Assembly: GCF_003121485.1 (NCBI RefSeq)
Contig: NZ_QAVX01000020.1
Coordinates: 1 to 64,000, forward strand
Direction of reading: 5' to 3'
Source: Dyella sp. C11
Lineage (GTDB): Bacteria; Pseudomonadota; Gammaproteobacteria; Xanthomonadales; Rhodanobacteraceae
DNA length: 64,000 bases
Positions 1-64,000 of this stretch are shown piece by piece. Numbering within the stretch: the first letter of the stretch is position 1; each line of letters starts with the position of its first letter. The notes beneath the pieces were generated by a model. The model searched no databases and was not told the DNA's origin. It saw only the letters and a list, made by a program, of their open reading frames with translations. Both the position numbers and the translations under genes were made by a program.

Positions 1-2
1 GC

Positions 3-377
3 GCGCAGCTCCGCCACACCGACACGCCACCGCCTCCGCCGCCGCAACCGACGGACGCGATGCCGACGTCGCAGACACCGCCGCCGCCGACGCAGGTGAT
101 GCCGGCCACGCAGCCCACGCCTCCGCCGCCCCCGGGCGGTACGCAGGCACAGACCAATACGGCTGGCCAGCAGGTGACGATCAATTCCAGCGTGCCGCCG
201 GTGAACGCCGGACCTGCGCCCAGCTTCGAGCAGCTGGCCAACGGCAAGCGTTACATCAGTGAAAGCGATGCATCGGCGTACCCACTGCTCGCCAACGACT
301 GGAATTATGTCGACAAGGGTCACGCGGGTCGCGTGAGCAAGGCACAGTACGAAGCCTGGTTGAACCATAACCAGTAA
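3..377 (+). CDS. EF-hand-like Pro-rich protein, C-terminal part
   Basis: The reading frame is open to the left edge, so the N-terminus lies outside the window; stop TAA at 375-377. The visible part starts with a low-complexity Pro/Thr/Gln stretch and ends in about 50 residues patterned like two degenerate EF-hands (ISESDASAYPLL, then DWNYVDKGHAGRVSKAQYEAWL). Xanthomonad periplasmic EF-hand proteins have the same plan, with DxNxDG loops. Here the second loop reads DKGHAG and lacks the usual acidic ligands, so calcium binding is doubtful. The function is unknown, and a signal peptide would lie upstream of the window. Confidence 0.6.
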   Translation, partial: AQLRHTDTPPPPPPQPTDAMPTSQTPPPPTQVMPATQPTPPPPPGGTQAQTNTAGQQVTINSSVPPVNAGPAPSFEQLANGKRYISESDASAYPLLANDWNYVDKGHAGRVSKAQYEAWLNHNQ

Positions 378-513
378 CATGCAACACCCCTCGACGCGGG
401 TCGCCGGCAACGGCGGCCCGCGTCGTCACGTGCGATGCATGGCGTGGCTGGTATGGAAACCATCACCGGCAAAGCGTTGCTTATCGCCAGCCCGACCAGG
501 ATGGAGCCTCACC

Positions 514-1635
514 ATGCGATTGAAGTCCGCGGCAGCCTTGTCGCTCACACTCGGCCTGCCCGCACTCGCCGCCCACGCGCAAAATCCCAGCCCGATGGAT
601 ATTCGCGCGTGCACGGCCATCGAAACCGATTCGCAGCGACTGGCCTGCTACGACAAAGCCACCGGTCGCGACAATCTGCCAGCGGCGCAGAAAAAGTCGG
701 ACGACACCACGCAAGCACCCACCAGCGCATCGTCGAACAACATGTTCGGCCATGAAACGGCCAAGGGTGCGAACAACGCATCGACGACGTCGGTGGCCGC
801 AACGGCGCCAGAAGTAAAACCACTTTCGCTGCTCGACAGCCGCTGGGAGCTGTCACCCGAAAGCAAACTCGGCACGTTCAACCTACGTGGCTACAAACCC
901 GTCACCGTGTTGCCGTTCTTTGCCAGCAGTAATCAGAACCGGTTGCCGACCAGTCCCAATCCGCTGAACACCGTCGATCAGCCACAAGAACTGGACAACA
1001 TCGAGGCGAAGTTCCAGATCAGCCTGAAGACCAAGTTGTGGCAGGGCGTGTTCGGTGACGAAGGCGACTTGTGGGCGGCTTACACGCAATCGTCCCGCTG
1101 GCAGGTCTACAACAAGGAAGAATCGCGTCCCTTCCGCGAGACCGATTACGAGCCTGAGGTGATGTTGATGTTCAACACGAACTACGAGCTGGCCGGCTGG
1201 GATGGCCGACTGCTCGGCATCGGCATCAACCACCAGTCCAACGGCCAGTCCGATCCGTTGTCGCGCAGCTGGAATCGCGTGATGGGTTACATCGGTTTCG
1301 AACGGCCCACGTGGACCATCATGTTCCGTCCTTGGTGGCGCATTCCCGAAGGTGGCACCGACGACAACAATCCGGACATCGACAACTACATGGGTCGAGC
1401 CGACATGCAGATCATCCACGAGTGGAATGGCCAGGAGTTCGGCCTGATGCTTCGCCACTCCCTGCGCGGCGGCAGCGAAAGCCACGGCGCGGCCCAGTTC
1501 ACCTGGTCCTTCCCGGTCATCGGCAACCTGCGCGGTTACATGGAACTGTTCAAGGGCTACGGCGAAAGCATGATCGACTACAACCACAACGCCACGTATC
1601 TCGGCATAGGCGTGTCGCTGCTCGACTGGTATTGA
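514..1635 (+). CDS. pldA: Outer membrane phospholipase A (PldA)
   Basis: Outer-membrane beta-barrel phospholipase A1, 373 aa, which hydrolyses phospholipids that reach the outer leaflet. ATG 514 is chosen because a GGAG lies just upstream and an Ala-rich signal peptide (LPALAAHA) follows; the longer frame from 379 has neither. Residues about 25-50 carry the RACTAI...RLACYD motif common in this family's N-terminus. The catalytic block reads NHQSNG...SRSWNR, giving His240, Ser242 and Asn254; the 12-residue Ser-Asn spacing equals that of E. coli PldA (S144/N156). The protein ends in aromatic Tyr, as barrel proteins often do. It converges with the next gene, with only 6 nt between stops. Confidence 0.95.
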   Translation: MRLKSAAALSLTLGLPALAAHAQNPSPMDIRACTAIETDSQRLACYDKATGRDNLPAAQKKSDDTTQAPTSASSNNMFGHETAKGANNASTTSVAATAPEVKPLSLLDSRWELSPESKLGTFNLRGYKPVTVLPFFASSNQNRLPTSPNPLNTVDQPQELDNIEAKFQISLKTKLWQGVFGDEGDLWAAYTQSSRWQVYNKEESRPFRETDYEPEVMLMFNTNYELAGWDGRLLGIGINHQSNGQSDPLSRSWNRVMGYIGFERPTWTIMFRPWWRIPEGGTDDNNPDIDNYMGRADMQIIHEWNGQEFGLMLRHSLRGGSESHGAAQFTWSFPVIGNLRGYMELFKGYGESMIDYNHNATYLGIGVSLLDWY

Positions 1636-1641
1636 TCGCGG

Positions 1642-2820
1642 TTACCACCAGCTGCGCTTGGTGCCGGTCAGGATGCGCAGCATCTGTCCGCGCGCCACGG
1701 GCATGCGGCCCAACGGCCCAAAGCAGCGGTCGCGCATGCCCGACAATGCCTGATGATCCGATTGGAACAGTGGCGTCAACCAACGACTCAGTCGCTGGTA
1801 GATGCCCACATGCGTTCGCCTGAGCCGATGGTAGGCAGCGAGACCGGACGCCACGTCATCGTTGCCCGCCAACGCCTCGGCCAGTGCCTGCGCATCGAGA
1901 AGCGCCATGTTCACGCCCTGGCCGAGCTGCGGGCTCATGGCATGCGCCGAGTCCCCCACGAACACCACGCGACCGTGCGACGAATGGCGTAGCACCACAT
2001 CCCGGTAACGTGCACGATGCAATTGCGTGGATGATTCGATGCCCTCCAGCAAATGCCGGGCATCGGGCCACATGTCCCCAAAGCGACGGCGCAAGCGGTG
2101 CAACGCGTCATCATCGAACGCATCCACCTGCTCGCCTGGAAGGCTGTAGTAGAAGGTCAGCCATCGATCATCCGACGCATCGCGCTGCCCCACCGGCAGC
2201 AGTCCCGCCATCTCGCGCGTGCCGGCGTAGCGCTGATGAAGTACATCGGCATGCGGCCAATTCGCCGCGGGCAACAGGCACCACATGGCGCCCCACGGAT
2301 AGACCCGTTCGCGCTGGATCAGACCCGGTTGCCTGCGCAGCACGGAATGCGCGCCATCAGCGGCGATCACCAGATCAAAGGGGCCATGCCGGTTGCCCGC
2401 CTGGTCGATCAGGTGTTGACCATCGTCAGCCAGGGCATGGATGCGCGTGCCCGTGACGACGGCATCGCGCCGCGCATAAGCGTCGTGCAGCAGGGAGAAC
2501 AGCGCGCCACGCGTCATGCCCAGGCCGAAGCAATCGGGCGCGTGATCGGCATACCGCATGTCCATCACGGCGCGGCCGGCGAGATTGCAGCCGTAAAGGC
2601 GCTCGATACGTTGACCTCGCGCCAACGCCTGCTCGTGCAAGCCCAGCCGGGCCAGCACGGAAAGTCCCGTGGGTTGAAGCAGAAAGCCGGCGCCTACCGG
2701 ACCGGGCGCAGCCGCTTGCTCGAAAACAGCAAGATCATGTCCGGCAGCATGGAGGAACAGGCAGCTGGCTTGACCGGCGACGCCATAGCCAACGATGGCG
2801 ACGCGCAGTTTTTCTCGCAT
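1642..2820 (-). CDS. FAD-dependent monooxygenase (PHBH/UbiH-like)
   Basis: Class A flavoprotein monooxygenase, 392 aa. The three family fingerprints are visible: GYGVAG dinucleotide-binding loop near residues 11-16, the central DG motif (IAADGAHS) and the C-terminal GD motif (VFVGDSAHAMSPQLGQG) that contacts FAD ribityl. An AAGGAG Shine-Dalgarno precedes the ATG. The substrate cannot be read from sequence; the family hydroxylates aromatic rings (p-hydroxybenzoate, salicylate, ubiquinone precursors). It lies downstream of slyD on the same strand but is separated from it by two hairpins, so it is probably transcribed on its own. Confidence 0.85.
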   Translation of the reverse strand: MREKLRVAIVGYGVAGQASCLFLHAAGHDLAVFEQAAAPGPVGAGFLLQPTGLSVLARLGLHEQALARGQRIERLYGCNLAGRAVMDMRYADHAPDCFGLGMTRGALFSLLHDAYARRDAVVTGTRIHALADDGQHLIDQAGNRHGPFDLVIAADGAHSVLRRQPGLIQRERVYPWGAMWCLLPAANWPHADVLHQRYAGTREMAGLLPVGQRDASDDRWLTFYYSLPGEQVDAFDDDALHRLRRRFGDMWPDARHLLEGIESSTQLHRARYRDVVLRHSSHGRVVFVGDSAHAMSPQLGQGVNMALLDAQALAEALAGNDDVASGLAAYHRLRRTHVGIYQRLSRWLTPLFQSDHQALSGMRDRCFGPLGRMPVARGQMLRILTGTKRSWW

Positions 2821-2837
2821 GACATCTCCTTGTCGAG

Positions 2838-2879
2838 CCAGGCCGTGGACCCGGCCTGGGGCAAGGCATCATGCCTTGC
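2838..2879 (-). other. Two tandem hairpins between slyD and the monooxygenase
   Basis: Stem 1 pairs 2838-2844 with 2853-2859 (CCAGGCC/GGCCTGG, 8-nt loop). Stem 2 pairs 2861-2868 with 2872-2879 (GCAAGGCA/TGCCTTGC, 3-nt loop). Both lie downstream of slyD and immediately upstream of the monooxygenase ribosome-binding site. There is no T-tract, so they are either a Rho-type 3' end for slyD or an mRNA stability/processing element. Confidence 0.45.
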
Positions 2880-2925
2880 GTGGCGGGCGAAGGCGCGCGC
2901 GCCACCGCCCGCTTGCGCCATACGC

Positions 2926-3408
2926 TTAGTGGTGATGGCCGCCTTCACCGTGCACGTGACCGTGCGAAAGCTCTTCTTCGCTGGCCGGGCGCACTTCGGT
3001 CACTTCCACGTCGAAGTGCAGCGTCTGGCCGGCGAGCGGATGGTTGCCGTCGATGTGCACCTTGCCGTCTTCCACCTTGGTCACGGTGACGTTGATCACG
3101 CCCTGCGGACCGCGACCCTGGAACTGCATGCCCGGCTGGATGTCTTCCACGCCCTGGAAAGCCTCGCGCGGCACTTCCTGCACGAGCTCGTCGTGACGCA
3201 CGCCGTAGCCTTCTTCCGGAATCACATCAACCTTGAACTGGTCGCCGACCTGACGGCCTTCCATCGCCTTTTCCAGGCCCGGGACGATCTGGCCAACGCC
3301 CTGCAGGTACACCAGCGGCTCGCGACCCTGCGAGCTGTCGAGGACCTGGCCGTTGTCATCGGTCAGCGTGTAATGGAAGGAAACGACGGAGTTGTTGGCG
3401 ATCTGCAT
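2926..3408 (-). CDS. slyD: FKBP-type peptidyl-prolyl isomerase SlyD
   Basis: Cytosolic FKBP-type prolyl isomerase and folding chaperone, 160 aa from ATG 3408 (MQIANNSVV). An upstream in-frame start would only add 14 residues of non-family sequence. The FKBP half has YTLTDDNGQVLDSS and GQIVPGLEKAMEG; the insert-in-flap chaperone domain lies at about residues 70-125. The tail is His-rich (HGHVHGEGGHHH), a short form of the SlyD metal-binding tail that in enterobacteria delivers nickel to hydrogenase. The Cys-rich portion of the E. coli tail is missing, so metal binding here would be by His only. Confidence 0.92.
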   Translation of the reverse strand: MQIANNSVVSFHYTLTDDNGQVLDSSQGREPLVYLQGVGQIVPGLEKAMEGRQVGDQFKVDVIPEEGYGVRHDELVQEVPREAFQGVEDIQPGMQFQGRGPQGVINVTVTKVEDGKVHIDGNHPLAGQTLHFDVEVTEVRPASEEELSHGHVHGEGGHHH

Positions 3409-3526
3409 GATGGTCTCGAATGGGGAAGGAGTGCCTGCAAGGGCCGGCACGAATGAGCAAGATTAACAGACCACCCGTGACGGTGCCGGCTAGGCGCCAG
3501 CCCCGCGGATTGGCGATACTTCACCC

Positions 3527-5140
3527 ATGAGCCTGCCGAACCGCCTGCTATGCCGTTGTACTGCCGTGTTTTTCGGCGTGACGGTGGCAGCGTCCGCGCT
3601 GGCGGCCCAGGCCTCATCGCCTCCCCCGCAAACCGCGGCTTCACCAGCGCAGGCGCCGGTGACAGCACCCTTGGGCGCGCAGATCGACAGCCTGATCAGC
3701 CAGCCGCGTTTCGCCGGAGCGGACTGGGGCATCGCGGTGATTTCGCTCAGCACGGGGCGAACGGTATACAGCCACCACGCGGACCAGCTGTTCCAGCCGG
3801 CGTCGACCGCCAAGCTCTTCACGGCGGCCGTGACGCTCAACGAACTGGGGCCGAACTTCCGCATCCCCACGCGTGTGCTGGCTGGCGGTGATATCCGCAA
3901 TGGCCGGCTGGAAGGCCCGCTGATCCTCTACGGCATGGGCGATCCGACGCTGGGCGTCGACGCGGCCACGCTGCACTGGGCCGACCAGCTCGCCGAGCAA
4001 CTGGCAAACCAGGGGCTTCATCGCATCCATGGCGACCTGATCGCCGATACGACGTATTTCGCCAGCCCGAGCATGGGCAGCGGATGGGAGGCCACCGACC
4101 TGCAAAGCTGGTTCGCGGTGCCGGCGACGGCGCTCAGCGTGAGCGAAAACCAGGTGGACGTGACCGTGACGCCAGGCATCGGCAACGGTGCCCCGGCCGA
4201 GTTGCGCTTCGAACCCGCCGAAGCCATGCCTACGGTGGCCAACGAGATCGTCACCAGTGCACAGCGCACGCGCAGCGACGTGAACCTGTACCGCGCACCG
4301 GGCGATGGCGTGCTCTACGCGTTCGGCAACATCGCGGCGAAGGCACCCCCGCAGAACTACAAGCTTGCCCTGCCCGATCCAGCACAGTTCGCGGGGCGCC
4401 AGTTGCAGGAAGCGCTGCTCCGCCACGGCATCCAACTCGACGGCAAACTGCTTACCGTGCACTGGCCTCGCCGCGACACGTTTCTGCCAGCCCAGCCGCG
4501 CACGCTCGCCGAAGTGCTTTCGCCACCCGTGGGCGAGATCCTGGAGCGCGGCCTGAAGCGCTCGCAGAATCTCTACCTGCAAAATCTGCTGCTGCTTTCC
4601 GGCGTCAAGGCGCAAGCGGATACCGAGCAGCGCGAAGGCAGCGCGGGCTTTGTCACCAGTGAGCGCTGGGGCATTCGCGCCATGCACCAGCTGCTTGAGC
4701 AAATCGGCATTACGCCCGCGGCCAGCCAGATCGAAGAAGGCACGGGCCTGTCGCGACGCAACCTGGCCACGCCCAACGCCATGGCGCGATTGCTCGTCTA
4801 CCTTGCCGGCCAGCCCTACGGCCCGGCACTGGTCGAAGCACTGCCGATTGCCGGCATCGATGGCACGCTGCAATGGCGCATGCGCAACACGCCCGCGGAA
4901 AACAACGTGCATGCCAAAACCGGCAGCATGAGCTTCGTGCACTGCCTGGCCGGTTATGTCACCGCGAGCGATGGCGAACGACTTGCTTTCGCCATCATGC
5001 TCAACAACTACAGCCCGCCCGAAGGTGCGCCCAGCGCCACCAAGGACATCGATCAGATCGCCGTGCTGCTGGCGGGTCCGCGTTCACCCGCCGGCTCCGC
5101 TTCAGCCGCACCCACCGTAGCGAATCATCCAGCCAACTGA
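3527..5140 (+). CDS. dacB: D-Ala-D-Ala carboxypeptidase/endopeptidase DacB (PBP4)
   Basis: Class C low-molecular-mass penicillin-binding protein, peptidase family S13, 537 aa. It trims D-Ala and cleaves D,D-crosslinks in peptidoglycan in the periplasm. An N-terminal signal peptide ends near ALAAQA. The three serine-acyltransferase motifs are present: S93-T-A-K96, S346-Q-N348 and K464-T-G466. The large S13-specific insertion between motif 1 and motif 2 is present, as judged by the 250-residue spacing. The 3' end overlaps the convergent glutathione peroxidase gene by 16 nt. Confidence 0.93.
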   Translation: MSLPNRLLCRCTAVFFGVTVAASALAAQASSPPPQTAASPAQAPVTAPLGAQIDSLISQPRFAGADWGIAVISLSTGRTVYSHHADQLFQPASTAKLFTAAVTLNELGPNFRIPTRVLAGGDIRNGRLEGPLILYGMGDPTLGVDAATLHWADQLAEQLANQGLHRIHGDLIADTTYFASPSMGSGWEATDLQSWFAVPATALSVSENQVDVTVTPGIGNGAPAELRFEPAEAMPTVANEIVTSAQRTRSDVNLYRAPGDGVLYAFGNIAAKAPPQNYKLALPDPAQFAGRQLQEALLRHGIQLDGKLLTVHWPRRDTFLPAQPRTLAEVLSPPVGEILERGLKRSQNLYLQNLLLLSGVKAQADTEQREGSAGFVTSERWGIRAMHQLLEQIGITPAASQIEEGTGLSRRNLATPNAMARLLVYLAGQPYGPALVEALPIAGIDGTLQWRMRNTPAENNVHAKTGSMSFVHCLAGYVTASDGERLAFAIMLNNYSPPEGAPSATKDIDQIAVLLAGPRSPAGSASAAPTVANHPAN

Positions 5141-5610
5141 GCTTTCAGGTCCTTGCCGATTTTCTCCGGCGTATCGGTGGGCGCATAACGCTTCACCACC
5201 TGGCCCTTGCTGTCGACAAGGAACTTGGTGAAGTTCCATTTGATCGACTCGCTGCCCAGGATGCCCTTGCCTTCGCTCTTCAGCCACTTGTAGAGCGGAT
5301 GTGTGCCGTCGCCGTTGACTTCGATCTTGGCGAACATGGGGAAGCTCACGTCGTAGCTCGTCGAGCAGAAGTTGCGTATTTCCGCTTCGTCACCCGGTTC
5401 CTGATGGCCAAACTGGTCGCAGGGAAAGCCCAGCACCACCAGGCCCTTGTCCTTGTCGGCGCGCCAGAGCGCTTCCAGCCCCGTGTATTGCGGGGTGAAG
5501 CCGCACTTGGAAGCCACGTTGACGATCAGCAGCGTCTTGTCGCGGAATTCGGCAAGCGAGCGCTCGTTGCCGTCAATGTCGCGGGCGGAGAAGTCGTAGA
5601 CGGAGGTCAT
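5125..5610 (-). CDS. Glutathione peroxidase
   Basis: Thiol peroxidase of the glutathione peroxidase family, 161 aa, the usual bacterial length. It reduces H2O2 and organic peroxides, in bacteria generally with thioredoxin or glutathione as donor. The peroxidatic cysteine is C36 in NVASKCGFTPQY (a Cys, not selenocysteine). The conserved FPCDQFGHQEP block and KWNFTKFLVD segment supply the catalytic Gln and Trp. No signal peptide is seen, so it should be cytosolic. It converges on and overlaps dacB by 16 nt. Confidence 0.93.
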   Translation of the reverse strand: MTSVYDFSARDIDGNERSLAEFRDKTLLIVNVASKCGFTPQYTGLEALWRADKDKGLVVLGFPCDQFGHQEPGDEAEIRNFCSTSYDVSFPMFAKIEVNGDGTHPLYKWLKSEGKGILGSESIKWNFTKFLVDSKGQVVKRYAPTDTPEKIGKDLKAQLAG

Positions 5611-5754
5611 GGTGAAGTTCCTCGTGGAAAGGCGACCAGTCTAGGCCGGTTGACGCAGCGCGCGTAGCCCCACCCAAAGGCCCGCGTGCCTTATGCTTGC
5701 CTCCGGCCGGTCTCGCCGGCAGCACTCACGCCTCCCCGGCCCCGAAGGTACCCC

Positions 5755-6780
5755 GTGATCAGATTTCAGGATGTGCACAAGTCCTACCGTGTCGACGGCA
5801 GGGACGTCCCTGCACTGCAACCCTTCAGTCTCGACATTGCCGATGGCGAGGTGTTCGGCATCATCGGTCATTCGGGCGCGGGCAAATCGACGCTTATACG
5901 TCTGATCAACCTGCTGGAACGCCCCAGTGGCGGTCGCATCCTGATTGGCGACACCGACATGACGGCGCTGAGCGAAGCGCAGCTGCGCCACGAGCGCCAA
6001 CGCATCGGCATGATCTTCCAGCATTTCAACCTGCTCGCCTCGCAAACCGTGGCCGAGAATGTGGCATTCCCGTTGCGAATCGCCGGCGAGCGCGACAATG
6101 CGGTGATTGGCCAGCGCGTGGACGAATTGCTGGCGCGCGTGGGGCTCACCGCGCATGCCAACAAATACCCGTCGCAGCTTTCCGGTGGCCAGAAGCAGCG
6201 CGTGGGCATTGCGCGTGCGCTGGCCAATCGCCCGTCGATCCTGCTGTGCGACGAGGCCACCAGCGCGCTCGACCCGCAGACCACGGCGGCCGTGCTTGAG
6301 CTGCTGTCGGAAATCAATCGCGAACTGAAACTCACCATCGTGCTGATCACGCACGAGATGGACGTGGTGCGTCGCGTATGCGACCGCGTGGCGGTGCTTG
6401 ATGCCGGCCGCATCGTGGAAAGTGGCGCCGTCGCCGACGTGTTCCTGCACCCCCAGCAGGCCACCACGCGTCGCTTCGTCAACGAAGCGTTGCCGGAAGA
6501 AGCCGCCGGCGAGCAGATGCCGTTCGCACATGTGCCGGGACGCATCCTGCGCCTGTCGTTCCGCGGCGAAGCGACGTGGACACCGGCGCTGGGACGTGTT
6601 GCGCGCGAAACGAACGTGGATTTCAACATCCTTGCCGGCCGCATCGATCGCATCAAGGACCTGCCTTACGGCCAGCTCACGCTCGCCATGCAGGGCGAAC
6701 GCGTGGACGATGCGTTGGCGACCCTGCGCGAGGCCGGCATCGAAATCGAAGACATCACTCCGCCGGAGAACCGCGCATGA
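5755..6780 (+). CDS. metN: Methionine ABC importer ATPase MetN
   Basis: ATP-binding subunit of the D/L-methionine importer, 341 aa. The start is GTG 5755, preceded by GAAGG at 5744-5748; a longer frame from 5686 lacks family similarity. Walker A is GHSGAGKST (38-46), the signature LSGGQKQR and Walker B ILLCDEAT. The last ~75 residues form the NIL (ACT-like) domain that binds methionine and inhibits transport when the internal pool is high. It overlaps metI by ATGA. No SAM riboswitch or clear MetJ box was recognised upstream. Confidence 0.96.
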
Positions 6781-7457
6781 GCGGCCCCTTGCAATCCCTC
6801 TTCCCCAACATCGACGACTGGAGCGAGATCGGTCACGCGTGTATCGACACGCTGCTGATGCTGGGTGGTTCGTTGTTGCTAACGGTGGTGCTCGGCCTGC
6901 CGCTGGGTGTGCTGCTGTACCTCACGGGCAAGGGCCAGCTGCGCGCCATGCCGCGGCTTTACGCCGTGCTATCGCTGCTGGTGAACATCCTGCGTTCGAT
7001 TCCCTTCATCATCCTGATGATCGTGCTGATGCCGCTGACCTATGTGCTGGTGGGCACCAAGCTTGGCATCCGAGGTGCGATTCCACCACTGGTGATCGGT
7101 GCCGCACCGTTCTTCGCGCGTCTGGTGGAAACCGCGCTGCGCGAAGTGCAACGCGGTGTGATCGAGGCCAGCCAGGCGATGGGCGCCACCACATGGCAGA
7201 TCGTGCGCCATGTGCTGCTGCCCGAGGCGCGCGGTGGGTTGATCGCAGGCACCACGGTCACGGCCATTGCACTGGTGGGTTACACGGCCATGGGCGGCGC
7301 GATTGGCGCCGGTGGCCTGGGCGACCTGGCCTATCGATATGGTTATCTCAGCTACAAATCGGACTACATGGTGGTCACGGTCATCCTGTTGATCGTGCTG
7401 GTGCAGCTGCTGCAAATGGCCGGCGATCGCATCGTGGCGCGGTATACACGGCACTGA
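6777..7457 (+). CDS. metI: Methionine ABC importer permease MetI
   Basis: Inner-membrane permease, 226 aa, with about five hydrophobic segments. The EAA loop that docks onto MetN reads [20 protein letters not shown]. The ATG at 6777 overlaps the metN stop (ATGA), implying translational coupling. Length and order match MetI of other proteobacteria. Confidence 0.96.
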
Positions 7458-7534
7458 GATCAAGGCTTTTGCATCCGGCGGTATGGACGGCTATTCTTGT
7501 GCACCGCATCAAGCGTTTAGCCCATATAACGACG

Positions 7535-8338
7535 ATGAATAAGCTCATAGCCATTTTTTCCGCCGCACTCATCCTGGCCGGCTGCTCATCGTCGTCCAAC
7601 AGTGGCGGCGACGCTGGCAGCCAGAAGCTCGTGGTGGCAGCCACTGCCGTACCACACGCGGAAATCCTCAAGCAGGTGAAGCCCATCCTTGCGAAGGAAG
7701 GCGTGGATCTGGAAATCAAGGTATTCGCCGACTACGTGCAGCCCAACGTGCAGGTGCTGGAGAAGTCGGTGGATGCCAACTACTTCCAGACCAAGCCGTA
7801 TCTCGATGCATTCAACCGCGAGCGCGGCACCAACCTCACCATCGTGACGGGCGTGCACATCGAGCCATTCGGCGCCTATTCGCGCAAATTGAAGTCCATC
7901 GACCAGCTGCCTGACGGCGCCACGGTGACGCTGCCCAACGACCCCAGCAACAACAGCCGTGCGCTGCTGCTGCTTGCCAAGCACGGCATCATCACGCTGA
8001 AGGACCCGAGCAACGAGTTGTCCACGCAAAAGGACATCACGGCCAATCCGAAGCACCTGAAACTGCGTGAGCTGGAAGCCGCCATGCTGCCGCGCACGCT
8101 GGACGAAGTGGATCTGGCGCTCATCAACACCAACTATGCGTTGGCTGCCGGCCTCAATCCGACCAAGGACGCGCTGCTGATCGAAGACAAGGATTCGCCG
8201 TACGTGAACTACCTTGTCGCACGTCCGGACAACAAGGACGATCCGCGCATCCAGAAGCTGGCCAAGGCGCTGACCAGCCCGGAGATCAAGGCGTTCATCG
8301 AGCAGAAGTATCAGGGCGCGGTGTTGCCGGCGTTCTGA
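7535..8338 (+). CDS. metQ: Methionine-binding lipoprotein MetQ
   Basis: Substrate-binding protein of the methionine importer (NlpA family), 267 aa. The signal peptide ends in a lipobox, LILAGC-S, so it is a lipid-anchored periplasmic protein. Family blocks such as ATAVPHAEIL, FADYVQPN and LPNDPSNNSRAL are present. It follows metI after 77 nt with only a weak ribosome-binding site, and AT-rich TATAAC just upstream could allow a separate promoter. The operon ends at the terminator at 8358-8390. Confidence 0.96.
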   Translation: MNKLIAIFSAALILAGCSSSSNSGGDAGSQKLVVAATAVPHAEILKQVKPILAKEGVDLEIKVFADYVQPNVQVLEKSVDANYFQTKPYLDAFNRERGTNLTIVTGVHIEPFGAYSRKLKSIDQLPDGATVTLPNDPSNNSRALLLLAKHGIITLKDPSNELSTQKDITANPKHLKLRELEAAMLPRTLDEVDLALINTNYALAAGLNPTKDALLIEDKDSPYVNYLVARPDNKDDPRIQKLAKALTSPEIKAFIEQKYQGAVLPAF

Positions 8339-8357
8339 TTTCCACGGTTCGTGCGAG

Positions 8358-8390
8358 AAAAAAAGGAGCGCATCACGCGCTCCTTTTTTT
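8358..8390. terminator. Bidirectional terminator between metQ and pncB
   Basis: A7 (8358-8364), stem GGAGCGC, loop ATCAC, stem GCGCTCC, then T7 (8384-8390). The flanking A and T runs make it work in both directions, closing metNIQ on + and pncB on -. Confidence 0.92.
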
Positions 8391-8393
8391 GTT

Positions 8394-9590
8394 TCAGCAA
8401 GGCAGCTTTTCCTGCTCGACGGGAATTTCGAACACCTGCCGCAGGTAGGTGACGTAAGCGTTGTCGTCGCACATGTTCTTGCCGGGTGTGTCGCTGATCT
8501 TCGCCACCGGTTGGCCATTGCAGCGGATCATCTTGATGACGATCTGCAACGGCTCGGGGCCCACATCGTTGGTGAGGTTGGTACCCACGCCAAAAGCCAG
8601 CTGGCAACGGCCATGGAAATGCTCGTAAAGCTGCATGACCTTGGGAATATCCAGGCCATCGCTGAACACCAGCACCTTGCTGCGCGGATCGACACGATTG
8701 GCGCGGTAGTGCGCCAGCACACGCTCGCCCCAGGCGAAGGGGTCGCCGGAATCGTGCCGCGTGCCATCGAACAGCTTGCAGAAATACATGTCGAAATCGC
8801 GCAGGAAGGCGCTGAGTCCATAGACATCCGACAGTGCGATGCCGAGATCGCCGCGATATTCCTTGGCCCAGGCTTCCAGCGCCGCCACCTGCGAATCGCG
8901 CAGCCGTGGACCGAGTGCCTGATGTGCCTGCAGGTATTCGTGCGCCAGCGTGCCCAGCGGCGTCAGGCCAAGCTTCCACGCCAGCCAGACGTTGCTGGTG
9001 CCCGCCAGCTGCCTGCCAAGGCCTTCGCGCAGCGTGGTGACCACTTCCTCATGCCACGCACGGGAGAAGCGGCGACGCGTACCGTAGTCGGCAATCTTGC
9101 AGTCGCTGTAGCCCTCGGTGTCGCGCAACAGGGCGATCTTCTCGCGCAGCCGGCGGCGACCTTCGGAAAGATCCAGCGCAGGCTGCGTATTGCGGAAATA
9201 CACCTCGTTGATGATCGCCAGCAACGGCACTTCAAAAAGGATGGTGTGCAGCCAGGGGCCGCGAATGCGTATCTCAATTTCGCCGGGGCCGTCCTGCGCG
9301 GGGTAGATCTCCACGTACTTCGCGTTGAGCTGGAACAGGCCCAGGAAATCCACGAAGTCGCTCTTGATGAAGCGCCAGCTGCGCAGGTAATCCAGCTCTT
9401 CGGGCGTAAACCGCAGCGAGCACAGGCCGTGCAGTTCGCGTGTGATCTCGTCGATGTACGGAACCAGGTCGATGCCCGGGTTGCGGCATTTGAATTTGTA
9501 TTCGACCTGCGCCGCAGGATAGTGGTGCAACACCACCTGCATCATCGAGAACTTGTACAGGTCGGTGTCCAACAGGGAAGTTACGATCAT
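8394..9590 (-). CDS. pncB: Nicotinate phosphoribosyltransferase PncB
   Basis: First enzyme of the Preiss-Handler NAD salvage route: nicotinate + PRPP + ATP to nicotinate mononucleotide. It is 398 aa, the length of E. coli PncB. Family blocks include [13 protein letters not shown] at the N-terminus, [20 protein letters not shown] around the regulatory/phospho-His region, [16 protein letters not shown] and [10 protein letters not shown]. It lies divergent from the cytochrome gene, with a strong hairpin 82 nt upstream of its start that may control it. Confidence 0.96.
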
Positions 9591-9922
9591 CGGTCGCTCA
9601 CGCGCCTCGGGGAGTTTGCCGATTATCCTCGCCCTGCCCTCGCCTCGGCGAGTTTCGCCAAACGCCGGACAATAAAAACCCCGGTAGTCAGGGGAGGGAC
9701 TACCGGGGTTTTGTCAGGCCTGGTCCATAACAAAGAGGGGAAAAGGACCGACCCCTCAGTGGCACGTTGGTGCTGTACCACTTCTTGTCGCCGTCACGGC
9801 GATACGATGAGTTAGTGTGGCCGGCGCGGATAGAGTTCAAGCGCCTCCCGAGTTTCGTTCAGGTTTCGGCAAGCTGGCCCGGCATGCCTACAATCGGCGC
9901 CTTCCCCACGCCGGACCCAACG
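9591..9922. other. Divergent intergenic region pncB / cytochrome c
   Basis: 332 nt with no convincing standard gene. It contains the perfect hairpin at 9674-9712 and a second G-rich pairing (GAGGGG 9735-9740 with CCCCTC about 11 nt later). On the - strand a 46-codon frame runs from TTG 9840 (GGGAGG three bases upstream) to a TAG inside the first hairpin arm (9700-9702). Its first half has GC-rich third positions, its second half does not. It could be a leader ORF, an sRNA or a decayed element. Confidence 0.5.
9674..9712 (-). promoter_or_regulatory. Terminator-like hairpin in the pncB leader
   Basis: A perfect 15-bp inverted repeat pairs 9675-9689 (AAAACCCCGGTAGTC) with 9698-9712 around an 8-nt loop. 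Read on - it is followed by TTTTTATT, a good intrinsic terminator; read on + only TTTT follows. Because the next gene on - is pncB, whose ATG is 82 nt further on, it either ends an upstream short transcript or acts as an attenuator for pncB. Confidence 0.6.
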
Positions 9923-10738
9923 ATGCCCCGCCTGCCGCGACTGTTGTGCCTGATCGCCCTGTGCAGCGCCCTGCCCTTGCACGCAGCCGAGCTCATCGTT
10001 GACCTGGGGCATGGACCAAAGACCTACACCACGGCGCAACTGCTGGCCCGTGGCGACGTTCAAGTCATCCGCATTCCGGCGGATGTGTCGTTCAAGCGCC
10101 CGATGCGCTATCGCGCCGTGCCGCTGAAGGCCTTGCTCGACGGTGCCTCGCCGGACGACACACTCCAGTTCGTTGCCTCCGACGGCTTCGCCGCGCAGAT
10201 TCCGGCCGCCCTGATCGTGCGGGCAAAAGGTTCCGAAGCATGGCTCGCGGTTGAAGACCCGGCCCGCCCGTGGCCGACGCTGGCCGAGATCAAGGGAGAC
10301 GCCGGCCCCTTCTACGTGGTGTGGACGAATCCGGACGCCATGAAGATCACCTCGGAACAATGGCCGTTCCAGCTGGCCTCGATCCATCGTCAGGCGCCGG
10401 TCGCCCAGCGCTTTCCGGCCATCGTGCCCGATGCATCCCAGGCCCCCGGCAGTCCTGTCCAGCGCGGCTTCGTGGTGTTCCAGCACACCTGTTTCGCGTG
10501 CCATACGCTCAACGGCCAGGGCGACGCGAAACTGGGACCAGACCTCAATATTCCGCACAGTCCGACCGAATACCTGCGCGAGGATCTGTTCCGCGCCTAC
10601 ATCCGCGACCCGCAATCCCTGCGCCACTGGCCGCAGGCACGCATGCCGGGCTTTGACCGCAAGGCGTTGTCCGACCAGGAGCTGGACGACCTGCTCGCCT
10701 ACCTGCGTTACATGGCGGCCCACAAGGCGCAGCCCTAG
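9923..10738 (+). CDS. Periplasmic mono-haem cytochrome c with N-terminal domain
   Basis: 271 aa from ATG 9923, which opens a clean signal peptide (LCLIALCSALPLHAAE). Residues about 25-165 look like the molybdopterin-oxidoreductase-like fold often found in front of small cytochromes (YTTAQLLARGDVQVI, PLKALLDG). The C-terminal ~90 residues are a class I cytochrome c: C190-F-A-C193-H194 haem site and the axial Met241 in ARMPGF. It probably passes electrons in the periplasm; the partner is unknown and no oxidase is adjacent. The stop overlaps the next gene by 4 nt. Confidence 0.82.
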   Translation: MPRLPRLLCLIALCSALPLHAAELIVDLGHGPKTYTTAQLLARGDVQVIRIPADVSFKRPMRYRAVPLKALLDGASPDDTLQFVASDGFAAQIPAALIVRAKGSEAWLAVEDPARPWPTLAEIKGDAGPFYVVWTNPDAMKITSEQWPFQLASIHRQAPVAQRFPAIVPDASQAPGSPVQRGFVVFQHTCFACHTLNGQGDAKLGPDLNIPHSPTEYLREDLFRAYIRDPQSLRHWPQARMPGFDRKALSDQELDDLLAYLRYMAAHKAQP

Positions 10739-11823
10739 GGGCTGCCTGTCGCGCTCTGGGGCGTTGGCGGGACCGTCGGCTGACCCGTCGAGTCCAGCCA
10801 TTGCTGCAACGATTTCTGACGCTGCGCGTAAGGCAACCGGGCAAACTCGCGCACATTCGCGTAGAAGGCAGGCCACTGCCCTTCCGAATGGCGGAACAGG
10901 GCCAGGAACACCGGCGTCCATCGATCGTAGATGCCGAACGGCAACAGCCGGGCGTTGTTGATCGGCCCGTTCACCCAGGCGTCGTAGCGATGGTCGTTCG
11001 GCCAATCCAGGTCGCGCCACTGCGCATAGCGCACACGGAAATCCTCGATGGTCTGCTGCTTGCGTTCGGCCATGGTCTTTTCATCCACGCCGCTGGCATA
11101 GAGCTTCTTGAGCCGATCGCGAAGGTCCATCACCAGCCAGGTGAAGCCGTCGTCCATGGTCTTCTCGTGATCGTCCTGCGGCGGCAGGCCGCGCGACTGG
11201 CGCCACTCACGCAAGCCTTCGTCCTGCACGAAGCTGGCGAACGACTCGTTGAAGGCGCTGTCGTCCTTCACGTAGATCAGCTGGTGCGCCAGCTCGTGGA
11301 AGATGGTGCCGGCCAGCTCGTCGTCGTCCCAGCGCATCATGCTGCTGAGAATAGGGTCGGAAAACCAACCCAACGTGGAATACGCAGGCACACCGCCAAC
11401 GTAGACGTCGTTGCCCTCGCCTTCCAGCCGCGTCGCCTCAGCCTTGGCCTTGTCCTTGGAGAAGTAACCGCGATACGCCACGCATCCCGCAAAGGGGAAG
11501 CAATGCTGGATGGGAGAGATGGAAAAGCGCGGCGTGGCGAACACGTTCCACACCACGTAGGAGCGATCCAGCTTTACATAGCTGGTGTAACTGCGGTTGT
11601 CCGGCAGATCCAGATGGCTTGAAGCAAACCGCCGCGCTTCCTGCGAGAGCGCCAGGCGCTCCCGCGTCTTCTCATCGGTGCCAGGGTCGCGGATGACGTC
11701 GCTCACGTCGCGCCGGTTCGCCACCAGCTCACCCTGGCCCTTGGCCACATGCGCGTAGTAGTTGACGGTGCTGCAGGCAGAAAGCACCAGGCCCATCGTC
11801 ATGACGGCGATGGGCCTGGACAT
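10735..11823 (-). CDS. Putative aminopeptidase lipoprotein (zinc, HEXXH)
   Basis: 362 aa from ATG 11823, chosen because it opens directly onto a lipoprotein signal ending LVLSAC-S; another ATG at 11859 adds 12 residues. The zinc motif HELAHQ sits in GTIFHELAHQLIYVKDD with a downstream FNESFASF glutamate, the pattern of the Pfam predicted aminopeptidase family (PF10023). It is likely anchored to the inner face of the outer membrane. Substrates are not known. It converges on the cytochrome gene with a 4-nt overlap. Confidence 0.8.
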   Translation of the reverse strand: MSRPIAVMTMGLVLSACSTVNYYAHVAKGQGELVANRRDVSDVIRDPGTDEKTRERLALSQEARRFASSHLDLPDNRSYTSYVKLDRSYVVWNVFATPRFSISPIQHCFPFAGCVAYRGYFSKDKAKAEATRLEGEGNDVYVGGVPAYSTLGWFSDPILSSMMRWDDDELAGTIFHELAHQLIYVKDDSAFNESFASFVQDEGLREWRQSRGLPPQDDHEKTMDDGFTWLVMDLRDRLKKLYASGVDEKTMAERKQQTIEDFRVRYAQWRDLDWPNDHRYDAWVNGPINNARLLPFGIYDRWTPVFLALFRHSEGQWPAFYANVREFARLPYAQRQKSLQQWLDSTGQPTVPPTPQSATGSP

Positions 11824-11879
11824 TTCATTCGGAAGCGGCACGAAGCGGGATAACCTCATGCCGCGATTGTGCCCTGATT

Positions 11880-12263
11880 TCAGTGGCCGTGACCGCTCCA
11901 GCCGCCACCGTGGCCACCGCTCCAGCTGCCGTGGCCGCCGCGGTAATAACCACCGCCGCCGTGGTAGTAGCCACCGTGGTAATAACCACCGCCACGGTAG
12001 TACCCGCCGCGGTAATAACCGCCGCCGTACCAGCCGCCCAGGCCAATGCTTATCGCCGGCCCGTAACAGCAGCCGTAATAGCCGTAGCTGGGGTAGTAGT
12101 AACCGGGATAGTAGCCACCCGAGTAGGTGACGCCCGTACCGTAATAGGCATCGCCGCCGCCCGTGGCGACAGGGCGAACATAGCTATAACCAGGGTCGTA
12201 ATAACAACCGGATAGCGCTGCGGTGGCAACCGCCAAGGCAAGACCGGCAAGCACGCGTTTCAT
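11880..12263 (-). CDS. Gly/Tyr/His-rich small lipoprotein
   Basis: 127 aa. The signal peptide ends in a lipobox, TAALSGC-Y, predicting a lipid-anchored protein. The mature part is almost entirely Gly, Tyr, Ser and His in GGYYRGGYY / GGYYHGG repeats, ending in HGHGH-like glycine-histidine sequence. No domain is recognised. Such repeats are typical of flexible, sticky surface or metal-binding polypeptides; the several His may bind metal, but that is a guess. It stands alone between two same-strand genes. Confidence 0.7.
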   Translation of the reverse strand: MKRVLAGLALAVATAALSGCYYDPGYSYVRPVATGGGDAYYGTGVTYSGGYYPGYYYPSYGYYGCCYGPAISIGLGGWYGGGYYRGGYYRGGGYYHGGYYHGGGGYYRGGHGSWSGGHGGGWSGHGH

Positions 12264-12391
12264 GACGAAAGGCCTTCAGGGAAGACGCCTTTACTTTGAA
12301 CCTGTCGCGTTAAGTGCGCACTGAACGCTACCGACATGACTGGCAAGTATTTACCTGCCAGCCATGCCGAAACCCGAACCCGTTTGCGCGT

Positions 12392-13180
12392 TCAGTTATT
12401 GCCGTTGCGCTCGGGCGGTTGGCGGATGTGGCCGTAAGTGGCTTCACTGGAAACGCCACCGGTATTCGCGCCTGCACCCAGGCCGCCATTGCTGGAGGTG
12501 GGATGTTCATCCGCACCCGGCCAGGTCGGCCCCTGGCGTACCCGTTCCTGCTTGGCCTCAAGCAAGGCCTGGATGTGTTCCACCGCTTCCTGCGGCGTAA
12601 TGTGCTTGCGGGCGACCTTGCGGGGACGGGCCTTCGTCGTTGCGGTCCGGGTACGCGGTGCGGCGGACGCCTTCTTCGTCGCCACCTTGCGTGTCGCGGT
12701 GGCGGCCTTGCGAGGTGTGGCGTGTTTGGTGGCCGCCTTGCGGGTGGCGGATTTCTTCGCGGTCTTCTTGGCAGTGGCCCGCTTGCGCGCAGTCTTCTTC
12801 ACCGCGCTTTTTTTCGCCGTCGCCTTCTTTGCGGTCTTGCGGGGAGCCGCCCGCTTGGTCGCGGCCTTGCGAGCCGTGGTCTTCTTGGCGGTGGTCTTCC
12901 TGGCGGTAGTCTTCTTCGCTGCGGTCTTGCGTGCCGGCGACTTCCGCGCCGTGCTCTTGCGAGCGGCGGTCTTGCGAGTGGCCGACTTCTTCGCGGTTGC
13001 CTTGCGGGTTGCCGACTTGCGCGTGGCTACCTTGCGCGCGGCGGTCTTGCGAACGGTGCGGGTTGCTGCGCGCTTGCGCGCGGTGGCTTTCTTGGCAGTG
13101 GATTTTTTGGCAGTGGACTTGCGAGTGGCTGTTTTCTTGGCCGAGGATTTCTTCGCGGCCGGCTTGCGCTTCGTTGCCAT
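12392..13180 (-). CDS. Histone H1-like Lys/Ala-rich DNA-binding protein
   Basis: 262 aa. Residues 1 to about 190 are built from short AKK/ARK/TRK/TAKK units, with Lys, Arg, Ala and Thr almost exclusively, resembling the C-terminal tail of eukaryotic H1 and bacterial HctB/AlgP proteins that coat and compact DNA. The last ~70 residues are ordinary sequence starting ITPQEAVEHIQALLEAKQER, probably a helix, then a Gly/Ser-rich tail. The repetitive DNA leaves long open frames on the other strand, which I take as artefacts. Length is likely to vary between strains because of the repeats. Confidence 0.85.
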   Translation of the reverse strand: MATKRKPAAKKSSAKKTATRKSTAKKSTAKKATARKRAATRTVRKTAARKVATRKSATRKATAKKSATRKTAARKSTARKSPARKTAAKKTTARKTTAKKTTARKAATKRAAPRKTAKKATAKKSAVKKTARKRATAKKTAKKSATRKAATKHATPRKAATATRKVATKKASAAPRTRTATTKARPRKVARKHITPQEAVEHIQALLEAKQERVRQGPTWPGADEHPTSSNGGLGAGANTGGVSSEATYGHIRQPPERNGNN

Positions 13181-13307
13181 GCGTCTTCACTCCTGCGGTG
13201 GTCGATGTCGCCCAACGCCCCCATCACGCCAGGCTAAAACGTTTAGTAACACCGCAAAGATGTATCAAGGGTGAGCAAAACCGCCGTTCTGCAACACCCC
13301 CGCGCAC

Positions 13308-13910
13308 TTAAAAGCTCGGTTGCGAAAGCTCCGACAGAAAATGGAAGAACACCGCGGGACGAATAGCCAGCGTAAACAGCACGCCAAACGCCGCGCCCCA
13401 CAAATGCGCACTGTGGTTGACGTTGTCCTGCCCGCTGCGATCCATGTAGATGGAATAGCCCACGTACAACAAGGCGTAGATGATCGCCGGCACCGGAATC
13501 ACGAACACGTAGATGCGCGTCCACGGTGCCAGCAGGATGAAGGAAAACAACACTGCCGACACCGCACCCGATGCACCCAGGCTGCGGTAGTTCGGGTTGC
13601 GGCGGTTCTTGGCATAGGTCGGCAAGATCGAGACCACCAACGCCGAGATGTAGAACAACGCAAAGCCCAGCGGGCCCAGTTCGCGCGTGAAGAAACCCTC
13701 CATGGCGCGACCGAAAAAGAACAGCGTGATCATGTTGAACAGCAGGTGGCCGAAATCGGCGTGCACCACCCCGTAGGTCACCAGGCGGTGGTATTCGCGG
13801 CTGCGCGTGATGGCCGGCGGCCACAGGATCAGATCATTCATCAGGCGGGCGTTGTTGAACGCCATGAACGAGACGACGGCGGTGATGGCGATGATGATCA
13901 GGGTGACCAT
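13308..13910 (-). CDS. Rhomboid family intramembrane serine protease
   Basis: 200 aa from ATG 13910; upstream in-frame codons give non-family sequence. There are six hydrophobic segments. The catalytic serine is in GASGAVSAVLF (TM4) and the catalytic histidine in NHSAHLWGAAFG (TM6); TM2 has HADFGHLLFNM, the conserved His/Asn region. It cleaves within or near transmembrane helices of partner proteins, unknown here. It is divergent from phzF. Confidence 0.9.
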   Translation of the reverse strand: MVTLIIIAITAVVSFMAFNNARLMNDLILWPPAITRSREYHRLVTYGVVHADFGHLLFNMITLFFFGRAMEGFFTRELGPLGFALFYISALVVSILPTYAKNRRNPNYRSLGASGAVSAVLFSFILLAPWTRIYVFVIPVPAIIYALLYVGYSIYMDRSGQDNVNHSAHLWGAAFGVLFTLAIRPAVFFHFLSELSQPSF

Positions 13911-14072
13911 GTGTTCCGTACCAGGCAGGATGCGGTGAAAAGAGCCCGCATCTTGGCGGTGCAGCCGCCACTTGTCGACCATGCGGTCAGCCGGAAAGTC
14001 CAAGCGCGGCGCGGCATTCCGCACTATCATCCGCGACTTCCCCGCGTTTCCCCACGCCCCAGGCACCTCTCC

Positions 14073-14954
14073 ATGTCGATCCGTTACCTGCATCTGGACG
14101 TCTTTGCCGCCACAGCCGGCGGCGGCAACCACCTGGGCGTCGTCACCGATGCCACCGGCTGGACAGACGCTCGCATGCAAGCCTTTGCCCGCTGGACGAA
14201 CCTCGTCGAGACCACGTTCCTGCTGCCGCCCAGCCAGCCCGGCGCCAGCTATCGCGTGCGTATCTTTACGCCCCACAAGGAAATTCCCTTCGCGGGACAT
14301 CCCAGCATCGGCAGCGCGCACGCCGTGCTGCTGTGTGGACTGGCCGAACCGGTGGACGGCGTGCTCTGGCAGGAATGCGGCGCTGGCGTGCTGCCGATCC
14401 GTGTGGAAGGCGAAGGCGACGCGCGACAGTTGCTGTTGAAATCACCCCGCTCCCTGGTCGAGAAAACCGGCCGGGACGCCCACCCGCTTATCGACGATGC
14501 GCTGGCCGGCATCGGACTGGGCAAGTTGCCGCCGGCCTTTGTATCGGGCGGACGTCACTGGTGGCTCGCCGAATGCGCGGACGAAGCCTCGCTGCGCCAA
14601 TGGAAGCCTGACCACGGCGCCATCGGCGCGCTGGCCAAGGCCACCGACAGCATGGGCCTGTGTGCCTTCGCGCGCAGTTCGCACCCGGATTACCAGTTGG
14701 TGGTGCGCGCGCTGCCGGCGGGCGTGGGCATCGTGGAAGATCCTGCCTCCGGCGCCGCGAATGGCCTCATCGCCGCCTACATCGCCCATGCCGAACCCGA
14801 TGGCCCGCTGGCACATGGCTACGTGGTGAGCCAGGGCCGGGAAATCGGCCACGATGCCAGCCTTACCGTGCGCATCGACGGCGACACGGTGTGGATCGGC
14901 GGCCACACCAACACCATCATCGACGGCACGCTCCACTGGCGTAATTACGATTGA
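14073..14954 (+). CDS. PhzF family isomerase
   Basis: 293 aa, a two-lobed diaminopimelate-epimerase fold. The family active-site Glu is in [27 protein letters not shown] and [11 protein letters not shown] are the conserved PhzF loops. Members isomerise phenazine precursors or related metabolites, but most chromosomal copies like this one have no assigned substrate and there is no phenazine cluster here. The stop overlaps the next gene's TTG start. Confidence 0.88.
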
Positions 14955-15418
14955 GCACACGGCCGCAAATCTGGGTGGACGCCGATGCCTGCCCGACGGC
15001 CATCAAGGAGGTGCTCTTCCGGGCCGCCGAGCGTGAACAGGTGCAGGTGACGCTGGTTGCCAACCAGTACCTGCGCACGCCGCCGTCGCGTTTCGTGCGT
15101 GCCATCCAGGTGCCCGGCGGCTTCGACGTGGCGGACAACGAGATCGTCGAACGCGTTGCTGCCGGCGATCTGGTGGTGACTCAGGACATTCCGCTGGCCG
15201 CCGCGGTGATCGCCAAGGGCGCACTGGCCGTGCATCCCCGTGGCGAGCTCTACACGCCCGACACCATCGCGCAGCGACTTTCCATGCGGAACTTCATGGA
15301 TGAGTTGCGTGGCGCGGGCGTGGATACCGGCGGCCCTGCCGCGTTCCATCCCCGCGACAAGCAGGCGTTCGCAAACCAGTTGGATCGCTGGCTGGTGAAG
15401 TTCCGCCAGTCGCGCTGA
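14951..15418 (+). CDS. YaiI/YqxD (UPF0178) family protein
   Basis: 155 aa. It starts at TTG 14951, overlapping the phzF stop as TTGA, so translation is probably coupled. The family hallmark VDADACP is at residues 9-15, with VANQYLR and [12 protein letters not shown] further on, consistent with a PIN-like fold bearing clustered acidic residues. The biochemical function of this family has not been settled. A REP pair follows 21 nt after the stop. Confidence 0.88.
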
Positions 15419-15439
15419 TTGCACGCCCTAATAGTCCTT

Positions 15440-15499
15440 GTGGGAGCGCACCCTGTGCGCGACTGCGGACTTGCCGTCGCGCACAGGGTGCGCTCCCAC
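15440..15499. repeat. REP pair A (24-bp arms)
   Basis: Left arm 15440-15463 and right arm 15476-15499 are exact reverse complements separated by 12 nt. Core is TGGGAGCGCACCCTGTGCGC. This is the 'ACCCT' subtype, shared with the pair at 55426-55497. It lies between convergent genes and could also act as a transcription barrier. Confidence 0.9.
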
Positions 15500-15505
15500 A
15501 TGAAG

Positions 15506-16393
15506 TCAGAGCTTGCGTTCGTCCAGATGCGCCCGGCGCGCGGCCACCTGCGCCATGATGGCCCAGTCCACGTCTTCGTCACCGGCAGACAGTGCCTCGA
15601 GCAGGCTGTCTCGCAACACGCCGGCAAGCGGTAACGGCACGCGTTCGGCATCAGCGGCGGCCAGCGCCAGGCCGATGTCCTTGTAGCCCAGCGGCAACGC
15701 AAAACCGGCCGGCGTGTAGCGCGATTCCGCGATCAACTTCGCGTAACCCTGGTAGGCCGGCGCAGCGAACAGCGAGCTCGTCATCACCTCAAGGAAATCG
15801 GCCGCACTGACGCCGTGCGCACGCGCCAGCGCGGATGCCTCGGCCATGCTCTCGATGGCGGCGCCAAGCATGAAATTGCCGGCGATCTTCACCACGTTGG
15901 CGCGCTCGGGCGCTTCGCCCAGGGGCCAGATGCGACTGCCCATGGCTTCGAGCAGCGAACGGACGCGAACAAGCACATGCGGCTTGCCCGCCGCGAGAAT
16001 GTTCAACTTGCCCGCGGCTGCCACGTCGGGGCGGCCGAACACGGGCGCGGCAAGGTAGTCGAGTCCGCGGCTGGCGTGCGCTTCTACCAACTCGCGTGCC
16101 AGCGCCACCGAAATGGTGGCGTGATTGACGTGGACGGTGCCCTTGTCCATGCCATCGATCAGGCCGTCATCGAAAAACACGGCACGTACCGCCTGGTCGT
16201 TGGCCAGCATGCTGAACAACACATCACCTTGCGCGGCGCGGTCCGCCGTCTTCACCACCTTGGCGCCCAGCGATACCAACGGCTCGGTCGGCCCGGGGGA
16301 ACGATTCCACACCGTGACTTCATGACCAGCCTTGATGAGGTTGCTCGCCATGGCACTGCCCATGGCGCCCAGACCGATAAAACCTACCTTCAT
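15506..16393 (-). CDS. NAD(P)-dependent beta-hydroxyacid dehydrogenase
   Basis: 295 aa of the 3-hydroxyisobutyrate / tartronate-semialdehyde reductase family. ATG 16393 follows a GGAG and opens onto the Rossmann motif GFIGLGAMGSAMASNL. The catalytic lysine is in VKIAGNFML, and the all-alpha C-terminal domain follows. The exact substrate (hydroxyisobutyrate, tartronate semialdehyde, succinic semialdehyde) cannot be told from sequence. No valine-degradation genes are adjacent. Confidence 0.88.
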   Translation of the reverse strand: MKVGFIGLGAMGSAMASNLIKAGHEVTVWNRSPGPTEPLVSLGAKVVKTADRAAQGDVLFSMLANDQAVRAVFFDDGLIDGMDKGTVHVNHATISVALARELVEAHASRGLDYLAAPVFGRPDVAAAGKLNILAAGKPHVLVRVRSLLEAMGSRIWPLGEAPERANVVKIAGNFMLGAAIESMAEASALARAHGVSAADFLEVMTSSLFAAPAYQGYAKLIAESRYTPAGFALPLGYKDIGLALAAADAERVPLPLAGVLRDSLLEALSAGDEDVDWAIMAQVAARRAHLDERKL

Positions 16394-16462
16394 TGACGCT
16401 ATCTCCACAAAACAAAACGCGCCCAGTGGATCACGCCGTGTGTTCAACCCGCGCGAAAAAAC

Positions 16463-17641
16463 TCACACCACTTCGCCAGCGGCATGCCCGGATGCCCACG
16501 CCCACTGGAAGTTGTAGCCGCCCAGCCAACCCGGGACGTCGACCACTTCGCCCACGAAATACAGGCCAGGTACGAGTATCGATTGCATGGTGGACGACGA
16601 CACGCCATCGGTGTCCACGCCACCGAGCGTGACTTCCGCGGTGCGATAGCCTTCAGTACCACTGGCAACCACGGGCCAGTCGTGCAGTTGCTCGCCGATG
16701 TTCTTGAGTTCGGCCTCGCGATACTGGCGCATGGGTTTGCTTTCAAACCACAACTCGCACAGGCGCTGCGCAAGGCGACGCGGCAACGCATCACCCAGCA
16801 CGTTCTTCAATTCGGCAGCAGGCCGCGCGCCGCGTTGTTCCACCAGCCAATTGCCCAGATCAAGCGTGGGCGACAGGTCGATGCGCAGGTCATCGCCCGG
16901 TTGCCAGTAGGAGGAAATCTGCAGGATGGACGGCCCGCTGATGCCGCGATGCGTGAACAACATGCCGGCGCGGAAGGACTGCTTGCCGACACGCGCCTCC
17001 ACCATTGGCAACGCCACGCCCGCGAGATCCTGGTAACGCTCCTGATGCTTGCCACTCAGCGTGAGCGGGACCAGGCCCGCACGCGTGGGCAGCACCGCAT
17101 GTCCGAACTGGCGCGCCAATTCATAGCCGAACCCCGTGGCGCCCATGGTGGGAATGGACAGGCCGCCCGTGGCGACAACGAGCGACTGCGCGTGCACTTC
17201 CCCGCGCGAGGTGAGCACGTTGAAGCCTTCATCCACGCGCCGCACGCGCTGCACGCCGCAGCTGGTTTCGATGCGTACCCCAGCTTGCGCACATTCGTCC
17301 AGCAGCATGCGCACGATGAGCTTGGACGACTCGTCGCAGAACAGCTGGCCCAGTTCCTTTTCGTGATACGCGATGCGGTGCTTCTCCACCATCGCGATGA
17401 AATCCCACGGCGTGTAGCGCGCCAGCGCGGACTTCGCGAAATGAGGGTTGGCCGAGAGATAACAGGCCGGCGTAACGCCCATGTTGGTGAAATTGCAGCG
17501 CCCGCCGCCCGACATCAGGATCTTCTTGCCCACCTTGTTGGCATGATCCACCACCAACACGCTGCGGCCGCGCTGGCCGGCCACGATGGCGCACATCAGC
17601 CCGGCGGCGCCGGCACCGACAATGAGTACATCCACTTTCAC
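16463..17641 (-). CDS. HI0933/YhiN-like flavoprotein
   Basis: 392 aa, GTG start. It has an N-terminal FAD-binding GAGAAGLM motif, the family's ILMSGGGRCNFTN block, VVATGGLSIPTMGATGFGYELA in the middle and a C-terminal PGLYFVGEVVDVPGWLGGYN dinucleotide-binding signature. The family consists of predicted NAD(P)/FAD oxidoreductases with no firm physiological role. Intergenic spacing of 69 nt to the downstream dehydrogenase allows co-transcription. Confidence 0.87.
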   Translation of the reverse strand: MKVDVLIVGAGAAGLMCAIVAGQRGRSVLVVDHANKVGKKILMSGGGRCNFTNMGVTPACYLSANPHFAKSALARYTPWDFIAMVEKHRIAYHEKELGQLFCDESSKLIVRMLLDECAQAGVRIETSCGVQRVRRVDEGFNVLTSRGEVHAQSLVVATGGLSIPTMGATGFGYELARQFGHAVLPTRAGLVPLTLSGKHQERYQDLAGVALPMVEARVGKQSFRAGMLFTHRGISGPSILQISSYWQPGDDLRIDLSPTLDLGNWLVEQRGARPAAELKNVLGDALPRRLAQRLCELWFESKPMRQYREAELKNIGEQLHDWPVVASGTEGYRTAEVTLGGVDTDGVSSSTMQSILVPGLYFVGEVVDVPGWLGGYNFQWAWASGHAAGEVV

Positions 17642-17872
17642 GCGCGCACCGCCGTCATGACCTGGTTTCGTTCCGATGAACGCGCATTATCCGTCAGGAA
17701 GGGGTGTACCGCTAAAATAGCTTCCCTACCCTGCCAGGCCCGCACAACGTTACCGCTCCTGAACTTGTTAGCGGAGAATCAACGCTAGCAATAGAGTGCC
17801 CAAGCCATCAGGCCCTCCCTGCGTTTCGAATTGAGGGCAGCCAAGGGATCCCCCGATTCAAACGGGCGAGGA

Positions 17873-19381
17873 TCATGCGCCGATCCGCGTTTCCGGAGTA
17901 TCCGTGCTCCTGACGGAATGCAGTACTGGCAGCGATTTTATGGCAACGCGTTGCCAAGGGGACTGATATCCCTCAAAAGGGCTTACCAACCGGCTCAATA
18001 CTAGGCCACCGCGAATCAAACGCTGGAGATAATCCATGTCGTTGTTGAAAAATGCGTGCCCGAGCACGAACGACACCAGGTAGTCTTCCCAAGTATCGAA
18101 CGCCGCACGCGCCTGGATTGCCATGCGGCGAAGGAACGCCCCGGCATTTTCTTCGTTGAGGTAACCCACGGCACATGCCACGCGTGCCACATACGCCGCA
18201 AGCTCCAGATCGTAGGCCAGCATGGTTCGGCAGCCAGCAACAAGGGCGCTATCCACCCAAGCCTCCGACAAGGCTCTCTTGGCGTGCCTCAGTTGAACAA
18301 GCTGAATTGCGCTCGGCTCGTCGACCTGGTGAGTACCTACACCGCTCACGGCGTGCCTGAAAGAGGCCTCCTCTTCCAGCCGACTGCCCTTCTCCACAAG
18401 CCAGTCGAGCATGGTAACCGCGGAGGCGCAGTCCGCCACGTTCCAGCTGTCGGCCAACCAAGTTTCCGCGACACCCTCGCGATGGGGACGGATAGCCAGT
18501 TCATCGACGCGCTGCCCACGCCCCCATGCAGACAATGCACCCAGGCCGAGCAACTGGTCCTGGATTGACGTGGATTTGCTCTCGACAAGGGGGGCCAGAA
18601 GCGCCTGAGGTGCACGGATATTTGCCAGGGGATAGTCCTGCCAAAGACTTGGGCGATCAAGCCATCTGTCGTTCTCGAAAAGTAGATGTTTGGCCGCCGT
18701 CACACCATCAGCCGCATACGATTCGCCGCTATAGGTTGCCGCGCGGCCCAATACGTACGATGCCGCATAGTTCTGCCATGACTCGAACTGGCAGACTGAT
18801 TGCGCCGCCACCCAGGCGAGGCACCGCCAGACTTCCTGCTCGCTCAGATACCCCACGTGGAAACTGCTGCGGGCAACCCATGCTATGCGTTCATAGTCAA
18901 ACGCCGCCATGGAGAGATTGTCACTAAGAGTAAGGCCCGCTTCGATCCACGTTGCTTTGACGTTCTTCCAGCGTAAGTAATCTTCACCGTTGAAGGAGGT
19001 CAAGTCAGACAGGCTTTCGCCCTGTTGCAGGCGACGGAACTCAACGTCAAAGCTCGCTCGACGCCCTTCGACAATCAGTTCATGAAGCGTGTTGCGCGCC
19101 GATTGCGCATCCGTTATGTCCCAGGCTTCCGCGAGACACTCGCGAATGTCATCAGGAGACACGCTATAAGACACCTTGTATTCGCCCTCTCTCAACAGGA
19201 GGCGAGTGGGCTCATTATTGCGATGCCCCATGAGCGCACCGAAGCACAGCAGCTGCTCGTGCTCAGGATGTTGGGCCAGCGTGGCTTGATCCTTTCGTCG
19301 AGACCGCGTTTCGAGCTTCACCAGAACGCAAATTCCGATCACCGCCGCAACGGCGACGCCCAGCGCAATCCACCAAAACAT
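17873..19381 (-). CDS. Tandem DUF1266 membrane-anchored protein
   Basis: About 502 aa from ATG 19381 (MFWWIALGVAVAAVIGICVLV, one N-terminal membrane helix); an ATG at 19435 would add 18 residues, and neither has a clear ribosome-binding site. The rest contains two DUF1266-like units: residues ~70-220 and ~300-470. Each has a W(D/N)(I/V)...LHELIVEGRR-type helix and a YVARxxxxVGYLxEExxxxFLxxxA...W(E/Q)(D/N)Y..S(Y/F)VLG block. E. coli YbeR/YbeU belong to this family; the function is unknown. Codon use is more AT-rich than in neighbours. Confidence 0.78.
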   Translation of the reverse strand: MFWWIALGVAVAAVIGICVLVKLETRSRRKDQATLAQHPEHEQLLCFGALMGHRNNEPTRLLLREGEYKVSYSVSPDDIRECLAEAWDITDAQSARNTLHELIVEGRRASFDVEFRRLQQGESLSDLTSFNGEDYLRWKNVKATWIEAGLTLSDNLSMAAFDYERIAWVARSSFHVGYLSEQEVWRCLAWVAAQSVCQFESWQNYAASYVLGRAATYSGESYAADGVTAAKHLLFENDRWLDRPSLWQDYPLANIRAPQALLAPLVESKSTSIQDQLLGLGALSAWGRGQRVDELAIRPHREGVAETWLADSWNVADCASAVTMLDWLVEKGSRLEEEASFRHAVSGVGTHQVDEPSAIQLVQLRHAKRALSEAWVDSALVAGCRTMLAYDLELAAYVARVACAVGYLNEENAGAFLRRMAIQARAAFDTWEDYLVSFVLGHAFFNNDMDYLQRLIRGGLVLSRLVSPFEGYQSPWQRVAIKSLPVLHSVRSTDTPETRIGA

Positions 19382-19972
19382 GTTTGCGTACCAAAAAGTC
19401 GAATGAGCCAACGACGATAAGCAGCGCGCGACCACTCAACAATGAGAGATATCTCATAACTGAACCGCAAGAACGAATCGACATTTTCCCGGTCTTCGAC
19501 AAAGGTCCCTCATCCTCTTTTCGACGTCTCTTCTCACAAAAGCAGGCTCATGCGACCGCCTGAACGTCATGCCTGCCCGCATTCATCACGAATGCATATC
19601 CACCGAACTATCCAATGGAATCATTCACTGGAACTCGGAGGCTCCAGGGTTCAGGTACGTCGAATGCGAAGTAGCTGGGAAATTCCTCTTTGGAAATCAT
19701 GGGTGACAAGGCCGCAAACCGGATACCGGACCTGCGATCAACAGCTACATACCGATACCATTTGCATCTGAGCAAGCTAGGAATGGAGGCAGGCCTGTTG
19801 CTTGCTTAGATGCATGCGTCGCTTGACCTGTCGATGCCCGCGGACCCGCTTCTCGCCGCCACTTTCACGACCCGGCCAGATAGGCGGCGATAACTAGCTG
19901 ATCGGCATCACGCGCGTAAGAACAGGCCGCGTCGCTTAAACTTGGGTTCCTTCCTTTCCGCGGACCGCCACC
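19382..19972. other. Long gene-poor, lower-GC stretch upstream of yajQ
   Basis: 591 nt, the longest stretch without a recognisable gene. Base composition is visibly less GC-rich than the surroundings. A 73-codon frame starting at 19550 has no ribosome-binding site and no family features, and no hairpin with a T-tract is seen. It presumably holds divergent promoters for the DUF1266 gene and yajQ plus decayed sequence. Confidence 0.6.
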
Positions 19973-20455
19973 ATGCCCTCTTTTGACGTCATCTCCGAAG
20001 TCGACAAGCACGAGCTGACCAACGCCATCGATCAGGCCAACCGCGAGCTCACCAGCCGCTTTGACTTCAAGGGCACCGATGCGAAGTTCGAGCTCGACAA
20101 GTTCGTGATTACCCAGACCGCCCCCAGCGAATTCCAGCTGGAACAGATGCTGGACATCCTCCGCGGCCGCCTGACCTCACGGAAAATCGACATTCGCGCG
20201 CTGGAAGTGGACGACCCGGAAACCAACCTGGGCGGCTCCCGCCAGAAGATCACCGTCAAGCAGGGCATCGAGCAGGCCATCGCCAAGAAGCTGGTGGCAT
20301 CGTTGAAGGAAGCCAAGCTCAAGGTCGAGGCGCAGATCAACGGCGACAAGCTGCGCGTCACGGGCAAGAAGCGCGACGACCTGCAGCTGGCGATGGCCGT
20401 GTTGCGCAAGGCCGACGTGGAACTGCCGCTGCAGTTCGACAACTTCCGCGACTGA
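19973..20455 (+). CDS. yajQ: YajQ family nucleotide-binding protein
   Basis: 160 aa, full length for the family: two RNP-like ferredoxin folds. MPSFDVISEVDKHELTNAIDQ at the start, SRFDFKGT and VKQGIEQAIAKKLV are hallmark blocks. In Xanthomonas campestris a YajQ protein binds cyclic di-GMP and works with a transcription factor to control virulence genes; that role is known for the relative and only inferred here. A pair of short palindromic repeats follows. Confidence 0.95.
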   Translation: MPSFDVISEVDKHELTNAIDQANRELTSRFDFKGTDAKFELDKFVITQTAPSEFQLEQMLDILRGRLTSRKIDIRALEVDDPETNLGGSRQKITVKQGIEQAIAKKLVASLKEAKLKVEAQINGDKLRVTGKKRDDLQLAMAVLRKADVELPLQFDNFRD

Positions 20456-20478
20456 CGCGCCCGCCCTCTCCTACCCGC

Positions 20479-20600
20479 CATTCCGGCGCAGGCCGGAATC
20501 CAGCAGAGGAAGCGCTTGGCTATCGCGATATCGCACAGCCATTCGTCTTTTCGCGACAACCACGGCGTGTCGCCACTGGATTCCGGCCTGCGCCGGAATG
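20479..20600. repeat. Inverted pair of CATTCCGGC...CCGGAATCCAG repeats
   Basis: Left copy 20479-20503 and right copy 20576-20600 are perfect 25-bp reverse complements 72 nt apart, and each is itself a small palindrome (CCGGCGCAGGCCGG). A diverged third copy is at 50826-50854. These belong to the widespread 'ATTCC(C/G)GC..GGAATCCAG' intergenic repeat class of proteobacteria. Confidence 0.85.
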
Positions 20601-20634
20601 ACGGGCATGAAGGCGGTGTTGAGATGGGCGGGCC

Positions 20635-21312
20635 TCAGCCCGCCAGGCCTGCCGCGATATTCACGCTGATCGCAATGATGAACACGTTGAAGAAGAACGC
20701 GATCACGCTGTGCATCAGCGCCACACGACGCAGGTAGCGACTGGTGATCTGCACGTCGGAGACCTGGAAGGTCATGCCGATTACCACGGCAAAGTACGTG
20801 AAGTCCCAGTAGTCGGGTTCCTTCGTGCCCGGGAAATCCAGTCCCTCGTGCTGCTTGCCGAAATCGCCGTAGAAGCCATGCGCATAATGCATGGCAAACA
20901 TCACGTTGAAGAACAGCCACGACAGCACGATGCTGACGGCAGCGATCACCAGCGCCTTGGCATCGCCGCCCTTGGCGGCGCCCATTTCGGTCGTCAACGC
21001 CAGCGACACGAACGCGGTGAGCAGCAGCGAGGTCCACAACACGCCCCAGCGGCCGGTGTCCTGCTTGCGGGCCTGGCCGCGCATCAGGTCCGGCGAGGTG
21101 GTGCGGCAGAACAGGATGGTGAGCGCCGTCAGGTAAACGGCAACGCCCAGGTCAAACCCCAGCAGCAAGGCCTTGGCCGGTTTAAGATCGAGGCAATACC
21201 ACAGCACCACGCCCACGATCAGCGCCACCGCGCCCGACAGCATCAGGCGAGGACGGCCGCGCAGTATGCGAAAGGGAATGAAACCGCGAGCATGCGGGTG
21301 GTTCGCGCTCAT
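20635..21312 (-). CDS. DUF1345 membrane protein
   Basis: 225 aa from ATG 21312 (MSANHPHARG). The hydropathy pattern suggests about five membrane helices, with the conserved DUF1345 blocks YCLDLKPAKALLLGFDLGVAVYL, YAHGFYGDFGKQHEGLDFPGTKEPDYWDFTYFA and a C-terminal VRHALMHSVIAFFFN-like helix. The family is uncharacterised, and nothing in the neighbourhood suggests a role. Confidence 0.85.
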   Translation of the reverse strand: MSANHPHARGFIPFRILRGRPRLMLSGAVALIVGVVLWYCLDLKPAKALLLGFDLGVAVYLTALTILFCRTTSPDLMRGQARKQDTGRWGVLWTSLLLTAFVSLALTTEMGAAKGGDAKALVIAAVSIVLSWLFFNVMFAMHYAHGFYGDFGKQHEGLDFPGTKEPDYWDFTYFAVVIGMTFQVSDVQITSRYLRRVALMHSVIAFFFNVFIIAISVNIAAGLAG

Positions 21313-21427
21313 GCGTGATCCCCGGCGATCGTCAGGCAACTCGTCATCGCAATGCTCTCTGCATGGCCCGGAAGCGGGCATGGCGCATCTTAGAGCCAGT
21401 TCGACGACTTTCCGCAGCCCCCTGGGT

Positions 21428-21703
21428 TCAGATGTGCAGGTCCTGGTATTCGGGGTGCCGCGTCATCCAGATTTCGGAATACGAACAGGCCGGGTCCACT
21501 TTCCAGTGTTCTTCGCGTGCCGTGTCCAGCGCGGTGCGCACCAGGTTGGACGCAATACCGCGGCCGCCTACCGCTGAAGGAACGATGGTGTGGGTGATGG
21601 TCATCACGCCATCTTCAAGCGTGTAATCGAGCACGCAGGGCACACCGTCAACTTTGGTCTCGAAACGATGCGCCCGCAGGTTGTGGTTGATCTCGGCAGA
21701 CAT
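21428..21703 (-). CDS. YjdJ-like GNAT N-acetyltransferase
   Basis: 91 aa from ATG 21703 (MSAEINHNLRAHRFE). It is a minimal GNAT fold with the acetyl-CoA pyrophosphate loop VGGRGIASNLVRTALD, the length and motif typical of the single-domain COG2388 acetyltransferases. The substrate is unknown. It is divergent from the OsmC gene with 150 nt between starts. Confidence 0.85.
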   Translation of the reverse strand: MSAEINHNLRAHRFETKVDGVPCVLDYTLEDGVMTITHTIVPSAVGGRGIASNLVRTALDTAREEHWKVDPACSYSEIWMTRHPEYQDLHI

Positions 21704-21853
21704 GAAACGCGCCCTCATGAAGCAAGGCGCGGAGAGTAAAGCAAGTGGCAGCGAACCATGCGTGAAGAGGCAGGCCGCTGGCGTTCGCATTTCGTGGATG
21801 ACTGTTTTGGCAAGCTCCGCCGGCCTCGCCGTCACTTCCATCGGGAAACCATC

Positions 21854-22279
21854 ATGAAGAGAAGCGCGTCCGCCGCCTGGTCAGGTGGCTTGAAGGAAGG
21901 TTCCGGAACGATATCCACCGCGTCCGGCGTTCTGCACGACGCACGATACGGTTTCCAGTCGCGGTTCGAAGACGGCCCCGGTACCAATCCCGAGGAACTC
22001 CTGGGTGCGGCTCACGCGGGCTGCTACACCATGGCGCTATCGCTTGGACTCGAACTGGCCGGACACACCGCCAATCACATCGAAACCAAGGCCGTGGTCA
22101 CGCTGGACAAGGACGGCGATGGTTTTTCCATCACCACGGTGGACCTCACCTGCCGTGCCAAGGTGCCAGGCATCGACGCCGCCACCTTCGACAAGATCGC
22201 CAAGGCCACCAAGGAAGGCTGCCCGGTATCGAAGGTGCTCAAGGCGAAGATCAACCTCGACGCCCAATTGGAAAGCTGA
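21854..22279 (+). CDS. OsmC family peroxiredoxin
   Basis: 141 aa. The two redox cysteines of the OsmC/Ohr fold are C57 in HAGCYTMAL and C123 in EGCPVSKVL. The sequence follows the OsmC subtype (TNPEELLGAAHAGC) rather than Ohr, so the role is reduction of organic hydroperoxides with lipoyl or thiol donors, often in osmotic or stationary phase. It converges on the DAHP synthase gene 11 nt away; a 7-bp hairpin (22275-22295) spans both stop codons. Confidence 0.93.
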   Translation: MKRSASAAWSGGLKEGSGTISTASGVLHDARYGFQSRFEDGPGTNPEELLGAAHAGCYTMALSLGLELAGHTANHIETKAVVTLDKDGDGFSITTVDLTCRAKVPGIDAATFDKIAKATKEGCPVSKVLKAKINLDAQLES

Positions 22280-22290
22280 GCGGCACACGC

Positions 22291-23385
22291 TCAGCAACCG
22301 GAGGCCTTGCGCACGGCACTGGTTGCCTGTCGCGCGGCGCGGCGTGCGCGCACGGCGTGGGCAAGGCTTTCAAGCGCGGCAACTGACGTGGCCCAGTCGA
22401 TGCAGCCATCGGTGATGCTTTGGCCGTAACGCAGCGGCTGTCCTTCCACCAGGTCCTGCTTGCCGCCGACGAGATGGCTTTCCACCATCACGCCGACGAT
22501 GCGATGTTCACCGGCCGACAGCTGCATGGCGATGTCGTTGCTGACGAGCGGCTGGTTCTCCGGCTGCTTGTTGCTGTTGGCGTGGCTGGCATCGATCATT
22601 ACGCGCGCAGGCTGGCCGCCCTTGGCAATCGCCGTGCACGCGGCGTCCACGTTGGCGGCATCGTAGTTGGGCGTTTTGCCGCCACGCAGGATGACGTGGC
22701 AATCCTCGTTGCCCGTCGTAGCCGCAATGGCCGTCTGGCCATCCTTGGTCACGGCCATGAAATGATGCGGCTGCGAAGCGGCATTCACGGCATCCACGGC
22801 GATCTTGACGTTGCCATCCGTACCGTTCTTGAAGCCGACCGGGCAGGACAGCCCCGAGGCCAGTTCGCGATGCACCTGGCTTTCCGTGGTGCGCGCACCA
22901 ATGGCGCCCCAGGCCACGAGATCCGCGATGTATTGCGGCGTGATCATGTCCAGGAACTCGCAGCCGGCCGGCATGCCCATTTCGTTGATGTCGCGCAGCA
23001 AGCCGCGCGCCATGCGCAGACCCTTGTCGATGCGGAAACTGCCATCGAGATCGGGATCGTTGATCAGCCCTTTCCAACCCACCGTGGTGCGGGGCTTTTC
23101 AAAATACACGCGCATCACGATCTCCAGCTCACCCGCATGCTGCTTGCGCAACGCCACGAGCCGTTCGGCGTATTCCAGCGCGGCCCTGGTGTCGTGGATG
23201 GAACAGGGGCCGATGACAACGGCCAGCCGGTCGTCATCGCCGCTGAGAATGCGATGCAGGGCCTGTCGCGATGCGCTGACCGTGTGCATCGCATGCACGC
23301 TGGCCGCGCTCTCGCGCATCACCTCGGCCGGCGTGCTGAGTGGCGTGATGGCGCGGATGCGTAAATCGTCGGTGGAAGGGTTCAC
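22291..23385 (-). CDS. aroG: 3-deoxy-7-phosphoheptulonate (DAHP) synthase, type I
   Basis: First enzyme of the shikimate pathway: PEP + erythrose-4-phosphate to DAHP. 364 aa, GTG start 6 nt after AAGGAG. Class I-alpha blocks: VVIGPCSIHD, RVYFEKPRTTVGWKGLINDP, GARTTESQVHRELASGLSCPVGFKNGTDG, DASHANSNKQ. Which amino acid inhibits it allosterically cannot be called with confidence. Expression is very likely controlled by the leader peptide and terminator directly upstream (23420-23556). Confidence 0.95.
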   Translation of the reverse strand: MNPSTDDLRIRAITPLSTPAEVMRESAASVHAMHTVSASRQALHRILSGDDDRLAVVIGPCSIHDTRAALEYAERLVALRKQHAGELEIVMRVYFEKPRTTVGWKGLINDPDLDGSFRIDKGLRMARGLLRDINEMGMPAGCEFLDMITPQYIADLVAWGAIGARTTESQVHRELASGLSCPVGFKNGTDGNVKIAVDAVNAASQPHHFMAVTKDGQTAIAATTGNEDCHVILRGGKTPNYDAANVDAACTAIAKGGQPARVMIDASHANSNKQPENQPLVSNDIAMQLSAGEHRIVGVMVESHLVGGKQDLVEGQPLRYGQSITDGCIDWATSVAALESLAHAVRARRAARQATSAVRKASGC

Positions 23386-23419
23386 GAGAAGCTCCTTGGA
23401 GTTTCCACTCGCGGCCCAT

Positions 23420-23453
23420 AAAAAAGGCCGCCAGTGGTGGCTGGCGGCCTTTT
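23420..23453 (-). terminator. aroG attenuator terminator
   Basis: On the - strand: GGCCGCCAG, loop CCACCA, CTGGCGGCC, then TTTTTT. The 9-bp stem pairs + positions 23441-23449 with 23426-23434. It sits between the leader-peptide stop and the aroG ribosome-binding site, so read-through decides aroG expression. Its 5' arm can instead pair with CTGGCGG inside the leader ORF (23496-23502). Confidence 0.9.
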
Positions 23454-23472
23454 GGGAATGGTGTCTTGTCGT

Positions 23473-23556
23473 TTAGGACAATCGCGACCAACCCTCCGCC
23501 AGCGGCATCGGATAGCCGTAAAACCAAAAATACTGGCGGGCGGGAGTGAAGGTCAT
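23473..23556 (-). CDS. Aromatic-rich leader peptide of aroG
   Basis: A 27-residue ORF, MTFTPARQYFWFYGYPMPL..., stop TAA 19 nt before the terminator hairpin. Residues 9-15 (YFWFYGY) contain six aromatic codons for Tyr, Phe and Trp, and a further Trp is residue 23. The same 7-mer pair is used four times: CCGCCAG over codons 6-8 (23533-23539), CTGGCGG over codons 19-21 (23496-23502), CCGCCAG and CTGGCGG as the two terminator arms. Ribosome stalling on the aromatic run would free segment 2 to pair with segment 3 and prevent termination. Start codon choice is tentative; an in-frame ATG at 23589 adds 11 residues. Confidence 0.85.
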   Translation of the reverse strand: MTFTPARQYFWFYGYPMPLAEGWSRLS

Positions 23557-23629
23557 GGCGACAAGGAATAACACAGGCTTTTGGCGCATGCAAAGGATGC
23601 ATTTGTAACCAAGCGCTACACTCACACGC

Positions 23630-24553
23630 ATGCCGTCACCCTTGAGCCTTCTCACCCGCCCTGCCCGCGAGCCCATCCGACGATGGGTATTGAGCGCGTT
23701 TCCGCGCGGCGGCGGCGGGCATGTCGACTACGACCATCCGGTGGGCGATCCAGGTTTGTTTGGCCCCGACAGCGCCACCTGGCGCGTGCACGCCGACTTT
23801 CCCGGCATGCTCGCGGGCGGCTTGGCGGCGCTGATGCTCCAGACGCTGCATCCGCGCGCGCTGGCGGGCGTATGGGATCACTCCAATTTCCGCGAAGACC
23901 TGATCGGCCGCCTGCGCCGCACGACGTCGTTCGTGAGCGGCACCACGTACGCACCGGCCGGCGAAGCAGCGAAGTTGATCGAACGCGTGAAGCATATCCA
24001 TGCACAGGTGCAGGGCGTGGACGAAGATGGACGTCCATACGTGGCAGACGATCCGGAACTGCTGACATGGGTGCATGTCACCGAAGCCTATAGCTTCCTG
24101 CAGGGCTATCGGCGCTACAGCCACATCAACCTGCCGGGCGGCGCGGCAGATCGTTATTACGATGAGGCGCGCCGCGTTGCGGAGGCGCTCGGCGCTCGCG
24201 ATGTTCCCGCCTCGGAATCACAGATCACGGCCTATTTTCGTCGTGTGCGTCCGCAGCTGCACTTCGGTGAGCGTTCACGCGCGGTGCTTGATGTGCTTTA
24301 TCGCGTGCGACTGCCCGTACCGGTGGCCGGGCTTTCCCGGGATGTCTTTCTTCAGGCGGGCGCGGCGTTGCTGCCACCCTGGGCGGATGCATTGCTGGAA
24401 CGAACGCCGCTGCAACGAGCGCAGTCGCGTCTTGCAGCGCGGGCCTTGTGGTCGGTATCGCCCGTATTCCGCATGGCCTTGCACGACGGCATCGCCAGCC
24501 GCGCCTGCATGCGAGTCGGTGTTTCAGCCGACACGCTGCTGCATTGGCGCTAA
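23630..24553 (+). CDS. DUF2236 / MpaB-type oxygenase family protein
   Basis: 307 aa, all-alpha. Family blocks: DSATWRVHADFPGMLAGGLAALMLQTLHPRALAGV, WDHSNFREDLIGRLRRT and VTEAYSFLQGYRRY. The Arg and His residues in these helices bind b-type haem in the rubber oxygenase Lcp and mycophenolate oxygenase MpaB relatives. The bacterial house-keeping members have no known substrate. It is divergent from aroG and converges on the VOC gene. Confidence 0.82.
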   Translation: MPSPLSLLTRPAREPIRRWVLSAFPRGGGGHVDYDHPVGDPGLFGPDSATWRVHADFPGMLAGGLAALMLQTLHPRALAGVWDHSNFREDLIGRLRRTTSFVSGTTYAPAGEAAKLIERVKHIHAQVQGVDEDGRPYVADDPELLTWVHVTEAYSFLQGYRRYSHINLPGGAADRYYDEARRVAEALGARDVPASESQITAYFRRVRPQLHFGERSRAVLDVLYRVRLPVPVAGLSRDVFLQAGAALLPPWADALLERTPLQRAQSRLAARALWSVSPVFRMALHDGIASRACMRVGVSADTLLHWR

Positions 24554-24566
24554 GCCCTTTCGCCGG

Positions 24567-25031
24567 TCAGCCTTCTTCCATTGCCGCGTCGTAGCGACGC
24601 TGCATTTCTTCGGCGCTGACGTTTTCGATCTCGTGGCCGATCAGCCATTCATGCCCAAAGGGATCGCGTACGCTGCCGCTGCGCTCGCCATAGAACTGAT
24701 CCGTGGCCGGCCTCAGCAGCGTGCCACCCGCTTCCACAGCACGTGCCAGCACGGCGTCCGCGTCATCCACATGCAGATGGATGGCCACGCTGGTGCCGCC
24801 AATGCTCTGCGGCCCCGTAATGCCGCGTTCGGGGTATTCGTCGGACACCATCAGCACGGACGGCCCCAAAGTGAGTTCGGCATGCCCGATGCGCCCGGTG
24901 CCCGGCTCGTCCAGGCGCATGGTCAGCACGGCGCCGAACACGTTCTGGTAGTACGCCAGTGCGGCTTCGGCGTTGCGAACACGCAGGTAGGGAAACATTT
25001 CCTTGATGACGGGGGGCTTGGCAGTGCTCAT
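24567..25031 (-). CDS. VOC superfamily protein (PhnB/glyoxalase-like)
   Basis: 154 aa from ATG 25031. It is a single beta-alpha-beta-beta-beta repeat pair: FPYLRVRNAEAALAYYQNVFGAVLTMRL in the first module and DDADAVLARAVEAGG...DQFYGERSGSVRDPFGHEWLI in the second, the PhnB-like 'FG.R.G.i.DPfGh.W' ending. Metal-binding His and Glu positions are plausible, but the substrate is unknown. An antibiotic-binding or dioxygenase role is equally possible for this fold. Confidence 0.85.
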   Translation of the reverse strand: MSTAKPPVIKEMFPYLRVRNAEAALAYYQNVFGAVLTMRLDEPGTGRIGHAELTLGPSVLMVSDEYPERGITGPQSIGGTSVAIHLHVDDADAVLARAVEAGGTLLRPATDQFYGERSGSVRDPFGHEWLIGHEIENVSAEEMQRRYDAAMEEG

Positions 25032-25125
25032 CGCGTGACTCCGGGGAGGAACAGGCACACCCACACTATGCGCGCCGCCTAGCTGCGTCTTGGTGAAAAT
25101 CCAAGCCGGCGCAGCGCTGGCGAGA

Positions 25126-25153
25126 TTGACAGCCTGCGCCGATCCGCTAACGT
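25126..25153 (+). promoter_or_regulatory. Sigma70-like promoter for the NERD-helicase gene
   Basis: Perfect -35 TTGACA at 25126-25131, 16-nt spacer, -10 TAACGT at 25148-25153. The predicted start lies about 45 nt upstream of the GTG at 25205. Prediction from sequence only. Confidence 0.5.
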
Positions 25154-25204
25154 CGCCGGACCTGAACGCCCATCGCGAAACGGACCGGCACGAGGCAGCC
25201 TTAC

Positions 25205-27076
25205 GTGGCAACGCTTATCCCTTCACGCAACAGTTGCCTGCCGCAGATGACCAGCGGCGAAAAGCGCCTTTCCGAGCGTCTGGAGCAAAAGCTCGAAGAC
25301 GACTACCTGCTCTGGTACGACGTGGCCGTCGGCCCTCGCCAGCGGCGGCCGGACTTCATCGTGTTCCACCCGCGCCGCGGCCTGCTCGTGCTGGAAGTGA
25401 AGGACTGGAAGCCAGGCACCATCCAGCAGGCCGACCGCACGCTGTTCACGCTGATCACCGGCAGCAGCAGCGTGAAGGAGCACAACCCGCTGATGCAGGC
25501 GCGCGACGGCGCCAACGAAATCGCCAAGGTGCTGCAGCGCGATCCGGCGCTGTGCTATCCGCCCGGCCACATGTATGAAGGCCGGTTGCAACTGCCGCTG
25601 GGTTACGGCGTGGTGCTCGCCAATATCAGCCGCAAGCAATTTCTTGCCGGCCAGCTGGAAGACGTGATTCCAGCGCATCTGGTGATCTGCCAGGACGAGA
25701 TGTTCGAGTCGGTGGAACCGGACATTTTCCAGGAACGCCTGTGGGCCATGTTTCCCCAGGTATTTCCCACAGCACTCACCCTGCCGCAGATCGACCGCAT
25801 CCGCTGGCACCTGTTCCCGGAAATCCGCGTGGAAGCCGGCGATGGCCAGTTCGGCCTGTTCGCTTCCAGCGAACGCAGCAAATCGGGCGGCATGGCCATT
25901 CCCGACCTGATCAAGGTGATGGATGCGCAGCAGGAATCGCTGGCGCGCTCACTGGGCGACGAGCACCGCATCATTCACGGCGTGGCTGGCTCGGGCAAGA
26001 CGATGATCCTGGGCTTCCGCGCGATGGAACTGGCGCGCACGCTGTCCAAGCCGATCCTGGTGCTTTGCTACAACACCACGCTCGCCGCACGCCTGGACCA
26101 GCTGATGGGTGAGCGCGGCCTGAGCGACAAGGTGCAGGTGTACAACTTCCACAAGTGGTGCCGGAACATGCTTACGGCGTATCACGCGCCGATGCCGGAG
26201 GAAGGCCCGCACATCAACGAGGAACTGCCGCCCGCGGTGATTGCCGGCGTGGACAGCGGCGTGATTCCGCGCTTCCAGTACGGCGCCGTGCTGATCGACG
26301 AAGGCCACGATTTCGAACCCGAGTGGTACAAGCTGATCGTGCAGATGATCGATCCCAACACCAACTCGCTGCTGGTGTTGTACGACGACGCGCAAAACAT
26401 CTACGGCCAGGCCAGCCGCAAGAAGCTCAGCTGGAAGAGCCTGGGCGTGCAGGCACAGGGCCGCACCACCATCCTCAAGCTCAACTACCGCAACACGCTG
26501 GAGATTCTTTCGGTGGCGCGCGGTTTCGCCGCCGAATTGCTGCTGGGCCGCGACGACGGCGATGAGGACAGCATCCCGCTGATCGAACCGCAAAGCGCGG
26601 GCCGGCGAGGCGCGCTGCCGGAACTCATCCGCGTGGAACGCCAGCAGGACCAGCTGCCCGCCATTATCCAGCGCTTGCGCGAAGAGATTGCCGCGGGGCG
26701 CCGGTTGTCGGACATGGCGGTGATCTTCCGCAACGACTGGGAAGGCGAGAAGCTGCACGAAGCGTTGCAGCAAGCCGGCATCACCAGCCAGCTCGCCGAG
26801 AAGAACGGCGCCAGCTCGTTGTTCGTGGTGGGCGACACGGTGAAGCTGGTGACCATGCGTGGAAGCAAGGGCCTGGAATTTCCGTTGGTGATCATCCCCG
26901 GGCTTGGCTCGCTGCCCAAACCCGGCAAGAACGAGCACGAGGAAGCACGCCTGCTCTACGTCGCGATGACGCGTGCGACGGAACGGCTGGTGCTGATCCA
27001 TCACGAAGATTCCATCTTCAGCCAGCGCATCCGCAACTCCATCAACGATGTGCAGAAGCAACTCGCTGCCGGGTAG
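25205..27076 (+). CDS. NERD nuclease domain fused to SF1 (UvrD-like) helicase
   Basis: 623 aa, GTG start. Residues ~15-130 form a NERD domain: GEKRLSERLEQKL, then DFIVFHPRRGLLVLEVKDWKPG, where D, E and the V-K pair match a restriction-endonuclease-like core. Residues ~250-620 are a superfamily 1 helicase with Walker A G259-VAGSGKT, motif II VLIDEGHDF, motif III-like LLVLYDDAQNIY, and motifs V/VI VKLVTMRGSKGLEFPLVII and YVAMTRATERLVL. It is likely a DNA-processing enzyme for repair or invader DNA. It is a single gene with its own promoter. Confidence 0.88.
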   Translation: MATLIPSRNSCLPQMTSGEKRLSERLEQKLEDDYLLWYDVAVGPRQRRPDFIVFHPRRGLLVLEVKDWKPGTIQQADRTLFTLITGSSSVKEHNPLMQARDGANEIAKVLQRDPALCYPPGHMYEGRLQLPLGYGVVLANISRKQFLAGQLEDVIPAHLVICQDEMFESVEPDIFQERLWAMFPQVFPTALTLPQIDRIRWHLFPEIRVEAGDGQFGLFASSERSKSGGMAIPDLIKVMDAQQESLARSLGDEHRIIHGVAGSGKTMILGFRAMELARTLSKPILVLCYNTTLAARLDQLMGERGLSDKVQVYNFHKWCRNMLTAYHAPMPEEGPHINEELPPAVIAGVDSGVIPRFQYGAVLIDEGHDFEPEWYKLIVQMIDPNTNSLLVLYDDAQNIYGQASRKKLSWKSLGVQAQGRTTILKLNYRNTLEILSVARGFAAELLLGRDDGDEDSIPLIEPQSAGRRGALPELIRVERQQDQLPAIIQRLREEIAAGRRLSDMAVIFRNDWEGEKLHEALQQAGITSQLAEKNGASSLFVVGDTVKLVTMRGSKGLEFPLVIIPGLGSLPKPGKNEHEEARLLYVAMTRATERLVLIHHEDSIFSQRIRNSINDVQKQLAAG

Positions 27077-27155
27077 ACGCGTGGCCGATTAACCCCCTTC
27101 CCTCGCCGCGCTGCCGGGGCCGATACTCGGCCAAACTGCTGCCGGCGATCCGTAC

Positions 27156-28244
27156 ATGCGCGACTTGTTCGACGATACCGTTCTCGCTCCGCAACCGCTC
27201 GACTACGCGCTGACGCTGCCCGCCCGCTTCTACACCGATCCGCGCATGCCTCTGCTGGATGCGCGCGCCATCTTTGCGCGCAGCTGGCAGCTGGTGTGTC
27301 ATCAATCGCAGGTCGCGGATACGGGCGACCACGTGGTCACCGAGATTGCGGGACTGCCACTGGTCATCGTGCGCAGCGAGGATGGCTCCATCCGCGCCTT
27401 CCACAATGTTTGCCGTCATCGGGCGGGCCCCATCGCCAGTTGCGACGGCAAAGGTGCCAAGGCGTTGCGCTGCCGCTACCACGGCGGGACGTACGGACTC
27501 GACGGCGTATTGCGCGGCGCCCCGGAAATGGGGCGCACGCCTGACTTCACGCCCTCGGACATCCGCTTGCCTGAAGTGCGCGTGCAGGTGTGGCAAGGCC
27601 TGGTGTTCGTGGCCATAGGCGACGCGCCGTCGTTCCGCGAGGTGGTGGCCGGCATCGACGAGCGGCTGGGACCGGAACGCTCGCTGGAGCATTACCAGTT
27701 CCACCATCGCGCGAGCTACGACGTGGCCTGCAACTGGAAGGTGTACGTGGACAACTACCTGGAGGGTTACCACGTTCCGCACATCCATCCCGGCCTCAAC
27801 AGCCTGCTCGACTACCGCAGCTACATCACGGAAACGGCCGAGTGGTACTCGTTCCAGTTCAGCCCGCTGGAAAGCGCAGGCGATCTCTACGGCAGTGGCG
27901 AGGCGCTTTACTACTTCATCCACCCGAACACGATGCTCAACATCCTGCCATCGCGTTTGCAGACCAATCGCGTGCTGCCGCTGGGCGTGGACCGGTGTCG
28001 CGTGGAGTTCGATTTCTACTACCCTGCCGACGACAGTGCCGAAGCGAAGACACGCCGCACGCGCGACGTAGCGTTCAGCGACGAAGTGCAGGACGAAGAC
28101 GTGACCATTTGCGAGGACGTACAACGCGGCCTCGCCTCCGGTTCCTACGATGCCGGCCGCTTGAATCCGCTGCGGGAAAATGCCGTGCATCATTTCCATG
28201 AAATGGTGCGCCGCGCCTATCGCGAATCGCTCGCCAACGCATGA
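27156..28244 (+). CDS. Rieske non-haem iron oxygenase, large subunit
   Basis: 362 aa. The Rieske [2Fe-2S] ligands are C86-R-H88 and C106-RY-H109. The mononuclear iron site is in VDNYLEGYHVPHIHPGL: H206 and H211, with Glu203 at the electron-bridging position where ring-hydroxylating dioxygenases normally have Asp. This, with the DNYLxGYHVPxxHxGL block, places it near choline monooxygenase / carnitine and glycine-betaine oxygenases, which act on quaternary amines. No reductase gene is adjacent. Its stop overlaps the start of an amino-acid permease (ATGA), suggesting import and oxidation of one compound. Confidence 0.87.
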   Translation: MRDLFDDTVLAPQPLDYALTLPARFYTDPRMPLLDARAIFARSWQLVCHQSQVADTGDHVVTEIAGLPLVIVRSEDGSIRAFHNVCRHRAGPIASCDGKGAKALRCRYHGGTYGLDGVLRGAPEMGRTPDFTPSDIRLPEVRVQVWQGLVFVAIGDAPSFREVVAGIDERLGPERSLEHYQFHHRASYDVACNWKVYVDNYLEGYHVPHIHPGLNSLLDYRSYITETAEWYSFQFSPLESAGDLYGSGEALYYFIHPNTMLNILPSRLQTNRVLPLGVDRCRVEFDFYYPADDSAEAKTRRTRDVAFSDEVQDEDVTICEDVQRGLASGSYDAGRLNPLRENAVHHFHEMVRRAYRESLANA

Positions 28245-29524
28245 GTGCCAGCACGAAGGTGATCGGACAGTGGACGCTGGTCGCACTGGTGATCGGCAAC
28301 ATCATCGGCTCGGGCATCTTCGTGCTGCCCGCGGCGATGGCGCCGTTCGGGGCGGCCAGCGTGCTGGGCTGGGTGGTAGCGCTATGCGGCGCGCTCGCAC
28401 TGGCCCAGGTGTTTGCGTGGCTCGCGCGCTGCATCCCCAATCACGGCGGTCCGTACGCTTATGCGCGCAACGCCTTCGGCGATGGCGCCGGTTTTATCGT
28501 CGCGTGGAGCTACTGGGTCTGCACCTGGTCGGCGAATGCGGCCATCGCGGTCGCCTTTGCGGGAAGTCTTGGCGCGCTATGGCCCGGCGCCATCTCGACA
28601 CCACAGCGCGACGCGCTGTGCGCGTTGGCTGTGTTGTGGGTGTGCACGGGCATCACGCTGGCCGGGGTGCGCGAGGCGGGCCGCGTCGCCCTGGTAACGA
28701 CGCTGCTCAAGCTGATTCCACTGCTGTTGTTTGGCGTGTTCGGCATGGCCACGCTTCACGCAGGTTCCTACCAACCTTTCAATCCGGGACATGTGCCGTT
28801 GCCACAGGTCGCCCTTTCCACCGCCACGCTCGCATTGTGGTCGCTGCTGGGGCTGGAAACGGCCACCGTTCCGACCGGCGTGGTGAAGGACCCCCTGCAC
28901 ACCGTGCCGCGCGCCACGATGATCGGCACGCTGGTGGCAGGTGTCATCACCATGCTTGCCTGCACGGTGGTGATCGGCATGCTGCCGCACGATGTGCTCA
29001 TAGCGTCCGCGGCGCCCATGGCAGCGGCAGCGACGCAGGCCTGGGGGCATATGGCTGGCGTGGCGGTGGCCGCGGTCGCCGTGGTGGCGTGCTTCGGTAC
29101 GCTCAATGGCTGGGTGCTGCTGGTGGCCCAAACCACCATGGCCGCCGCCGAGGACGGCATGTTTCCTCGCGCCTTTGCGCGCGTGGATCGGCGTCATACG
29201 CCCTGGATCGGCGTACTGGTGAGCAGCGCACTCACCAGCGCGCTGATTGTCGCCAACGACACACGCTCGCTGGTGTCGTTGTTCACGTTCATGATCCTGC
29301 TGTCGACCGCCACCACGTTGCTGCCTTACCTGGTGACCACGCTGGCGTGGTGGCGCATGGAAGGTCGCGGCTCGTCACGCTGGCGCCAGCTGGTTGCCGT
29401 CGTCGCCCTGGCCTTCTCCCTGTGGGCCCTGGCGGGAGCGGGTACCGAGCCGCTGCTATGGGGCGCGGTGCTGTTGCTGGCCGGCTGCCCGATCTATCTG
29501 TGGCAACGGTTCGCTGCACGCTGA
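28241..29524 (+). CDS. APC family amino acid permease
   Basis: 427 aa, about 12 hydrophobic segments. The APC signature GNIIGSGIFVLPAAMAPFG is in TM1, as in arginine/agmatine antiporter AdiC and YjeH relatives; PNHGGPYAYARNAFG is in the TM2-TM3 region. It is translationally coupled to the Rieske oxygenase by an ATGA overlap, so a nitrogenous substrate of that oxygenase is the best guess for its cargo. Confidence 0.88.
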   Translation: MSASTKVIGQWTLVALVIGNIIGSGIFVLPAAMAPFGAASVLGWVVALCGALALAQVFAWLARCIPNHGGPYAYARNAFGDGAGFIVAWSYWVCTWSANAAIAVAFAGSLGALWPGAISTPQRDALCALAVLWVCTGITLAGVREAGRVALVTTLLKLIPLLLFGVFGMATLHAGSYQPFNPGHVPLPQVALSTATLALWSLLGLETATVPTGVVKDPLHTVPRATMIGTLVAGVITMLACTVVIGMLPHDVLIASAAPMAAAATQAWGHMAGVAVAAVAVVACFGTLNGWVLLVAQTTMAAAEDGMFPRAFARVDRRHTPWIGVLVSSALTSALIVANDTRSLVSLFTFMILLSTATTLLPYLVTTLAWWRMEGRGSSRWRQLVAVVALAFSLWALAGAGTEPLLWGAVLLLAGCPIYLWQRFAAR

Positions 29525-29610
29525 ACGATCCCCGCTCGTTCACTTGTCAATTGACGCGTCCTTCGCAGACGACGCAGTCTCATCGGCCCGAATATCCGGG
29601 AGAGGCACCC

Positions 29611-30438
29611 ATGAAGCGGATCGTGTGGGCCGTCATGTTGTTGTTCGGGTTGGCGAGTCCTGCGGCGTTTGCGCAGGGCCAGAGCGGTGTGGTGACCGCT
29701 TATGTCGACCTTTATGCGGGCCCCGATACGGGGTATCCGACCATCATGCAGCTACCTGCGGGCACCGCCGTGGCCATCCAGGGATGTACGGAAGGCTGGG
29801 GCTGGTGCGACGTGATTGCAGGAGGTACGCGCGGCTGGGTCGCCGGCACCTTCGTGCAATACATGTATCAGAGCCAGCCGGTGTATGTGGCTGATTACGG
29901 CGCACGTATCGGCATCCCCATCGTCACCTTTTCCATAGCGGCGTATTGGGGTGCGTACTACGTGAATCGTCCGTTCTACCGGAATCGCGATTATTGGTAT
30001 GGACGTCCATACGCACCGCGTCCGCCGCCGCGTCCGCCGGGCTGGCATCCGGGTGCGCGTCCGCCGCCGCCGGGTGGTCATCGCCCGCCACCGGGTCCGG
30101 GCAATCGTCCGCCGCCGCAGGGCAACCGGCCGCCGCCGAACGGTGGTAATCGCCCTCCGCCGAATGGTGGCAACCGTCCGCCGCCGTCGCAGGGACATCG
30201 TCCGCCCTCGAACAACCGGCCGGCGCCCAATCCGCGGCCGCCGGGCCAGACGCCTCGCCCGCCGGGCGGCAACCAGCCGCCGCAGGGCAATCGTCCGCCG
30301 AGCCAGGGCAATCGCCCGCCGTCGAATGGGGGTGGCAACCGGCCGCCCCAGGGCAACGCCCGCCCGCCGCAAGGCAATTCGCGCCCGGCACCCAAGCCGC
30401 AATCGCGCCCTGCACCGGACAATCGGGGCGGCAACTAG
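29611..30438 (+). CDS. Secreted SH3-domain protein with long Pro/Gly/Asn tail
   Basis: 275 aa from ATG 29611, with GGGAGAGG as ribosome-binding site. A signal peptide ends SPAAFAQG. Residues ~24-80 form a bacterial SH3 (SH3b) domain: VTAYVDLYAGPDTGYPTIMQLPAGT...GWCDVIAGGTRGWVAGTFVQ. A hydrophobic/aromatic linker follows. From residue ~130 on there are about 20 repeats of the R-P-P-x-N/Q-G-G/N type. SH3b domains bind peptidoglycan; the tail probably extends through or across the cell wall. A GC-rich hairpin follows the stop. Confidence 0.8.
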   Translation: MKRIVWAVMLLFGLASPAAFAQGQSGVVTAYVDLYAGPDTGYPTIMQLPAGTAVAIQGCTEGWGWCDVIAGGTRGWVAGTFVQYMYQSQPVYVADYGARIGIPIVTFSIAAYWGAYYVNRPFYRNRDYWYGRPYAPRPPPRPPGWHPGARPPPPGGHRPPPGPGNRPPPQGNRPPPNGGNRPPPNGGNRPPPSQGHRPPSNNRPAPNPRPPGQTPRPPGGNQPPQGNRPPSQGNRPPSNGGGNRPPQGNARPPQGNSRPAPKPQSRPAPDNRGGN

Positions 30439-30470
30439 CCGCCTCGCACTTCTCGGGAAAGTGACCTCAA

Positions 30471-30495
30471 CCGACGCGCCCCGGCGCGTCGGTTT
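30471..30495 (+). terminator. Hairpin terminator after the SH3 protein gene
   Basis: CCGACGCGCC (30471-30480) pairs with GGCGCGTCGG (30483-30492), followed by a short TTT. The stem is very strong and the T-tract weak. Confidence 0.65.
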
Positions 30496-30703
30496 GTGTC
30501 GGCGAGCGTCGCCCTCTCGCCACCGCATCTGCACGAAGACGCAAAAAGCCCGTTGATTCCTGATGTTGCGCCCGTATCACCAAGCGTCCGCCGTGGCATG
30601 AACCTTGCGACCGAAAAGGCAAGGAACGGAGTTCAGGCAGGACGCCGTCGGTCATTCAGCGCATGCGCACCCAGCGCGTGCGGTTGCAGCAGCAGGCTTT
30701 CGC

Positions 30704-32104
30704 ATGGGCGTCAACGCACGAGACTGGTCAAGGCGACGGCCGTTTGCCGTGACGGTGCGCTTGCCTCTGGATGCAGCCAATGACGGCCAGCTGCATCGCC
30801 GCCACTACGTGCCGGTATGGCTCAAGTTTGCACTCGCGCTGAGCGTCTCCCTCGCCTGGGCCACGCTTGCGTACATGGTGGCGCATCCGTGGGTGAGCGA
30901 GCTGGAAGGTTCGGGAAGGCGGCTGTTCGCGCACCTGCTCATCATCGGACTGGTGGTGACTCCCGCCTTCATGAATGCATTTATCGCGGTGGGCCTGCTG
31001 CTTGATCGTCGCCCCGCGCGCTCGCGTTTCGCCGATGGTGATTTTCCCGGCGTGACCATCCTGATCGCCGCACGCAACGCGCAGGAAACCATCCTGGGAA
31101 CCTTGGCAAGCGTTGCCATGCAGCGATATCCCGCGCCGATCGAAGTGATGGTGATCAGCGACGGCTCCTCCGACGCCACGCTGGAACGCCTGCGCGGCGT
31201 GTCGTATCCGTGGCTGGAGGTGATCGACCTGAAATGCTCGGGAGGCAAGGCAAAGGCGCTCAACGCAGGCCTGCGACTGGCGTCTTATCCCATCACCGTC
31301 ACGCTCGATGCCGATGCGCACCTGCATCCGCAGGCGTTGCGACGTTTGGTGACGCGCTACATGAGCGACCCACCCGGCACGGCGGCCGTTGCCGGCGCGG
31401 TGCTGGTGCGCAATTCGCGCCAGAGCCTGGTGGCGCGCATGCAGGAGTGGGATTACTTCCAGAACATCGCGGCCACGCGACGCGTGCAGAGCCTGTGCCA
31501 GGGCATGCTTGCGGCGTCAGGCACGTTCTCGCTGTATCGCACCGACATTCTGCGCGTGGTGGGCGGCTGGCCCGAGTGCGCAGGGGAAGACACGGTACTG
31601 ACCTGGGCCATCCTGCGCGATCACCATCGCGTGGGTTATGCCGAAGATGCGATTGCTTTCGCGCGTGTACCGCCCACGCTCACCCAGTTCCTCGCGCAGC
31701 GTCGACAGTGGTCGCAAGGCGTGGTGGAAGCCCTCCGCGCGCACGGTGCTTTGCTGTTCCGTCGCAAGCTCAGCACGTTCTTCATCTGGTGGAGCCTGTT
31801 GTTCCCGTACACGGACCTGGTCTACACCATCGCGTTGCTGCCTGCCCTGCTGCTTGCCTGCTGGGGCGTTTACTGGCTCGCGGCAGCCCTGCTCGCCTTC
31901 GTGCTGCCCATGGCACTGCTAGCCCATGGCGTGGCCTATGCCACGCAGTCGCGCATGTTCCACGAACTCGGCCTTACCGTACGACGCAATCCGTTCGGAC
32001 TGCTCGGCTATGCGCTGGTCTACGGGCTCGTGCTGAAACCGGCCAGCGTGACGGGCTATCTCGCGGGCCTGGTGGCACGGCGTTCCAACCACTATCCGTC
32101 GTGA
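30704..32104 (+). CDS. Membrane glycosyltransferase, GT2 family
   Basis: 466 aa from ATG 30704; an upstream TTG frame adds non-family residues. Two N-terminal membrane helices, then a GT-A domain: PGVTILIAARNAQETILGTLASV, ISDGSSD, the metal-binding LDADAHL, GEDTVLTW and the processive QRRQW motif, then three or four C-terminal helices. This plan is that of PgaC/IcaA and hyaluronan-type synthases that polymerise and extrude a polysaccharide. No pgaABD-like partners are adjacent, so the product is open. Confidence 0.87.
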   Translation: MGVNARDWSRRRPFAVTVRLPLDAANDGQLHRRHYVPVWLKFALALSVSLAWATLAYMVAHPWVSELEGSGRRLFAHLLIIGLVVTPAFMNAFIAVGLLLDRRPARSRFADGDFPGVTILIAARNAQETILGTLASVAMQRYPAPIEVMVISDGSSDATLERLRGVSYPWLEVIDLKCSGGKAKALNAGLRLASYPITVTLDADAHLHPQALRRLVTRYMSDPPGTAAVAGAVLVRNSRQSLVARMQEWDYFQNIAATRRVQSLCQGMLAASGTFSLYRTDILRVVGGWPECAGEDTVLTWAILRDHHRVGYAEDAIAFARVPPTLTQFLAQRRQWSQGVVEALRAHGALLFRRKLSTFFIWWSLLFPYTDLVYTIALLPALLLACWGVYWLAAALLAFVLPMALLAHGVAYATQSRMFHELGLTVRRNPFGLLGYALVYGLVLKPASVTGYLAGLVARRSNHYPS

Positions 32105-32108
32105 ACTG

Positions 32109-32594
32109 TCACGGCGCGGACCACGGCCACCAGCTGCCGAGTTGTCGCGCGTAACGATCGGCGGCGCGCTCGAAGCGATTGCGCACGCTGATGCCGCCGC
32201 AAAGTAGATAGAGCGGCAGGAACAGGGGCCCCAGCACCATGTACTGGTACACGTGGGCGCGTTCGTGGTCTGCCAGCGAAATGCAGGGCTCGTCGCCGCG
32301 CCCTGCGCGATGCGCATAGGTAAAACACGGCGTGTCGAGCATTTCGCAGGAATAGAGGATCACGTTGCCCAGGGTGAGCGCGCCGCCGCAGCCTCGGTGA
32401 GGCATGTGGCGAAAACCCAGCGCGCACTCGCGACGGCGCCACTCGGGCCGTGCACCCCACGGCATGCAGGCCACGCCGGCGAGCAAGCCCAGCGCGCTGT
32501 TGGGCAACGTCCAGAGCGCGCCCACCACCAACGCATACCATGGGCTGGCGGACGGGGTTTTCAGCTGCTGCACAGGGCGGCTCCCTTGTTTCAT
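32109..32594 (-). CDS. Small membrane protein with HExxH-like zinc motif
   Basis: 161 aa from ATG 32594. It has a hydrophobic N-terminal segment (ALVVGALWTLPNSALGLLAGV) and a second one after residue ~115. LADHERAHVYQYMVLG matches HxxxH spacing, and NRFERAADRYARQLG provides a downstream Glu-Ala-Ala-Asp, the arrangement seen in M48- and DUF4157-like peptidases. The classical HE(x)xH is present as H-E-R-A-H. No family was recognised with certainty. It converges on the GT2 gene with 4 nt between stops. Confidence 0.6.
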   Translation of the reverse strand: MKQGSRPVQQLKTPSASPWYALVVGALWTLPNSALGLLAGVACMPWGARPEWRRRECALGFRHMPHRGCGGALTLGNVILYSCEMLDTPCFTYAHRAGRGDEPCISLADHERAHVYQYMVLGPLFLPLYLLCGGISVRNRFERAADRYARQLGSWWPWSAP

Positions 32595-32648
32595 CGTGTA
32601 GCGGGCACCATCTGACGCAACATCGAGTCTTGGCCAACGAGGCCTGCC

Positions 32649-33086
32649 ATGTCCACCGCGCTGACGATTCCCTGCCCCCACTGTTCCGCCTTGAACCGCG
32701 TGCCTGAAGAGCGCCTGGGTGAACACCCGGTGTGCGGACGCTGCAAACACGCGCTGTTCGACGGCAAGCCCGCCACGCTGACCACCGCAAACTTCGATGC
32801 CGTGGCAACGCGGGGCGACCTGCCCGTGGTGATCGACTTCTGGGCGCCCTGGTGCGGCCCGTGCGTAGGCTTTGCGCCGGTATTTGCCGAGGCCGCAAAA
32901 AGCCTGGAACCGCAGCTGCGCCTGGCCAAGGTGGATACCGAGGCCGAACCCGCCTTGGCGCAGCGTTTCGGCATTCGCAGCATTCCCACGCTGCTGGTGA
33001 TGCGCGGCGGCCGCGAAATTGCACGCCAGGCCGGCGCAATGAATGGCATGCAGCTGCGCCAGTTCCTCGCCAACACGTTGCGTTGA
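32649..33086 (+). CDS. trxC: Thioredoxin 2 (TrxC)
   Basis: 145 aa cytosolic disulfide reductase. An N-terminal zinc ribbon is formed by C9-PH-C12 and C29-GR-C32. The thioredoxin domain has the active site W68-C69-G-P-C72. In E. coli TrxC is induced by peroxide. The stop is followed by an 8-bp hairpin, GCAGCTCG/CGAGCTGC (33087-33105), whose loop contains the selO stop codon. Confidence 0.95.
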   Translation: MSTALTIPCPHCSALNRVPEERLGEHPVCGRCKHALFDGKPATLTTANFDAVATRGDLPVVIDFWAPWCGPCVGFAPVFAEAAKSLEPQLRLAKVDTEAEPALAQRFGIRSIPTLLVMRGGREIARQAGAMNGMQLRQFLANTLR

Positions 33087-33094
33087 GCAGCTCG

Positions 33095-34654
33095 CTACGA
33101 GCTGCAGGACAACATGGAGCAACCGGCTTTGTGCATGGCCCAGTCGGGTCGCTTTTGCGCGTAGCGCTCGCGGCCCGGTTGATCGTCATACGGCCTGCGC
33201 ATCACGTCGAGCAGCTCGCTGATGCCGGCGTAGTCGCCCTGCATGGACCGGTCAATCGCCTCCTGCGCCAGGTAGTTGCGCATCACATACCGCGGATTGG
33301 CTGACTGCATGACCGCCAGGCGCTGCTCACCGGACCAGGTGTCCTGCCGCACACGCGCCGCGTAATTCTGCAGCCACGCAAGGAACGCGGGTTCGAACTG
33401 CAGGCGCTTCGCTTCGTCGTAGAACGCATCCTGCAACGGCGCCAGCGACGGACTGGCAGGATCGACATCGGCCAGCGCGCGGAAAAACAGCGTCATGTCG
33501 ACGTCTGCCTCGGCCAGCAACGTGTGCAACTCGCGCATGCGTTCGACGTCATCGTCCTCGCACGCGGCGAGGCCGAGTTTCGCGGCAATGTGGGCGCGGT
33601 CTTCCTGCGCGTAGACCGCAGCGTAACGATCCAGCCCTGCCTGCAGCGGTTCCGTGCCGCTGAACAGCGGCGCCAGCGCCATGGCGAGGCGACTGAGGTT
33701 CCACCACGCCACATTCGGTTGCTGGCCAAAGCGATAGCGGCGGCGGCCGGCATCGGTGGTATTGGGCGTCCACTCCGGATCGAAGTTGTCGATCCATCCG
33801 TACGGACCGTAGTCGACGGTGAGCCCGAGAATGGACATGTTGTCGGTGTTCATCACGCCATGCACGAAACCCACGCGCATCCAGTTCGCCACCGTGCGCG
33901 CAGTGCGCTCGCACACCTGCGCGAACCACTCGGCGTAAAGCGCCTCGCCCTCGCCTTCCAGTTCCGGGTAGTCACGCGCGATGGTGAAGTCCACCAGTTG
34001 CCGCAACAGCGCCAGGTCGCCACGCGCCGCCGGTAATTCGAAGTGACCGAAGCGGATGAAGGACGGTGCCACGCGGCACACGATGGCGCCCGGTTCTTCC
34101 TGGGGATGGCCGTCGTAGAACATGTCGCGGACCACCGCGTCCCCCGTCACCACCAGGCTCAACGCGCGCGTGGTTGGCACGCCCAGGTGATGCATGGCTT
34201 CACTGCAAAGGAATTCCCGGATCGACGACCGCAACACGGCACGCCCGTCCGCGCCACGGGAATACGGCGTACGCCCCGCGCCCTTCAACTGAAGCTCCCA
34301 GCGCTGCCCGCCGGATGCGAGCACCTCGCCCAGCGAGATGGCCCGGCCATCGCCCAGCTGGTCGGCCCACACGCCGAACTGATGGCCGCCGTAGTTGGTC
34401 GCGAAGGGCTGCATGCCGTCCAGCAGCGCGTTCCCGCCCAGCACCTGGGCCATCGTGGGACCTTCCATGTCGGTGGCATCCAGGCCCAACGCGTCCGCCA
34501 TTTCCCGCGACCACGCCACCACCCGTGGCGACGCCACCGGCGTGGGATCCACGCGGGAGTACGCGGCGGCAAGAACCTGCCTGGGGCGGCTGCCCTGCTC
34601 CGGGTCCATGGGCAGCTGGTTCACGAAGGCGTTGTCGAAGGTCAAATCGAGCAT
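33095..34654 (-). CDS. selO: Protein adenylyltransferase SelO
   Basis: 519 aa pseudokinase that transfers AMP to Ser/Thr/Tyr of target proteins, linked in E. coli to redox balance and glutathionylation. ATG 34654 ([15 protein letters not shown]) is the family start. Blocks [57 protein letters not shown] and [24 protein letters not shown] are intact. The C-terminus reads [10 protein letters not shown]; in animal SelO this tail carries selenocysteine, here the position is Cys. Confidence 0.95.
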
Positions 34655-34812
34655 GGGCGCACATTGCAATCGAAAGGGGAAAAATGACCTTCCCGCGCAG
34701 CGGAAAGCCGAACCGGCGCTGAAACCGCGCAGGATATTGCGTCGTTCATCATTGTGAATACCGTGATGACGGTCACAAAGGTTTTGCGACGCCGTTCAGT
34801 GCCTATTGGCAT

Positions 34813-34841
34813 TTGTGTATTGCCTGTGAAGCTGGTTATAT
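34813..34841 (+). promoter_or_regulatory. Sigma70-like promoter for a small gene
   Basis: TTGTGT (34813-34818), a 17-nt spacer and TTATAT (34836-34841), in a locally AT-rich stretch about 40 nt upstream of the ATG at 34883. Confidence 0.5.
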
Positions 34842-34882
34842 GCGTCCTGAACGGCCACGCAGGGGTGGTCGGGAGCCAAAAC

Positions 34883-35080
34883 ATGCACATGCTTCTCGCC
34901 CGTTCCGCGCTCGAACGCGGAATGCAGCTGGTAGCAGGGATGCTCAATCATCGGGACACGTCGGACGTCCGCAACCACCGTCAGGACCCTAACCAGTTTC
35001 ACCTGGTGTCCTGGCAGCCCGGCGCGCATTCTCGTCGCGAAGATGAGCTTGCCCGTCAACGCCAGAACCAGTTCGGCTGA
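34883..35080 (+). CDS. Small hypothetical protein, 65 aa
   Basis: ATG 34883 is preceded by GGGAG (34871-34875) at ideal spacing and by a good promoter. The product, beginning MHMLLARSALERGMQLVAGM and ending in a charged tail rich in Arg, Gln and Asn, resembles no family I know. It has no signal peptide or membrane segment. Its stop is 7 nt before the hairpin that ends rsuA from the other side. The expression signals, rather than the protein sequence, are the reason to call it. Confidence 0.5.
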   Translation: MHMLLARSALERGMQLVAGMLNHRDTSDVRNHRQDPNQFHLVSWQPGAHSRREDELARQRQNQFG

Positions 35081-35087
35081 AACGTAA

Positions 35088-35117
35088 AACCGCCTGCTCA
35101 GTCCTGTGCAGGCGGTT
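35088..35117 (-). terminator. rsuA terminator
   Basis: On the - strand AACCGCCTGC, 10-nt loop containing the rsuA stop, GCAGGCGGTT then TTACGTTT. A 10-bp stem. It could also stop transcripts arriving from the small + strand gene. Confidence 0.7.
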
Positions 35118-35811
35118 CAAAGATGCGCGCGATTTCGCGATCTTCAAGCGCGCGCCACTCGCCGGGCGGCAGGTCGTCCATCGTCAATGCCCCGACGGAC
35201 ACGCGCGTCAACGCGTCCACGTGGTTTCCCGTGGCCGCGAACATGCGCCGCACCTGGTGGTAACGCCCCTCGGTCAGCGTAAGGCGGGCACGCCTGGGAC
35301 CCAGTACCTGGAGCACCGCCGGCTCCAGTGGCTCCTTCTCCGACTCAAGCATCATCGTGCCGCTGGCGAACAGCTCGCCTTCATCGCCACGCAGGTCGCT
35401 GGCCAGAGTGGCCTCGTAGACCTTGGCCACCTGCGACTTGGGCGAAATGATCCGATGCAGCATGGCGCCGTCGTCGGTGAAGAGCAGCAGGCCCGATGTC
35501 TCGCGATCAAGGCGTCCTACCGTGGACAACGCAGGATCGCGCACGCGATAGCGTGGCGGCAGCAGGTCGTAGACGACGCGCCCGATGTCCTTGCGCGAAC
35601 AGGTAGCGCCCAGCGGCTTGTTCATCATCAACACGATGCCTGACGGCGGATCGAGCGGTTCGTCGTCAATGCGGATGTGTTCGTGCGGCACCTTGTCGTC
35701 GGCGTAGAGCACCTCGCCGTCCGGATCGGTGATGCGTCCTTCGCGGAACATCAGCGCGACTTCCTTGCGGCTGCCGTAGCCGAGATTGGCAATGAGCTTG
35801 ACCAGTTTCAT
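35098..35811 (-). CDS. rsuA: 16S rRNA pseudouridine(516) synthase RsuA
   Basis: 237 aa. An N-terminal S4 domain (KLVKLIANLGYGSRKEVALMFREGRI) leads into the RsuA-family catalytic core with the nucleophile Asp in VGRLDRETSGLLLFT and the C-terminal EGRYHQVRRMFAATGN motif. It isomerises U516 in the 530 loop of 16S rRNA. The start overlaps the rsmC stop by 4 nt, so the two 16S rRNA modification enzymes are co-translated. Confidence 0.93.
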   Translation of the reverse strand: MKLVKLIANLGYGSRKEVALMFREGRITDPDGEVLYADDKVPHEHIRIDDEPLDPPSGIVLMMNKPLGATCSRKDIGRVVYDLLPPRYRVRDPALSTVGRLDRETSGLLLFTDDGAMLHRIISPKSQVAKVYEATLASDLRGDEGELFASGTMMLESEKEPLEPAVLQVLGPRRARLTLTEGRYHQVRRMFAATGNHVDALTRVSVGALTMDDLPPGEWRALEDREIARIFEPPAQD

Positions 35812-36875
35812 GCGCGTACTCCGCGAGCTTCGATCACCTTGAAACCGTCTTGCGTTACCACCGTGCGTACCTCGTTGAAACGAGAGGCCAAGGTGGCCTC
35901 GTAGGGAAGATGACGATTGGCCACCAGCCAGAGCCTGCCGTGCGGCAGCAAGGCATGGGCGGCGGCATCGATAAAGGCGCGCCCCAGATCCGGCAGGTCG
36001 GCGCGACCTTGATGAAACGGCGGATTGCTCACCACGACGTCGTAGCGCCCCGGCAGGCCTCTTGTCACGTCATGCCAGTGGACATGAAACGAAACGTCGC
36101 GACCGCTATCGCGTTGTGCACGCTCCAGGTTCTGTCGCGCAGGCTCCAGCGCACGCGCCTCGGCCTCGAAAAGATCGATGGACACCACCGCCGGGCAAAG
36201 CGCGATCAACTGCGTCGAAAGGTAGCCGTAGCCCGCGCCGATATCGGCCACCCTGCCCGACAGATCCGTAGGCAAATGGGCCGCCAGCAGCGCCGAAGCC
36301 GTATCCACCCGATCCCATGCAAACAGGCCGGGCCGACTGATGAAGCCGGCATCGTTGCTGCGTGGCGTGTCGAGCGCGGTCCAGGCATCGAGCAGCGCGC
36401 GATCCACATGAGCATCGGAAGCCCGGGTCCAGAACACCCGGCATTTGTGCTTGGAAAGCTGGTTCAACGGCCCCGCCAGCTGCGCAAGATCGCTCTCCGC
36501 CGATTTCGCGCCTTCCGCGTTCGGCACGGCGGCCAGCACCACGCCACCTTCTTCCACGCGATGCAGTGCCTGCGCGAACAAGGCGCGCGCTTCGTCGCGC
36601 TGCCGCGGCGGCAGCACGAGCACCAGCGGAAACCGACGCTCGCTGCCGGGCGGCTCGACCTTCAGGCCGCTGACCTCAAGCGCCTCGGCGAACGGCTTGA
36701 AACCCTGCTCGCATACCCATCCCTTGCCCGCCATTTCGCGCAACCGGACCCCGTCGCGCGCGCGCAGGAACAACACGCGCCCGTCCGCCGGCAACGCCAG
36801 GGCGCCGGTCTCGAACGGAACGAACAAGGCCTCCAGCGCTGCATCCGGGGCAGCGGGGGCGAACGAAGGGCGCAT
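35808..36875 (-). CDS. rsmC: 16S rRNA m2G1207 methyltransferase RsmC
   Basis: 355 aa. It has the typical duplicated architecture: an N-terminal degenerate methyltransferase-like half and a C-terminal catalytic half with the SAM motif ADIGAGYGYLS and catalytic VVSNPPFHQG. It methylates N2 of G1207 on the 30S subunit. The related RlmG (23S G1835) shares the NPPFH motif, so the rRNA target is assigned from length and the pairing with rsuA rather than proven. Confidence 0.87.
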   Translation of the reverse strand: MRPSFAPAAPDAALEALFVPFETGALALPADGRVLFLRARDGVRLREMAGKGWVCEQGFKPFAEALEVSGLKVEPPGSERRFPLVLVLPPRQRDEARALFAQALHRVEEGGVVLAAVPNAEGAKSAESDLAQLAGPLNQLSKHKCRVFWTRASDAHVDRALLDAWTALDTPRSNDAGFISRPGLFAWDRVDTASALLAAHLPTDLSGRVADIGAGYGYLSTQLIALCPAVVSIDLFEAEARALEPARQNLERAQRDSGRDVSFHVHWHDVTRGLPGRYDVVVSNPPFHQGRADLPDLGRAFIDAAAHALLPHGRLWLVANRHLPYEATLASRFNEVRTVVTQDGFKVIEARGVRA

Positions 36876-36907
36876 CAGGCAGACGGTCCGGTGGCGGGCC
36901 GCCTATG

Positions 36908-37801
36908 TTACCAACCGAGGCCCGGGGCGGGTGTCAGCAGCGACAGCTCGCTTTCGAATTCACGCGGCATGCCGCTCAGCGGGTCAAGGAAAGACAAACG
37001 ACGCGCCAGCAATTGCAGCGGGTGCGCATGGTCATCAGGCCGAGGTTCCGGCAGGTCCGGATAAAACGGATCGTGCAGGATCGGCGCTCCCAGCGCGGCC
37101 ATGTGCACACGCAATTGGTGCTTTTTGCCCGTCACGGGCTGCAAGGCATATCGCCAGTGCGTGTCGAAGCGTTCCAGCACGTCGAAGTGCGTCTCGCTGT
37201 TGGGTGCACCCGGTACTTCGTGCATGCGGAAGAACGGTTCGCCCGCCTCGATGCGCGAGCGCCGCACCAGCGGAAACGACAGATGCGGCAGCGGCGCCGC
37301 CCATGCCTCGTAGGTCTTCTCGATGCGACGCTGGCGGAACAACGACTGATACGCATCGCGGCTCGCCGGATCGGCGGAAAACATCACCAGTCCCGCCGTG
37401 TGCCGATCGATGCGATGCAGCGGCACCAGGTTCTCATTGCCCAGCGTGCGGGTCAGTCGCGCCAGCACGGTTTCTTCCACGAAGCCGCCGGCCGGCGTGA
37501 CGGGCAGGAAGTGGGGCTTGTCCACCACCACGAGGTGCGCGTCCACGTGCAGCAGCGTTTCGTGGAACGGAATGGGGACTTCCGTGGGTACTTCGCGGAA
37601 ATACCGCACGCACAAGCCCACGCGATAGGGCGTGTCGGCAGGCAACGGTTGCCCGGACTCGTCCTGTACGCGGCCGCGGGCGAAGCGGTCTTCCCAGGTG
37701 GCCCGGTCAATGCGCGGAAACAACGCACACAAGCCTTCCAGCACCGTGCCCCACGATCCGGGCGGCAGGTGAACAGTGCTGGCGGCGGGCGAGCGGGACA
37801 T
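36908..37801 (-). CDS. RluA family RNA pseudouridine synthase
   Basis: 297 aa. The RluA catalytic motif is VPLHRIDRHTAGLVMFS with the nucleophilic Asp; VVDKPHFLPV is the preceding family block and TGKKHQLRVHMAALG the C-terminal one. It lacks an S4 domain, which fits the RluA/RluE-like 'tRNA/rRNA' group; the modified position cannot be called. It lies 32 nt upstream of rsmC on the same strand, giving a three-gene RNA-modification run. Confidence 0.9.
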   Translation of the reverse strand: MSRSPAASTVHLPPGSWGTVLEGLCALFPRIDRATWEDRFARGRVQDESGQPLPADTPYRVGLCVRYFREVPTEVPIPFHETLLHVDAHLVVVDKPHFLPVTPAGGFVEETVLARLTRTLGNENLVPLHRIDRHTAGLVMFSADPASRDAYQSLFRQRRIEKTYEAWAAPLPHLSFPLVRRSRIEAGEPFFRMHEVPGAPNSETHFDVLERFDTHWRYALQPVTGKKHQLRVHMAALGAPILHDPFYPDLPEPRPDDHAHPLQLLARRLSFLDPLSGMPREFESELSLLTPAPGLGW

Positions 37802-38002
37802 GGGGAACTCATTCCAAAGCGATGGGGCAGCTTAAGGCTGTACGGCGAATTTGTGACGGAATCCTGCTTGCCGCGTAACGGCCACAGGTCATCGGTATGA
37901 CTTCCGGCGTACACCGTTCCATGCCATCACGCGTTGGCTAAACTCGCGGATGAACGGGTATGGCGCCACCCCAGCGCGCCGACAATTGAGACGAGGCAGC
38001 AC

Positions 38003-40024
38003 ATGGAAAAGCCGGCAACACGTGCTCGGCAAGCGCTAGGTTCGAAACCCTCCGGCATGCGACGTGCCCTGTGGCTGGCCGGCCTGGCCATGGCCGCCGT
38101 CTCGCCATTGCACGCGGCGACGATGGACCCCGCCGTGTTGCCCCGGGTACAGGCGGCCACGTTCGAGGTTGTCATTCCCAAACCGGTGAAAGATCCGCTC
38201 AGCTACGAGAAGCCGCTGCCCTTCGACCAGCTGCCGTACCAGCAGCGCACGGACAAGTTCTACTCGGTGGGCACGGCCTTCGCGATCGGCGAGAACCGCT
38301 ATGTCACCGCCGGCCACGTGTTGTCGCTGGGCATCGACAGCCTGATGGGCGAACCAGCCTTGCGTGACGCCGCCGGCCACGTCTACGCCATCGACAAGGT
38401 CACGCGCTACTCGCTGCATGAAGACTTCGTCGAGTTCTCGCTGAAAGACCCGCCGAAGGTCGCACCGCTGGCGGTCAACACGCAGCCGGACGTGAACCAG
38501 GTGGTCTACGCCGTGGGTAACGCATTGGGCACGGGCATCGTGATCCGCGATGGCCTCTACACTTCGCAGACGCCGGAAGACCAGGACGGGCGCTGGAAAT
38601 GGCTGCGTTTCTCGGCGGCGGCCTCGCCCGGCAACAGCGGCGGCCCGTTGCTGGACAAGGACGGCAAGGTCATTGGCGTCGTGGTGATGAAATCGCCGGA
38701 CGAAAACCTCAACTACGCGCTGCCCATCGACCTGGTGCTGAAGGCACCGGAAAACATCGCGTCCATCGATACGCGCGAGAGCTATCAGCTCGACGTCATC
38801 GAGGACAAGCACACCGGCGACTTCAAGGCACAGTTCCCGTTGCCCAAGAGTTTTGCGGACTTCAGCGCGGCGTACCAGAAATTGCACAACGCCGACGTCG
38901 ACCAGAAGCGGCATGAGCTGTTGACGGAAAACGCCGCCACCATGTTCCCCAACGGCCCCGGCGCAAGCCGTCTGCTGCACGTGAACTCCGACGCCAACCC
39001 GTTCCCCACCCTGCTCCACCGCAACAGCAACGGCAACTGGGTGACCAGCAAGGTCGCCGAGAACAAGGCGGTGCTTCCGCACAACGGTTATGTCAGCCGT
39101 GCCATCGTGGGCCAGCAGGTGATGTTCCATCTGCGCAAGCCCGACGACGTCACCAGCAAGCAGCTGTACGGCGATTCGAAGGTCTTCATGGACCTGGTGC
39201 TGAAGGGTGCGCCGATGCAGCGGCGCGTGGGCACGGAAAGCGTCAAGATCACCTCGCTTGGCGAGCCCACGCTGAGCGCCAGTTTCACGGACAACTACCA
39301 GCGTCGCTGGCAGATCCGCGAATGGCCGATGGCGTACGACAACGGCCTGATCGTCGCTTTCCTGCTGCCGGTACCCGACGGTTACTCCGCCATGGTGCGC
39401 GTCACCAGCAACCGCACCGAACACGAAGACATGAGCGACCTGAAGCAGCTCGCCAACTTCGTGGACGTGTCCTACAGCGGCACGCTGGCGCAGTGGAAGG
39501 AGTTCCTCGCCAACACCGAACTGCTGCCCAGCGTGCTGTCCGACATCGCCATTCGCTTCAACTACGGCGACGACTTCAAGTACCAGTCCAAGCGCATCGG
39601 TTTCGCGTACACGCCCTCGCTGCAGAAGATCGATGCCGACAGCGAACTGGTACTCGGCATGTCCTACTTCCAGGACCACGGCAAGACGGTGTGGGACGTG
39701 TCGAAGGTGGAAGTGAAATCCAACATCGACAACGCCGAGCACGTGAGCGTGAACCGTCACGTAGCACCGTCGGACGATCTGGACGACAGCTTCCGCAATC
39801 ACTGGGGCAAGATCGTCAATCGCAGCCATCCGGATGATGGCGTGCCGTACAGCGAAAACGACATGACGTACATCGGCACGGTCGGTGGCACGCAGGTCAG
39901 CGCCGACAAGAAGCCGGATGTGCTCTACACCGCGTTCTACGGCGTGGACGGCCCACGCCCCGAAGACGCCATGAAGGGCAAGCTCAACCAGTTGCTGGAC
40001 AAGCTGCAGGTCAACGAGCACTGA
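38003..40024 (+). CDS. Periplasmic trypsin-like serine protease (S1/Deg-like)
   Basis: 673 aa from ATG 38003, preceded by GAGG; a cleavable signal follows (LAMAAVSPLHAAT). The catalytic triad can be read as H105 in YVTAGHVLS, D141 in HEDFVEFSL and S212 in SPGNSGGPLL. The protease domain covers residues ~40-260. There is no recognisable PDZ domain; instead ~400 residues of mostly beta sequence of unknown kind follow. It is probably a periplasmic processing or quality-control protease with a private C-terminal domain. Confidence 0.8.
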   Translation: MEKPATRARQALGSKPSGMRRALWLAGLAMAAVSPLHAATMDPAVLPRVQAATFEVVIPKPVKDPLSYEKPLPFDQLPYQQRTDKFYSVGTAFAIGENRYVTAGHVLSLGIDSLMGEPALRDAAGHVYAIDKVTRYSLHEDFVEFSLKDPPKVAPLAVNTQPDVNQVVYAVGNALGTGIVIRDGLYTSQTPEDQDGRWKWLRFSAAASPGNSGGPLLDKDGKVIGVVVMKSPDENLNYALPIDLVLKAPENIASIDTRESYQLDVIEDKHTGDFKAQFPLPKSFADFSAAYQKLHNADVDQKRHELLTENAATMFPNGPGASRLLHVNSDANPFPTLLHRNSNGNWVTSKVAENKAVLPHNGYVSRAIVGQQVMFHLRKPDDVTSKQLYGDSKVFMDLVLKGAPMQRRVGTESVKITSLGEPTLSASFTDNYQRRWQIREWPMAYDNGLIVAFLLPVPDGYSAMVRVTSNRTEHEDMSDLKQLANFVDVSYSGTLAQWKEFLANTELLPSVLSDIAIRFNYGDDFKYQSKRIGFAYTPSLQKIDADSELVLGMSYFQDHGKTVWDVSKVEVKSNIDNAEHVSVNRHVAPSDDLDDSFRNHWGKIVNRSHPDDGVPYSENDMTYIGTVGGTQVSADKKPDVLYTAFYGVDGPRPEDAMKGKLNQLLDKLQVNEH

Positions 40025-40032
40025 GCCACCAG

Positions 40033-40060
40033 GTGCGGGGCCATGGCGCCCCGCACTTTC
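40033..40060. terminator. Terminator between convergent genes
   Basis: GTGCGGGGC (40033-40041), loop CATGGC, GCCCCGCAC (40048-40056), then TTTC. It lies between the S1 protease and Bcr/CflA transporter stops. Confidence 0.75.
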
Positions 40061-40070
40061 TCCCGGGCCA

Positions 40071-41345
40071 TCAACGCGGCTCGGTGATTTCCGTCTGGAG
40101 CTCCACTTCCACCTCGGCCGTGGCGTCGTGCGGAACGCGCGGCTTGCCGGTAAGCCGGTGATACCAGCGCCAGCCGAACCAGCCCGCTACCGTGAGCGCC
40201 GTGGCGCCCAGTGCCAGGTTCACCATGTGGCCGGACAACAGCGGCGACAGCACGCCGGCGACCACTGCGCAAAGCATCAGGCTGCAGAACGCCTGCACCG
40301 ATGATGCGCCGCCACGACGATGCGGAAAGCGGTCCAGCAGCAACAGCGTCAAGGTGGGAAATGCGAGCTGCACGCCGATGCCGTGCACGATCAGCGGCAG
40401 CATGGACCACGGCAGCACCGGCTCGGGCGTGATAAGCGCCGCCGCCAGATGCAATGCACACGCGAGCAACATGGCGCCATAGCCCAGGTTCACCGTGTAG
40501 ACCACGCTGCGACGGTTGGCCATGCGCCCGGACAACCATGCGCCGATCATCAGGCCGATCACGGTGGGCAGGAACAGCCACGGAAAGCCCTGCGCCGACA
40601 GATGCAGCAGGTCGCGAATGATGTGCGGTGCCGATGCAATGTAGAGAAACAATCCCGCGAAATTCACCGTGCACGCCAACAGCAAAGGCCAGAACGGTCG
40701 GTCCTTGCCGAAGCTCACGTAACCGCGCACCAGCGTGCTGGCATTGAACGGCGTGCGTGCCTCGGGCGGATGGGTTTCGTCCAGATACAGCATCAACGCC
40801 ACGGCCAGGAAAGCCGTGAACGCCATCAATACCCAGAAGATGCCGTGCCAGCCGTTGAGGAACAGCAGTTGTGCGCCAACGATGGGCGCGATCACCGGGG
40901 CCACGCTGAAGATCATCATCACGCGCGACATCAGCTGTTGCGCGGCCGCGCCTTCCAGGCTGTCGCGCACAATCGCGCGCCCCACCACCAGGCCCGCACC
41001 CGCACACACACCCTGCAACGAACGGCAGGCCAGCAGCATGCCGTAGGACGTGGACAACGCCGCACCAGCCGACGCCAGCGAATACACCAGCATGCCCGCG
41101 ACGATCACCGGCTTGCGCCCGATGGCATCAGAAATGGCACCGTGGAACAGGCTCATCACGGCGTAGGTGATCAGGTACATGCTGATCATCTGCTGCAGAC
41201 CGGTGCTGTCCACGCCGAAGCGCTCGCCGATCAGCGGGAACGCCGGGAACACGGCATCGATCGAGAACGGGCCGATCATGGACAGGCCCGCCAGCAGCCA
41301 CGGCAGGCTGCGCCGGACGGGGCGCGGGGTGGATGTCATGGGCAT
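40071..41345 (-). CDS. Bcr/CflA family multidrug efflux transporter
   Basis: 424 aa major facilitator of the drug:H+ antiporter-1 type, about 12 membrane helices. SIDAVFPAFPLIGERFGVDSTGLQQMIS is the Bcr-like TM1 region, GAISDAIGRKPVIVAG the MFS loop 2-3 motif A, and GRAIVRDSLEG motif C-like sequence. Relatives export bicyclomycin, chloramphenicol, sulfonamides or dipeptides. It is divergent from the fluoride riboswitch unit. Confidence 0.9.
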   Translation of the reverse strand: MPMTSTPRPVRRSLPWLLAGLSMIGPFSIDAVFPAFPLIGERFGVDSTGLQQMISMYLITYAVMSLFHGAISDAIGRKPVIVAGMLVYSLASAGAALSTSYGMLLACRSLQGVCAGAGLVVGRAIVRDSLEGAAAQQLMSRVMMIFSVAPVIAPIVGAQLLFLNGWHGIFWVLMAFTAFLAVALMLYLDETHPPEARTPFNASTLVRGYVSFGKDRPFWPLLLACTVNFAGLFLYIASAPHIIRDLLHLSAQGFPWLFLPTVIGLMIGAWLSGRMANRRSVVYTVNLGYGAMLLACALHLAAALITPEPVLPWSMLPLIVHGIGVQLAFPTLTLLLLDRFPHRRGGASSVQAFCSLMLCAVVAGVLSPLLSGHMVNLALGATALTVAGWFGWRWYHRLTGKPRVPHDATAEVEVELQTEITEPR

Positions 41346-41439
41346 GGCACGGCGGGGGCGAGGTGCGCCGAGTATAGCGGCGCCCCCTGCACACCCGAGC
41401 CATGACGTCCGGGGGATCTTCCGTTACGATCCATTCGCA

Positions 41440-41512
41440 CAGGGAGATGGCATGCCTCCCGCTCGGGCCAGGTGCCTCAGGGCGAACCACCTTCGGGTTG
41501 ATGATGCCTGCA
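41440..41512 (+). promoter_or_regulatory. Fluoride (crcB) riboswitch aptamer
   Basis: Stem GGGAG (41442-41446) pairs with CTCCC (41456-41460) around loop ATGGCATGC. GGCAT of that loop (41449-41453) forms the pseudoknot with ATGCC (41504-41508). A second stem AACC/GGTT (41485-41488, 41496-41499) is followed directly by the hallmark TGATGATGCC. This is the architecture of the fluoride aptamer. The segment joining the two stems is about 24 nt, longer than the minimal motif. A further hairpin (CCGGAC 41516-41521 / GTCCGG 41548-41553) lies before the crcB ribosome-binding site and may be the expression platform. Confidence 0.87.
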
Positions 41513-41592
41513 CCGCCGGACTTCCCGGGGCGCAGGCTCGTGCCTGTGTCCGGAACGTCCTTCGTGATGGTGCTTCAGCAGGAGACGACGAC

Positions 41593-41976
41593 GTGGGCTG
41601 GACCGGTTTTCTCGCCGTAGGCGTCGGGGGCGTGCTGGGCTGCTGGCTGCGCTGGGTGCTCGGCGTGATGCTCAACCCCATCTTTCCTACCGTGCCGCTG
41701 GGCACGCTGGCCGCGAACCTTATCGGTGGCCTGTTGATGGGCGTAGTGCTTGGGGGGTTCGATCATTTCCAGACTTTGTCGCCGGAACTGCGGCTGTTCT
41801 GCGCCACCGGTTTTCTGGGCGGACTCACCACTTTCTCTACCTTTTCCGCCGAATCCACCACCTTGTTACTGCGCCAGCAGTACCTTTGGTTCAGTGGCCA
41901 CGTGGCGCTGCACCTGGTGGGCTCCATCGTGATGACCATCTCCGGCATCGCACTTACCCGCGCCGTGCTGCGCTAG
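41593..41976 (+). CDS. crcB: Fluoride channel CrcB/Fluc
   Basis: 127 aa, GTG start 8 nt after GGAG. Four membrane helices; GVGGVLGCWLRW is the N-terminal signature, LGTLAANLIGG carries the conserved Asn of the pore and GFLGGLTTFSTFS the helix-break region that binds the central sodium and lines the fluoride path. It works as an antiparallel dimer to export fluoride. The riboswitch upstream confirms the assignment. Confidence 0.96.
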   Translation: MGWTGFLAVGVGGVLGCWLRWVLGVMLNPIFPTVPLGTLAANLIGGLLMGVVLGGFDHFQTLSPELRLFCATGFLGGLTTFSTFSAESTTLLLRQQYLWFSGHVALHLVGSIVMTISGIALTRAVLR

Positions 41977-41984
41977 GAGGCCCC

Positions 41985-42329
41985 ATGGAAACCACACAGC
42001 AAGGCGTCCTGCTGATCTTCTATACCCATGCGCGCGCCCGTCACGACGGCAAGCTGGTGTTCGAGTGGCTGCTTGAACATGCCCGCAAGCACGGCATCGG
42101 CGGCGGCTCGGCGTTTCGTGCCGTGTGCGGCTTCGGCCGGCACGGCGTGCTGCGTGAAGAACAGTTCTTCGAGCTGGCCGACGACCTGTCCGTCAAAGTG
42201 GAATTCCTGCTGTCCGAAGCCAAGGCGCATGAGCTGGTGGAGACCGTCCGCAAGAGCCGCGTCGACGCAGTGTATGCAATCGCTGCCGCAAGCTTTGGAA
42301 CGTTGGGGAAAATCCCGGGAGCCGGCTGA
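41985..42329 (+). CDS. DUF190 (PII-like) protein linked to crcB
   Basis: 114 aa, ATG 8 nt after the crcB stop with TAGGAGG overlapping the end of crcB, so certainly co-transcribed under the fluoride riboswitch. The DUF190 pattern (LLIFYTHARARHDGKLVFEWLLEHARKHGIGGGSAFRAVCGFG) predicts a PII-like ferredoxin fold. DUF190 genes are found beside crcB in many bacteria; a regulatory or sensing role in fluoride export is inferred, not proven. Confidence 0.9.
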   Translation: METTQQGVLLIFYTHARARHDGKLVFEWLLEHARKHGIGGGSAFRAVCGFGRHGVLREEQFFELADDLSVKVEFLLSEAKAHELVETVRKSRVDAVYAIAAASFGTLGKIPGAG

Positions 42330-42382
42330 CCTGCCCGCCCGCTCCCGTCCGGCCACGCATCGTCACCTGCCACGAGGAACGC

Positions 42383-43501
42383 ATGAGCCAGGATTCACTG
42401 AAGGCACGCGCTGCCAGCCTGCTTGAACATGCCGGCATTCTGCTGAATGGGTCGCGCCCCACCGACATGCATGTGCACGACGATCGCGTGTATCCCCGCG
42501 TGTTCGCGCACGGCTCGCTCGGGCTTGGCGAAAGCTACATGGACGGCTGGTGGGACAGCGACGACCTGCCCGGCATGTTCACCCACATCCTCAGCGCGCA
42601 GCTGGACGCCGAACTGAAAACCCTGGACACGCTGCTGGCGCATTTGAAGGCGCGCTTCATCAACCTTCAGCGAGGCGAGCACGCGTTCGAGATCGGTAAG
42701 GTCCATTACGACCTGGGCAATGATCTGTTCCAGGCCATGCTGGGCAAACGGATGGTGTATTCGTGCGGCTACTGGGCGCAGGCGAACAACCTGGACGACG
42801 CGCAGGAAGCCAAGCTCGACCTGATCTGCCGCAAGCTGCGCCTGCATCCGGGACAGCGTGTGCTGGACATCGGCTGCGGCTGGGGCGAGGCGCTGAAATT
42901 CGCAGCGGAGCATTACGGTGTGCAGGGCGTGGGTATCACCGTGTCGCAGGAGCAGGCCGCGTTTGCGCGCGAGCTGTGCGACGGCCTGCCCATCGATATT
43001 CGCCTGCAGGATTACCGCGAACTCAACGAACCCTTCGATGCCATTTTTTCCATCGGCATGTTCGAGCACGTGGGCGCGCTCAATTACCGCACCTACTTTG
43101 AAATGGCGCGGCGCTGCCTGCGCAGCGATGGCTTGTTCGTGCTGCATTCCATCGGCAGCAACGGCACACCCAGCCGGCCGGATCCGTGGATCGAGAAGTA
43201 CATCTTCCCCAACTCCATGATTCCCGCCGCCAGCCAGGTCACCGAAGCACTGCAGAACCTGTTCGTGGTGGAGGACTGGCACAACTTCGGCGCCGACTAC
43301 GACCTCACGCTTACCTCGTGGCGAGCCAATTTCGACGCGGCATGGCCTACGCTTTCGGCGAACTACGACGACCGCTTCCGCCGCATGTGGCGTTTCTACC
43401 TGGCCGTGTCCGCCGCGGTGTTCCGCAGCCGCCGAGACCAGCTGTGGCAACTCACGCTGAGTCCCCATGGCGTGCAGGGCGGCTATCGCGTGCCGCGCTG
43501 A
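42383..43501 (+). CDS. cfa: Cyclopropane-fatty-acyl-phospholipid synthase
   Basis: 372 aa. It methylenates unsaturated phospholipid acyl chains using SAM, at the membrane. The SAM motif is VLDIGCGWGEALKFAAEHYG; HYDLGNDLF, YSCGYW and IGMFEHVG are CFA synthase blocks that shape the acyl and bicarbonate site. HSIGSN and the PNSMIPA loop follow. It lies 53 nt after the DUF190 gene, and a GC-rich hairpin follows. Confidence 0.95.
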   Translation: MSQDSLKARAASLLEHAGILLNGSRPTDMHVHDDRVYPRVFAHGSLGLGESYMDGWWDSDDLPGMFTHILSAQLDAELKTLDTLLAHLKARFINLQRGEHAFEIGKVHYDLGNDLFQAMLGKRMVYSCGYWAQANNLDDAQEAKLDLICRKLRLHPGQRVLDIGCGWGEALKFAAEHYGVQGVGITVSQEQAAFARELCDGLPIDIRLQDYRELNEPFDAIFSIGMFEHVGALNYRTYFEMARRCLRSDGLFVLHSIGSNGTPSRPDPWIEKYIFPNSMIPAASQVTEALQNLFVVEDWHNFGADYDLTLTSWRANFDAAWPTLSANYDDRFRRMWRFYLAVSAAVFRSRRDQLWQLTLSPHGVQGGYRVPR

Positions 43502-43545
43502 AACAGCTTGCAGCAAGCCAGTTCGCGCACGATAGTGCTCAGATC

Positions 43546-43571
43546 GGCGGGCCGGATGGCCTTGGCCCGCC
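43546..43571 (+). terminator. Hairpin after cfa
   Basis: GGCGGGCC (43546-43553) pairs with GGCCCGCC (43564-43571), 10-nt loop, no T-tract. Possibly a Rho-dependent 3' end or an mRNA-stabilising stem. Confidence 0.45.
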
Positions 43572-43623
43572 CAGAGCCCGCAGGCTCCAAAAACACGTGG
43601 TCCGCCCTCACCCGGGATTCCCC

Positions 43624-44499
43624 TTGAAACTGTTTCGTCGATTTGCCGCCGCCCTGGCCCTCAATCTGTTGCTGGTCGCCCTGGCCTCGGCGCAGCCTGC
43701 GCTGTGGGTCGCCAGGAACGATCACGCCACCATCTACCTGTTCGGCACCGTGCACCTGCTGCCTTCGGATACGAACTGGAAATCGGCGACGCTGGACAAG
43801 GCGCTGGACGAAAGCCAGCGCCTGAGCATCGAGATCGTCGATGACGACTCCAGCTCCATGCAAACGCTGGTGATGCAGCACGGCCTGGATCTCAGCGCAC
43901 CGCTGTCGAGCAAACTCGACGACAAGGACCGCACCGAGCTGGAACAGGCTGCCGAAACCGCCAAGCTTCCCGGCGGTCTTGCCGCCTTGCAGCCCATGCG
44001 CCCGTGGCTGGCCGCGCTCACGCTCACCATGGCACCGCTGATGCAGGCCGGGCTGGACCCGAACCAGGGCGTGGACAAGCTGATCAAGGCCCGCATGCAG
44101 CAGGCCGGCAAGCCCATCGACGGTCTGGAAACCGCCGAAAAGCAGATCCGCATGCTGTCGGACCTGCCCGAAGACATGCAGCTGGATTTCCTCCGCCAGT
44201 CGTTCAAGGACGTGGCCGACGGCCCCGCCAAATTGCGCGAACTGATCGATGCCTGGCGCAACGGCGACACCGCCGCCATCGCCCGCATCGAAGACGAGGA
44301 CCTGCGCAAGGAGAGTCCCATGCTCTACCAGCGCCTGATCGTGGAACGGAACCAGGCGTGGGCGAAGATCATCGCCGAGCGCATGCAGCAGCCGGGCGTC
44401 AGCTTCGTCGCCGTGGGCGCTGGCCACCTGGCCGGCCCGGACAGCCTGCAGGAGCAGCTGCGCAAGCTGGGCGTGGAAACCACGCGCATACAGAAGTAA
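43624..44499 (+). CDS. TraB/GumN family protein
   Basis: 291 aa, TTG start at 43624 (the only start that keeps the signal peptide intact: FRRFAAALALNLLLVALASAQ). Conserved paired GxxH motifs, YLFGTVHLLP near the N-terminus and FVAVGAGHLAGPDSL near the C-terminus, plus IEIVDDD acidic residues, define the TraB/GumN (Tiki-like protease) fold. GumN sits in the Xanthomonas gum cluster, but there is no gum cluster here. It is predicted to be secreted and may be a metalloprotease. Confidence 0.85.
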   Translation: MKLFRRFAAALALNLLLVALASAQPALWVARNDHATIYLFGTVHLLPSDTNWKSATLDKALDESQRLSIEIVDDDSSSMQTLVMQHGLDLSAPLSSKLDDKDRTELEQAAETAKLPGGLAALQPMRPWLAALTLTMAPLMQAGLDPNQGVDKLIKARMQQAGKPIDGLETAEKQIRMLSDLPEDMQLDFLRQSFKDVADGPAKLRELIDAWRNGDTAAIARIEDEDLRKESPMLYQRLIVERNQAWAKIIAERMQQPGVSFVAVGAGHLAGPDSLQEQLRKLGVETTRIQK

Positions 44500-44521
44500 C
44501 TCGGGCTGGCCATGCCCTCCC

Positions 44522-44640
44522 TGTAGGAGCGCGCTTGTGCGCGACCGGCGCACGCCAGCCAGCCAAGGCCACCGGCTGGTCGCCCCATCTGTTCGCCGCA
44601 GCAAGGCCCCCACCCGGTCGCGCACAAGTGCGCTCCTACA
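44522..44640. repeat. REP pair B (27-bp arms)
   Basis: Arms 44522-44548 and 44614-44640 are reverse complements with one mismatch, 65-nt spacer. Core is GTAGGAGCGC(G/A)CTTGTGCGC, the 'ACTTG' subtype also found at 46997-47067. Confidence 0.9.
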
Positions 44641-44749
44641 TAAGAAACAACCGGCCGGGCTCGGTTACCCCTCGCCCCCCGATCCCCCTTTCTGGCACCA
44701 TCCCCCGGTTAAGCGCGCCGCCCGCGCGCACGCCAACTGACGCAAGCCC

Positions 44750-46987
44750 ATGAATCTGCAAGCCAATTTCGAACAGATCCCGCTCAAGGAGTACGCCGAG
44801 CGGGCGTATCTCGATTATTCGATGTACGTGGTGCTGGACCGCGCCCTGCCCTTCGTGGGCGATGGCCTGAAGCCGGTACAGCGCCGCATCGTCTACGCCA
44901 TGAGCGAACTGGGCCTGGCCGCGTCGTCCAAGCCCAAGAAATCCGCCCGCACCATCGGCGACGTGATCGGCAAGTTCCATCCGCACGGCGACACCTCGTG
45001 CTACGAGGCGATGGTGCTGATGGCCCAGCCGTTCTCGTACCGCTACCCGCTGGTGGACGGCCAGGGCAACTTCGGTTCGCCGGACGATCCGAAAAGCTTC
45101 GCCGCGATGCGCTACACCGAGTCGCGCCTCAGCCCCATCGCCGAAGCGCTGCTGGGCGAACTGGGCCAGGGCACGGTCGACTGGGTGCCCAACTTCGACG
45201 GCACGCTGGAAGAACCCAGCTGGCTGCCGGCGCGCGTGCCGCACGTGCTGCTCAACGGCTCCATGGGCATCGCCGTGGGCATGGCCACCGACATCCCGCC
45301 GCACAACCTGCGCGAAGTGGTGAGTGCATGCATCCGCCTGCTGGATGATCCGGACGCCACCGTCGCGGACCTGTGCGAGCACATCCAGGGCCCGGACTAC
45401 CCGACCGAAGCGGAAATCCTCACCCCGCGCAACGACCTGCTGGCCATGTACCAGAACGGCGTGGGCTCGGTGCGCGCGCGTGCCGTGTATCACGTGGACG
45501 AAGGCAACATCGTCATCACCGCGCTGCCGCACCAGGTCAGCCCGTCCAAGATCCTCGAGCAGATCGCCGCTCAGATGCGCGCGAAGAAGCTGCCGATGGT
45601 GGAAGACCTGCGCGACGAATCCGACCACGAGAACCCGATTCGCCTGGTGGTGGTGCCGCGTTCCAACCGCGTGGACGCATCGGAAGTGATGCAGCATCTC
45701 TTCGCCACGACGGATCTGGAAAAGAGCTTCCGCATCAACCTCAACATGATCGGCCTGGATGGCCGTCCGCAGGTGAAGGATCTCAAGCGCATCCTCAGCG
45801 AGTGGCTGAGCTTCCGCACGAGCACGGTCACCCGCCGCCTGGAACACCGCCTGGCCAAGGTCGAGCGCCGCCTGCACCTGTTGGAAGGTTTGCGCATCGC
45901 TTACCTCAACCTGGACGAGGTGATCCGCATCGTCCGCACCGAGGATGAGCCCAAGCAGGTATTGATGGCGCGCTTTGCGCTGAGCGAAGAGCAGACCGAC
46001 TACATCCTCGAAACCAAGCTGCGCCAGCTGGCGCGCCTGGAAGAGATGAAGATCAATGCCGAACGCGATCAGCTGGAAGAAGAACGCGCACGCATCAACG
46101 TGTTGCTGAAATCGCCGGCCAAGCTCAAGGGCCTGATCAAGGAAGAACTGCGCGCCGACGCCGCCAAGTTCGGCGATGACCGCCGCTCGCCGCTGGTTCA
46201 GCGCGAAGCCGCGCAGGCGCTGGACGAAAGCGCACTGGTGGCCAGCGAACCGGTCACCGTGGTGCTGAGCCAGAAGGGCTGGATTCGCGCCGCCAAGGGC
46301 CACGACGTGGACGCCGACGGCCTCAACTACCGCGAAGGCGACAGCCTGCTCGCGGCGGTGAAGGCACGCACCACGCAGCAGATCGCGGTGATCGACTCCA
46401 CCGGCCGCAGCTATTCCACGCCAGCGCACACGCTGCCGTCCGCACGCGGCAACGGCGACCCGCTCACTGGCCGCTTCAGCCCGCCGTCGGGAGCCAGCTT
46501 CGACGCGCTGACGGCCGGCGACAACGACACGCGCCTGATCCTGGCCACCGATCATGGCTACGGCTTCGTGACCCGCTTCGAGGCACTCACCGGCCGCAAC
46601 AAGGCCGGCAAGCAGATCATCACGCTGGGCGATGGCGCCAGGGTGCTGGCACCGCAGGTCAGCGCCGATCCGGCACGCGACCGCATCGTGGTAGTCACCA
46701 CCGAAGGTCACCTGCTGATGTTCTCCGTGGCCGAGCTGCCGGAACTGGACAAGGGCAAGGGCAACAAGCTGATCGACGTGCCCAAGGCCAAGCTGGCTGC
46801 TGGCATCAAGGTCGTTGGCGTAGCCGTGGTCACCGAAGGCAAGGGCGAAGTGACGCTCTATGCCGGCCAGCGCAAGCTCACGCTGAAGTGGGCCAACCTG
46901 GTCGAGTACGGCGGCAACCGCGCCACCCGCGGCGGTTTGTTGCCGCAGGGCCTGCGTCGCGTGGAGCGAATCGAGACCACGGGCTAA
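44750..46987 (+). CDS. parC: DNA topoisomerase IV subunit A (ParC)
   Basis: 745 aa, the breakage-reunion subunit that decatenates daughter chromosomes with ParE. The catalytic tyrosine is Y122 in MRYTESRLS. The quinolone-binding region reads [10 protein letters not shown], with Thr82 at the place of E. coli Ser80. The [10 protein letters not shown] coiled-coil gate and C-terminal beta-pinwheel with its repeated blades (HDVDADGL..., [10 protein letters not shown]) follow. It is flanked on both sides by REP pairs. parE is not in the window. Confidence 0.96.
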
Positions 46988-46996
46988 ACACACCCT

Positions 46997-47067
46997 TGTA
47001 GGAGCGCACTTGTGCGCGACCGCTGTTTGCCGGCAGGTCTGCGGTCGCGCACAAGTGCGCTCCTACA
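46997..47067. repeat. REP pair C (27-bp arms, perfect)
   Basis: Arms 46997-47023 and 47041-47067 are exact reverse complements with a 17-nt loop. Same subtype as pair B. It begins 10 nt after the parC stop. Confidence 0.92.
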
Positions 47068-47174
47068 GGGGAAATGGAACGGGAACTTCACTGCCAGAGG
47101 CAGGATCAAATCGGGATGTGTGCACACCGGCGACGGTGGCGCGTTATAAAGCCCACGTCCCCGGAGCGTTTCCC

Positions 47175-47708
47175 ATGAAGATCGTCCGCACCACCGCTTT
47201 CCTCGCCGCCAGCCTGCTCGCGGCCACGGCCTGGGCCCAGAGTTCCGACCAGTCGCTCAACCTGAAGCTGCCGGCCAACCTGCCCGCCTCCAGCGCCAGC
47301 GCGGCAGCTCCGGCAAATACCGCTGCGCCCACCGACGCCAGCCGTGCGGCCAACGACGGTCGCGCCACGGCACAAGCCAGTGCACCGGCCAATGCCCAGG
47401 GCGCAGCCCAGAACGGCTCCTACACCAAGGACCCGCCGGGCACCTATTACGGCGACACCAGCGGCGCGCTGGGTGACACCCAGGCAGCCGCCGGCCCCGC
47501 CCCGGGCACCATCCAGTGCGATGACGCCACCTACAACCAGCCGCAGGTGCATGGCGCCGTCAGCACCGGCGTGGTCTCCGGCAATCACTTCAGCGGCGGC
47601 TACACCGGTGGCCAGGTCACCCTGAGCCAGGCCTTTGGCAGCTGCGAGCATCCCACTGGTGGCATGAGCATCTCCGTGGGTGGCACGCAGGGCCATTTCG
47701 GCCGCTGA
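47175..47708 (+). CDS. Secreted hypothetical protein, Ala/Gln-rich
   Basis: 177 aa. A signal peptide ends ATAWAQSS. A low-complexity Ala/Pro/Thr/Asn/Gln linker spans residues ~25-90. The C-terminal ~80 residues contain two cysteines (IQCDDATY, GSCEHP) and a Gly/Ser/Thr-rich VSTGVVSGNHFSGGYTGGQVTLSQAFGSC stretch, suggesting one disulfide and a beta structure. No known family. A good terminator follows. Confidence 0.72.
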   Translation: MKIVRTTAFLAASLLAATAWAQSSDQSLNLKLPANLPASSASAAAPANTAAPTDASRAANDGRATAQASAPANAQGAAQNGSYTKDPPGTYYGDTSGALGDTQAAAGPAPGTIQCDDATYNQPQVHGAVSTGVVSGNHFSGGYTGGQVTLSQAFGSCEHPTGGMSISVGGTQGHFGR

Positions 47709-47743
47709 CACTTCCAAGGGCTTCAAGCCCACGCATCTTCCTT

Positions 47744-47770
47744 GAACGCCCCGCATGTCGGGGCGTTCTT
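47744..47770 (+). terminator. Terminator after the secreted hypothetical gene
   Basis: GAACGCCCCG (47744-47753), loop CATGT, CGGGGCGTTC (47759-47768), then TT. A 10-bp stem. Confidence 0.75.
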
Positions 47771-47916
47771 GCGAGAAATGCCGCTAAATGGGAAGGAACG
47801 GCTCGAAAGTTCTTGGAAAGGGTGAGCCCTCACACTGGCTTCATGGTTTATTGTCACGTCTACAAGCGCGCCCAGCGCCGCATCACGGCTGCCGCCCACC
47901 GCCCCGGAGCTCCCCA

Positions 47917-48756
47917 GTGATCCAGAACGTCGAGTTCCGCTATGAAGGCGGTCGCAGCGGAGTGCTGCTCATTCACGGCCTTACCGGCACGCCGACCGAG
48001 ATGCGCCTGCTCGGCAAGGGCCTGAACCGTGCGGGTTATTCCGTATACGGCATGCAGCTGGCTGGCCACTGCGGCGACGTGGACGACCTCCTGAAGACCG
48101 GCTGGAAAGACTGGTACGCCAGCGTGGAAGCCGCCGCCGACAAGTACCGCCACGAAGTGGATCACCTCTTCGTCGCCGGACTGTCGATGGGTGCGGTGTT
48201 GGCGCTCAAGCTTGCCGCCGAGCGTCCGGAATGGGTGAAGGGCGTGGGCGTGTACGGCGCCACCTTCCGCTATGACGGCTGGGCGATTCCGTGGATCGGC
48301 AAGTTCTCGTTCCTGCTGCCGTTCCTGCACAAGTTCGGCATCGGCAAGCACCGCATGGTGCACGAGGGCGAACCGTACGGCATCCGCGACGAGCGCCTGC
48401 GCGCGCAGATCAGCGGCGCCATGCTGAGCGGCGACAGTGCCGCCGCCGGCCTGCCGGGTAATCCGTGGCCGTCGCTGGGCGAGATGTACAACATGGCCGC
48501 CGTAGTGAAGCGCGACCTGCCCCGCGTCACCGCACCGTGCTTCATCGCACACGCCACGGAAGACGACATCGCCAGCATCGAGAACGCCCGCCTCGTGCAG
48601 CGTTCCGTGTCCGGCCCGGTGGAAACGCTGTGGCTGGAAGACAGCTACCACATGATCACGGTGGACCGGGAACGTCGCCTGCTGACCGATCGCTCGGCGG
48701 AATTCTTCCGCCAGATCGCCGCCACCTACGAACCTGCCGCGCGCGCTGCCGCCTGA
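47917..48756 (+). CDS. Alpha/beta hydrolase, carboxylesterase-like
   Basis: 279 aa, GTG start. VLLIHGLTGTPTEMR is the oxyanion-hole loop, GLSMGAVLAL the nucleophile elbow (Ser), ATEDDIAS the acid region and DSYHMITVD the catalytic His. The layout is that of Bacillus Est30-type carboxylesterases and monoacylglycerol lipases. It starts a same-strand run with two EamA-like genes and an aminotransferase (gaps 9, 1 and 1 nt), so it likely handles an ester in that pathway. Confidence 0.85.
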   Translation: MIQNVEFRYEGGRSGVLLIHGLTGTPTEMRLLGKGLNRAGYSVYGMQLAGHCGDVDDLLKTGWKDWYASVEAAADKYRHEVDHLFVAGLSMGAVLALKLAAERPEWVKGVGVYGATFRYDGWAIPWIGKFSFLLPFLHKFGIGKHRMVHEGEPYGIRDERLRAQISGAMLSGDSAAAGLPGNPWPSLGEMYNMAAVVKRDLPRVTAPCFIAHATEDDIASIENARLVQRSVSGPVETLWLEDSYHMITVDRERRLLTDRSAEFFRQIAATYEPAARAAA

Positions 48757-48765
48757 GGACTCACG

Positions 48766-49131
48766 ATGAGTCCCCTGGTTGTCGCGTTGTGGCTGCTTAA
48801 CGTCACGCTCGATACCGTCGGCCAGCTGTCCTTCAAGGCAGCGGCCGGCGATCCGCGTGCGGGTGATGGTGTGGCGCGCTGGAAGTACATGGCGGCGCGC
48901 CCGTGGATCTGGATCGGCGTGCTGTCGTACGTCGCCGAATTCCTGGTGTGGATCGCGTTCCTGTCGCTGGTCGATCTGTCCGAAGGCGTGCTGCTCGGCT
49001 CGATCAACATCGTGGTGATCATGATTGCCGGCCGCATCCTGTTCAAAGAAAAGCTCACGCCGATGCGCGTGACCGGCATGCTGCTGGTGACAGCGGGCGT
49101 GGCGATTGTCGGCTTTGCCGGTGGTGGCTGA
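48766..49131 (+). CDS. Small EamA/SMR-like membrane protein, first of pair
   Basis: 121 aa, four predicted membrane helices, the size of ArnE/SMR subunits rather than full 10-helix EamA transporters. It ends LTPMRVTGMLLVTAGVAIVGFA, the EamA C-terminal pattern, with a conserved EFLVWIAFLSLVDLSEGVLLGS loop. It is followed after 1 nt by a second such gene; ArnE and ArnF form a heteromer that flips lipid-linked aminoarabinose. Cargo here is unknown. Confidence 0.8.
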   Translation: MSPLVVALWLLNVTLDTVGQLSFKAAAGDPRAGDGVARWKYMAARPWIWIGVLSYVAEFLVWIAFLSLVDLSEGVLLGSINIVVIMIAGRILFKEKLTPMRVTGMLLVTAGVAIVGFAGGG

Positions 49132-49132
49132 C

Positions 49133-49576
49133 ATGACGAAAAGCCTTGTTCGTTTCTACGCCATCGGCTTCACCATCCTGGTGTTGTTCGACACGCTGGT
49201 GCAGCTGAGTTTCAAATACGCCGGCGATCATGCCTTTCCGCCCGAAGCGAACTGGGCGTGGATCGTGCGCGTGTTTGGCCATCCGTGGATTTACGTCGCG
49301 GTGATCGGCTACGTCGGCAACTTCTTCACGTGGATGACATTGCTGAAGCACGCGCCCATCGGCCCGGCTTTCGCCGTCACGCATCTGGAAGTAGTGAGCG
49401 TGATGCTGTTCTCCGTGTGGCTGTTCCACGAACCACTGACGTTTGCGCGCATCCTGGGCGCCGTCACCATCGTGGCGGGCATCATCTGCCTCGCTTTTGC
49501 GGAAAGTGGCGCGCACCCGGAAGGCGACGCACCCACTGAAGCGAAGGGTGCGCTGGGCGTGGCCGCCGGAGATTGA
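49133..49576 (+). CDS. Small EamA/SMR-like membrane protein, second of pair
   Basis: 147 aa, ATG 49133 one base after the previous stop. Four helices with the same loop signature as its partner (GNFFTWMTLLKHAPIGPAFAVTHLEVVSVML and LTFARILGAVTIVAGIICLAF), then a charged ~25-residue cytoplasmic tail. It most likely forms a heterodimer with the preceding protein. An aminotransferase gene follows after one base. Confidence 0.8.
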   Translation: MTKSLVRFYAIGFTILVLFDTLVQLSFKYAGDHAFPPEANWAWIVRVFGHPWIYVAVIGYVGNFFTWMTLLKHAPIGPAFAVTHLEVVSVMLFSVWLFHEPLTFARILGAVTIVAGIICLAFAESGAHPEGDAPTEAKGALGVAAGD

Positions 49577-49577
49577 G

Positions 49578-50777
49578 ATGGCGCGCGAGCTGCCGCCCAC
49601 TGCCGGACTGCCGCTGCGCCTGACCGACCTGTGGCCCGGCCACGCTCCGTTCGCGGAACGCGTGGCCGAATGGCTCGACGTCGATCACCTGCAACTGGAA
49701 TGCTCGGGCACGGCCGCCATGGTGGTCGCCTTGCGCGCCATGCATCGCCTGCGCCCCCAACGCGACGAAGTGATCGTGCCTGCGTGGACCTGCCCGCTGG
49801 TGGCGCTCGCCATCCATCGCGCGGGACTCAGGCTGCGCCTGTGCGATCTCGCACCCGATCATTTCGACATGGATTTCGCCCAGCTCTGCACGCTGGCCGG
49901 TCCGCGCACGCTGGCCATCGTGCCGACGCATCTGGCCGGCCGCGTCGCCGACGTGAACGCGGCGCTGGACGTCGCGCACCGCGTGGGGGCCTATGTGCTC
50001 GAAGATGCGGCGCAGGCCCTGGGTGCGATGCAGAACGGGCGCAGCGTGGGTTTGCTGGGTGACGCGGGCTTCTTCAGCCTCGCCGTGGGCAAGGGCCTTA
50101 CGCTGTTTGAAGGCGGCCTGCTGCTCACGCGCGATCCGGTGTTGCGCGATGCCTTTGTCGCGAGCCATCGCGAAACCATCCATCCAGACACGAAGATGGA
50201 CTGGCAGCGCGCCCTGGAACTCATCGGCTACACGCTGGCCTATCGCCCTTCACTGCTCTCGCTGGCTTATGGACGGCCGTTGCGCAAGGCGCTGGCCGCG
50301 AACGATCCCGTCGCGGCCGTGGGTGACGATTTCGGACCGGACATCCCGCTCCACACGGTAAGCACGTGGCGCCAGGCCGTGGGGGCACGCGCGCTTCCGC
50401 GACTGCCTGCTTTCCTGGCGTCCACACGTACGCAGGCATTGCGCCGCGTGGAGCGACTGCGTCGCATCCCGAACATCACCGTGTTCGACGACGTGCCCGG
50501 CGCGCAAGGCGTCTGGCCCTTCCTGCTGCTCACGCTGCCGGATGAATCCAGACGGGATGCCGCGCTGAAGACCTTGTGGACCGCCGGGCTCGGTGTCAGC
50601 CGCCTGTTCATCCACGCGCTGCCCGACTACGGCTACCTGCGCGACATCGTCGCCGACACGCCGCTGCCCAACGCTCGCAGCTTCGCCGCGCGTTCGCTCA
50701 CCATTACCAACAGCCCGTGGCTGGATGATGCAACGTTTGAAGCCATCTGCACCGAGCTGGAACGCGCCACGGCCTGA
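49578..50777 (+). CDS. DegT/DnrJ/EryC1/StrS family PLP aminotransferase
   Basis: 399 aa, fold type I. PLP lysine K172 in FSLAVGKGLTLFEGGLLLT; VIVPAWTCPLVALAIHRAGLRLRLCDL and the ED of VLEDAAQALGA are the conserved cofactor contacts. The family mainly aminates nucleotide-linked keto sugars (ArnB, WecE, PseC), sometimes cyclitols. Its tight coupling to two ArnE/F-sized membrane proteins suggests a lipid-linked amino compound. The expected sugar-modifying partners (ArnA/C/D/T) are absent. Confidence 0.85.
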   Translation: MARELPPTAGLPLRLTDLWPGHAPFAERVAEWLDVDHLQLECSGTAAMVVALRAMHRLRPQRDEVIVPAWTCPLVALAIHRAGLRLRLCDLAPDHFDMDFAQLCTLAGPRTLAIVPTHLAGRVADVNAALDVAHRVGAYVLEDAAQALGAMQNGRSVGLLGDAGFFSLAVGKGLTLFEGGLLLTRDPVLRDAFVASHRETIHPDTKMDWQRALELIGYTLAYRPSLLSLAYGRPLRKALAANDPVAAVGDDFGPDIPLHTVSTWRQAVGARALPRLPAFLASTRTQALRRVERLRRIPNITVFDDVPGAQGVWPFLLLTLPDESRRDAALKTLWTAGLGVSRLFIHALPDYGYLRDIVADTPLPNARSFAARSLTITNSPWLDDATFEAICTELERATA

Positions 50778-50825
50778 GCGCTGCCGAATAGTCATCCTGC
50801 GTCTCCAAGCCCTTGTGACGAGGCA

Positions 50826-50854
50826 CTGGATTCCCGCCTTCGCGGGAATGACGG
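50826..50854. repeat. Palindromic ATTCCCGC...GCGGGAAT repeat
   Basis: ATTCCCGC (50830-50837), short loop, GCGGGAAT, a diverged third copy of the repeat at 20479-20600. It lies between convergent aminotransferase and CPBP genes and may serve as terminator. Confidence 0.8.
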
Positions 50855-50877
50855 TGAGGAAGCATATCCACTGACGC

Positions 50878-51693
50878 TTAACGCAGCGTCGCCTCGGAGT
50901 GGGCTGCGCGCCTGCCACTGGAAAGAAACAACAGCGCGCCCACGCAAAGATTCAGGCACGGGCCGATGATCGACATCTCGAAACCCGACGGCACGCCTAC
51001 GCCCATCATCGTCGCCGCATTCATCGCCGCATGCATCAGCACGCAAAGCAGGATGCTGCGCGTGCGGCTGTAGAGCCAGCCCAGCAACAAGGCGTTGCCC
51101 ATCACGCCGATCAGGAACATGGCGAAACTTGCGTGGTACTGCGCGACACCCGGCATGAAGAAAAGCGGCAGGTGCCACAACGTCCAGATGGGACCGATCA
51201 GCAACGCGGCGCGGATGGAACCGATGGCACGCCCCCATTCCTCCTGCGCAATGCCGCGCCAGCCGAATTCCTCCAGGCCGCCGCCAATGATGGTCATCAG
51301 CAGATAGAGCGGAAACAGATACCACGGTTTGAAAGCCACGCCGGTCGCCAGCTCCGGCTTCAGTGCCACCGCCACGCCAATGGCCATGAATCCCAATGCC
51401 AATGGCAACCCCAGGGCCAGCAGGTACCAGGCCGGCGACACGCGCCAGCGCAGCACGCGCCGATTGAACTCGCTGAGCGGTGCTTCTTCCCGGGTGCGAT
51501 ACACGGCGACATAGGCGGCGATGGTGGGTCCCAGGCCGCCCAGCACGTACAGGGTCATGAAGGGCCACCTGCCGTACGTGGTGAAACCCGCCTGCGCCAG
51601 CGCCACCAGCGCCCACCACGCCAGCCATGTGATGCCAAAGGCGACAGCGAGAAAAATCAGCGCGCGACGACTGGCGGGAAACTGTTCGCTCAT
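50878..51693 (-). CDS. CPBP family intramembrane metalloprotease
   Basis: 271 aa, about seven helices. The CPBP (Rce1/CAAX-like) motifs are GGLEEFGWRG (Glu-Glu and Arg), WTLWHLPLFF (His) and LMHAAMNAATM (His/Asn). Bacterial members cleave membrane peptides or have roles in bacteriocin immunity and signalling. It is downstream of, and same strand as, the arginase-like and GNAT genes (106-nt gap). Confidence 0.87.
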   Translation of the reverse strand: MSEQFPASRRALIFLAVAFGITWLAWWALVALAQAGFTTYGRWPFMTLYVLGGLGPTIAAYVAVYRTREEAPLSEFNRRVLRWRVSPAWYLLALGLPLALGFMAIGVAVALKPELATGVAFKPWYLFPLYLLMTIIGGGLEEFGWRGIAQEEWGRAIGSIRAALLIGPIWTLWHLPLFFMPGVAQYHASFAMFLIGVMGNALLLGWLYSRTRSILLCVLMHAAMNAATMMGVGVPSGFEMSIIGPCLNLCVGALLFLSSGRRAAHSEATLR

Positions 51694-51799
51694 GCGTTGG
51701 CCCCGGGCATCACCGGAACGAGCCGGCTCTCGACACGTTTGCCACGTTCCTGCACCGAACCGGGCGACCGGCGGCCACCACCATGGTCAATGCCTTCGA

Positions 51800-52675
51800 T
51801 TACACGCTGCTTTCGGTAATGGCCGCCAGCAGGCGCGCATTGAACGCCCGCTGCTGCGTTTGCCACGCATCCAGCTCACTCTGCGGCACCGGCTCCTGCC
51901 CGTCCATGCCGCTCAACAGGCGCTTCCACCACGAGCGGTATTGATAGGCCGACACCTCGCCATTGATGTCGCTGGCGACAATGCGCCCGCGCAAGGCTTC
52001 GATGATCGCCATCGCGTGCGACTCCTCCAGCAGGCCCTGATCCCAATTGGTGCGGGCCGTGTCGACGCTGAAGGCGTCCTTGTCGATGGAAAGGTAAGTG
52101 GGCTGTGGTGCGCGCTTGAGCTGTTCGATGAAAGCGGACGTAAGCGCTTCCGGATCCTCGAAGCGCCGGAACGCATCGGCCAGGCCGAGCTTGGCGGCCC
52201 AATCCACGTTGACGTCCATGCACCAATACGTGAGCTTGCCCGCCTGCAACGGACGCAGGTAGTTTTCCCAGGCGTGCTTGGCGCCGATGTCGCCGGAGGT
52301 AATACCCACCACGTGTACGTGCGTTACGTACGGCAGCATGGCCACGCGACGCACCCACGAACCGCAGTGGACACCCCACGGAAAACGCATGTTGTCCGGA
52401 TGGTTGTCGAACACCACCAGCTGGAAGGGGCCACGCGAACGCTGGCGCTCCACCAACGGCCACGTCAGGTGATGATAGTCGCCCGAGCCCATCAGCACGG
52501 TGCCGTAGTTTTCCGGCATCTGTGCATCGAGATGCGTACGCAGTCGATTGAAGGTGCGCAACGTGCAACCGAAGCGGATGTCTTCCTGCCAGTCGGACAA
52601 CGCCAGCGATGTCGCGCCCGCGATCGGGCCGACCGAATCGTCGAAATCCAGAATCAGCGGTTCACGCCTGCTCAT
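51800..52675 (-). CDS. Arginase/ureohydrolase-fold protein
   Basis: 291 aa. The binuclear metal ligands of the ureohydrolase fold are in place: His68 or 69 in GSGDYHHL, D90-N-H92-P-D94 in VVFDNHPDNM, and D198-K-D200 in YLSIDKDAFS. Substrate loops do not match arginase, agmatinase or formiminoglutamase that I know, so it may hydrolyse another amidine or amide, or deacetylate (the fold is shared with histone deacetylases). The start overlaps the GNAT gene's end by 14 nt. Confidence 0.75.
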   Translation of the reverse strand: MSRREPLILDFDDSVGPIAGATSLALSDWQEDIRFGCTLRTFNRLRTHLDAQMPENYGTVLMGSGDYHHLTWPLVERQRSRGPFQLVVFDNHPDNMRFPWGVHCGSWVRRVAMLPYVTHVHVVGITSGDIGAKHAWENYLRPLQAGKLTYWCMDVNVDWAAKLGLADAFRRFEDPEALTSAFIEQLKRAPQPTYLSIDKDAFSVDTARTNWDQGLLEESHAMAIIEALRGRIVASDINGEVSAYQYRSWWKRLLSGMDGQEPVPQSELDAWQTQQRAFNARLLAAITESSV

Positions 52676-53720
52676 CGCCTGCCCATTGGCTGTCGCTCTC
52701 GAAGAATTTGCCCAGTTTGCGTGCGGCCATGCGCAACAGCGGATTGCGCAGGTAGATCGCGTGCCGCGTCAGGGTGAATTGTGCACCCAGATAGGACTTG
52801 ATCTGCGGGTCCGTCCAGCCGGCCACGTAATGCGTCAGTCCGTGTTCACGCGCGTAGGCCAGGTTGCGGAACCAGCTGGTGAAATACAGGTTCTGTTCGC
52901 GCGCCTGCGGATAGGCAAAGCCCACGTATTTGTCGATCAGCTTGCCCTCGACCGCGAAGCACAGGTTCCAGCCGATCATCGCGCCTTCGTGGCGATAGAC
53001 GAACACCACGCCGCCGTTCGACGCATCGCGCAACACCGCCGCGAAAAACGCACGACTGAGTTTGTCGAAATGGATTTCGCTTTGCGCGTACACGTTTTCG
53101 TAAAGCGCGTAATACGCGTCCACCACGGCGTCGTCATCGAACATGGCATCGCCGCAACGGACTTCGTCCACCGCCACGTCATCGCGCTTGCGAAGCTTGC
53201 GGCGGATGTCCTTCCGGCGCCCGGAAGACAGACGCGCCAGGTATTCGTCCTCGCCCTGGAAATCGATCGTCACATAGGCCAGCGCCTGCCCTTCCAGCAG
53301 CATGAAACCCGCGGCATCGCAGGCATCGGCAAAGCGCCGGCACCAGTCGCCCGTCGCGGCATCGAACAGGGGCGAAGCTTGCGGAATATCCTTGATGATC
53401 ATCAGCCGCTGCTTGCGGCCGAGCTCGTCGCGCAACGCGTTCGCCAACGTGTCGGGCTGGGCATCGCGCGGGAAAAGCGCGTATTCGGACACCGTGGTGC
53501 CCACGAACGCCGTGCGCCAGCGCAGCAACCGGCCCCACCAGCGATAACCAGGGGCGCCCGTCACCTTTGTGCGCGCCTCGTCGTCGGCGGTGGTCAACAG
53601 ATCGAACGGCGCCACGAAGGCCGGCGTGCCGGCCACCTGCATCACGCTGAATCCGATAGGGGGATGTTCGGCGAACCGGCTGACCAGTGCGTCCGGTTCG
53701 AGCTGATTGAGGTACCGCAC
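52662..53720 (-). CDS. GNAT/FemAB-like acyltransferase
   Basis: About 352 aa from GTG 53720 (VRYLNQLEPDALVSRF); ATGs at 53783 and 53798 would add 21 to 26 residues that look non-coding. The N-terminal half is unassigned. The C-terminal half follows the Acetyltransf_6/FemAB pattern: LSSGRRKDIRRKLRKRDD, HFDKLSRAFFAAVL, YRHEGAMIGWNLCF, DKYVGFAYPQAREQNLYF and YVAGWTDPQIKSYLGAQFTLTRHAIYLRN. It is divergent from a dedicated acyl carrier protein, making an acyl-ACP donor plausible. Confidence 0.75.
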   Translation of the reverse strand: MRYLNQLEPDALVSRFAEHPPIGFSVMQVAGTPAFVAPFDLLTTADDEARTKVTGAPGYRWWGRLLRWRTAFVGTTVSEYALFPRDAQPDTLANALRDELGRKQRLMIIKDIPQASPLFDAATGDWCRRFADACDAAGFMLLEGQALAYVTIDFQGEDEYLARLSSGRRKDIRRKLRKRDDVAVDEVRCGDAMFDDDAVVDAYYALYENVYAQSEIHFDKLSRAFFAAVLRDASNGGVVFVYRHEGAMIGWNLCFAVEGKLIDKYVGFAYPQAREQNLYFTSWFRNLAYAREHGLTHYVAGWTDPQIKSYLGAQFTLTRHAIYLRNPLLRMAARKLGKFFESDSQWAGDEQA

Positions 53721-53871
53721 GCGGCAAGTCCACGAGTCACAAGTGCATAGGATACGACGCCCTGCCCGCCCGGACACGGTCATACGACGGTTTTCCATGG
53801 ATAAGGCTGCTGAAAGGCGTGGGGCGGAGCATGGCCGGCACTGCTCCATGCGGTGGCGTTCTGGACTTTGT

Positions 53872-53917
53872 CCTGACGGTTCGTCAGGCTTGCGAAACGG
53901 CATCCGGGGGGATGCCG
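53872..53917 (+). promoter_or_regulatory. Double-hairpin leader of the ACP gene
   Basis: Two perfect stems: CCTGACG (53872-53878) / CGTCAGG (53882-53888) with a GTT loop, and CGGCATCC (53898-53905) / GGATGCCG (53910-53917) with a GGGG loop. They lie 35-80 nt before the ACP start; AGGAAAG is the ribosome-binding site. There is no T-tract. I do not match this to a known riboswitch class. Confidence 0.5.
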
Positions 53918-53952
53918 CAAGACCCGGCGCCAAGGCAACCAGGAAAGCACCT

Positions 53953-54204
53953 ATGAGCAATGTTCAGCAGGAAACCTTCGACATCATCGCCAAGCAGGCC
54001 AAGATCGAGCTCGACACGATCAAGCCGGAGTCCACCCTGAAAGATCTGGGCATCGCCTCCCTGGACGCCATCGAAGTGATCTTCGACATCGAGGAGCACT
54101 TCAACATCAACCTGCCCAACGAAGACACCGACTTTGACGGTGGCACCGTCGGCCAGCTCGTCGAAGCCATCGAGCGCCAGCTCGCCCAGAAGACCAGCGA
54201 ATAA
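53953..54204 (+). CDS. Dedicated acyl carrier protein
   Basis: 83 aa, acidic four-helix carrier. The phosphopantetheine site is Ser36 in DLGIASLDAIEVIFDIEE, where the house-keeping AcpP has G-x-DSL; here A-S-L-D. It therefore is not the fatty-acid AcpP but a pathway-specific carrier. It is followed after 3 nt by a ketosynthase gene, a pairing typical of specialised lipid or polyene pathways. Confidence 0.92.
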   Translation: MSNVQQETFDIIAKQAKIELDTIKPESTLKDLGIASLDAIEVIFDIEEHFNINLPNEDTDFDGGTVGQLVEAIERQLAQKTSE

Positions 54205-54207
54205 TCC

Positions 54208-55419
54208 ATGCGCCGTATCGTGATCACCGGCATGGGCGCGATCTGTGCGCTCGGCCACGACGCGCCTTCCGTGTGGAAGGCGATGACCGAAGGCAAGTCC
54301 GGCATCGGCCCGATCCACCACATTCAACCGGGACAACTGCGCAACGGCGGCATCGCGGCCGAAGTGGTGGATTACGATCCGGCGAAGTATTTCGACGAAT
54401 CGCGCCGCGCGTTGCTCGATGTGTTCAGCGAATACGCGCTGATCGCCGCCGATGAAGCCATTCGCCAGTCCGGCATCAGCTTCGAGGGTGAAGCCAGTGC
54501 GCGCACGGCGGTGGTGATCGGCACGGGCGCCGGTGGCGAAACCACACGCGACGATCTTTACGAACGCCTCTACGGCGAACACCAGGGTCGCTTCCACCCG
54601 CTGGGCATCGTGCGCATGATGATGAATGCGCCCGCCAGCCAGGTGAGCATGGCCCACGGCATCACGGGTCCTTCCTTCGTGGTGGCCAGCGCCTGCGCAT
54701 CGTCCAACCATGCGTTCGCCCAGGCGGCGCTGATGATCCGTTCGGGCATGGTGGATGCCGCCGTGGTTGGCGGCACCGAGGCATGCATCACGCTGGGCAC
54801 GCTGCGCGCGTGGGAGGCCATGCGCGTGCTGGCACCCGATACCTGCCGTCCTTTCAGCAAGGGCCGTCGCGGCCTGGTGCTGGGCGAAGGCGCGGGCATG
54901 TATGTGATCGAGACGCTGGAATCAGCGCAGAAGCGAGGCGCCGAGATCCTTTGCGAACTGGTGGGCACCGGCATGAGTTCGGACGCGGGCGACATCGCCG
55001 CGCCATCCGATATCGGCGCCGCCGCCGCCATGAACATGGCGCTGCGCGATGGCGGCCTGTCGCCGGAAGACGTGGATTACGTGAATGCACATGGCACCGG
55101 CACGGTAGCCAACGACAGTACCGAAACGCGTGCGATCCATCGCGTGTTCGGTGCGCATGCGCGCGAGATGGTGATTTCCTCCACCAAGCCCATGCACGGT
55201 CACGCACTGGGTGCGGGCGGTGCGCTGGAGTTGGTCGGCACGATTGGCGCGATCCACGACGGCATTGTTCCGCCGACGCTCAACTATCTCGAACCCGATC
55301 CGGCCTGCGACCTCGACTACGTGCCGAACGTGGCGCGCGAGCGCAAGGTCAATGCGGCCATCAGCAATTCGTTTGCGTTTGGTGGGTTGAACGCCGTTGT
55401 GGCGGTCAAGAGATTCTGA
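54208..55419 (+). CDS. Beta-ketoacyl-ACP synthase (FabF-like)
   Basis: 403 aa decarboxylating condensing enzyme. Catalytic triad C163 (VASACASSNHA), H295 (YVNAHGTGT) and H330 (STKPMHGHALGAGGALE), with NSFAFGGLNA at the C-terminus; all needed residues are present, so it should be active rather than a chain-length factor. It pairs with the preceding ACP. It is not in a fatty-acid-synthesis cluster (no fabG, fabD or fabZ near), so it probably extends or makes a special acyl chain. Confidence 0.9.
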   Translation: MRRIVITGMGAICALGHDAPSVWKAMTEGKSGIGPIHHIQPGQLRNGGIAAEVVDYDPAKYFDESRRALLDVFSEYALIAADEAIRQSGISFEGEASARTAVVIGTGAGGETTRDDLYERLYGEHQGRFHPLGIVRMMMNAPASQVSMAHGITGPSFVVASACASSNHAFAQAALMIRSGMVDAAVVGGTEACITLGTLRAWEAMRVLAPDTCRPFSKGRRGLVLGEGAGMYVIETLESAQKRGAEILCELVGTGMSSDAGDIAAPSDIGAAAAMNMALRDGGLSPEDVDYVNAHGTGTVANDSTETRAIHRVFGAHAREMVISSTKPMHGHALGAGGALELVGTIGAIHDGIVPPTLNYLEPDPACDLDYVPNVARERKVNAAISNSFAFGGLNAVVAVKRF

Positions 55420-55425
55420 GGTAAA

Positions 55426-55497
55426 GCGTCGCGCACAGGGTGCGTTCCCACAGGAGAGTTTCGAACACCTTGTGGGAGCGCACCCTGTGCGCGACGC
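55426..55497. repeat. REP pair D (27-bp arms, opposite order)
   Basis: Arms 55426-55452 and 55471-55497 pair with one mismatch that is a G-U wobble in RNA. Same 'ACCCT' subtype as pair A but with arms in the opposite order (GTCGCGC first, GGGAGCGC second). Confidence 0.9.
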
Positions 55498-55502
55498 GCC
55501 AT

Positions 55503-55904
55503 CTAGCCTAGCGCCGGCAGTATCCAGTCCTGGCTCAAACGTGCGATCGGCAAGTCACCCGTCGCCCGCGGATGGACCCAGCGCACGTCATCGATTTCCG
55601 CCCGCGCCTCAATCGCCCCGACGGTCTGCACTTCATACACTTCCGCCTCCACGCGATACCCGGGCTCATTGGCGGCCGGTGCACTGAAGCGTCCCATGTG
55701 ACGCGCACCCTCGCGGCGCATGGCGCACCCCAGCTCCTCAAGCAGCTCGCGCTCCAGCGTATGCAGGTCATCGCGATCATCCACATCACGCTTGCCACCC
55801 GGCTGCTGCCAGACATCCGCTCCGCGCTTTCGCACCAGCAATACCCTGCCCTGCCCGTCGCGAATCACTGCCGCCACGATGCGGATGATCTTTGTGTCGC
55901 TCAC
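55503..55904 (-). CDS. Nudix hydrolase, second of pair
   Basis: 133 aa from GTG 55904, which overlaps the stop of the upstream Nudix gene (GTGA). The Nudix box is imperfect: QQPGGKRDVDDRDDLHTLERELLEELG keeps the catalytic REL-x-EE-x-G helix but has Asp at the first acidic position and one extra residue before the helix. It is likely a nucleotide diphosphatase, possibly acting on 8-oxo-dGTP-like substrates. Ends 5 nt from a REP pair. Confidence 0.8.
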   Translation of the reverse strand: MSDTKIIRIVAAVIRDGQGRVLLVRKRGADVWQQPGGKRDVDDRDDLHTLERELLEELGCAMRREGARHMGRFSAPAANEPGYRVEAEVYEVQTVGAIEARAEIDDVRWVHPRATGDLPIARLSQDWILPALG

Positions 55905-56389
55905 AGCCGCGAGAACGACCACGACTGCATGCGTCCATCCTTGTAGGGCATCACGCCGTGGAACGGTCGCGGGTCTTCGTCGAACACCAGCGGCAGGAAA
56001 TGGCGGTCGCCCTCCCACATGGGCAGGTCCATCAGGCGATCCACGGGCACCCATTCCAGCGTGCCTTCGGGATTGGATTCCATCGGCGTGCCGCTGTAGC
56101 GGTCGATGATGAAGATGAAGCCCAGCCAGTCTTCGCCCTTCTTGCCGAAGCCCGGCCAGTTGAGCGTGCCGCGCAGCGACATGGATTCGCAGGCAATGCC
56201 GGCGTCGTCGAGGATTTCGCGGCGCATGCAGGCGGCGATGTCTTCGCCTGGCTCCATCTTGCCGCCCAGGCCGTTGTACTTGCCCAGGTGCATGTCGTCG
56301 GGCCGCGAATTGCGGTGAATCATGAGGACTTGCCGACGATCCGGCGACAGCACATAGCCGAGGGTCGCGACGATGGGGGTGTATGGCAT
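55901..56389 (-). CDS. Nudix hydrolase, MTH1/MutT-like
   Basis: 162 aa from ATG 56389 (MPYTPIVATLGYVLS). The box reads GLGGKMEPGEDIAACMRREILDDAGI: the usual metal-binding Glu-Glu of REUxEE is Asp-Asp here. GKYNGLGGKMEPGE and the WLGFIFII strand resemble mammalian MTH1 (NUDT1), which clears oxidised purine nucleotides. It is coupled to a second Nudix gene downstream. Confidence 0.84.
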   Translation of the reverse strand: MPYTPIVATLGYVLSPDRRQVLMIHRNSRPDDMHLGKYNGLGGKMEPGEDIAACMRREILDDAGIACESMSLRGTLNWPGFGKKGEDWLGFIFIIDRYSGTPMESNPEGTLEWVPVDRLMDLPMWEGDRHFLPLVFDEDPRPFHGVMPYKDGRMQSWSFSRL

Positions 56390-56537
56390 CGGTACGCTGC
56401 GGTGGGGAAAGCGGCCAGTATAGTCACGCCCCGCTTTCCGCTGCCGTCCCTGGCTTTTGGCGGCGGAACACGTTCCAGGCATGCCCTGCGTCTCGCCGGA
56501 CTTGCGTCACCCTGCCCCGGGCGGCGACCATCGTGGT

Positions 56538-57347
56538 ATGTCCACCGCGTCGCGCCGCCCAACGCCCCGCTTGCGCTTCTCACTGTGCTGGCTGCTGCCG
56601 CTGGCGCTGCTGGCCGCGTGCGACCGCCAGGCGCAGGCCGTGGCGAGCAAGGAAGAGGTATTTGAAAACCAGAACTTCCGCGTGGTGAGCATTGACCTGA
56701 AGCGCGAAACGCTGAGCCTGCACTGGAAAGACCCCGAAAGCGGCGAGCCCTTCGGCACCATCAACGCGCTGCGCCAATGGGGCATGACGCACAACCGCCG
56801 CATGCTGTTCGCGGCGAACGCGGGCATCTACGACCGCCAGTTCGCGCCGCTTGGCCTGTATGTGGAAGACGGCAAGACCACCGTGCCGTTGAACATGTCG
56901 CACGGCAATCCGGCATCGGGCAATTTCTCGCTGCTGCCCAATGGCGTGTTCGCGATCTATCCCGATGGCCACGCTGCCGTGCAGACCAGTGCGGCGTTCA
57001 AGGCCGCCGGCAAAGCCACGCAGTGGGCCAGCCAGTCCGGCCCCATGCTGGTGATCGACGGCAAGCTCAACGACCAGTTCATCGACGACTCCAACAGCCT
57101 GAAATGGCGCAGTGGCGTCTGTGCAAAAACGCCCCACCATGTCGTGTTCGCAGTCAGCGAGGCGCCGGTGAACTTCCATACGTTCGCGCGGCTGTTCAAG
57201 GAAGAGCTCGGCTGCCACGACGCGCTGTACCTGGACGGCACCATCTCGCAGTTCTACGTGGACGGCGAAGGTTATGCCGGCGCGCCCACGTTCATGGTCA
57301 AGCCCTACGCCGGCATTTTCGCGGTGTTCTCGCAACCTACGCCCTGA
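56538..57347 (+). CDS. DUF2233 phosphodiester glycosidase family lipoprotein
   Basis: 269 aa from ATG 56538. The signal peptide ends in a lipobox, ALLAAC-D. The DUF2233/NAGPA fold is recognisable from FAANAGIYDRQFAPLGLYVEDGK, NGVFAIYPDG, QSGPMLVIDGKLND and ALYLDGTISQFYV. The family includes the enzyme that removes GlcNAc from mannose-6-phosphate diesters and YoeB/SpoIID-like sporulation proteins; the bacterial target is unknown but likely in the cell envelope. Confidence 0.85.
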   Translation: MSTASRRPTPRLRFSLCWLLPLALLAACDRQAQAVASKEEVFENQNFRVVSIDLKRETLSLHWKDPESGEPFGTINALRQWGMTHNRRMLFAANAGIYDRQFAPLGLYVEDGKTTVPLNMSHGNPASGNFSLLPNGVFAIYPDGHAAVQTSAAFKAAGKATQWASQSGPMLVIDGKLNDQFIDDSNSLKWRSGVCAKTPHHVVFAVSEAPVNFHTFARLFKEELGCHDALYLDGTISQFYVDGEGYAGAPTFMVKPYAGIFAVFSQPTP

Positions 57348-57401
57348 CTGCGCGCCCTCGCGGTCTTCTTCCACGATTCCAAGGATCGAGCCCTTCGCGC
57401 C

Positions 57402-59822
57402 ATGACCCAACCCCGACGTTTTCGCTGGTTTCGTTATCTCCTCGGGACACTGCTGGTCCTGGTGCTGGCCGTGTTCATCGCCGGCTGGTTCCTGCTGGCA
57501 GGCAGCCGCGCACAGCTCGATGGCGAGGTAAAGCTCAACGGCGTGGGTGATGCCGTGGCGATCACGCGCGATGCGCTGGGCACCACCACCTTCCAGGGCA
57601 AGAGCCGCGACGACGTCACCTACGCCATGGGCTACGTGCACGGGCAGGAGCGTTTCTTCGCAATGGACCTGATGCGACGCCTGCCGGCTGGCGAGCTGTC
57701 GGAACTGGTGGGCGCCAAGGCGCTGGACACGGACATCAACCACCGCCGCCATCGGCTGCGCAGCGTGGCCGAAACGGCCTATGCCGCCCTGACACCGGAA
57801 CAGAAGCACACGCTCGATCTCTACGCGGCTGGCGTCAACGCGGGCCTGGCGCACCTGCATGTGAAACCGTGGGAATACCTGCTGCTCAACGCCAAGCCGC
57901 AGGCATGGCGACCGGAAGATACCTTCCTGGTGATCGCGGCCATGTACCTGGACCTCAACGGCGACGGGCGCGACGACCGCGAACTGCACATGGCCGAACT
58001 GCGCGACGCACTTCCCGCACCGGTGGCCGACTTCCTGCTTTCACCCGATCCCGATTGGGAGGCACCGCTGCAAGGCGACCTGTCGCGCCCGCCGGTAATC
58101 CCGGGTGCAGATGTATTCGACCTGCACAAGAGCGCGCCAGCCGGCGCCGGTGACAAGACGGCGATGACGGCGGCACTCGCGCCCGCGCTCGACGCCGCGC
58201 GCCCCGGCAGCAACAGTTTCGCGGTCGCAGGCAGCCTGACTGAAACCGGTGCAGCCATTGTTGCCAACGACATGCACCTGACCTTGCGCGTGCCCAACAT
58301 CTGGTTCCGCGTGCGCCTGCGCTACCCCGATACCACCGCGCCTGGCGGACAGCGTGATGCCAGCGGCGTGTCGCTGCCTGGCACGCCCGCGCTGGTGGTT
58401 GGTTCTAACGGCCAGATCGCCTGGGGCTTCACCAACAGCTACGGCGACTGGTCGGATTGGGTTCGCGTGCAGCGCGATCCCAACGATGCCTCGCGCTACA
58501 AGGTGCCCGAAGGCTGGGCCGCCATCGAGGCGCACGACGAAGTCATCCGCATCAAGGACGCGCCCAGCCACACGCTGAAAGTGGAAGCCACGCGCTGGGG
58601 CCCGATCCTGGGCAAGGACATGGACGGCACGCCGCTTGCGCTGGCGTGGGTTGGCGATCGCCCGCGCGGCTACAACCTGGGCGTGATGCAGCTCGAACAC
58701 GCCGACAGCGCACACGCCGCGCTCGACCTGGCGCCCGGCATGGGCATGCCCTCGCAAAACCTGCTGGCCGGCGACAGCGCAGGCCACATCGGCTGGACCA
58801 TCACCGGCACGTGCATTCCGTTGCGCAAGGGTTTTGATCCGCAGCTGCCGGCCGATTGGTCGACCGCCGACACGGGCTGGGTGGGCTGCGCAGACGCGTC
58901 GCAATATCCGCGCGTGGAAGATCCCGCCGACGGTCGCCTTTGGACGGCCAACAACCGCACGGTCGATGGCGCCGAACTCGAATTGCTCGGCAACGGTGGC
59001 CACGACCTCGGCGCCCGCGCACAGCAGATCCGCGACGACCTGCGCGCACGAAACAGCTTCACGCCCGGCAACATGCTCGACGTGCAGCTGGACAACCGCG
59101 CCGTGCTGCTCACGCGCTGGCAGCGCCTGCTGCAGGACACCTTGGCTGGCACGCACGACCCCGACCTGGAACAGCTGCGCCAGCTCACCGCCACGTGGGT
59201 TGGCCGCGCGTCGATCGACAGCGTGGATTACCGACTGGTGCGCGCCTTCCGCGACAAGGTGAAGGAGAAAGTGCTCTCGCCGTTCGTGGCGCAAGTGAAG
59301 GCCAAGCATGATGACTTCGCGTGGCCCGGCATGATCGACGCGGAGGCCGCCGTATGGGCCATGTTGCGCGACCGCCCCGCCAACCTGCTCGATCCGAAGT
59401 ACGACAACTGGAACGCCCTGCTCAATGCCGCCGCGCACGACGTGGCGGATGAGCTGGGCAAGCAACCCGGTGGCCTGGCCGCGCGTACATGGGGCGAGGT
59501 CAACCGCACGGCCATCCGTCACCCGCTCTCGCGTGCACTCCCCGGCTTCATCGGCCGCTTCCTCGACATGCCGGATGAGCCCGTCGCCGGCGACCACAAC
59601 ATGCCGCGCGTCGTATCGCCCGGCTTTGGTGCTTCCGAACGCCTGGACGCCATGCCCGGCCACGAGGCACAAAGCATCCTGCACATGCCCGGCGGACAGA
59701 GCGACAACCCGTTGTCGCCGTTCCATGCTGCCGGTGAGGAAGACTGGGTGAATGGACGTCCAACACCCTTGTTGCCGGGACCGGATCTCCACACACTGAC
59801 CTTGGTTCCCGCCAAGGAATAA
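57402..59822 (+). CDS. Penicillin acylase family N-terminal-nucleophile hydrolase
   Basis: 806 aa. An N-terminal hydrophobic segment (LLGTLLVLVLAVFIAGWFLL) acts as signal or anchor. The precursor should self-cleave between G269 and S270 (PGSNSFAV), giving an alpha chain, a spacer and a beta chain starting at the catalytic Ser. FANDMHL-like VANDMHLTLRVPNIWF and GSNGQIAWGFTNSYGDW are the oxyanion-hole blocks. Family members hydrolyse penicillins, cephalosporins or acyl-homoserine lactones; the acyl-binding residues were not resolved, so the substrate is open. Confidence 0.9.
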   Translation: MTQPRRFRWFRYLLGTLLVLVLAVFIAGWFLLAGSRAQLDGEVKLNGVGDAVAITRDALGTTTFQGKSRDDVTYAMGYVHGQERFFAMDLMRRLPAGELSELVGAKALDTDINHRRHRLRSVAETAYAALTPEQKHTLDLYAAGVNAGLAHLHVKPWEYLLLNAKPQAWRPEDTFLVIAAMYLDLNGDGRDDRELHMAELRDALPAPVADFLLSPDPDWEAPLQGDLSRPPVIPGADVFDLHKSAPAGAGDKTAMTAALAPALDAARPGSNSFAVAGSLTETGAAIVANDMHLTLRVPNIWFRVRLRYPDTTAPGGQRDASGVSLPGTPALVVGSNGQIAWGFTNSYGDWSDWVRVQRDPNDASRYKVPEGWAAIEAHDEVIRIKDAPSHTLKVEATRWGPILGKDMDGTPLALAWVGDRPRGYNLGVMQLEHADSAHAALDLAPGMGMPSQNLLAGDSAGHIGWTITGTCIPLRKGFDPQLPADWSTADTGWVGCADASQYPRVEDPADGRLWTANNRTVDGAELELLGNGGHDLGARAQQIRDDLRARNSFTPGNMLDVQLDNRAVLLTRWQRLLQDTLAGTHDPDLEQLRQLTATWVGRASIDSVDYRLVRAFRDKVKEKVLSPFVAQVKAKHDDFAWPGMIDAEAAVWAMLRDRPANLLDPKYDNWNALLNAAAHDVADELGKQPGGLAARTWGEVNRTAIRHPLSRALPGFIGRFLDMPDEPVAGDHNMPRVVSPGFGASERLDAMPGHEAQSILHMPGGQSDNPLSPFHAAGEEDWVNGRPTPLLPGPDLHTLTLVPAKE

Positions 59823-59827
59823 GCCCA

Positions 59828-59857
59828 AAAAAGAGCCGCCCAAGGGCGGCTCTTTTC
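59828..59857. terminator. Bidirectional terminator, acylase / dapE
   Basis: A-run into GAGCCGCCC (59834-59842), loop AA, GGGCGGCTC (59845-59853), TTTT. It serves the + strand acylase gene and the - strand dapE. Confidence 0.9.
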
Positions 59858-59903
59858 GTTACGGCGAACCAGTGCGACGACGTCGTCGGCTGCAAACCCT
59901 CCA

Positions 59904-61037
59904 TCAATCCAGCATGCGAATGCAGACGGATTCGTACAGTTCGGGCAGCTTCTCCAGATCAGCCACGGACACGCATTCATCCACCTTGTGGATGGTCGCA
60001 TTCACCGGCCCAAGCTCCACCACTTCGGCGCCCAGTGGCGCGATGAAGCGGCCATCGGACGTGCCACCGCCCGTGCTTTCTTCCGGTGCGATACCGCAGA
60101 GTTCACGACATGCGGCGACGACAGCATCACGCACCGCGCCACCCGGAGGCGTGAGGAACGGCTCGCCCGAGAGCGACCACTCGATCTGCCAATCCACACC
60201 GTGCTTGTCGAGGATGGCCTCGGTGCGCTTGCGCAGGTCTTCCGCGCGACTGGCGGTGCTGTAGCGGAAATTGATCAACGCCGTAAGCGTGCCGGGAATG
60301 ACGTTGTTGGCGCCCGTGCCGGCATTGAGATTGGAGACCTGGAACGAGGTCGGCGGGAAATCGGCGTTGCCTTCGTCCCAGCGTTCCGCAGCCAGTTCCG
60401 TCAGCGCAGGCGCAAACATGTGGATCGGGTTGCGCGCCTTTTCCGGATACGCCACGTGCCCCTGTATGCCACGCACCAGCAACGTGCCCGAAAGCGAGCC
60501 ACGACGCCCCACGCGGATGAGGTCGCCCAGCGTTTCCTTCGACGAGGGTTCACCGACGACGCACCAGTCGATGCGCTCGCCGGTGGCACGGAAGTGATCG
60601 GCCACGCGACGCACGCCATCGAGATTGGCGGGCCCTTCTTCGTCGCTGGTCAGCAGCAGGCCCACGCGGCCGCGATGGTTGGGATGCTTCGTCACGAATG
60701 CTTCCAACGCAATCGCCATGGCCGCCACCGAGCCCTTCATGTCGGCGGCACCACGACCATAGAGCATGCCGTCGCGGATCACCGGCTCGAACGGATCACT
60801 CGTCCAGCTCTCGACCGGACCGCTGGGCACCACGTCGGTATGACCAAGGAATACCAACAGCGGACCGCCTTCGCCATGCGTCGCCCACAAATTGTCGACG
60901 TCGCCAAAACGCAGGTGCTCGATGCGGAAACCCGCTTTGGCAAGGCGCTCCGCCAGCAACGGCTGGCAGCCGCCGTCGTCTGGCGTCACCGAGCGGCGTC
61001 GAATCAGTTCACGGGTCAAATCAAGAACGGCAGACAT
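59904..61037 (-). CDS. dapE: Succinyl-diaminopimelate desuccinylase DapE
   Basis: 377 aa zinc M20 amidohydrolase releasing LL-diaminopimelate in lysine and peptidoglycan synthesis. Metal ligands: His in [11 protein letters not shown], Asp in [11 protein letters not shown], Glu pair in TSDEEGPA and a C-terminal His (NATIHKVDE). ATG 61037 ([16 protein letters not shown]) matches the family start. It is the last gene of the dapD block, after an inserted VIT gene with a 53-nt gap. Confidence 0.96.
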
Positions 61038-61090
61038 GGAATGCCTCAAACCATATGCAAAAAGGGGAATGGGCCATGCGCCGGGCGAGA

Positions 61091-62155
61091 TTAACCCGCC
61101 AACGCCGTACCCAGCACGTGTCCAACGGCATAAGTGATGGACGCCGCCGCCACGGTAATACCGAGCTGCCTCGCGATGGAAAACAGCATGCTTCGACCCG
61201 TGAACAATGACGTGCCCATGCCGATGAGCACGAGGCCGGCGATGGTCGACGCGATGCTCGCCAAGAAGGCCGGGTGGCCTTTCAGGAACAGGTACGGCGC
61301 CACCGGGAACAAGGCGCCCAGCGCGAACAGGCAAAACGAGGAGATGGCCGCGCCATACGCCGAACCACCGAGTTCTTCCGGATCGATACCCAGATCTTCG
61401 CGTACCAGAGTATCGAGCGCGGTGCGCGGCTTTTCCGCAATCTGCTCGGCAAGGGCCTTGGCGGTATCAGGCGCCATGCCCTTGTCGCGATAGATGGCGG
61501 CGAGATTCTTGGCGCCATCTTCAGGCGCAACGGCGAGTCGCTCGGCACGCGCGGAAATCTGCGCCTGATAGAACTCGCGCGAACTGTTTACCGACAGCCA
61601 TTCGCCCAGCGCCATGGAACACGCACCGGCCACCAACCCGGCGAAACCCGCCAGCAGGATGGCGTGATCGCCTGATGCCGCACCCGCCATGCCCATCACC
61701 AGGCTGCCGTTGGAAACCAGGCCATCGTTGGCACCGAGCACGGCCGCGCGCAGCGTGTTGCCGCTTTGCGTGCGGTGGCGCCCGCCGTGCGTGGACAGCG
61801 GCTTGGCTTCGATGAAGTGGTCGCGATGGCTTTCGCGGTCGACCGGCGTGGGCAAGTGATCCGCATGTTCCCGGCGCACCACGGTAGGCATGACGAACTC
61901 GGTGCCGAAACGACGCGCAAACCAGGTGAGCACTTTCACGCGGACGCCGATGCGCGCCGGGGGAACATCCGCGCCCAAATGCTTCAGCTGCGCTTCCCAG
62001 AAGGCCGCGTTGGCGCGCTCGCCATCGGCGATGCGTCGATACGCGCGGCGCAGGCGCTGGTCGGATGCCAGCTTCGACAGCTCGTCATACAGCGCCGCGT
62101 TGTCGCATTCGATGCGAAGGTTGGTGCGGTAGCGTCGTATGCGGCGATCCGTCAT
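61091..62155 (-). CDS. Ferritin-like/VIT1 fusion iron or manganese transporter
   Basis: 354 aa. The N-terminal ~120 residues are a rubrerythrin-like helical domain ([43 protein letters not shown]) with Glu/His metal ligands. The C-terminal ~220 residues are a VIT1/CCC1 transporter: [46 protein letters not shown] and five helices. This is the layout of MbfA, which exports iron and protects against peroxide. It sits 13 nt after the DUF2165 gene. Confidence 0.9.
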
Positions 62156-62168
62156 GGTCGATCCGGTG

Positions 62169-62666
62169 TCATTCGTCGAGTTCGCCTTCGCGCTGCCCCA
62201 GCAGGATCAGCGCTGCCAACAGCACCACCACGAAGCGGAAAGCGGCTTCCACGCCATTCCACGTCGTGGACATCCACATGCCGAACCATTCGCCACCGAT
62301 GGCGATGAAGCCAACCAGCCATACCATCAGCCCGACGGTGAGACCCAGTACGCTCATGCGCTTGGCGCGCTGGAATACCACGCCACTGGCCGCACGCATC
62401 CGCCAGAGCCGCCAGGTGCCCAGCCAGCACAACACCGCCGCCAGCGTTTCGGCCGCGATGATCGATGCATAAGCCAGGCGCTGCAGCAGCGGCGAAGTGA
62501 TGGCGCGGTAATGAATGCCCGCGCCGGGAAAGATGGTGTCCATCGCCAGCACGTGCTGCACGAAGGGCCAGTTGCTGCCGTAGTCGGTGAGGTTGCCGAA
62601 AGCCACCAGCGACACCCACAGCGCAATGGCGGCCATCAACAGGATGCGGGAGAAGCGAACCAGCAT
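62169..62666 (-). CDS. DUF2165 membrane protein
   Basis: 165 aa, four helices. The DUF2165 layout (VSLVAFGNLTDYGSNWPFVQHVLAMDTIFP between helices 1 and 2, and a GGEWFGMWMSTTWNG motif before helix 4) is clear. The function is unknown. It lies 13 nt after the ArsC-like gene and 13 nt before the VIT gene in the dapD run. Confidence 0.88.
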   Translation of the reverse strand: MLVRFSRILLMAAIALWVSLVAFGNLTDYGSNWPFVQHVLAMDTIFPGAGIHYRAITSPLLQRLAYASIIAAETLAAVLCWLGTWRLWRMRAASGVVFQRAKRMSVLGLTVGLMVWLVGFIAIGGEWFGMWMSTTWNGVEAAFRFVVVLLAALILLGQREGELDE

Positions 62667-62679
62667 GGCCGCCCCGCCC

Positions 62680-63036
62680 TCAGTGTCCGAACAGCTTCTT
62701 GAAGCCGTTATCGGTGAAGCCCACGCTCACCGAACCGTCTTCCTGCTCGACCACCGGCCGGCGCACCAAGGCGGGGTACTCCTTCAGCAGCAGCGTCCAT
62801 TCCGGATCGCTGCCCGGGTTCTTGCGCTGCGGCAGCAGGTTGCGCCACGTGGTGGAGGATTTGTTCACCAGCTTTTCCCAGCCGCCCAGCTGTTGCGCCC
62901 ACGTCTTGAGCGTAGCGGCAGGCACGGGGTTCGCGCGGTAATCCACGAAGGTGCAAGCCACCTCGAAACGATCCAGCCAGTTGCGTGCCTTGCGGCAGGT
63001 ATCGCATGTGGTGAGGCCGTACAGGGTCACGCTCAT
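62680..63036 (-). CDS. ArsC/Spx-like thiol protein (YffB-type)
   Basis: 118 aa thioredoxin-fold protein with C11-DT-C14 near the N-terminus and [11 protein letters not shown] and RRPVVE blocks of the ArsC family. YffB-type members sit next to dapE in enterobacteria and have no demonstrated arsenate activity; here it is in the same dap operon. The start overlaps the dapD stop (ATGA). Confidence 0.9.
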
Positions 63037-63860
63037 TCGGCGCTCCGCAGCAGCTCGTTGATGCCGGTCTTGCTGCGCGTCTTCTCGTCCACCTGCTTGA
63101 CGATGATGGCGGCATAGAGGCTGTGCGAGCCGTCCTTCGCCGGCAGGCTGCCTGCGACAACGACACTGCCAGCCGGCACGCGGCCGTAGCTGATCTCGCC
63201 GGTGGCGCGGTTGTAGATGCGCGTGGACTGGCCGAGGAATACGCCCATGCCGATCACGCTTCCCTTCTCCACGATCACGCCTTCGACCACTTCCGAACGC
63301 GCGCCGATGAAGCAGTTGTCTTCGATGATGGTGGGATTGGCCTGCAGCGGCTCCAGCACGCCGCCAATGCCCACGCCGCCCGAGAGATGCACGCCGGAGC
63401 CGATCTGCGCGCACGAACCCACCGTGGCCCAGGTATCGACCATGGTGCCCGCGCCCACATAGGCGCCAATGTTCACGTAGCTCGGCATCAGCACCGCGTC
63501 CTTGGCGACGTGCGCGCCTCGGCGCACCAGCGCGCCCGGCACCACGCGGGCGCCCAGGCCTTCCAGCTCCACGTCGTTGCCGTGGGCGAAGCGCAGGGGC
63601 ACCTTGTCGAAGGCGAGCGCCGGGCCGCCGTCCACCACGCGATTGCCGTTGAGGCGGAAATACAGCAGCACCGCCTTCTTGATCCACTGGTTCACCGTCC
63701 AGCCACCGTTGCCGTCCGGCTCCGCCACGCGACGCTCGCCCGACTCCAGCAGGTCGATCACCTGCTCCACGGCGGGACGCAGATGCGTGTCCATCTCGGC
63801 CTGGGTGAGTTCGTTGCGACGTTCGAAGGCGTCGTTGATGAGGGTTTCGATGGTCTGCAT
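63033..63860 (-). CDS. dapD: Tetrahydrodipicolinate N-succinyltransferase DapD
   Basis: 275 aa, full length. An N-terminal helical domain is followed by a left-handed beta-helix of hexapeptide repeats ([39 protein letters not shown]). It adds succinyl from succinyl-CoA to tetrahydrodipicolinate in the succinylase branch of DAP/lysine synthesis, upstream of DapE in the pathway. ATG 63860 ([15 protein letters not shown]) is the family start. It is the first visible gene of the run dapD-arsC-like-DUF2165-VIT-dapE. Confidence 0.96.
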
Positions 63861-63954
63861 GGCGGTCACGGCAAGAGAAGAGGGAAAGAGCGGCGCGGGC
63901 GACACGCCGAAGGGACAAGCGATTCTGACAAGAAAAGCCGTCTATCGCGAGTCA

Positions 63955-63986
63955 GCGCCTGCGCCGACGCATCGCGGCGCAGGCGC
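63955..63986. other. Strong palindrome at the right edge
   Basis: GCGCCTGCGCCG (63955-63966) pairs with CGGCGCAGGCGC (63975-63986), 8-nt loop, 12 bp with no T-tract. It lies upstream of dapD; it could end the next gene beyond the window or be a REP-like element. Confidence 0.5.
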
Positions 63987-64000
63987 CTGGCCTTACAGAC

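Follow-up and report, generated by a model that had tools for sequence, protein, structure and literature searches.

A probable ribosome-mediated attenuator with Phe, Tyr and Trp control codons upstream of the DAHP synthase gene aroG in Dyella sp. C11 and its relatives

Introduction

Can a single leader RNA in front of one DAHP synthase gene respond to all three aromatic amino acids? In E. coli, three isozymes ruled by repressors and feedback catalyse the first step of the shikimate pathway, and the known attenuators Trp_leader and Phe_leader serve one amino acid each and precede trp or pheA genes. The question is raised by a stretch of 64,000 nt from Dyella sp. C11 (contig NZ_QAVX01000020.1, positions 1 to 64,000), referred to here as the window, for which a preliminary description proposed a complete ribosome-mediated attenuator before the DAHP synthase gene. 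In the following, the leader ORF, the RNA structures, the promoter and the distribution of this element are described, and the other explanations for it are weighed.

Results and discussion

The aroG locus and its leader region

The features of the locus are compiled in Table 1. The product of the DAHP synthase gene matched PF00793 (E 7.1e-96) and reached 528.6 bits against TIGR00034 (aroFGH; cut-off 173.2). Its score against the AroG-specific model NF006723 (549.5) was just under the cut-off of 568, so the gene name aroG is given by resemblance. The leader RNA of about 137 nt is located upstream of aroG, and its U-run ends 34 nt before the GTG start codon. Since the gene across from the leader, encoding an MPAB-type oxygenase (23630-24553, plus strand), is divergent, the terminator belongs to no upstream gene, and this possibility was ruled out.

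Table 1. Features of the aroG leader region of Dyella sp. C11 (positions in the window).
Feature	Position	Strand	Basis
-35-like element TTGCAT, 17 nt from the -10 hexamer	23588..23593	-	window position read by eye
Extended -10: TG (23573-23572), one base, TATTCC (23570-23565), then T	23565..23573	-	pattern score
Putative transcription start, A of the leader ATG, preceded by C	23556..23556	-	promoter spacing, C at -1
Leader ORF, 27 codons, MTFTPARQYFWFYGYPMPLAEGWSRLS*	23473..23556	-	ATG 23556, TAA 23475-23473; leader type kept in the family
Segment 1 (CCCGCCCGCCAG), both possible registers with segment 2	23533..23544	-	folds, arm-swap test
Control codons 9-15, Tyr Phe Trp Phe Tyr Gly Tyr (YFWFYGY)	23512..23532	-	W, F and Y each in 108/108 family leaders
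Segment 2 (CTGGCGG), within the leader ORF	23496..23502	-	GCGG invariant in 51-row alignment; pairs with 1 or 3
Stop-codon hairpin TTGTC-CTAAAC-GACAA, leader TAA in the loop, nested in the 2:3 antiterminator	23466..23481	-	folds, arm swap, shuffles
Segment 3 / terminator 5' arm (AAAAGGCCGCCAG)	23441..23453	-	folding
Segment 4 (CTGGCGGCC, 23434-23426) and U-run TTTTTT (23425-23420)	23420..23434	-	3:4 in 51/51 representative folds
Segment 5 (GGGCCGCGAGTGG), past the U-run, complementary to segment 4	23405..23417	-	duplex energy, swap test
Shine-Dalgarno sequence AAGGAG of aroG	23392..23397	-	read from sequence
aroG, type I DAHP synthase, 364 aa, GTG start	22291..23385	-	profile matches

A consensus scan of 23300-23800 returned neither promoter-like nor terminator-like sites. 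For the terminator we take this as a limit of that scan, as the hairpin is plain by folding. The only Rfam match at gathering score in the whole window was a fluoride riboswitch (RF01734, 41434-41517, plus strand; 36.4 bits, cut-off 34).

Besides AroG, the genome encodes a type II DAHP synthase (PF01474, 638 bits; G000:C14:22515-23816, minus strand; L232), at which the ORF scan showed no aromatic leader. Altogether, four other aromatic loci were scanned for such ORFs, comprising two chorismate-binding genes, a pheA-type gene (PF00800) and the type II DAHP synthase gene. Candidates were found at one of them only (L235), with five small ORFs containing WW and no further sign of an attenuator, and at none of the other three.

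The leader ORF and its control codons

AroG matches were obtained in 110 of the 233 genomes of the family (group f1). A weak 43% partial AroG match (G153) and a piece of 100 residues (G204) were dropped, and 109 upstream regions were used. The leader type was present in 108 of these, and all 108 carried a terminator with at least five T. Among 50 titled records with the core codons, 44 belonged to Dyella, Rhodanobacter or Fulvimonas. The single exception was G171 (L028), which was also the sole aroG in the samples of family and order without the attenuator. By eye, a sequence resembling the part after the terminator remains there, and it looks as if the leader was lost by deletion.

The leader ORF described earlier, with 27 codons and the run YFWFYGY at codons 9-15 on the minus strand, was recovered exactly, and the proposal that one stretch may sense Phe, Tyr and Trp together is supported by the leaders of the family. 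All three aromatic amino acids occurred within codons 6-16 in 108/108 leaders, with Trp invariant, Phe and Tyr constantly present and 4 to 7 aromatic codons per leader. For Tyr and Phe both synonymous triplets were found and the third bases varied, which indicates that the amino acid and not only the base is kept. T-ending codons were favoured: within codons 7-16, TTT occurred 170 times and TTC 41 times, compared to 108 and 422 in the reference ORFs of the window (picked mechanically, at least 600 nt), and TAT occurred 216 times and TAC 117 times, compared to 93 and 221. This preference may slow down decoding or serve to keep the RNA free of structure.

Conservation was also observed past the aromatic run, in a Gly-Tyr-Pro-x-Pro motif at codons 14-18 (window 23503-23517, minus strand; G in 88, Y in 91, P in 96 and the second P in 91 of 108 leaders). 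Codon sensing alone is insufficient as an explanation for this motif. A nascent-peptide arrest would account for it, in which FWFYGYPxP acts in the exit tunnel and senses a free aromatic molecule or the state of an elongation factor instead of charged tRNA. However, distant relatives keep the aromatic composition and not the exact peptide, with runs such as SYFWYFSYDSS, FYFYFFWHL and FFAFYFWF, and segment 2 together with a local hairpin CGGC/GCCG may account for part of the conservation downstream of the run. Peptide arrest is hence considered unlikely compared to a sensing of codons.

Alternative pairing of the leader RNA

In the order of the RNA, the leader comprises CCGCCAG, CTGGCGG, CCGCCAG and CTGGCGG. 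Sequence, folds and arm swaps agree with the preliminary description in that these four alternating segments allow the pairings 1:2, 2:3 and 3:4, that segment 1 precedes the aromatic run and segment 2 follows it, and that 3:4 forms an intrinsic terminator with T6 ending at 23420. The terminator stem comprises 13 pairs, four of which are A:U pairs with the U-run. Folded from the ATG, the RNA formed both 1:2 and 3:4, with a small hairpin between them that encloses the stop codon. The 155-nt region 23416-23570 reached -63.6 kcal/mol, compared to -42.7 (sd 3.8) for shuffles (z -5.6). Single-sequence folds of the 51 representatives without a ribosome contained 1:2 in 47 and 3:4 in all cases.

As a refinement, the repeat CCCGCCCGCC was found to permit two registers of 1:2. 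The register described before (nt 18-22 with 57-61) was paired in 232 of 255 cells and the alternative (nt 14-18 with 57-61) in 205 of 255. The alternative as the sole true register was dropped, since the other one pairs in more cells.

Co-variation of the arms was assessed by pairing the arms from one species with those of others less than 80% alike. The native combinations outperformed the swapped ones for 3:4 (mean gain 2.4 kcal/mol, p 1.5e-9), the stop-codon hairpin (1.5 kcal/mol, p 3.7e-5), 1:2 (1.9 kcal/mol, p 6.8e-5) and 2:3 (1.1 kcal/mol, p 1.2e-3), where all p-values are too small as the 51 representatives are mutually related. The control pairings 1:3 (p 0.22) and segment 1 with the stretch after the stop codon (p 0.95) showed no native advantage.

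The RNAalifold consensus contained the 3:4 terminator as the main structure and a short hairpin starting from the Trp codon, with 3 of 13 pairs doubly changed, while 1:2 was absent from this consensus fold. The prominence of the terminator would agree with an explanation in which only terminator and promoter matter, so that basal premature termination lowers aroG expression, a DNA-binding repressor exerts the control and the small ORF is incidental. Excerpts of PMC11802643 place the E. coli DAHP synthase genes under TyrR or TrpR control, which would also be in line with a repressor. Against this, an incidental ORF would not keep three aromatic amino acids in 108/108 leaders, and ORFs with an aromatic run recur in distant families (see below). 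This explanation is therefore very unlikely in comparison to attenuation.

The stop-codon hairpin and modelled ribosome positions

Between segments 2 and 3, at least four pairs enclose the leader stop codon in 105/105 distinct sequences, a number to be read against the 67% of shuffles which likewise give at least four. The number of enclosing pairs was more distinctive, with a mean of 10.6 compared to 5.6 for shuffles and higher native values in 50/51 cases. The energy of this region was only weakly under that of the shuffles (mean z -0.95; 14/105 below -2). The arms change together between species, from TTGTC/GACAA here to GATCG/CGATC, AAACCTT/AAGGTTT and CGACC/GGTCG elsewhere, and several leaders of a second family of the order showed CTGAAG-GAAA-CTTCAG around the stop codon by eye. 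Altogether, we lean towards a function of this hairpin. Because it is nested in 2:3, the antiterminator takes the shape of one long hairpin with an interruption, and the stop codon is located close to its tip.

Ribosome positions were modelled with assumed values for the edges of the ribosome. With RNA up to segment 3, stalls at codons 9, 11 and 13 gave 2:3 in 49, 51 and 51 of 51 sequences under a wide arm definition, and the 10 sequences scorable for codon 15 all gave 2:3. With the strict five-base core, 2:3 was present in 29-31 of 51 models for codons 9-13. When segment 4 was added, the minimum energy structure was 3:4, and 2:3 was kept in 2-4 of 51 (codons 9-14). Since 3:4 wins at minimum energy once segment 4 has been made, antitermination must be kinetic. 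Antitermination in trp attenuation is likewise kinetic.

With the modelled ribosome at the stop codon, segment 2 was located behind it in 44/51 sequences, 1:2 formed in 43/51 and 3:4 ahead of it in 51/51. These values bear on an issue of the preliminary description, which gave a distance of 20 nt from the end of segment 2 to the stop codon and left open how fully a terminating ribosome masks segment 2. The distance is correct, and from the models it is plausible that segment 2 would not be masked by the terminating ribosome but captured by segment 1, while the ribosome would open the tip of the antiterminator.

Segment 5

Segment 4 has a further possible pairing partner past the U-run, in a stretch such as GGCCGCC. 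The mean energy of the 4:5 duplex was -14.3 kcal/mol, compared to -9.2 kcal/mol for base-shuffled stretches, with lower native values in 47/51 cases. In the swap test, the native combination was better in 34/51 cases (p = 0.019). A function of segment 5 is possible, though we regard it as rather doubtful. If there is one, our guess would be that it holds the read-through RNA away from 3:4.

Promoter and a probably leaderless start

The first T of the -10 hexamer lies 14 nt before the leader ATG here and 13-14 nt before it in 99/108 family members. As the placement score rewarded TGnTAT(C/T) and a T after the hexamer, the counts of those are partly circular. In contrast, the two T columns 23 nt upstream and the C at -1 played no part in placing the promoter alignment. 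Aligned on the -10, the first two T of the -35-like element were found in 105 and 101 of 108 family members, and C preceded the leader in 99 of 106 distinct family upstream regions. By plain search, TGnTA was present 13-15 nt before the start in 18/18 leaders of two other families of the order, and C at -1 was found in 14 of these 18 and in 26/26 distant relatives. In the Burkholderiales-like leaders no such -10 was evident by eye. According to excerpts of PMC4842269, TGnTA is a motif reported upstream of leaderless mRNAs in Bradyrhizobium, as an extended -10.

The Shine-Dalgarno signal of the leader was small. At its start, the mean energy was -2.8 kcal/mol compared to -2.6 kcal/mol for shuffled sequences (one shuffle each), with 21/108 below -5 compared to 10/108. 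The aroG starts showed a mean of -6.6 and 91/108 below -5, a comparison which favours them as they were chosen as the in-frame start with the best Shine-Dalgarno sequence. Judged by promoter spacing and the C at -1, it is likely that the leader ORF is leaderless and the RNA starts at the A of its ATG.

The centroid fold also contained a long-range helix in which CTTGTCG, located before the ATG, pairs with CGACAAG past the stop codon. This helix was set aside as an RNA feature, because its 5' part lies in the putative promoter and differs in relatives (by eye).

Conservation in the order

A covariance model built from the 51 representatives was run on 398 genomes of the order, with an E-value of 6e-11 or better counted as a strong RNA match. 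A match at 1e-3 was obtained in 206 genomes, of which 141 reached the strong level and 65 had weaker matches only. Among 398 genomes of the order drawn likewise, 143 contained AroG (142 without G153), and the RNA was located directly upstream on the same strand in 141 of 142 aroG genes, 25-143 nt before the protein match (median 48). No strong match was found without aroG in this sample. Two weak matches that were read (8.7e-8 and 1.7e-6) were terminators without a leader and were discarded. The conservation check of leader and pairing arms upstream of aroG, which the preliminary description had named as decisive, thus turned out positive for both family (leader 108/109) and order (RNA 141/142).

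In two other families of the order, the leader was present at 18 of 20 fetched places, often of the type RFYFWYYGFPMPLAEEG, and missing at the two weakest. By eye, Trp was contained in 17 of these 18 leaders. Two variants were observed in the order: in L213 (G480) Gly replaces Trp, and in L220 (G491) the leader ends at a TAG inside segment 2.

The strict linkage to aroG also bears on the idea that the main product is a trans-acting small RNA or peptide, comparable to rnTrpL/peTrpL of S. meliloti, with attenuation being secondary. The probably leaderless, terminated RNA of about 137 nt with a conserved peptide does share the layout of S. meliloti trpL as given in excerpts of PMC7298713. However, all 141 strong RNA matches of the order lie directly before aroG, as expected for a cis element. 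A trans-acting product is compatible with attenuation and does not exclude it, but as the main function it is extremely unlikely, and a cis-acting attenuator is the preferred reading.

Distribution in the phylum

In the class, 36 of 274 genomes matched at 1e-3, only 3 of them strongly, and these were all members of the order. Of the 33 genomes with weak matches 17 were inspected. Two contained diverged leaders before a DAHP synthase gene (L195, MQSRNFFAFYFWF...; L196, MQTQRAYFFYFWF...), and 15 contained neither. For order and class together, 19 weak model matches were inspected, 17 without a leader of this type and 2 with one.

In the phylum, 32 of 349 genomes matched at 1e-6, 6 of which belonged to the order. 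The other 26, from outside the order, each showed an aromatic leader, a terminator and a DAHP synthase gene downstream (by protein search in L249 and L255). Trp was present in 22 of the 26 leaders by eye. The leaders L247, L252, L253 and L256 have no Trp codon and contain long Phe/Tyr runs. Which amino acids are sensed seems to differ from lineage to lineage. Going by leader type and genome size, we guess that the groups with the leader are Xanthomonadaceae, Rhizobiales and Burkholderiales.

A protein search in 319 genomes of the phylum gave 23 outside the order with AroG at E 1.1e-155 or better. The RNA was present in 20 of them and missing in G1073, G1024 and G811. Remoter AroG proteins mostly lacked the RNA as seen by the model, which misses diverged leaders.

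In the alphaproteobacterium Kaistia dalseonensis (L112, 1000..300, minus strand), the full device was found before aroG with a leader very similar to those of Rhodanobacteraceae. The partial AroG (161 aa) was at best 73.9% identical to alphaproteobacterial proteins, and 75.2% and 76.4% to proteins of the family. Being about equally close both ways, it would fit horizontal transfer as well as shared ancestry, and it was too short for the AroG tree of 31 rows. In this tree, AroG of family f4 (L281, G269), which belongs to the same order, grouped with f190/f192/f196 and not with f1/f2 (support 100/99, beside a long branch). This position suggests an exchange of aroG between lineages.

Taken together, the distribution would fit a proteobacteria-wide class of five-segment, largely leaderless attenuators attached to one AroG subfamily, acting as an OR gate for three amino acids, with the apical antiterminator hairpin holding the stop codon, which makes translation termination the off trigger, and moved or inherited with aroG across classes. 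This wider picture is tentative, and we hold it slightly less probable than its opposite.

Comparison with known systems

Like Trp_leader (RF00513) and Phe_leader (RF01859), the aroG leader combines a leader peptide, competing hairpins and an intrinsic terminator. Unlike in these, the leader ORF extends past segment 2 and has its stop codon within the antiterminator. The leader region scored 17.8 bits against Trp_leader (gathering cut-off 41) and 20.4 bits against Phe_leader (cut-off 55), far under the cut-offs, and a known Rfam leader was therefore ruled out. Rfam 15 gave no match at cut-off for the aroG leader. A T-box riboswitch was rejected likewise: the window contained no such match at gathering score, and a search of 23330-23630 with E-values of up to 10 gave none either.

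A close parallel by layout is the aroR-aroF attenuator of C. glutamicum (Neshat et al. 2014), as outlined in excerpts of PMC11802643 and PMC11525245. It is a ribosome-mediated attenuator with adjacent aromatic codons before a DAHP synthase gene, and its Phe-Tyr-Phe leader is reported to answer to Phe limitation and not to Tyr. In contrast to this system from a different phylum, the leaders of the Dyella family contain Trp together with Phe and Tyr (108/108). Excerpts of PMC8632094 mention an old attenuation hypothesis for E. coli aroF and describe the motif uORFC-13-1 of Acholeplasma, which is similarly a predicted upstream-ORF attenuator before aroF (DAHP synthase) with Phe codons. Compared by this description, it stems from a different phylum, has a ribosome binding site and contains at least one Phe codon. 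For the DAHP synthase-tyrA operon of Vibrio, a predicted upstream attenuator is known by its listing in the Merino database (PMC1173090, in excerpt).

A leader ORF at the 5' end of a terminated RNA is shared with trpL/rnTrpL of S. meliloti (excerpts of PMC7298713 and PMC10117765). There, a Trp leader of 14 aa precedes trpE, whereas for aroG the leaderless start is deduced from promoter spacing only. The text available from PMC7298713 reports leaderless leaders in S. meliloti, and such leaders are also described for S. lividans. In Ralstonia solanacearum, Phe represses aroG1 and aroG2, and aroG2 rises about 20-fold on deletion of aroG1 (PMC6379268, in excerpt), a behaviour that would fit attenuation.

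In the literature searched, whose reach did not include the 2004 survey of proteobacterial attenuators, no description of an aroG leader of this type was found. A prior prediction may exist, e.g. in that survey by Vitreschak et al. Attenuators of DAHP synthase genes are known elsewhere, and the aroG device is a variant with new features, namely the probably leaderless ORF, the stop-codon hairpin and segment 5. These features, like the missing Shine-Dalgarno sequence of the leader and the promoter directly next to its ATG, are additions to the preliminary description.

Proposed mechanism

The leader comprises a conserved ORF with codons for the products of the pathway, mutually exclusive pairings 1:2, 2:3 and 3:4, and a 3:4 terminator before the gene. 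By its sequence and predicted structure it belongs with the amino acid attenuators. The overall proposal of a complete attenuator in front of the DAHP synthase gene is borne out by sequence, conservation, co-evolution of the arms and folds, and we consider it highly probable that aroG is controlled by ribosome-mediated transcription attenuation via a three-way aromatic codon run, with a predicted response to starvation.

In the proposed mechanism, RNA polymerase would start on the leader ATG or no more than one or two bases away from it, and the ribosome would begin on the 5' end of the RNA without a Shine-Dalgarno sequence. A shortage of charged tRNA-Phe, tRNA-Tyr or tRNA-Trp would each stall the ribosome in codons 9-15, so that segment 1 is covered and segment 2 can pair with segment 3. 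The stop-codon hairpin would form inside this structure and may help to join both segments. The polymerase would then pass the U-run and transcribe aroG. If all three tRNAs are charged, the ribosome should reach the stop codon and break the stop-codon hairpin, and segment 2, located behind the terminating ribosome, would pair with segment 1, allowing 3:4 to form and transcription to stop. In read-through RNA, segment 5 may pair with segment 4 and thereby prevent refolding.

Conclusions

Where the shikimate pathway begins, a single RNA in front of a single gene appears to combine the response to all three of its end products. The locus provides a testable model of one codon run responding to several amino acids. 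Relatives offer a natural set of variants for this purpose, with and without Trp, with an early stop codon and with one apparent loss. Furthermore, the leader is a possible case of leaderless leader translation and of a stop codon serving as a structural switch element, and it could guide the engineering of aromatic production in non-enteric hosts.
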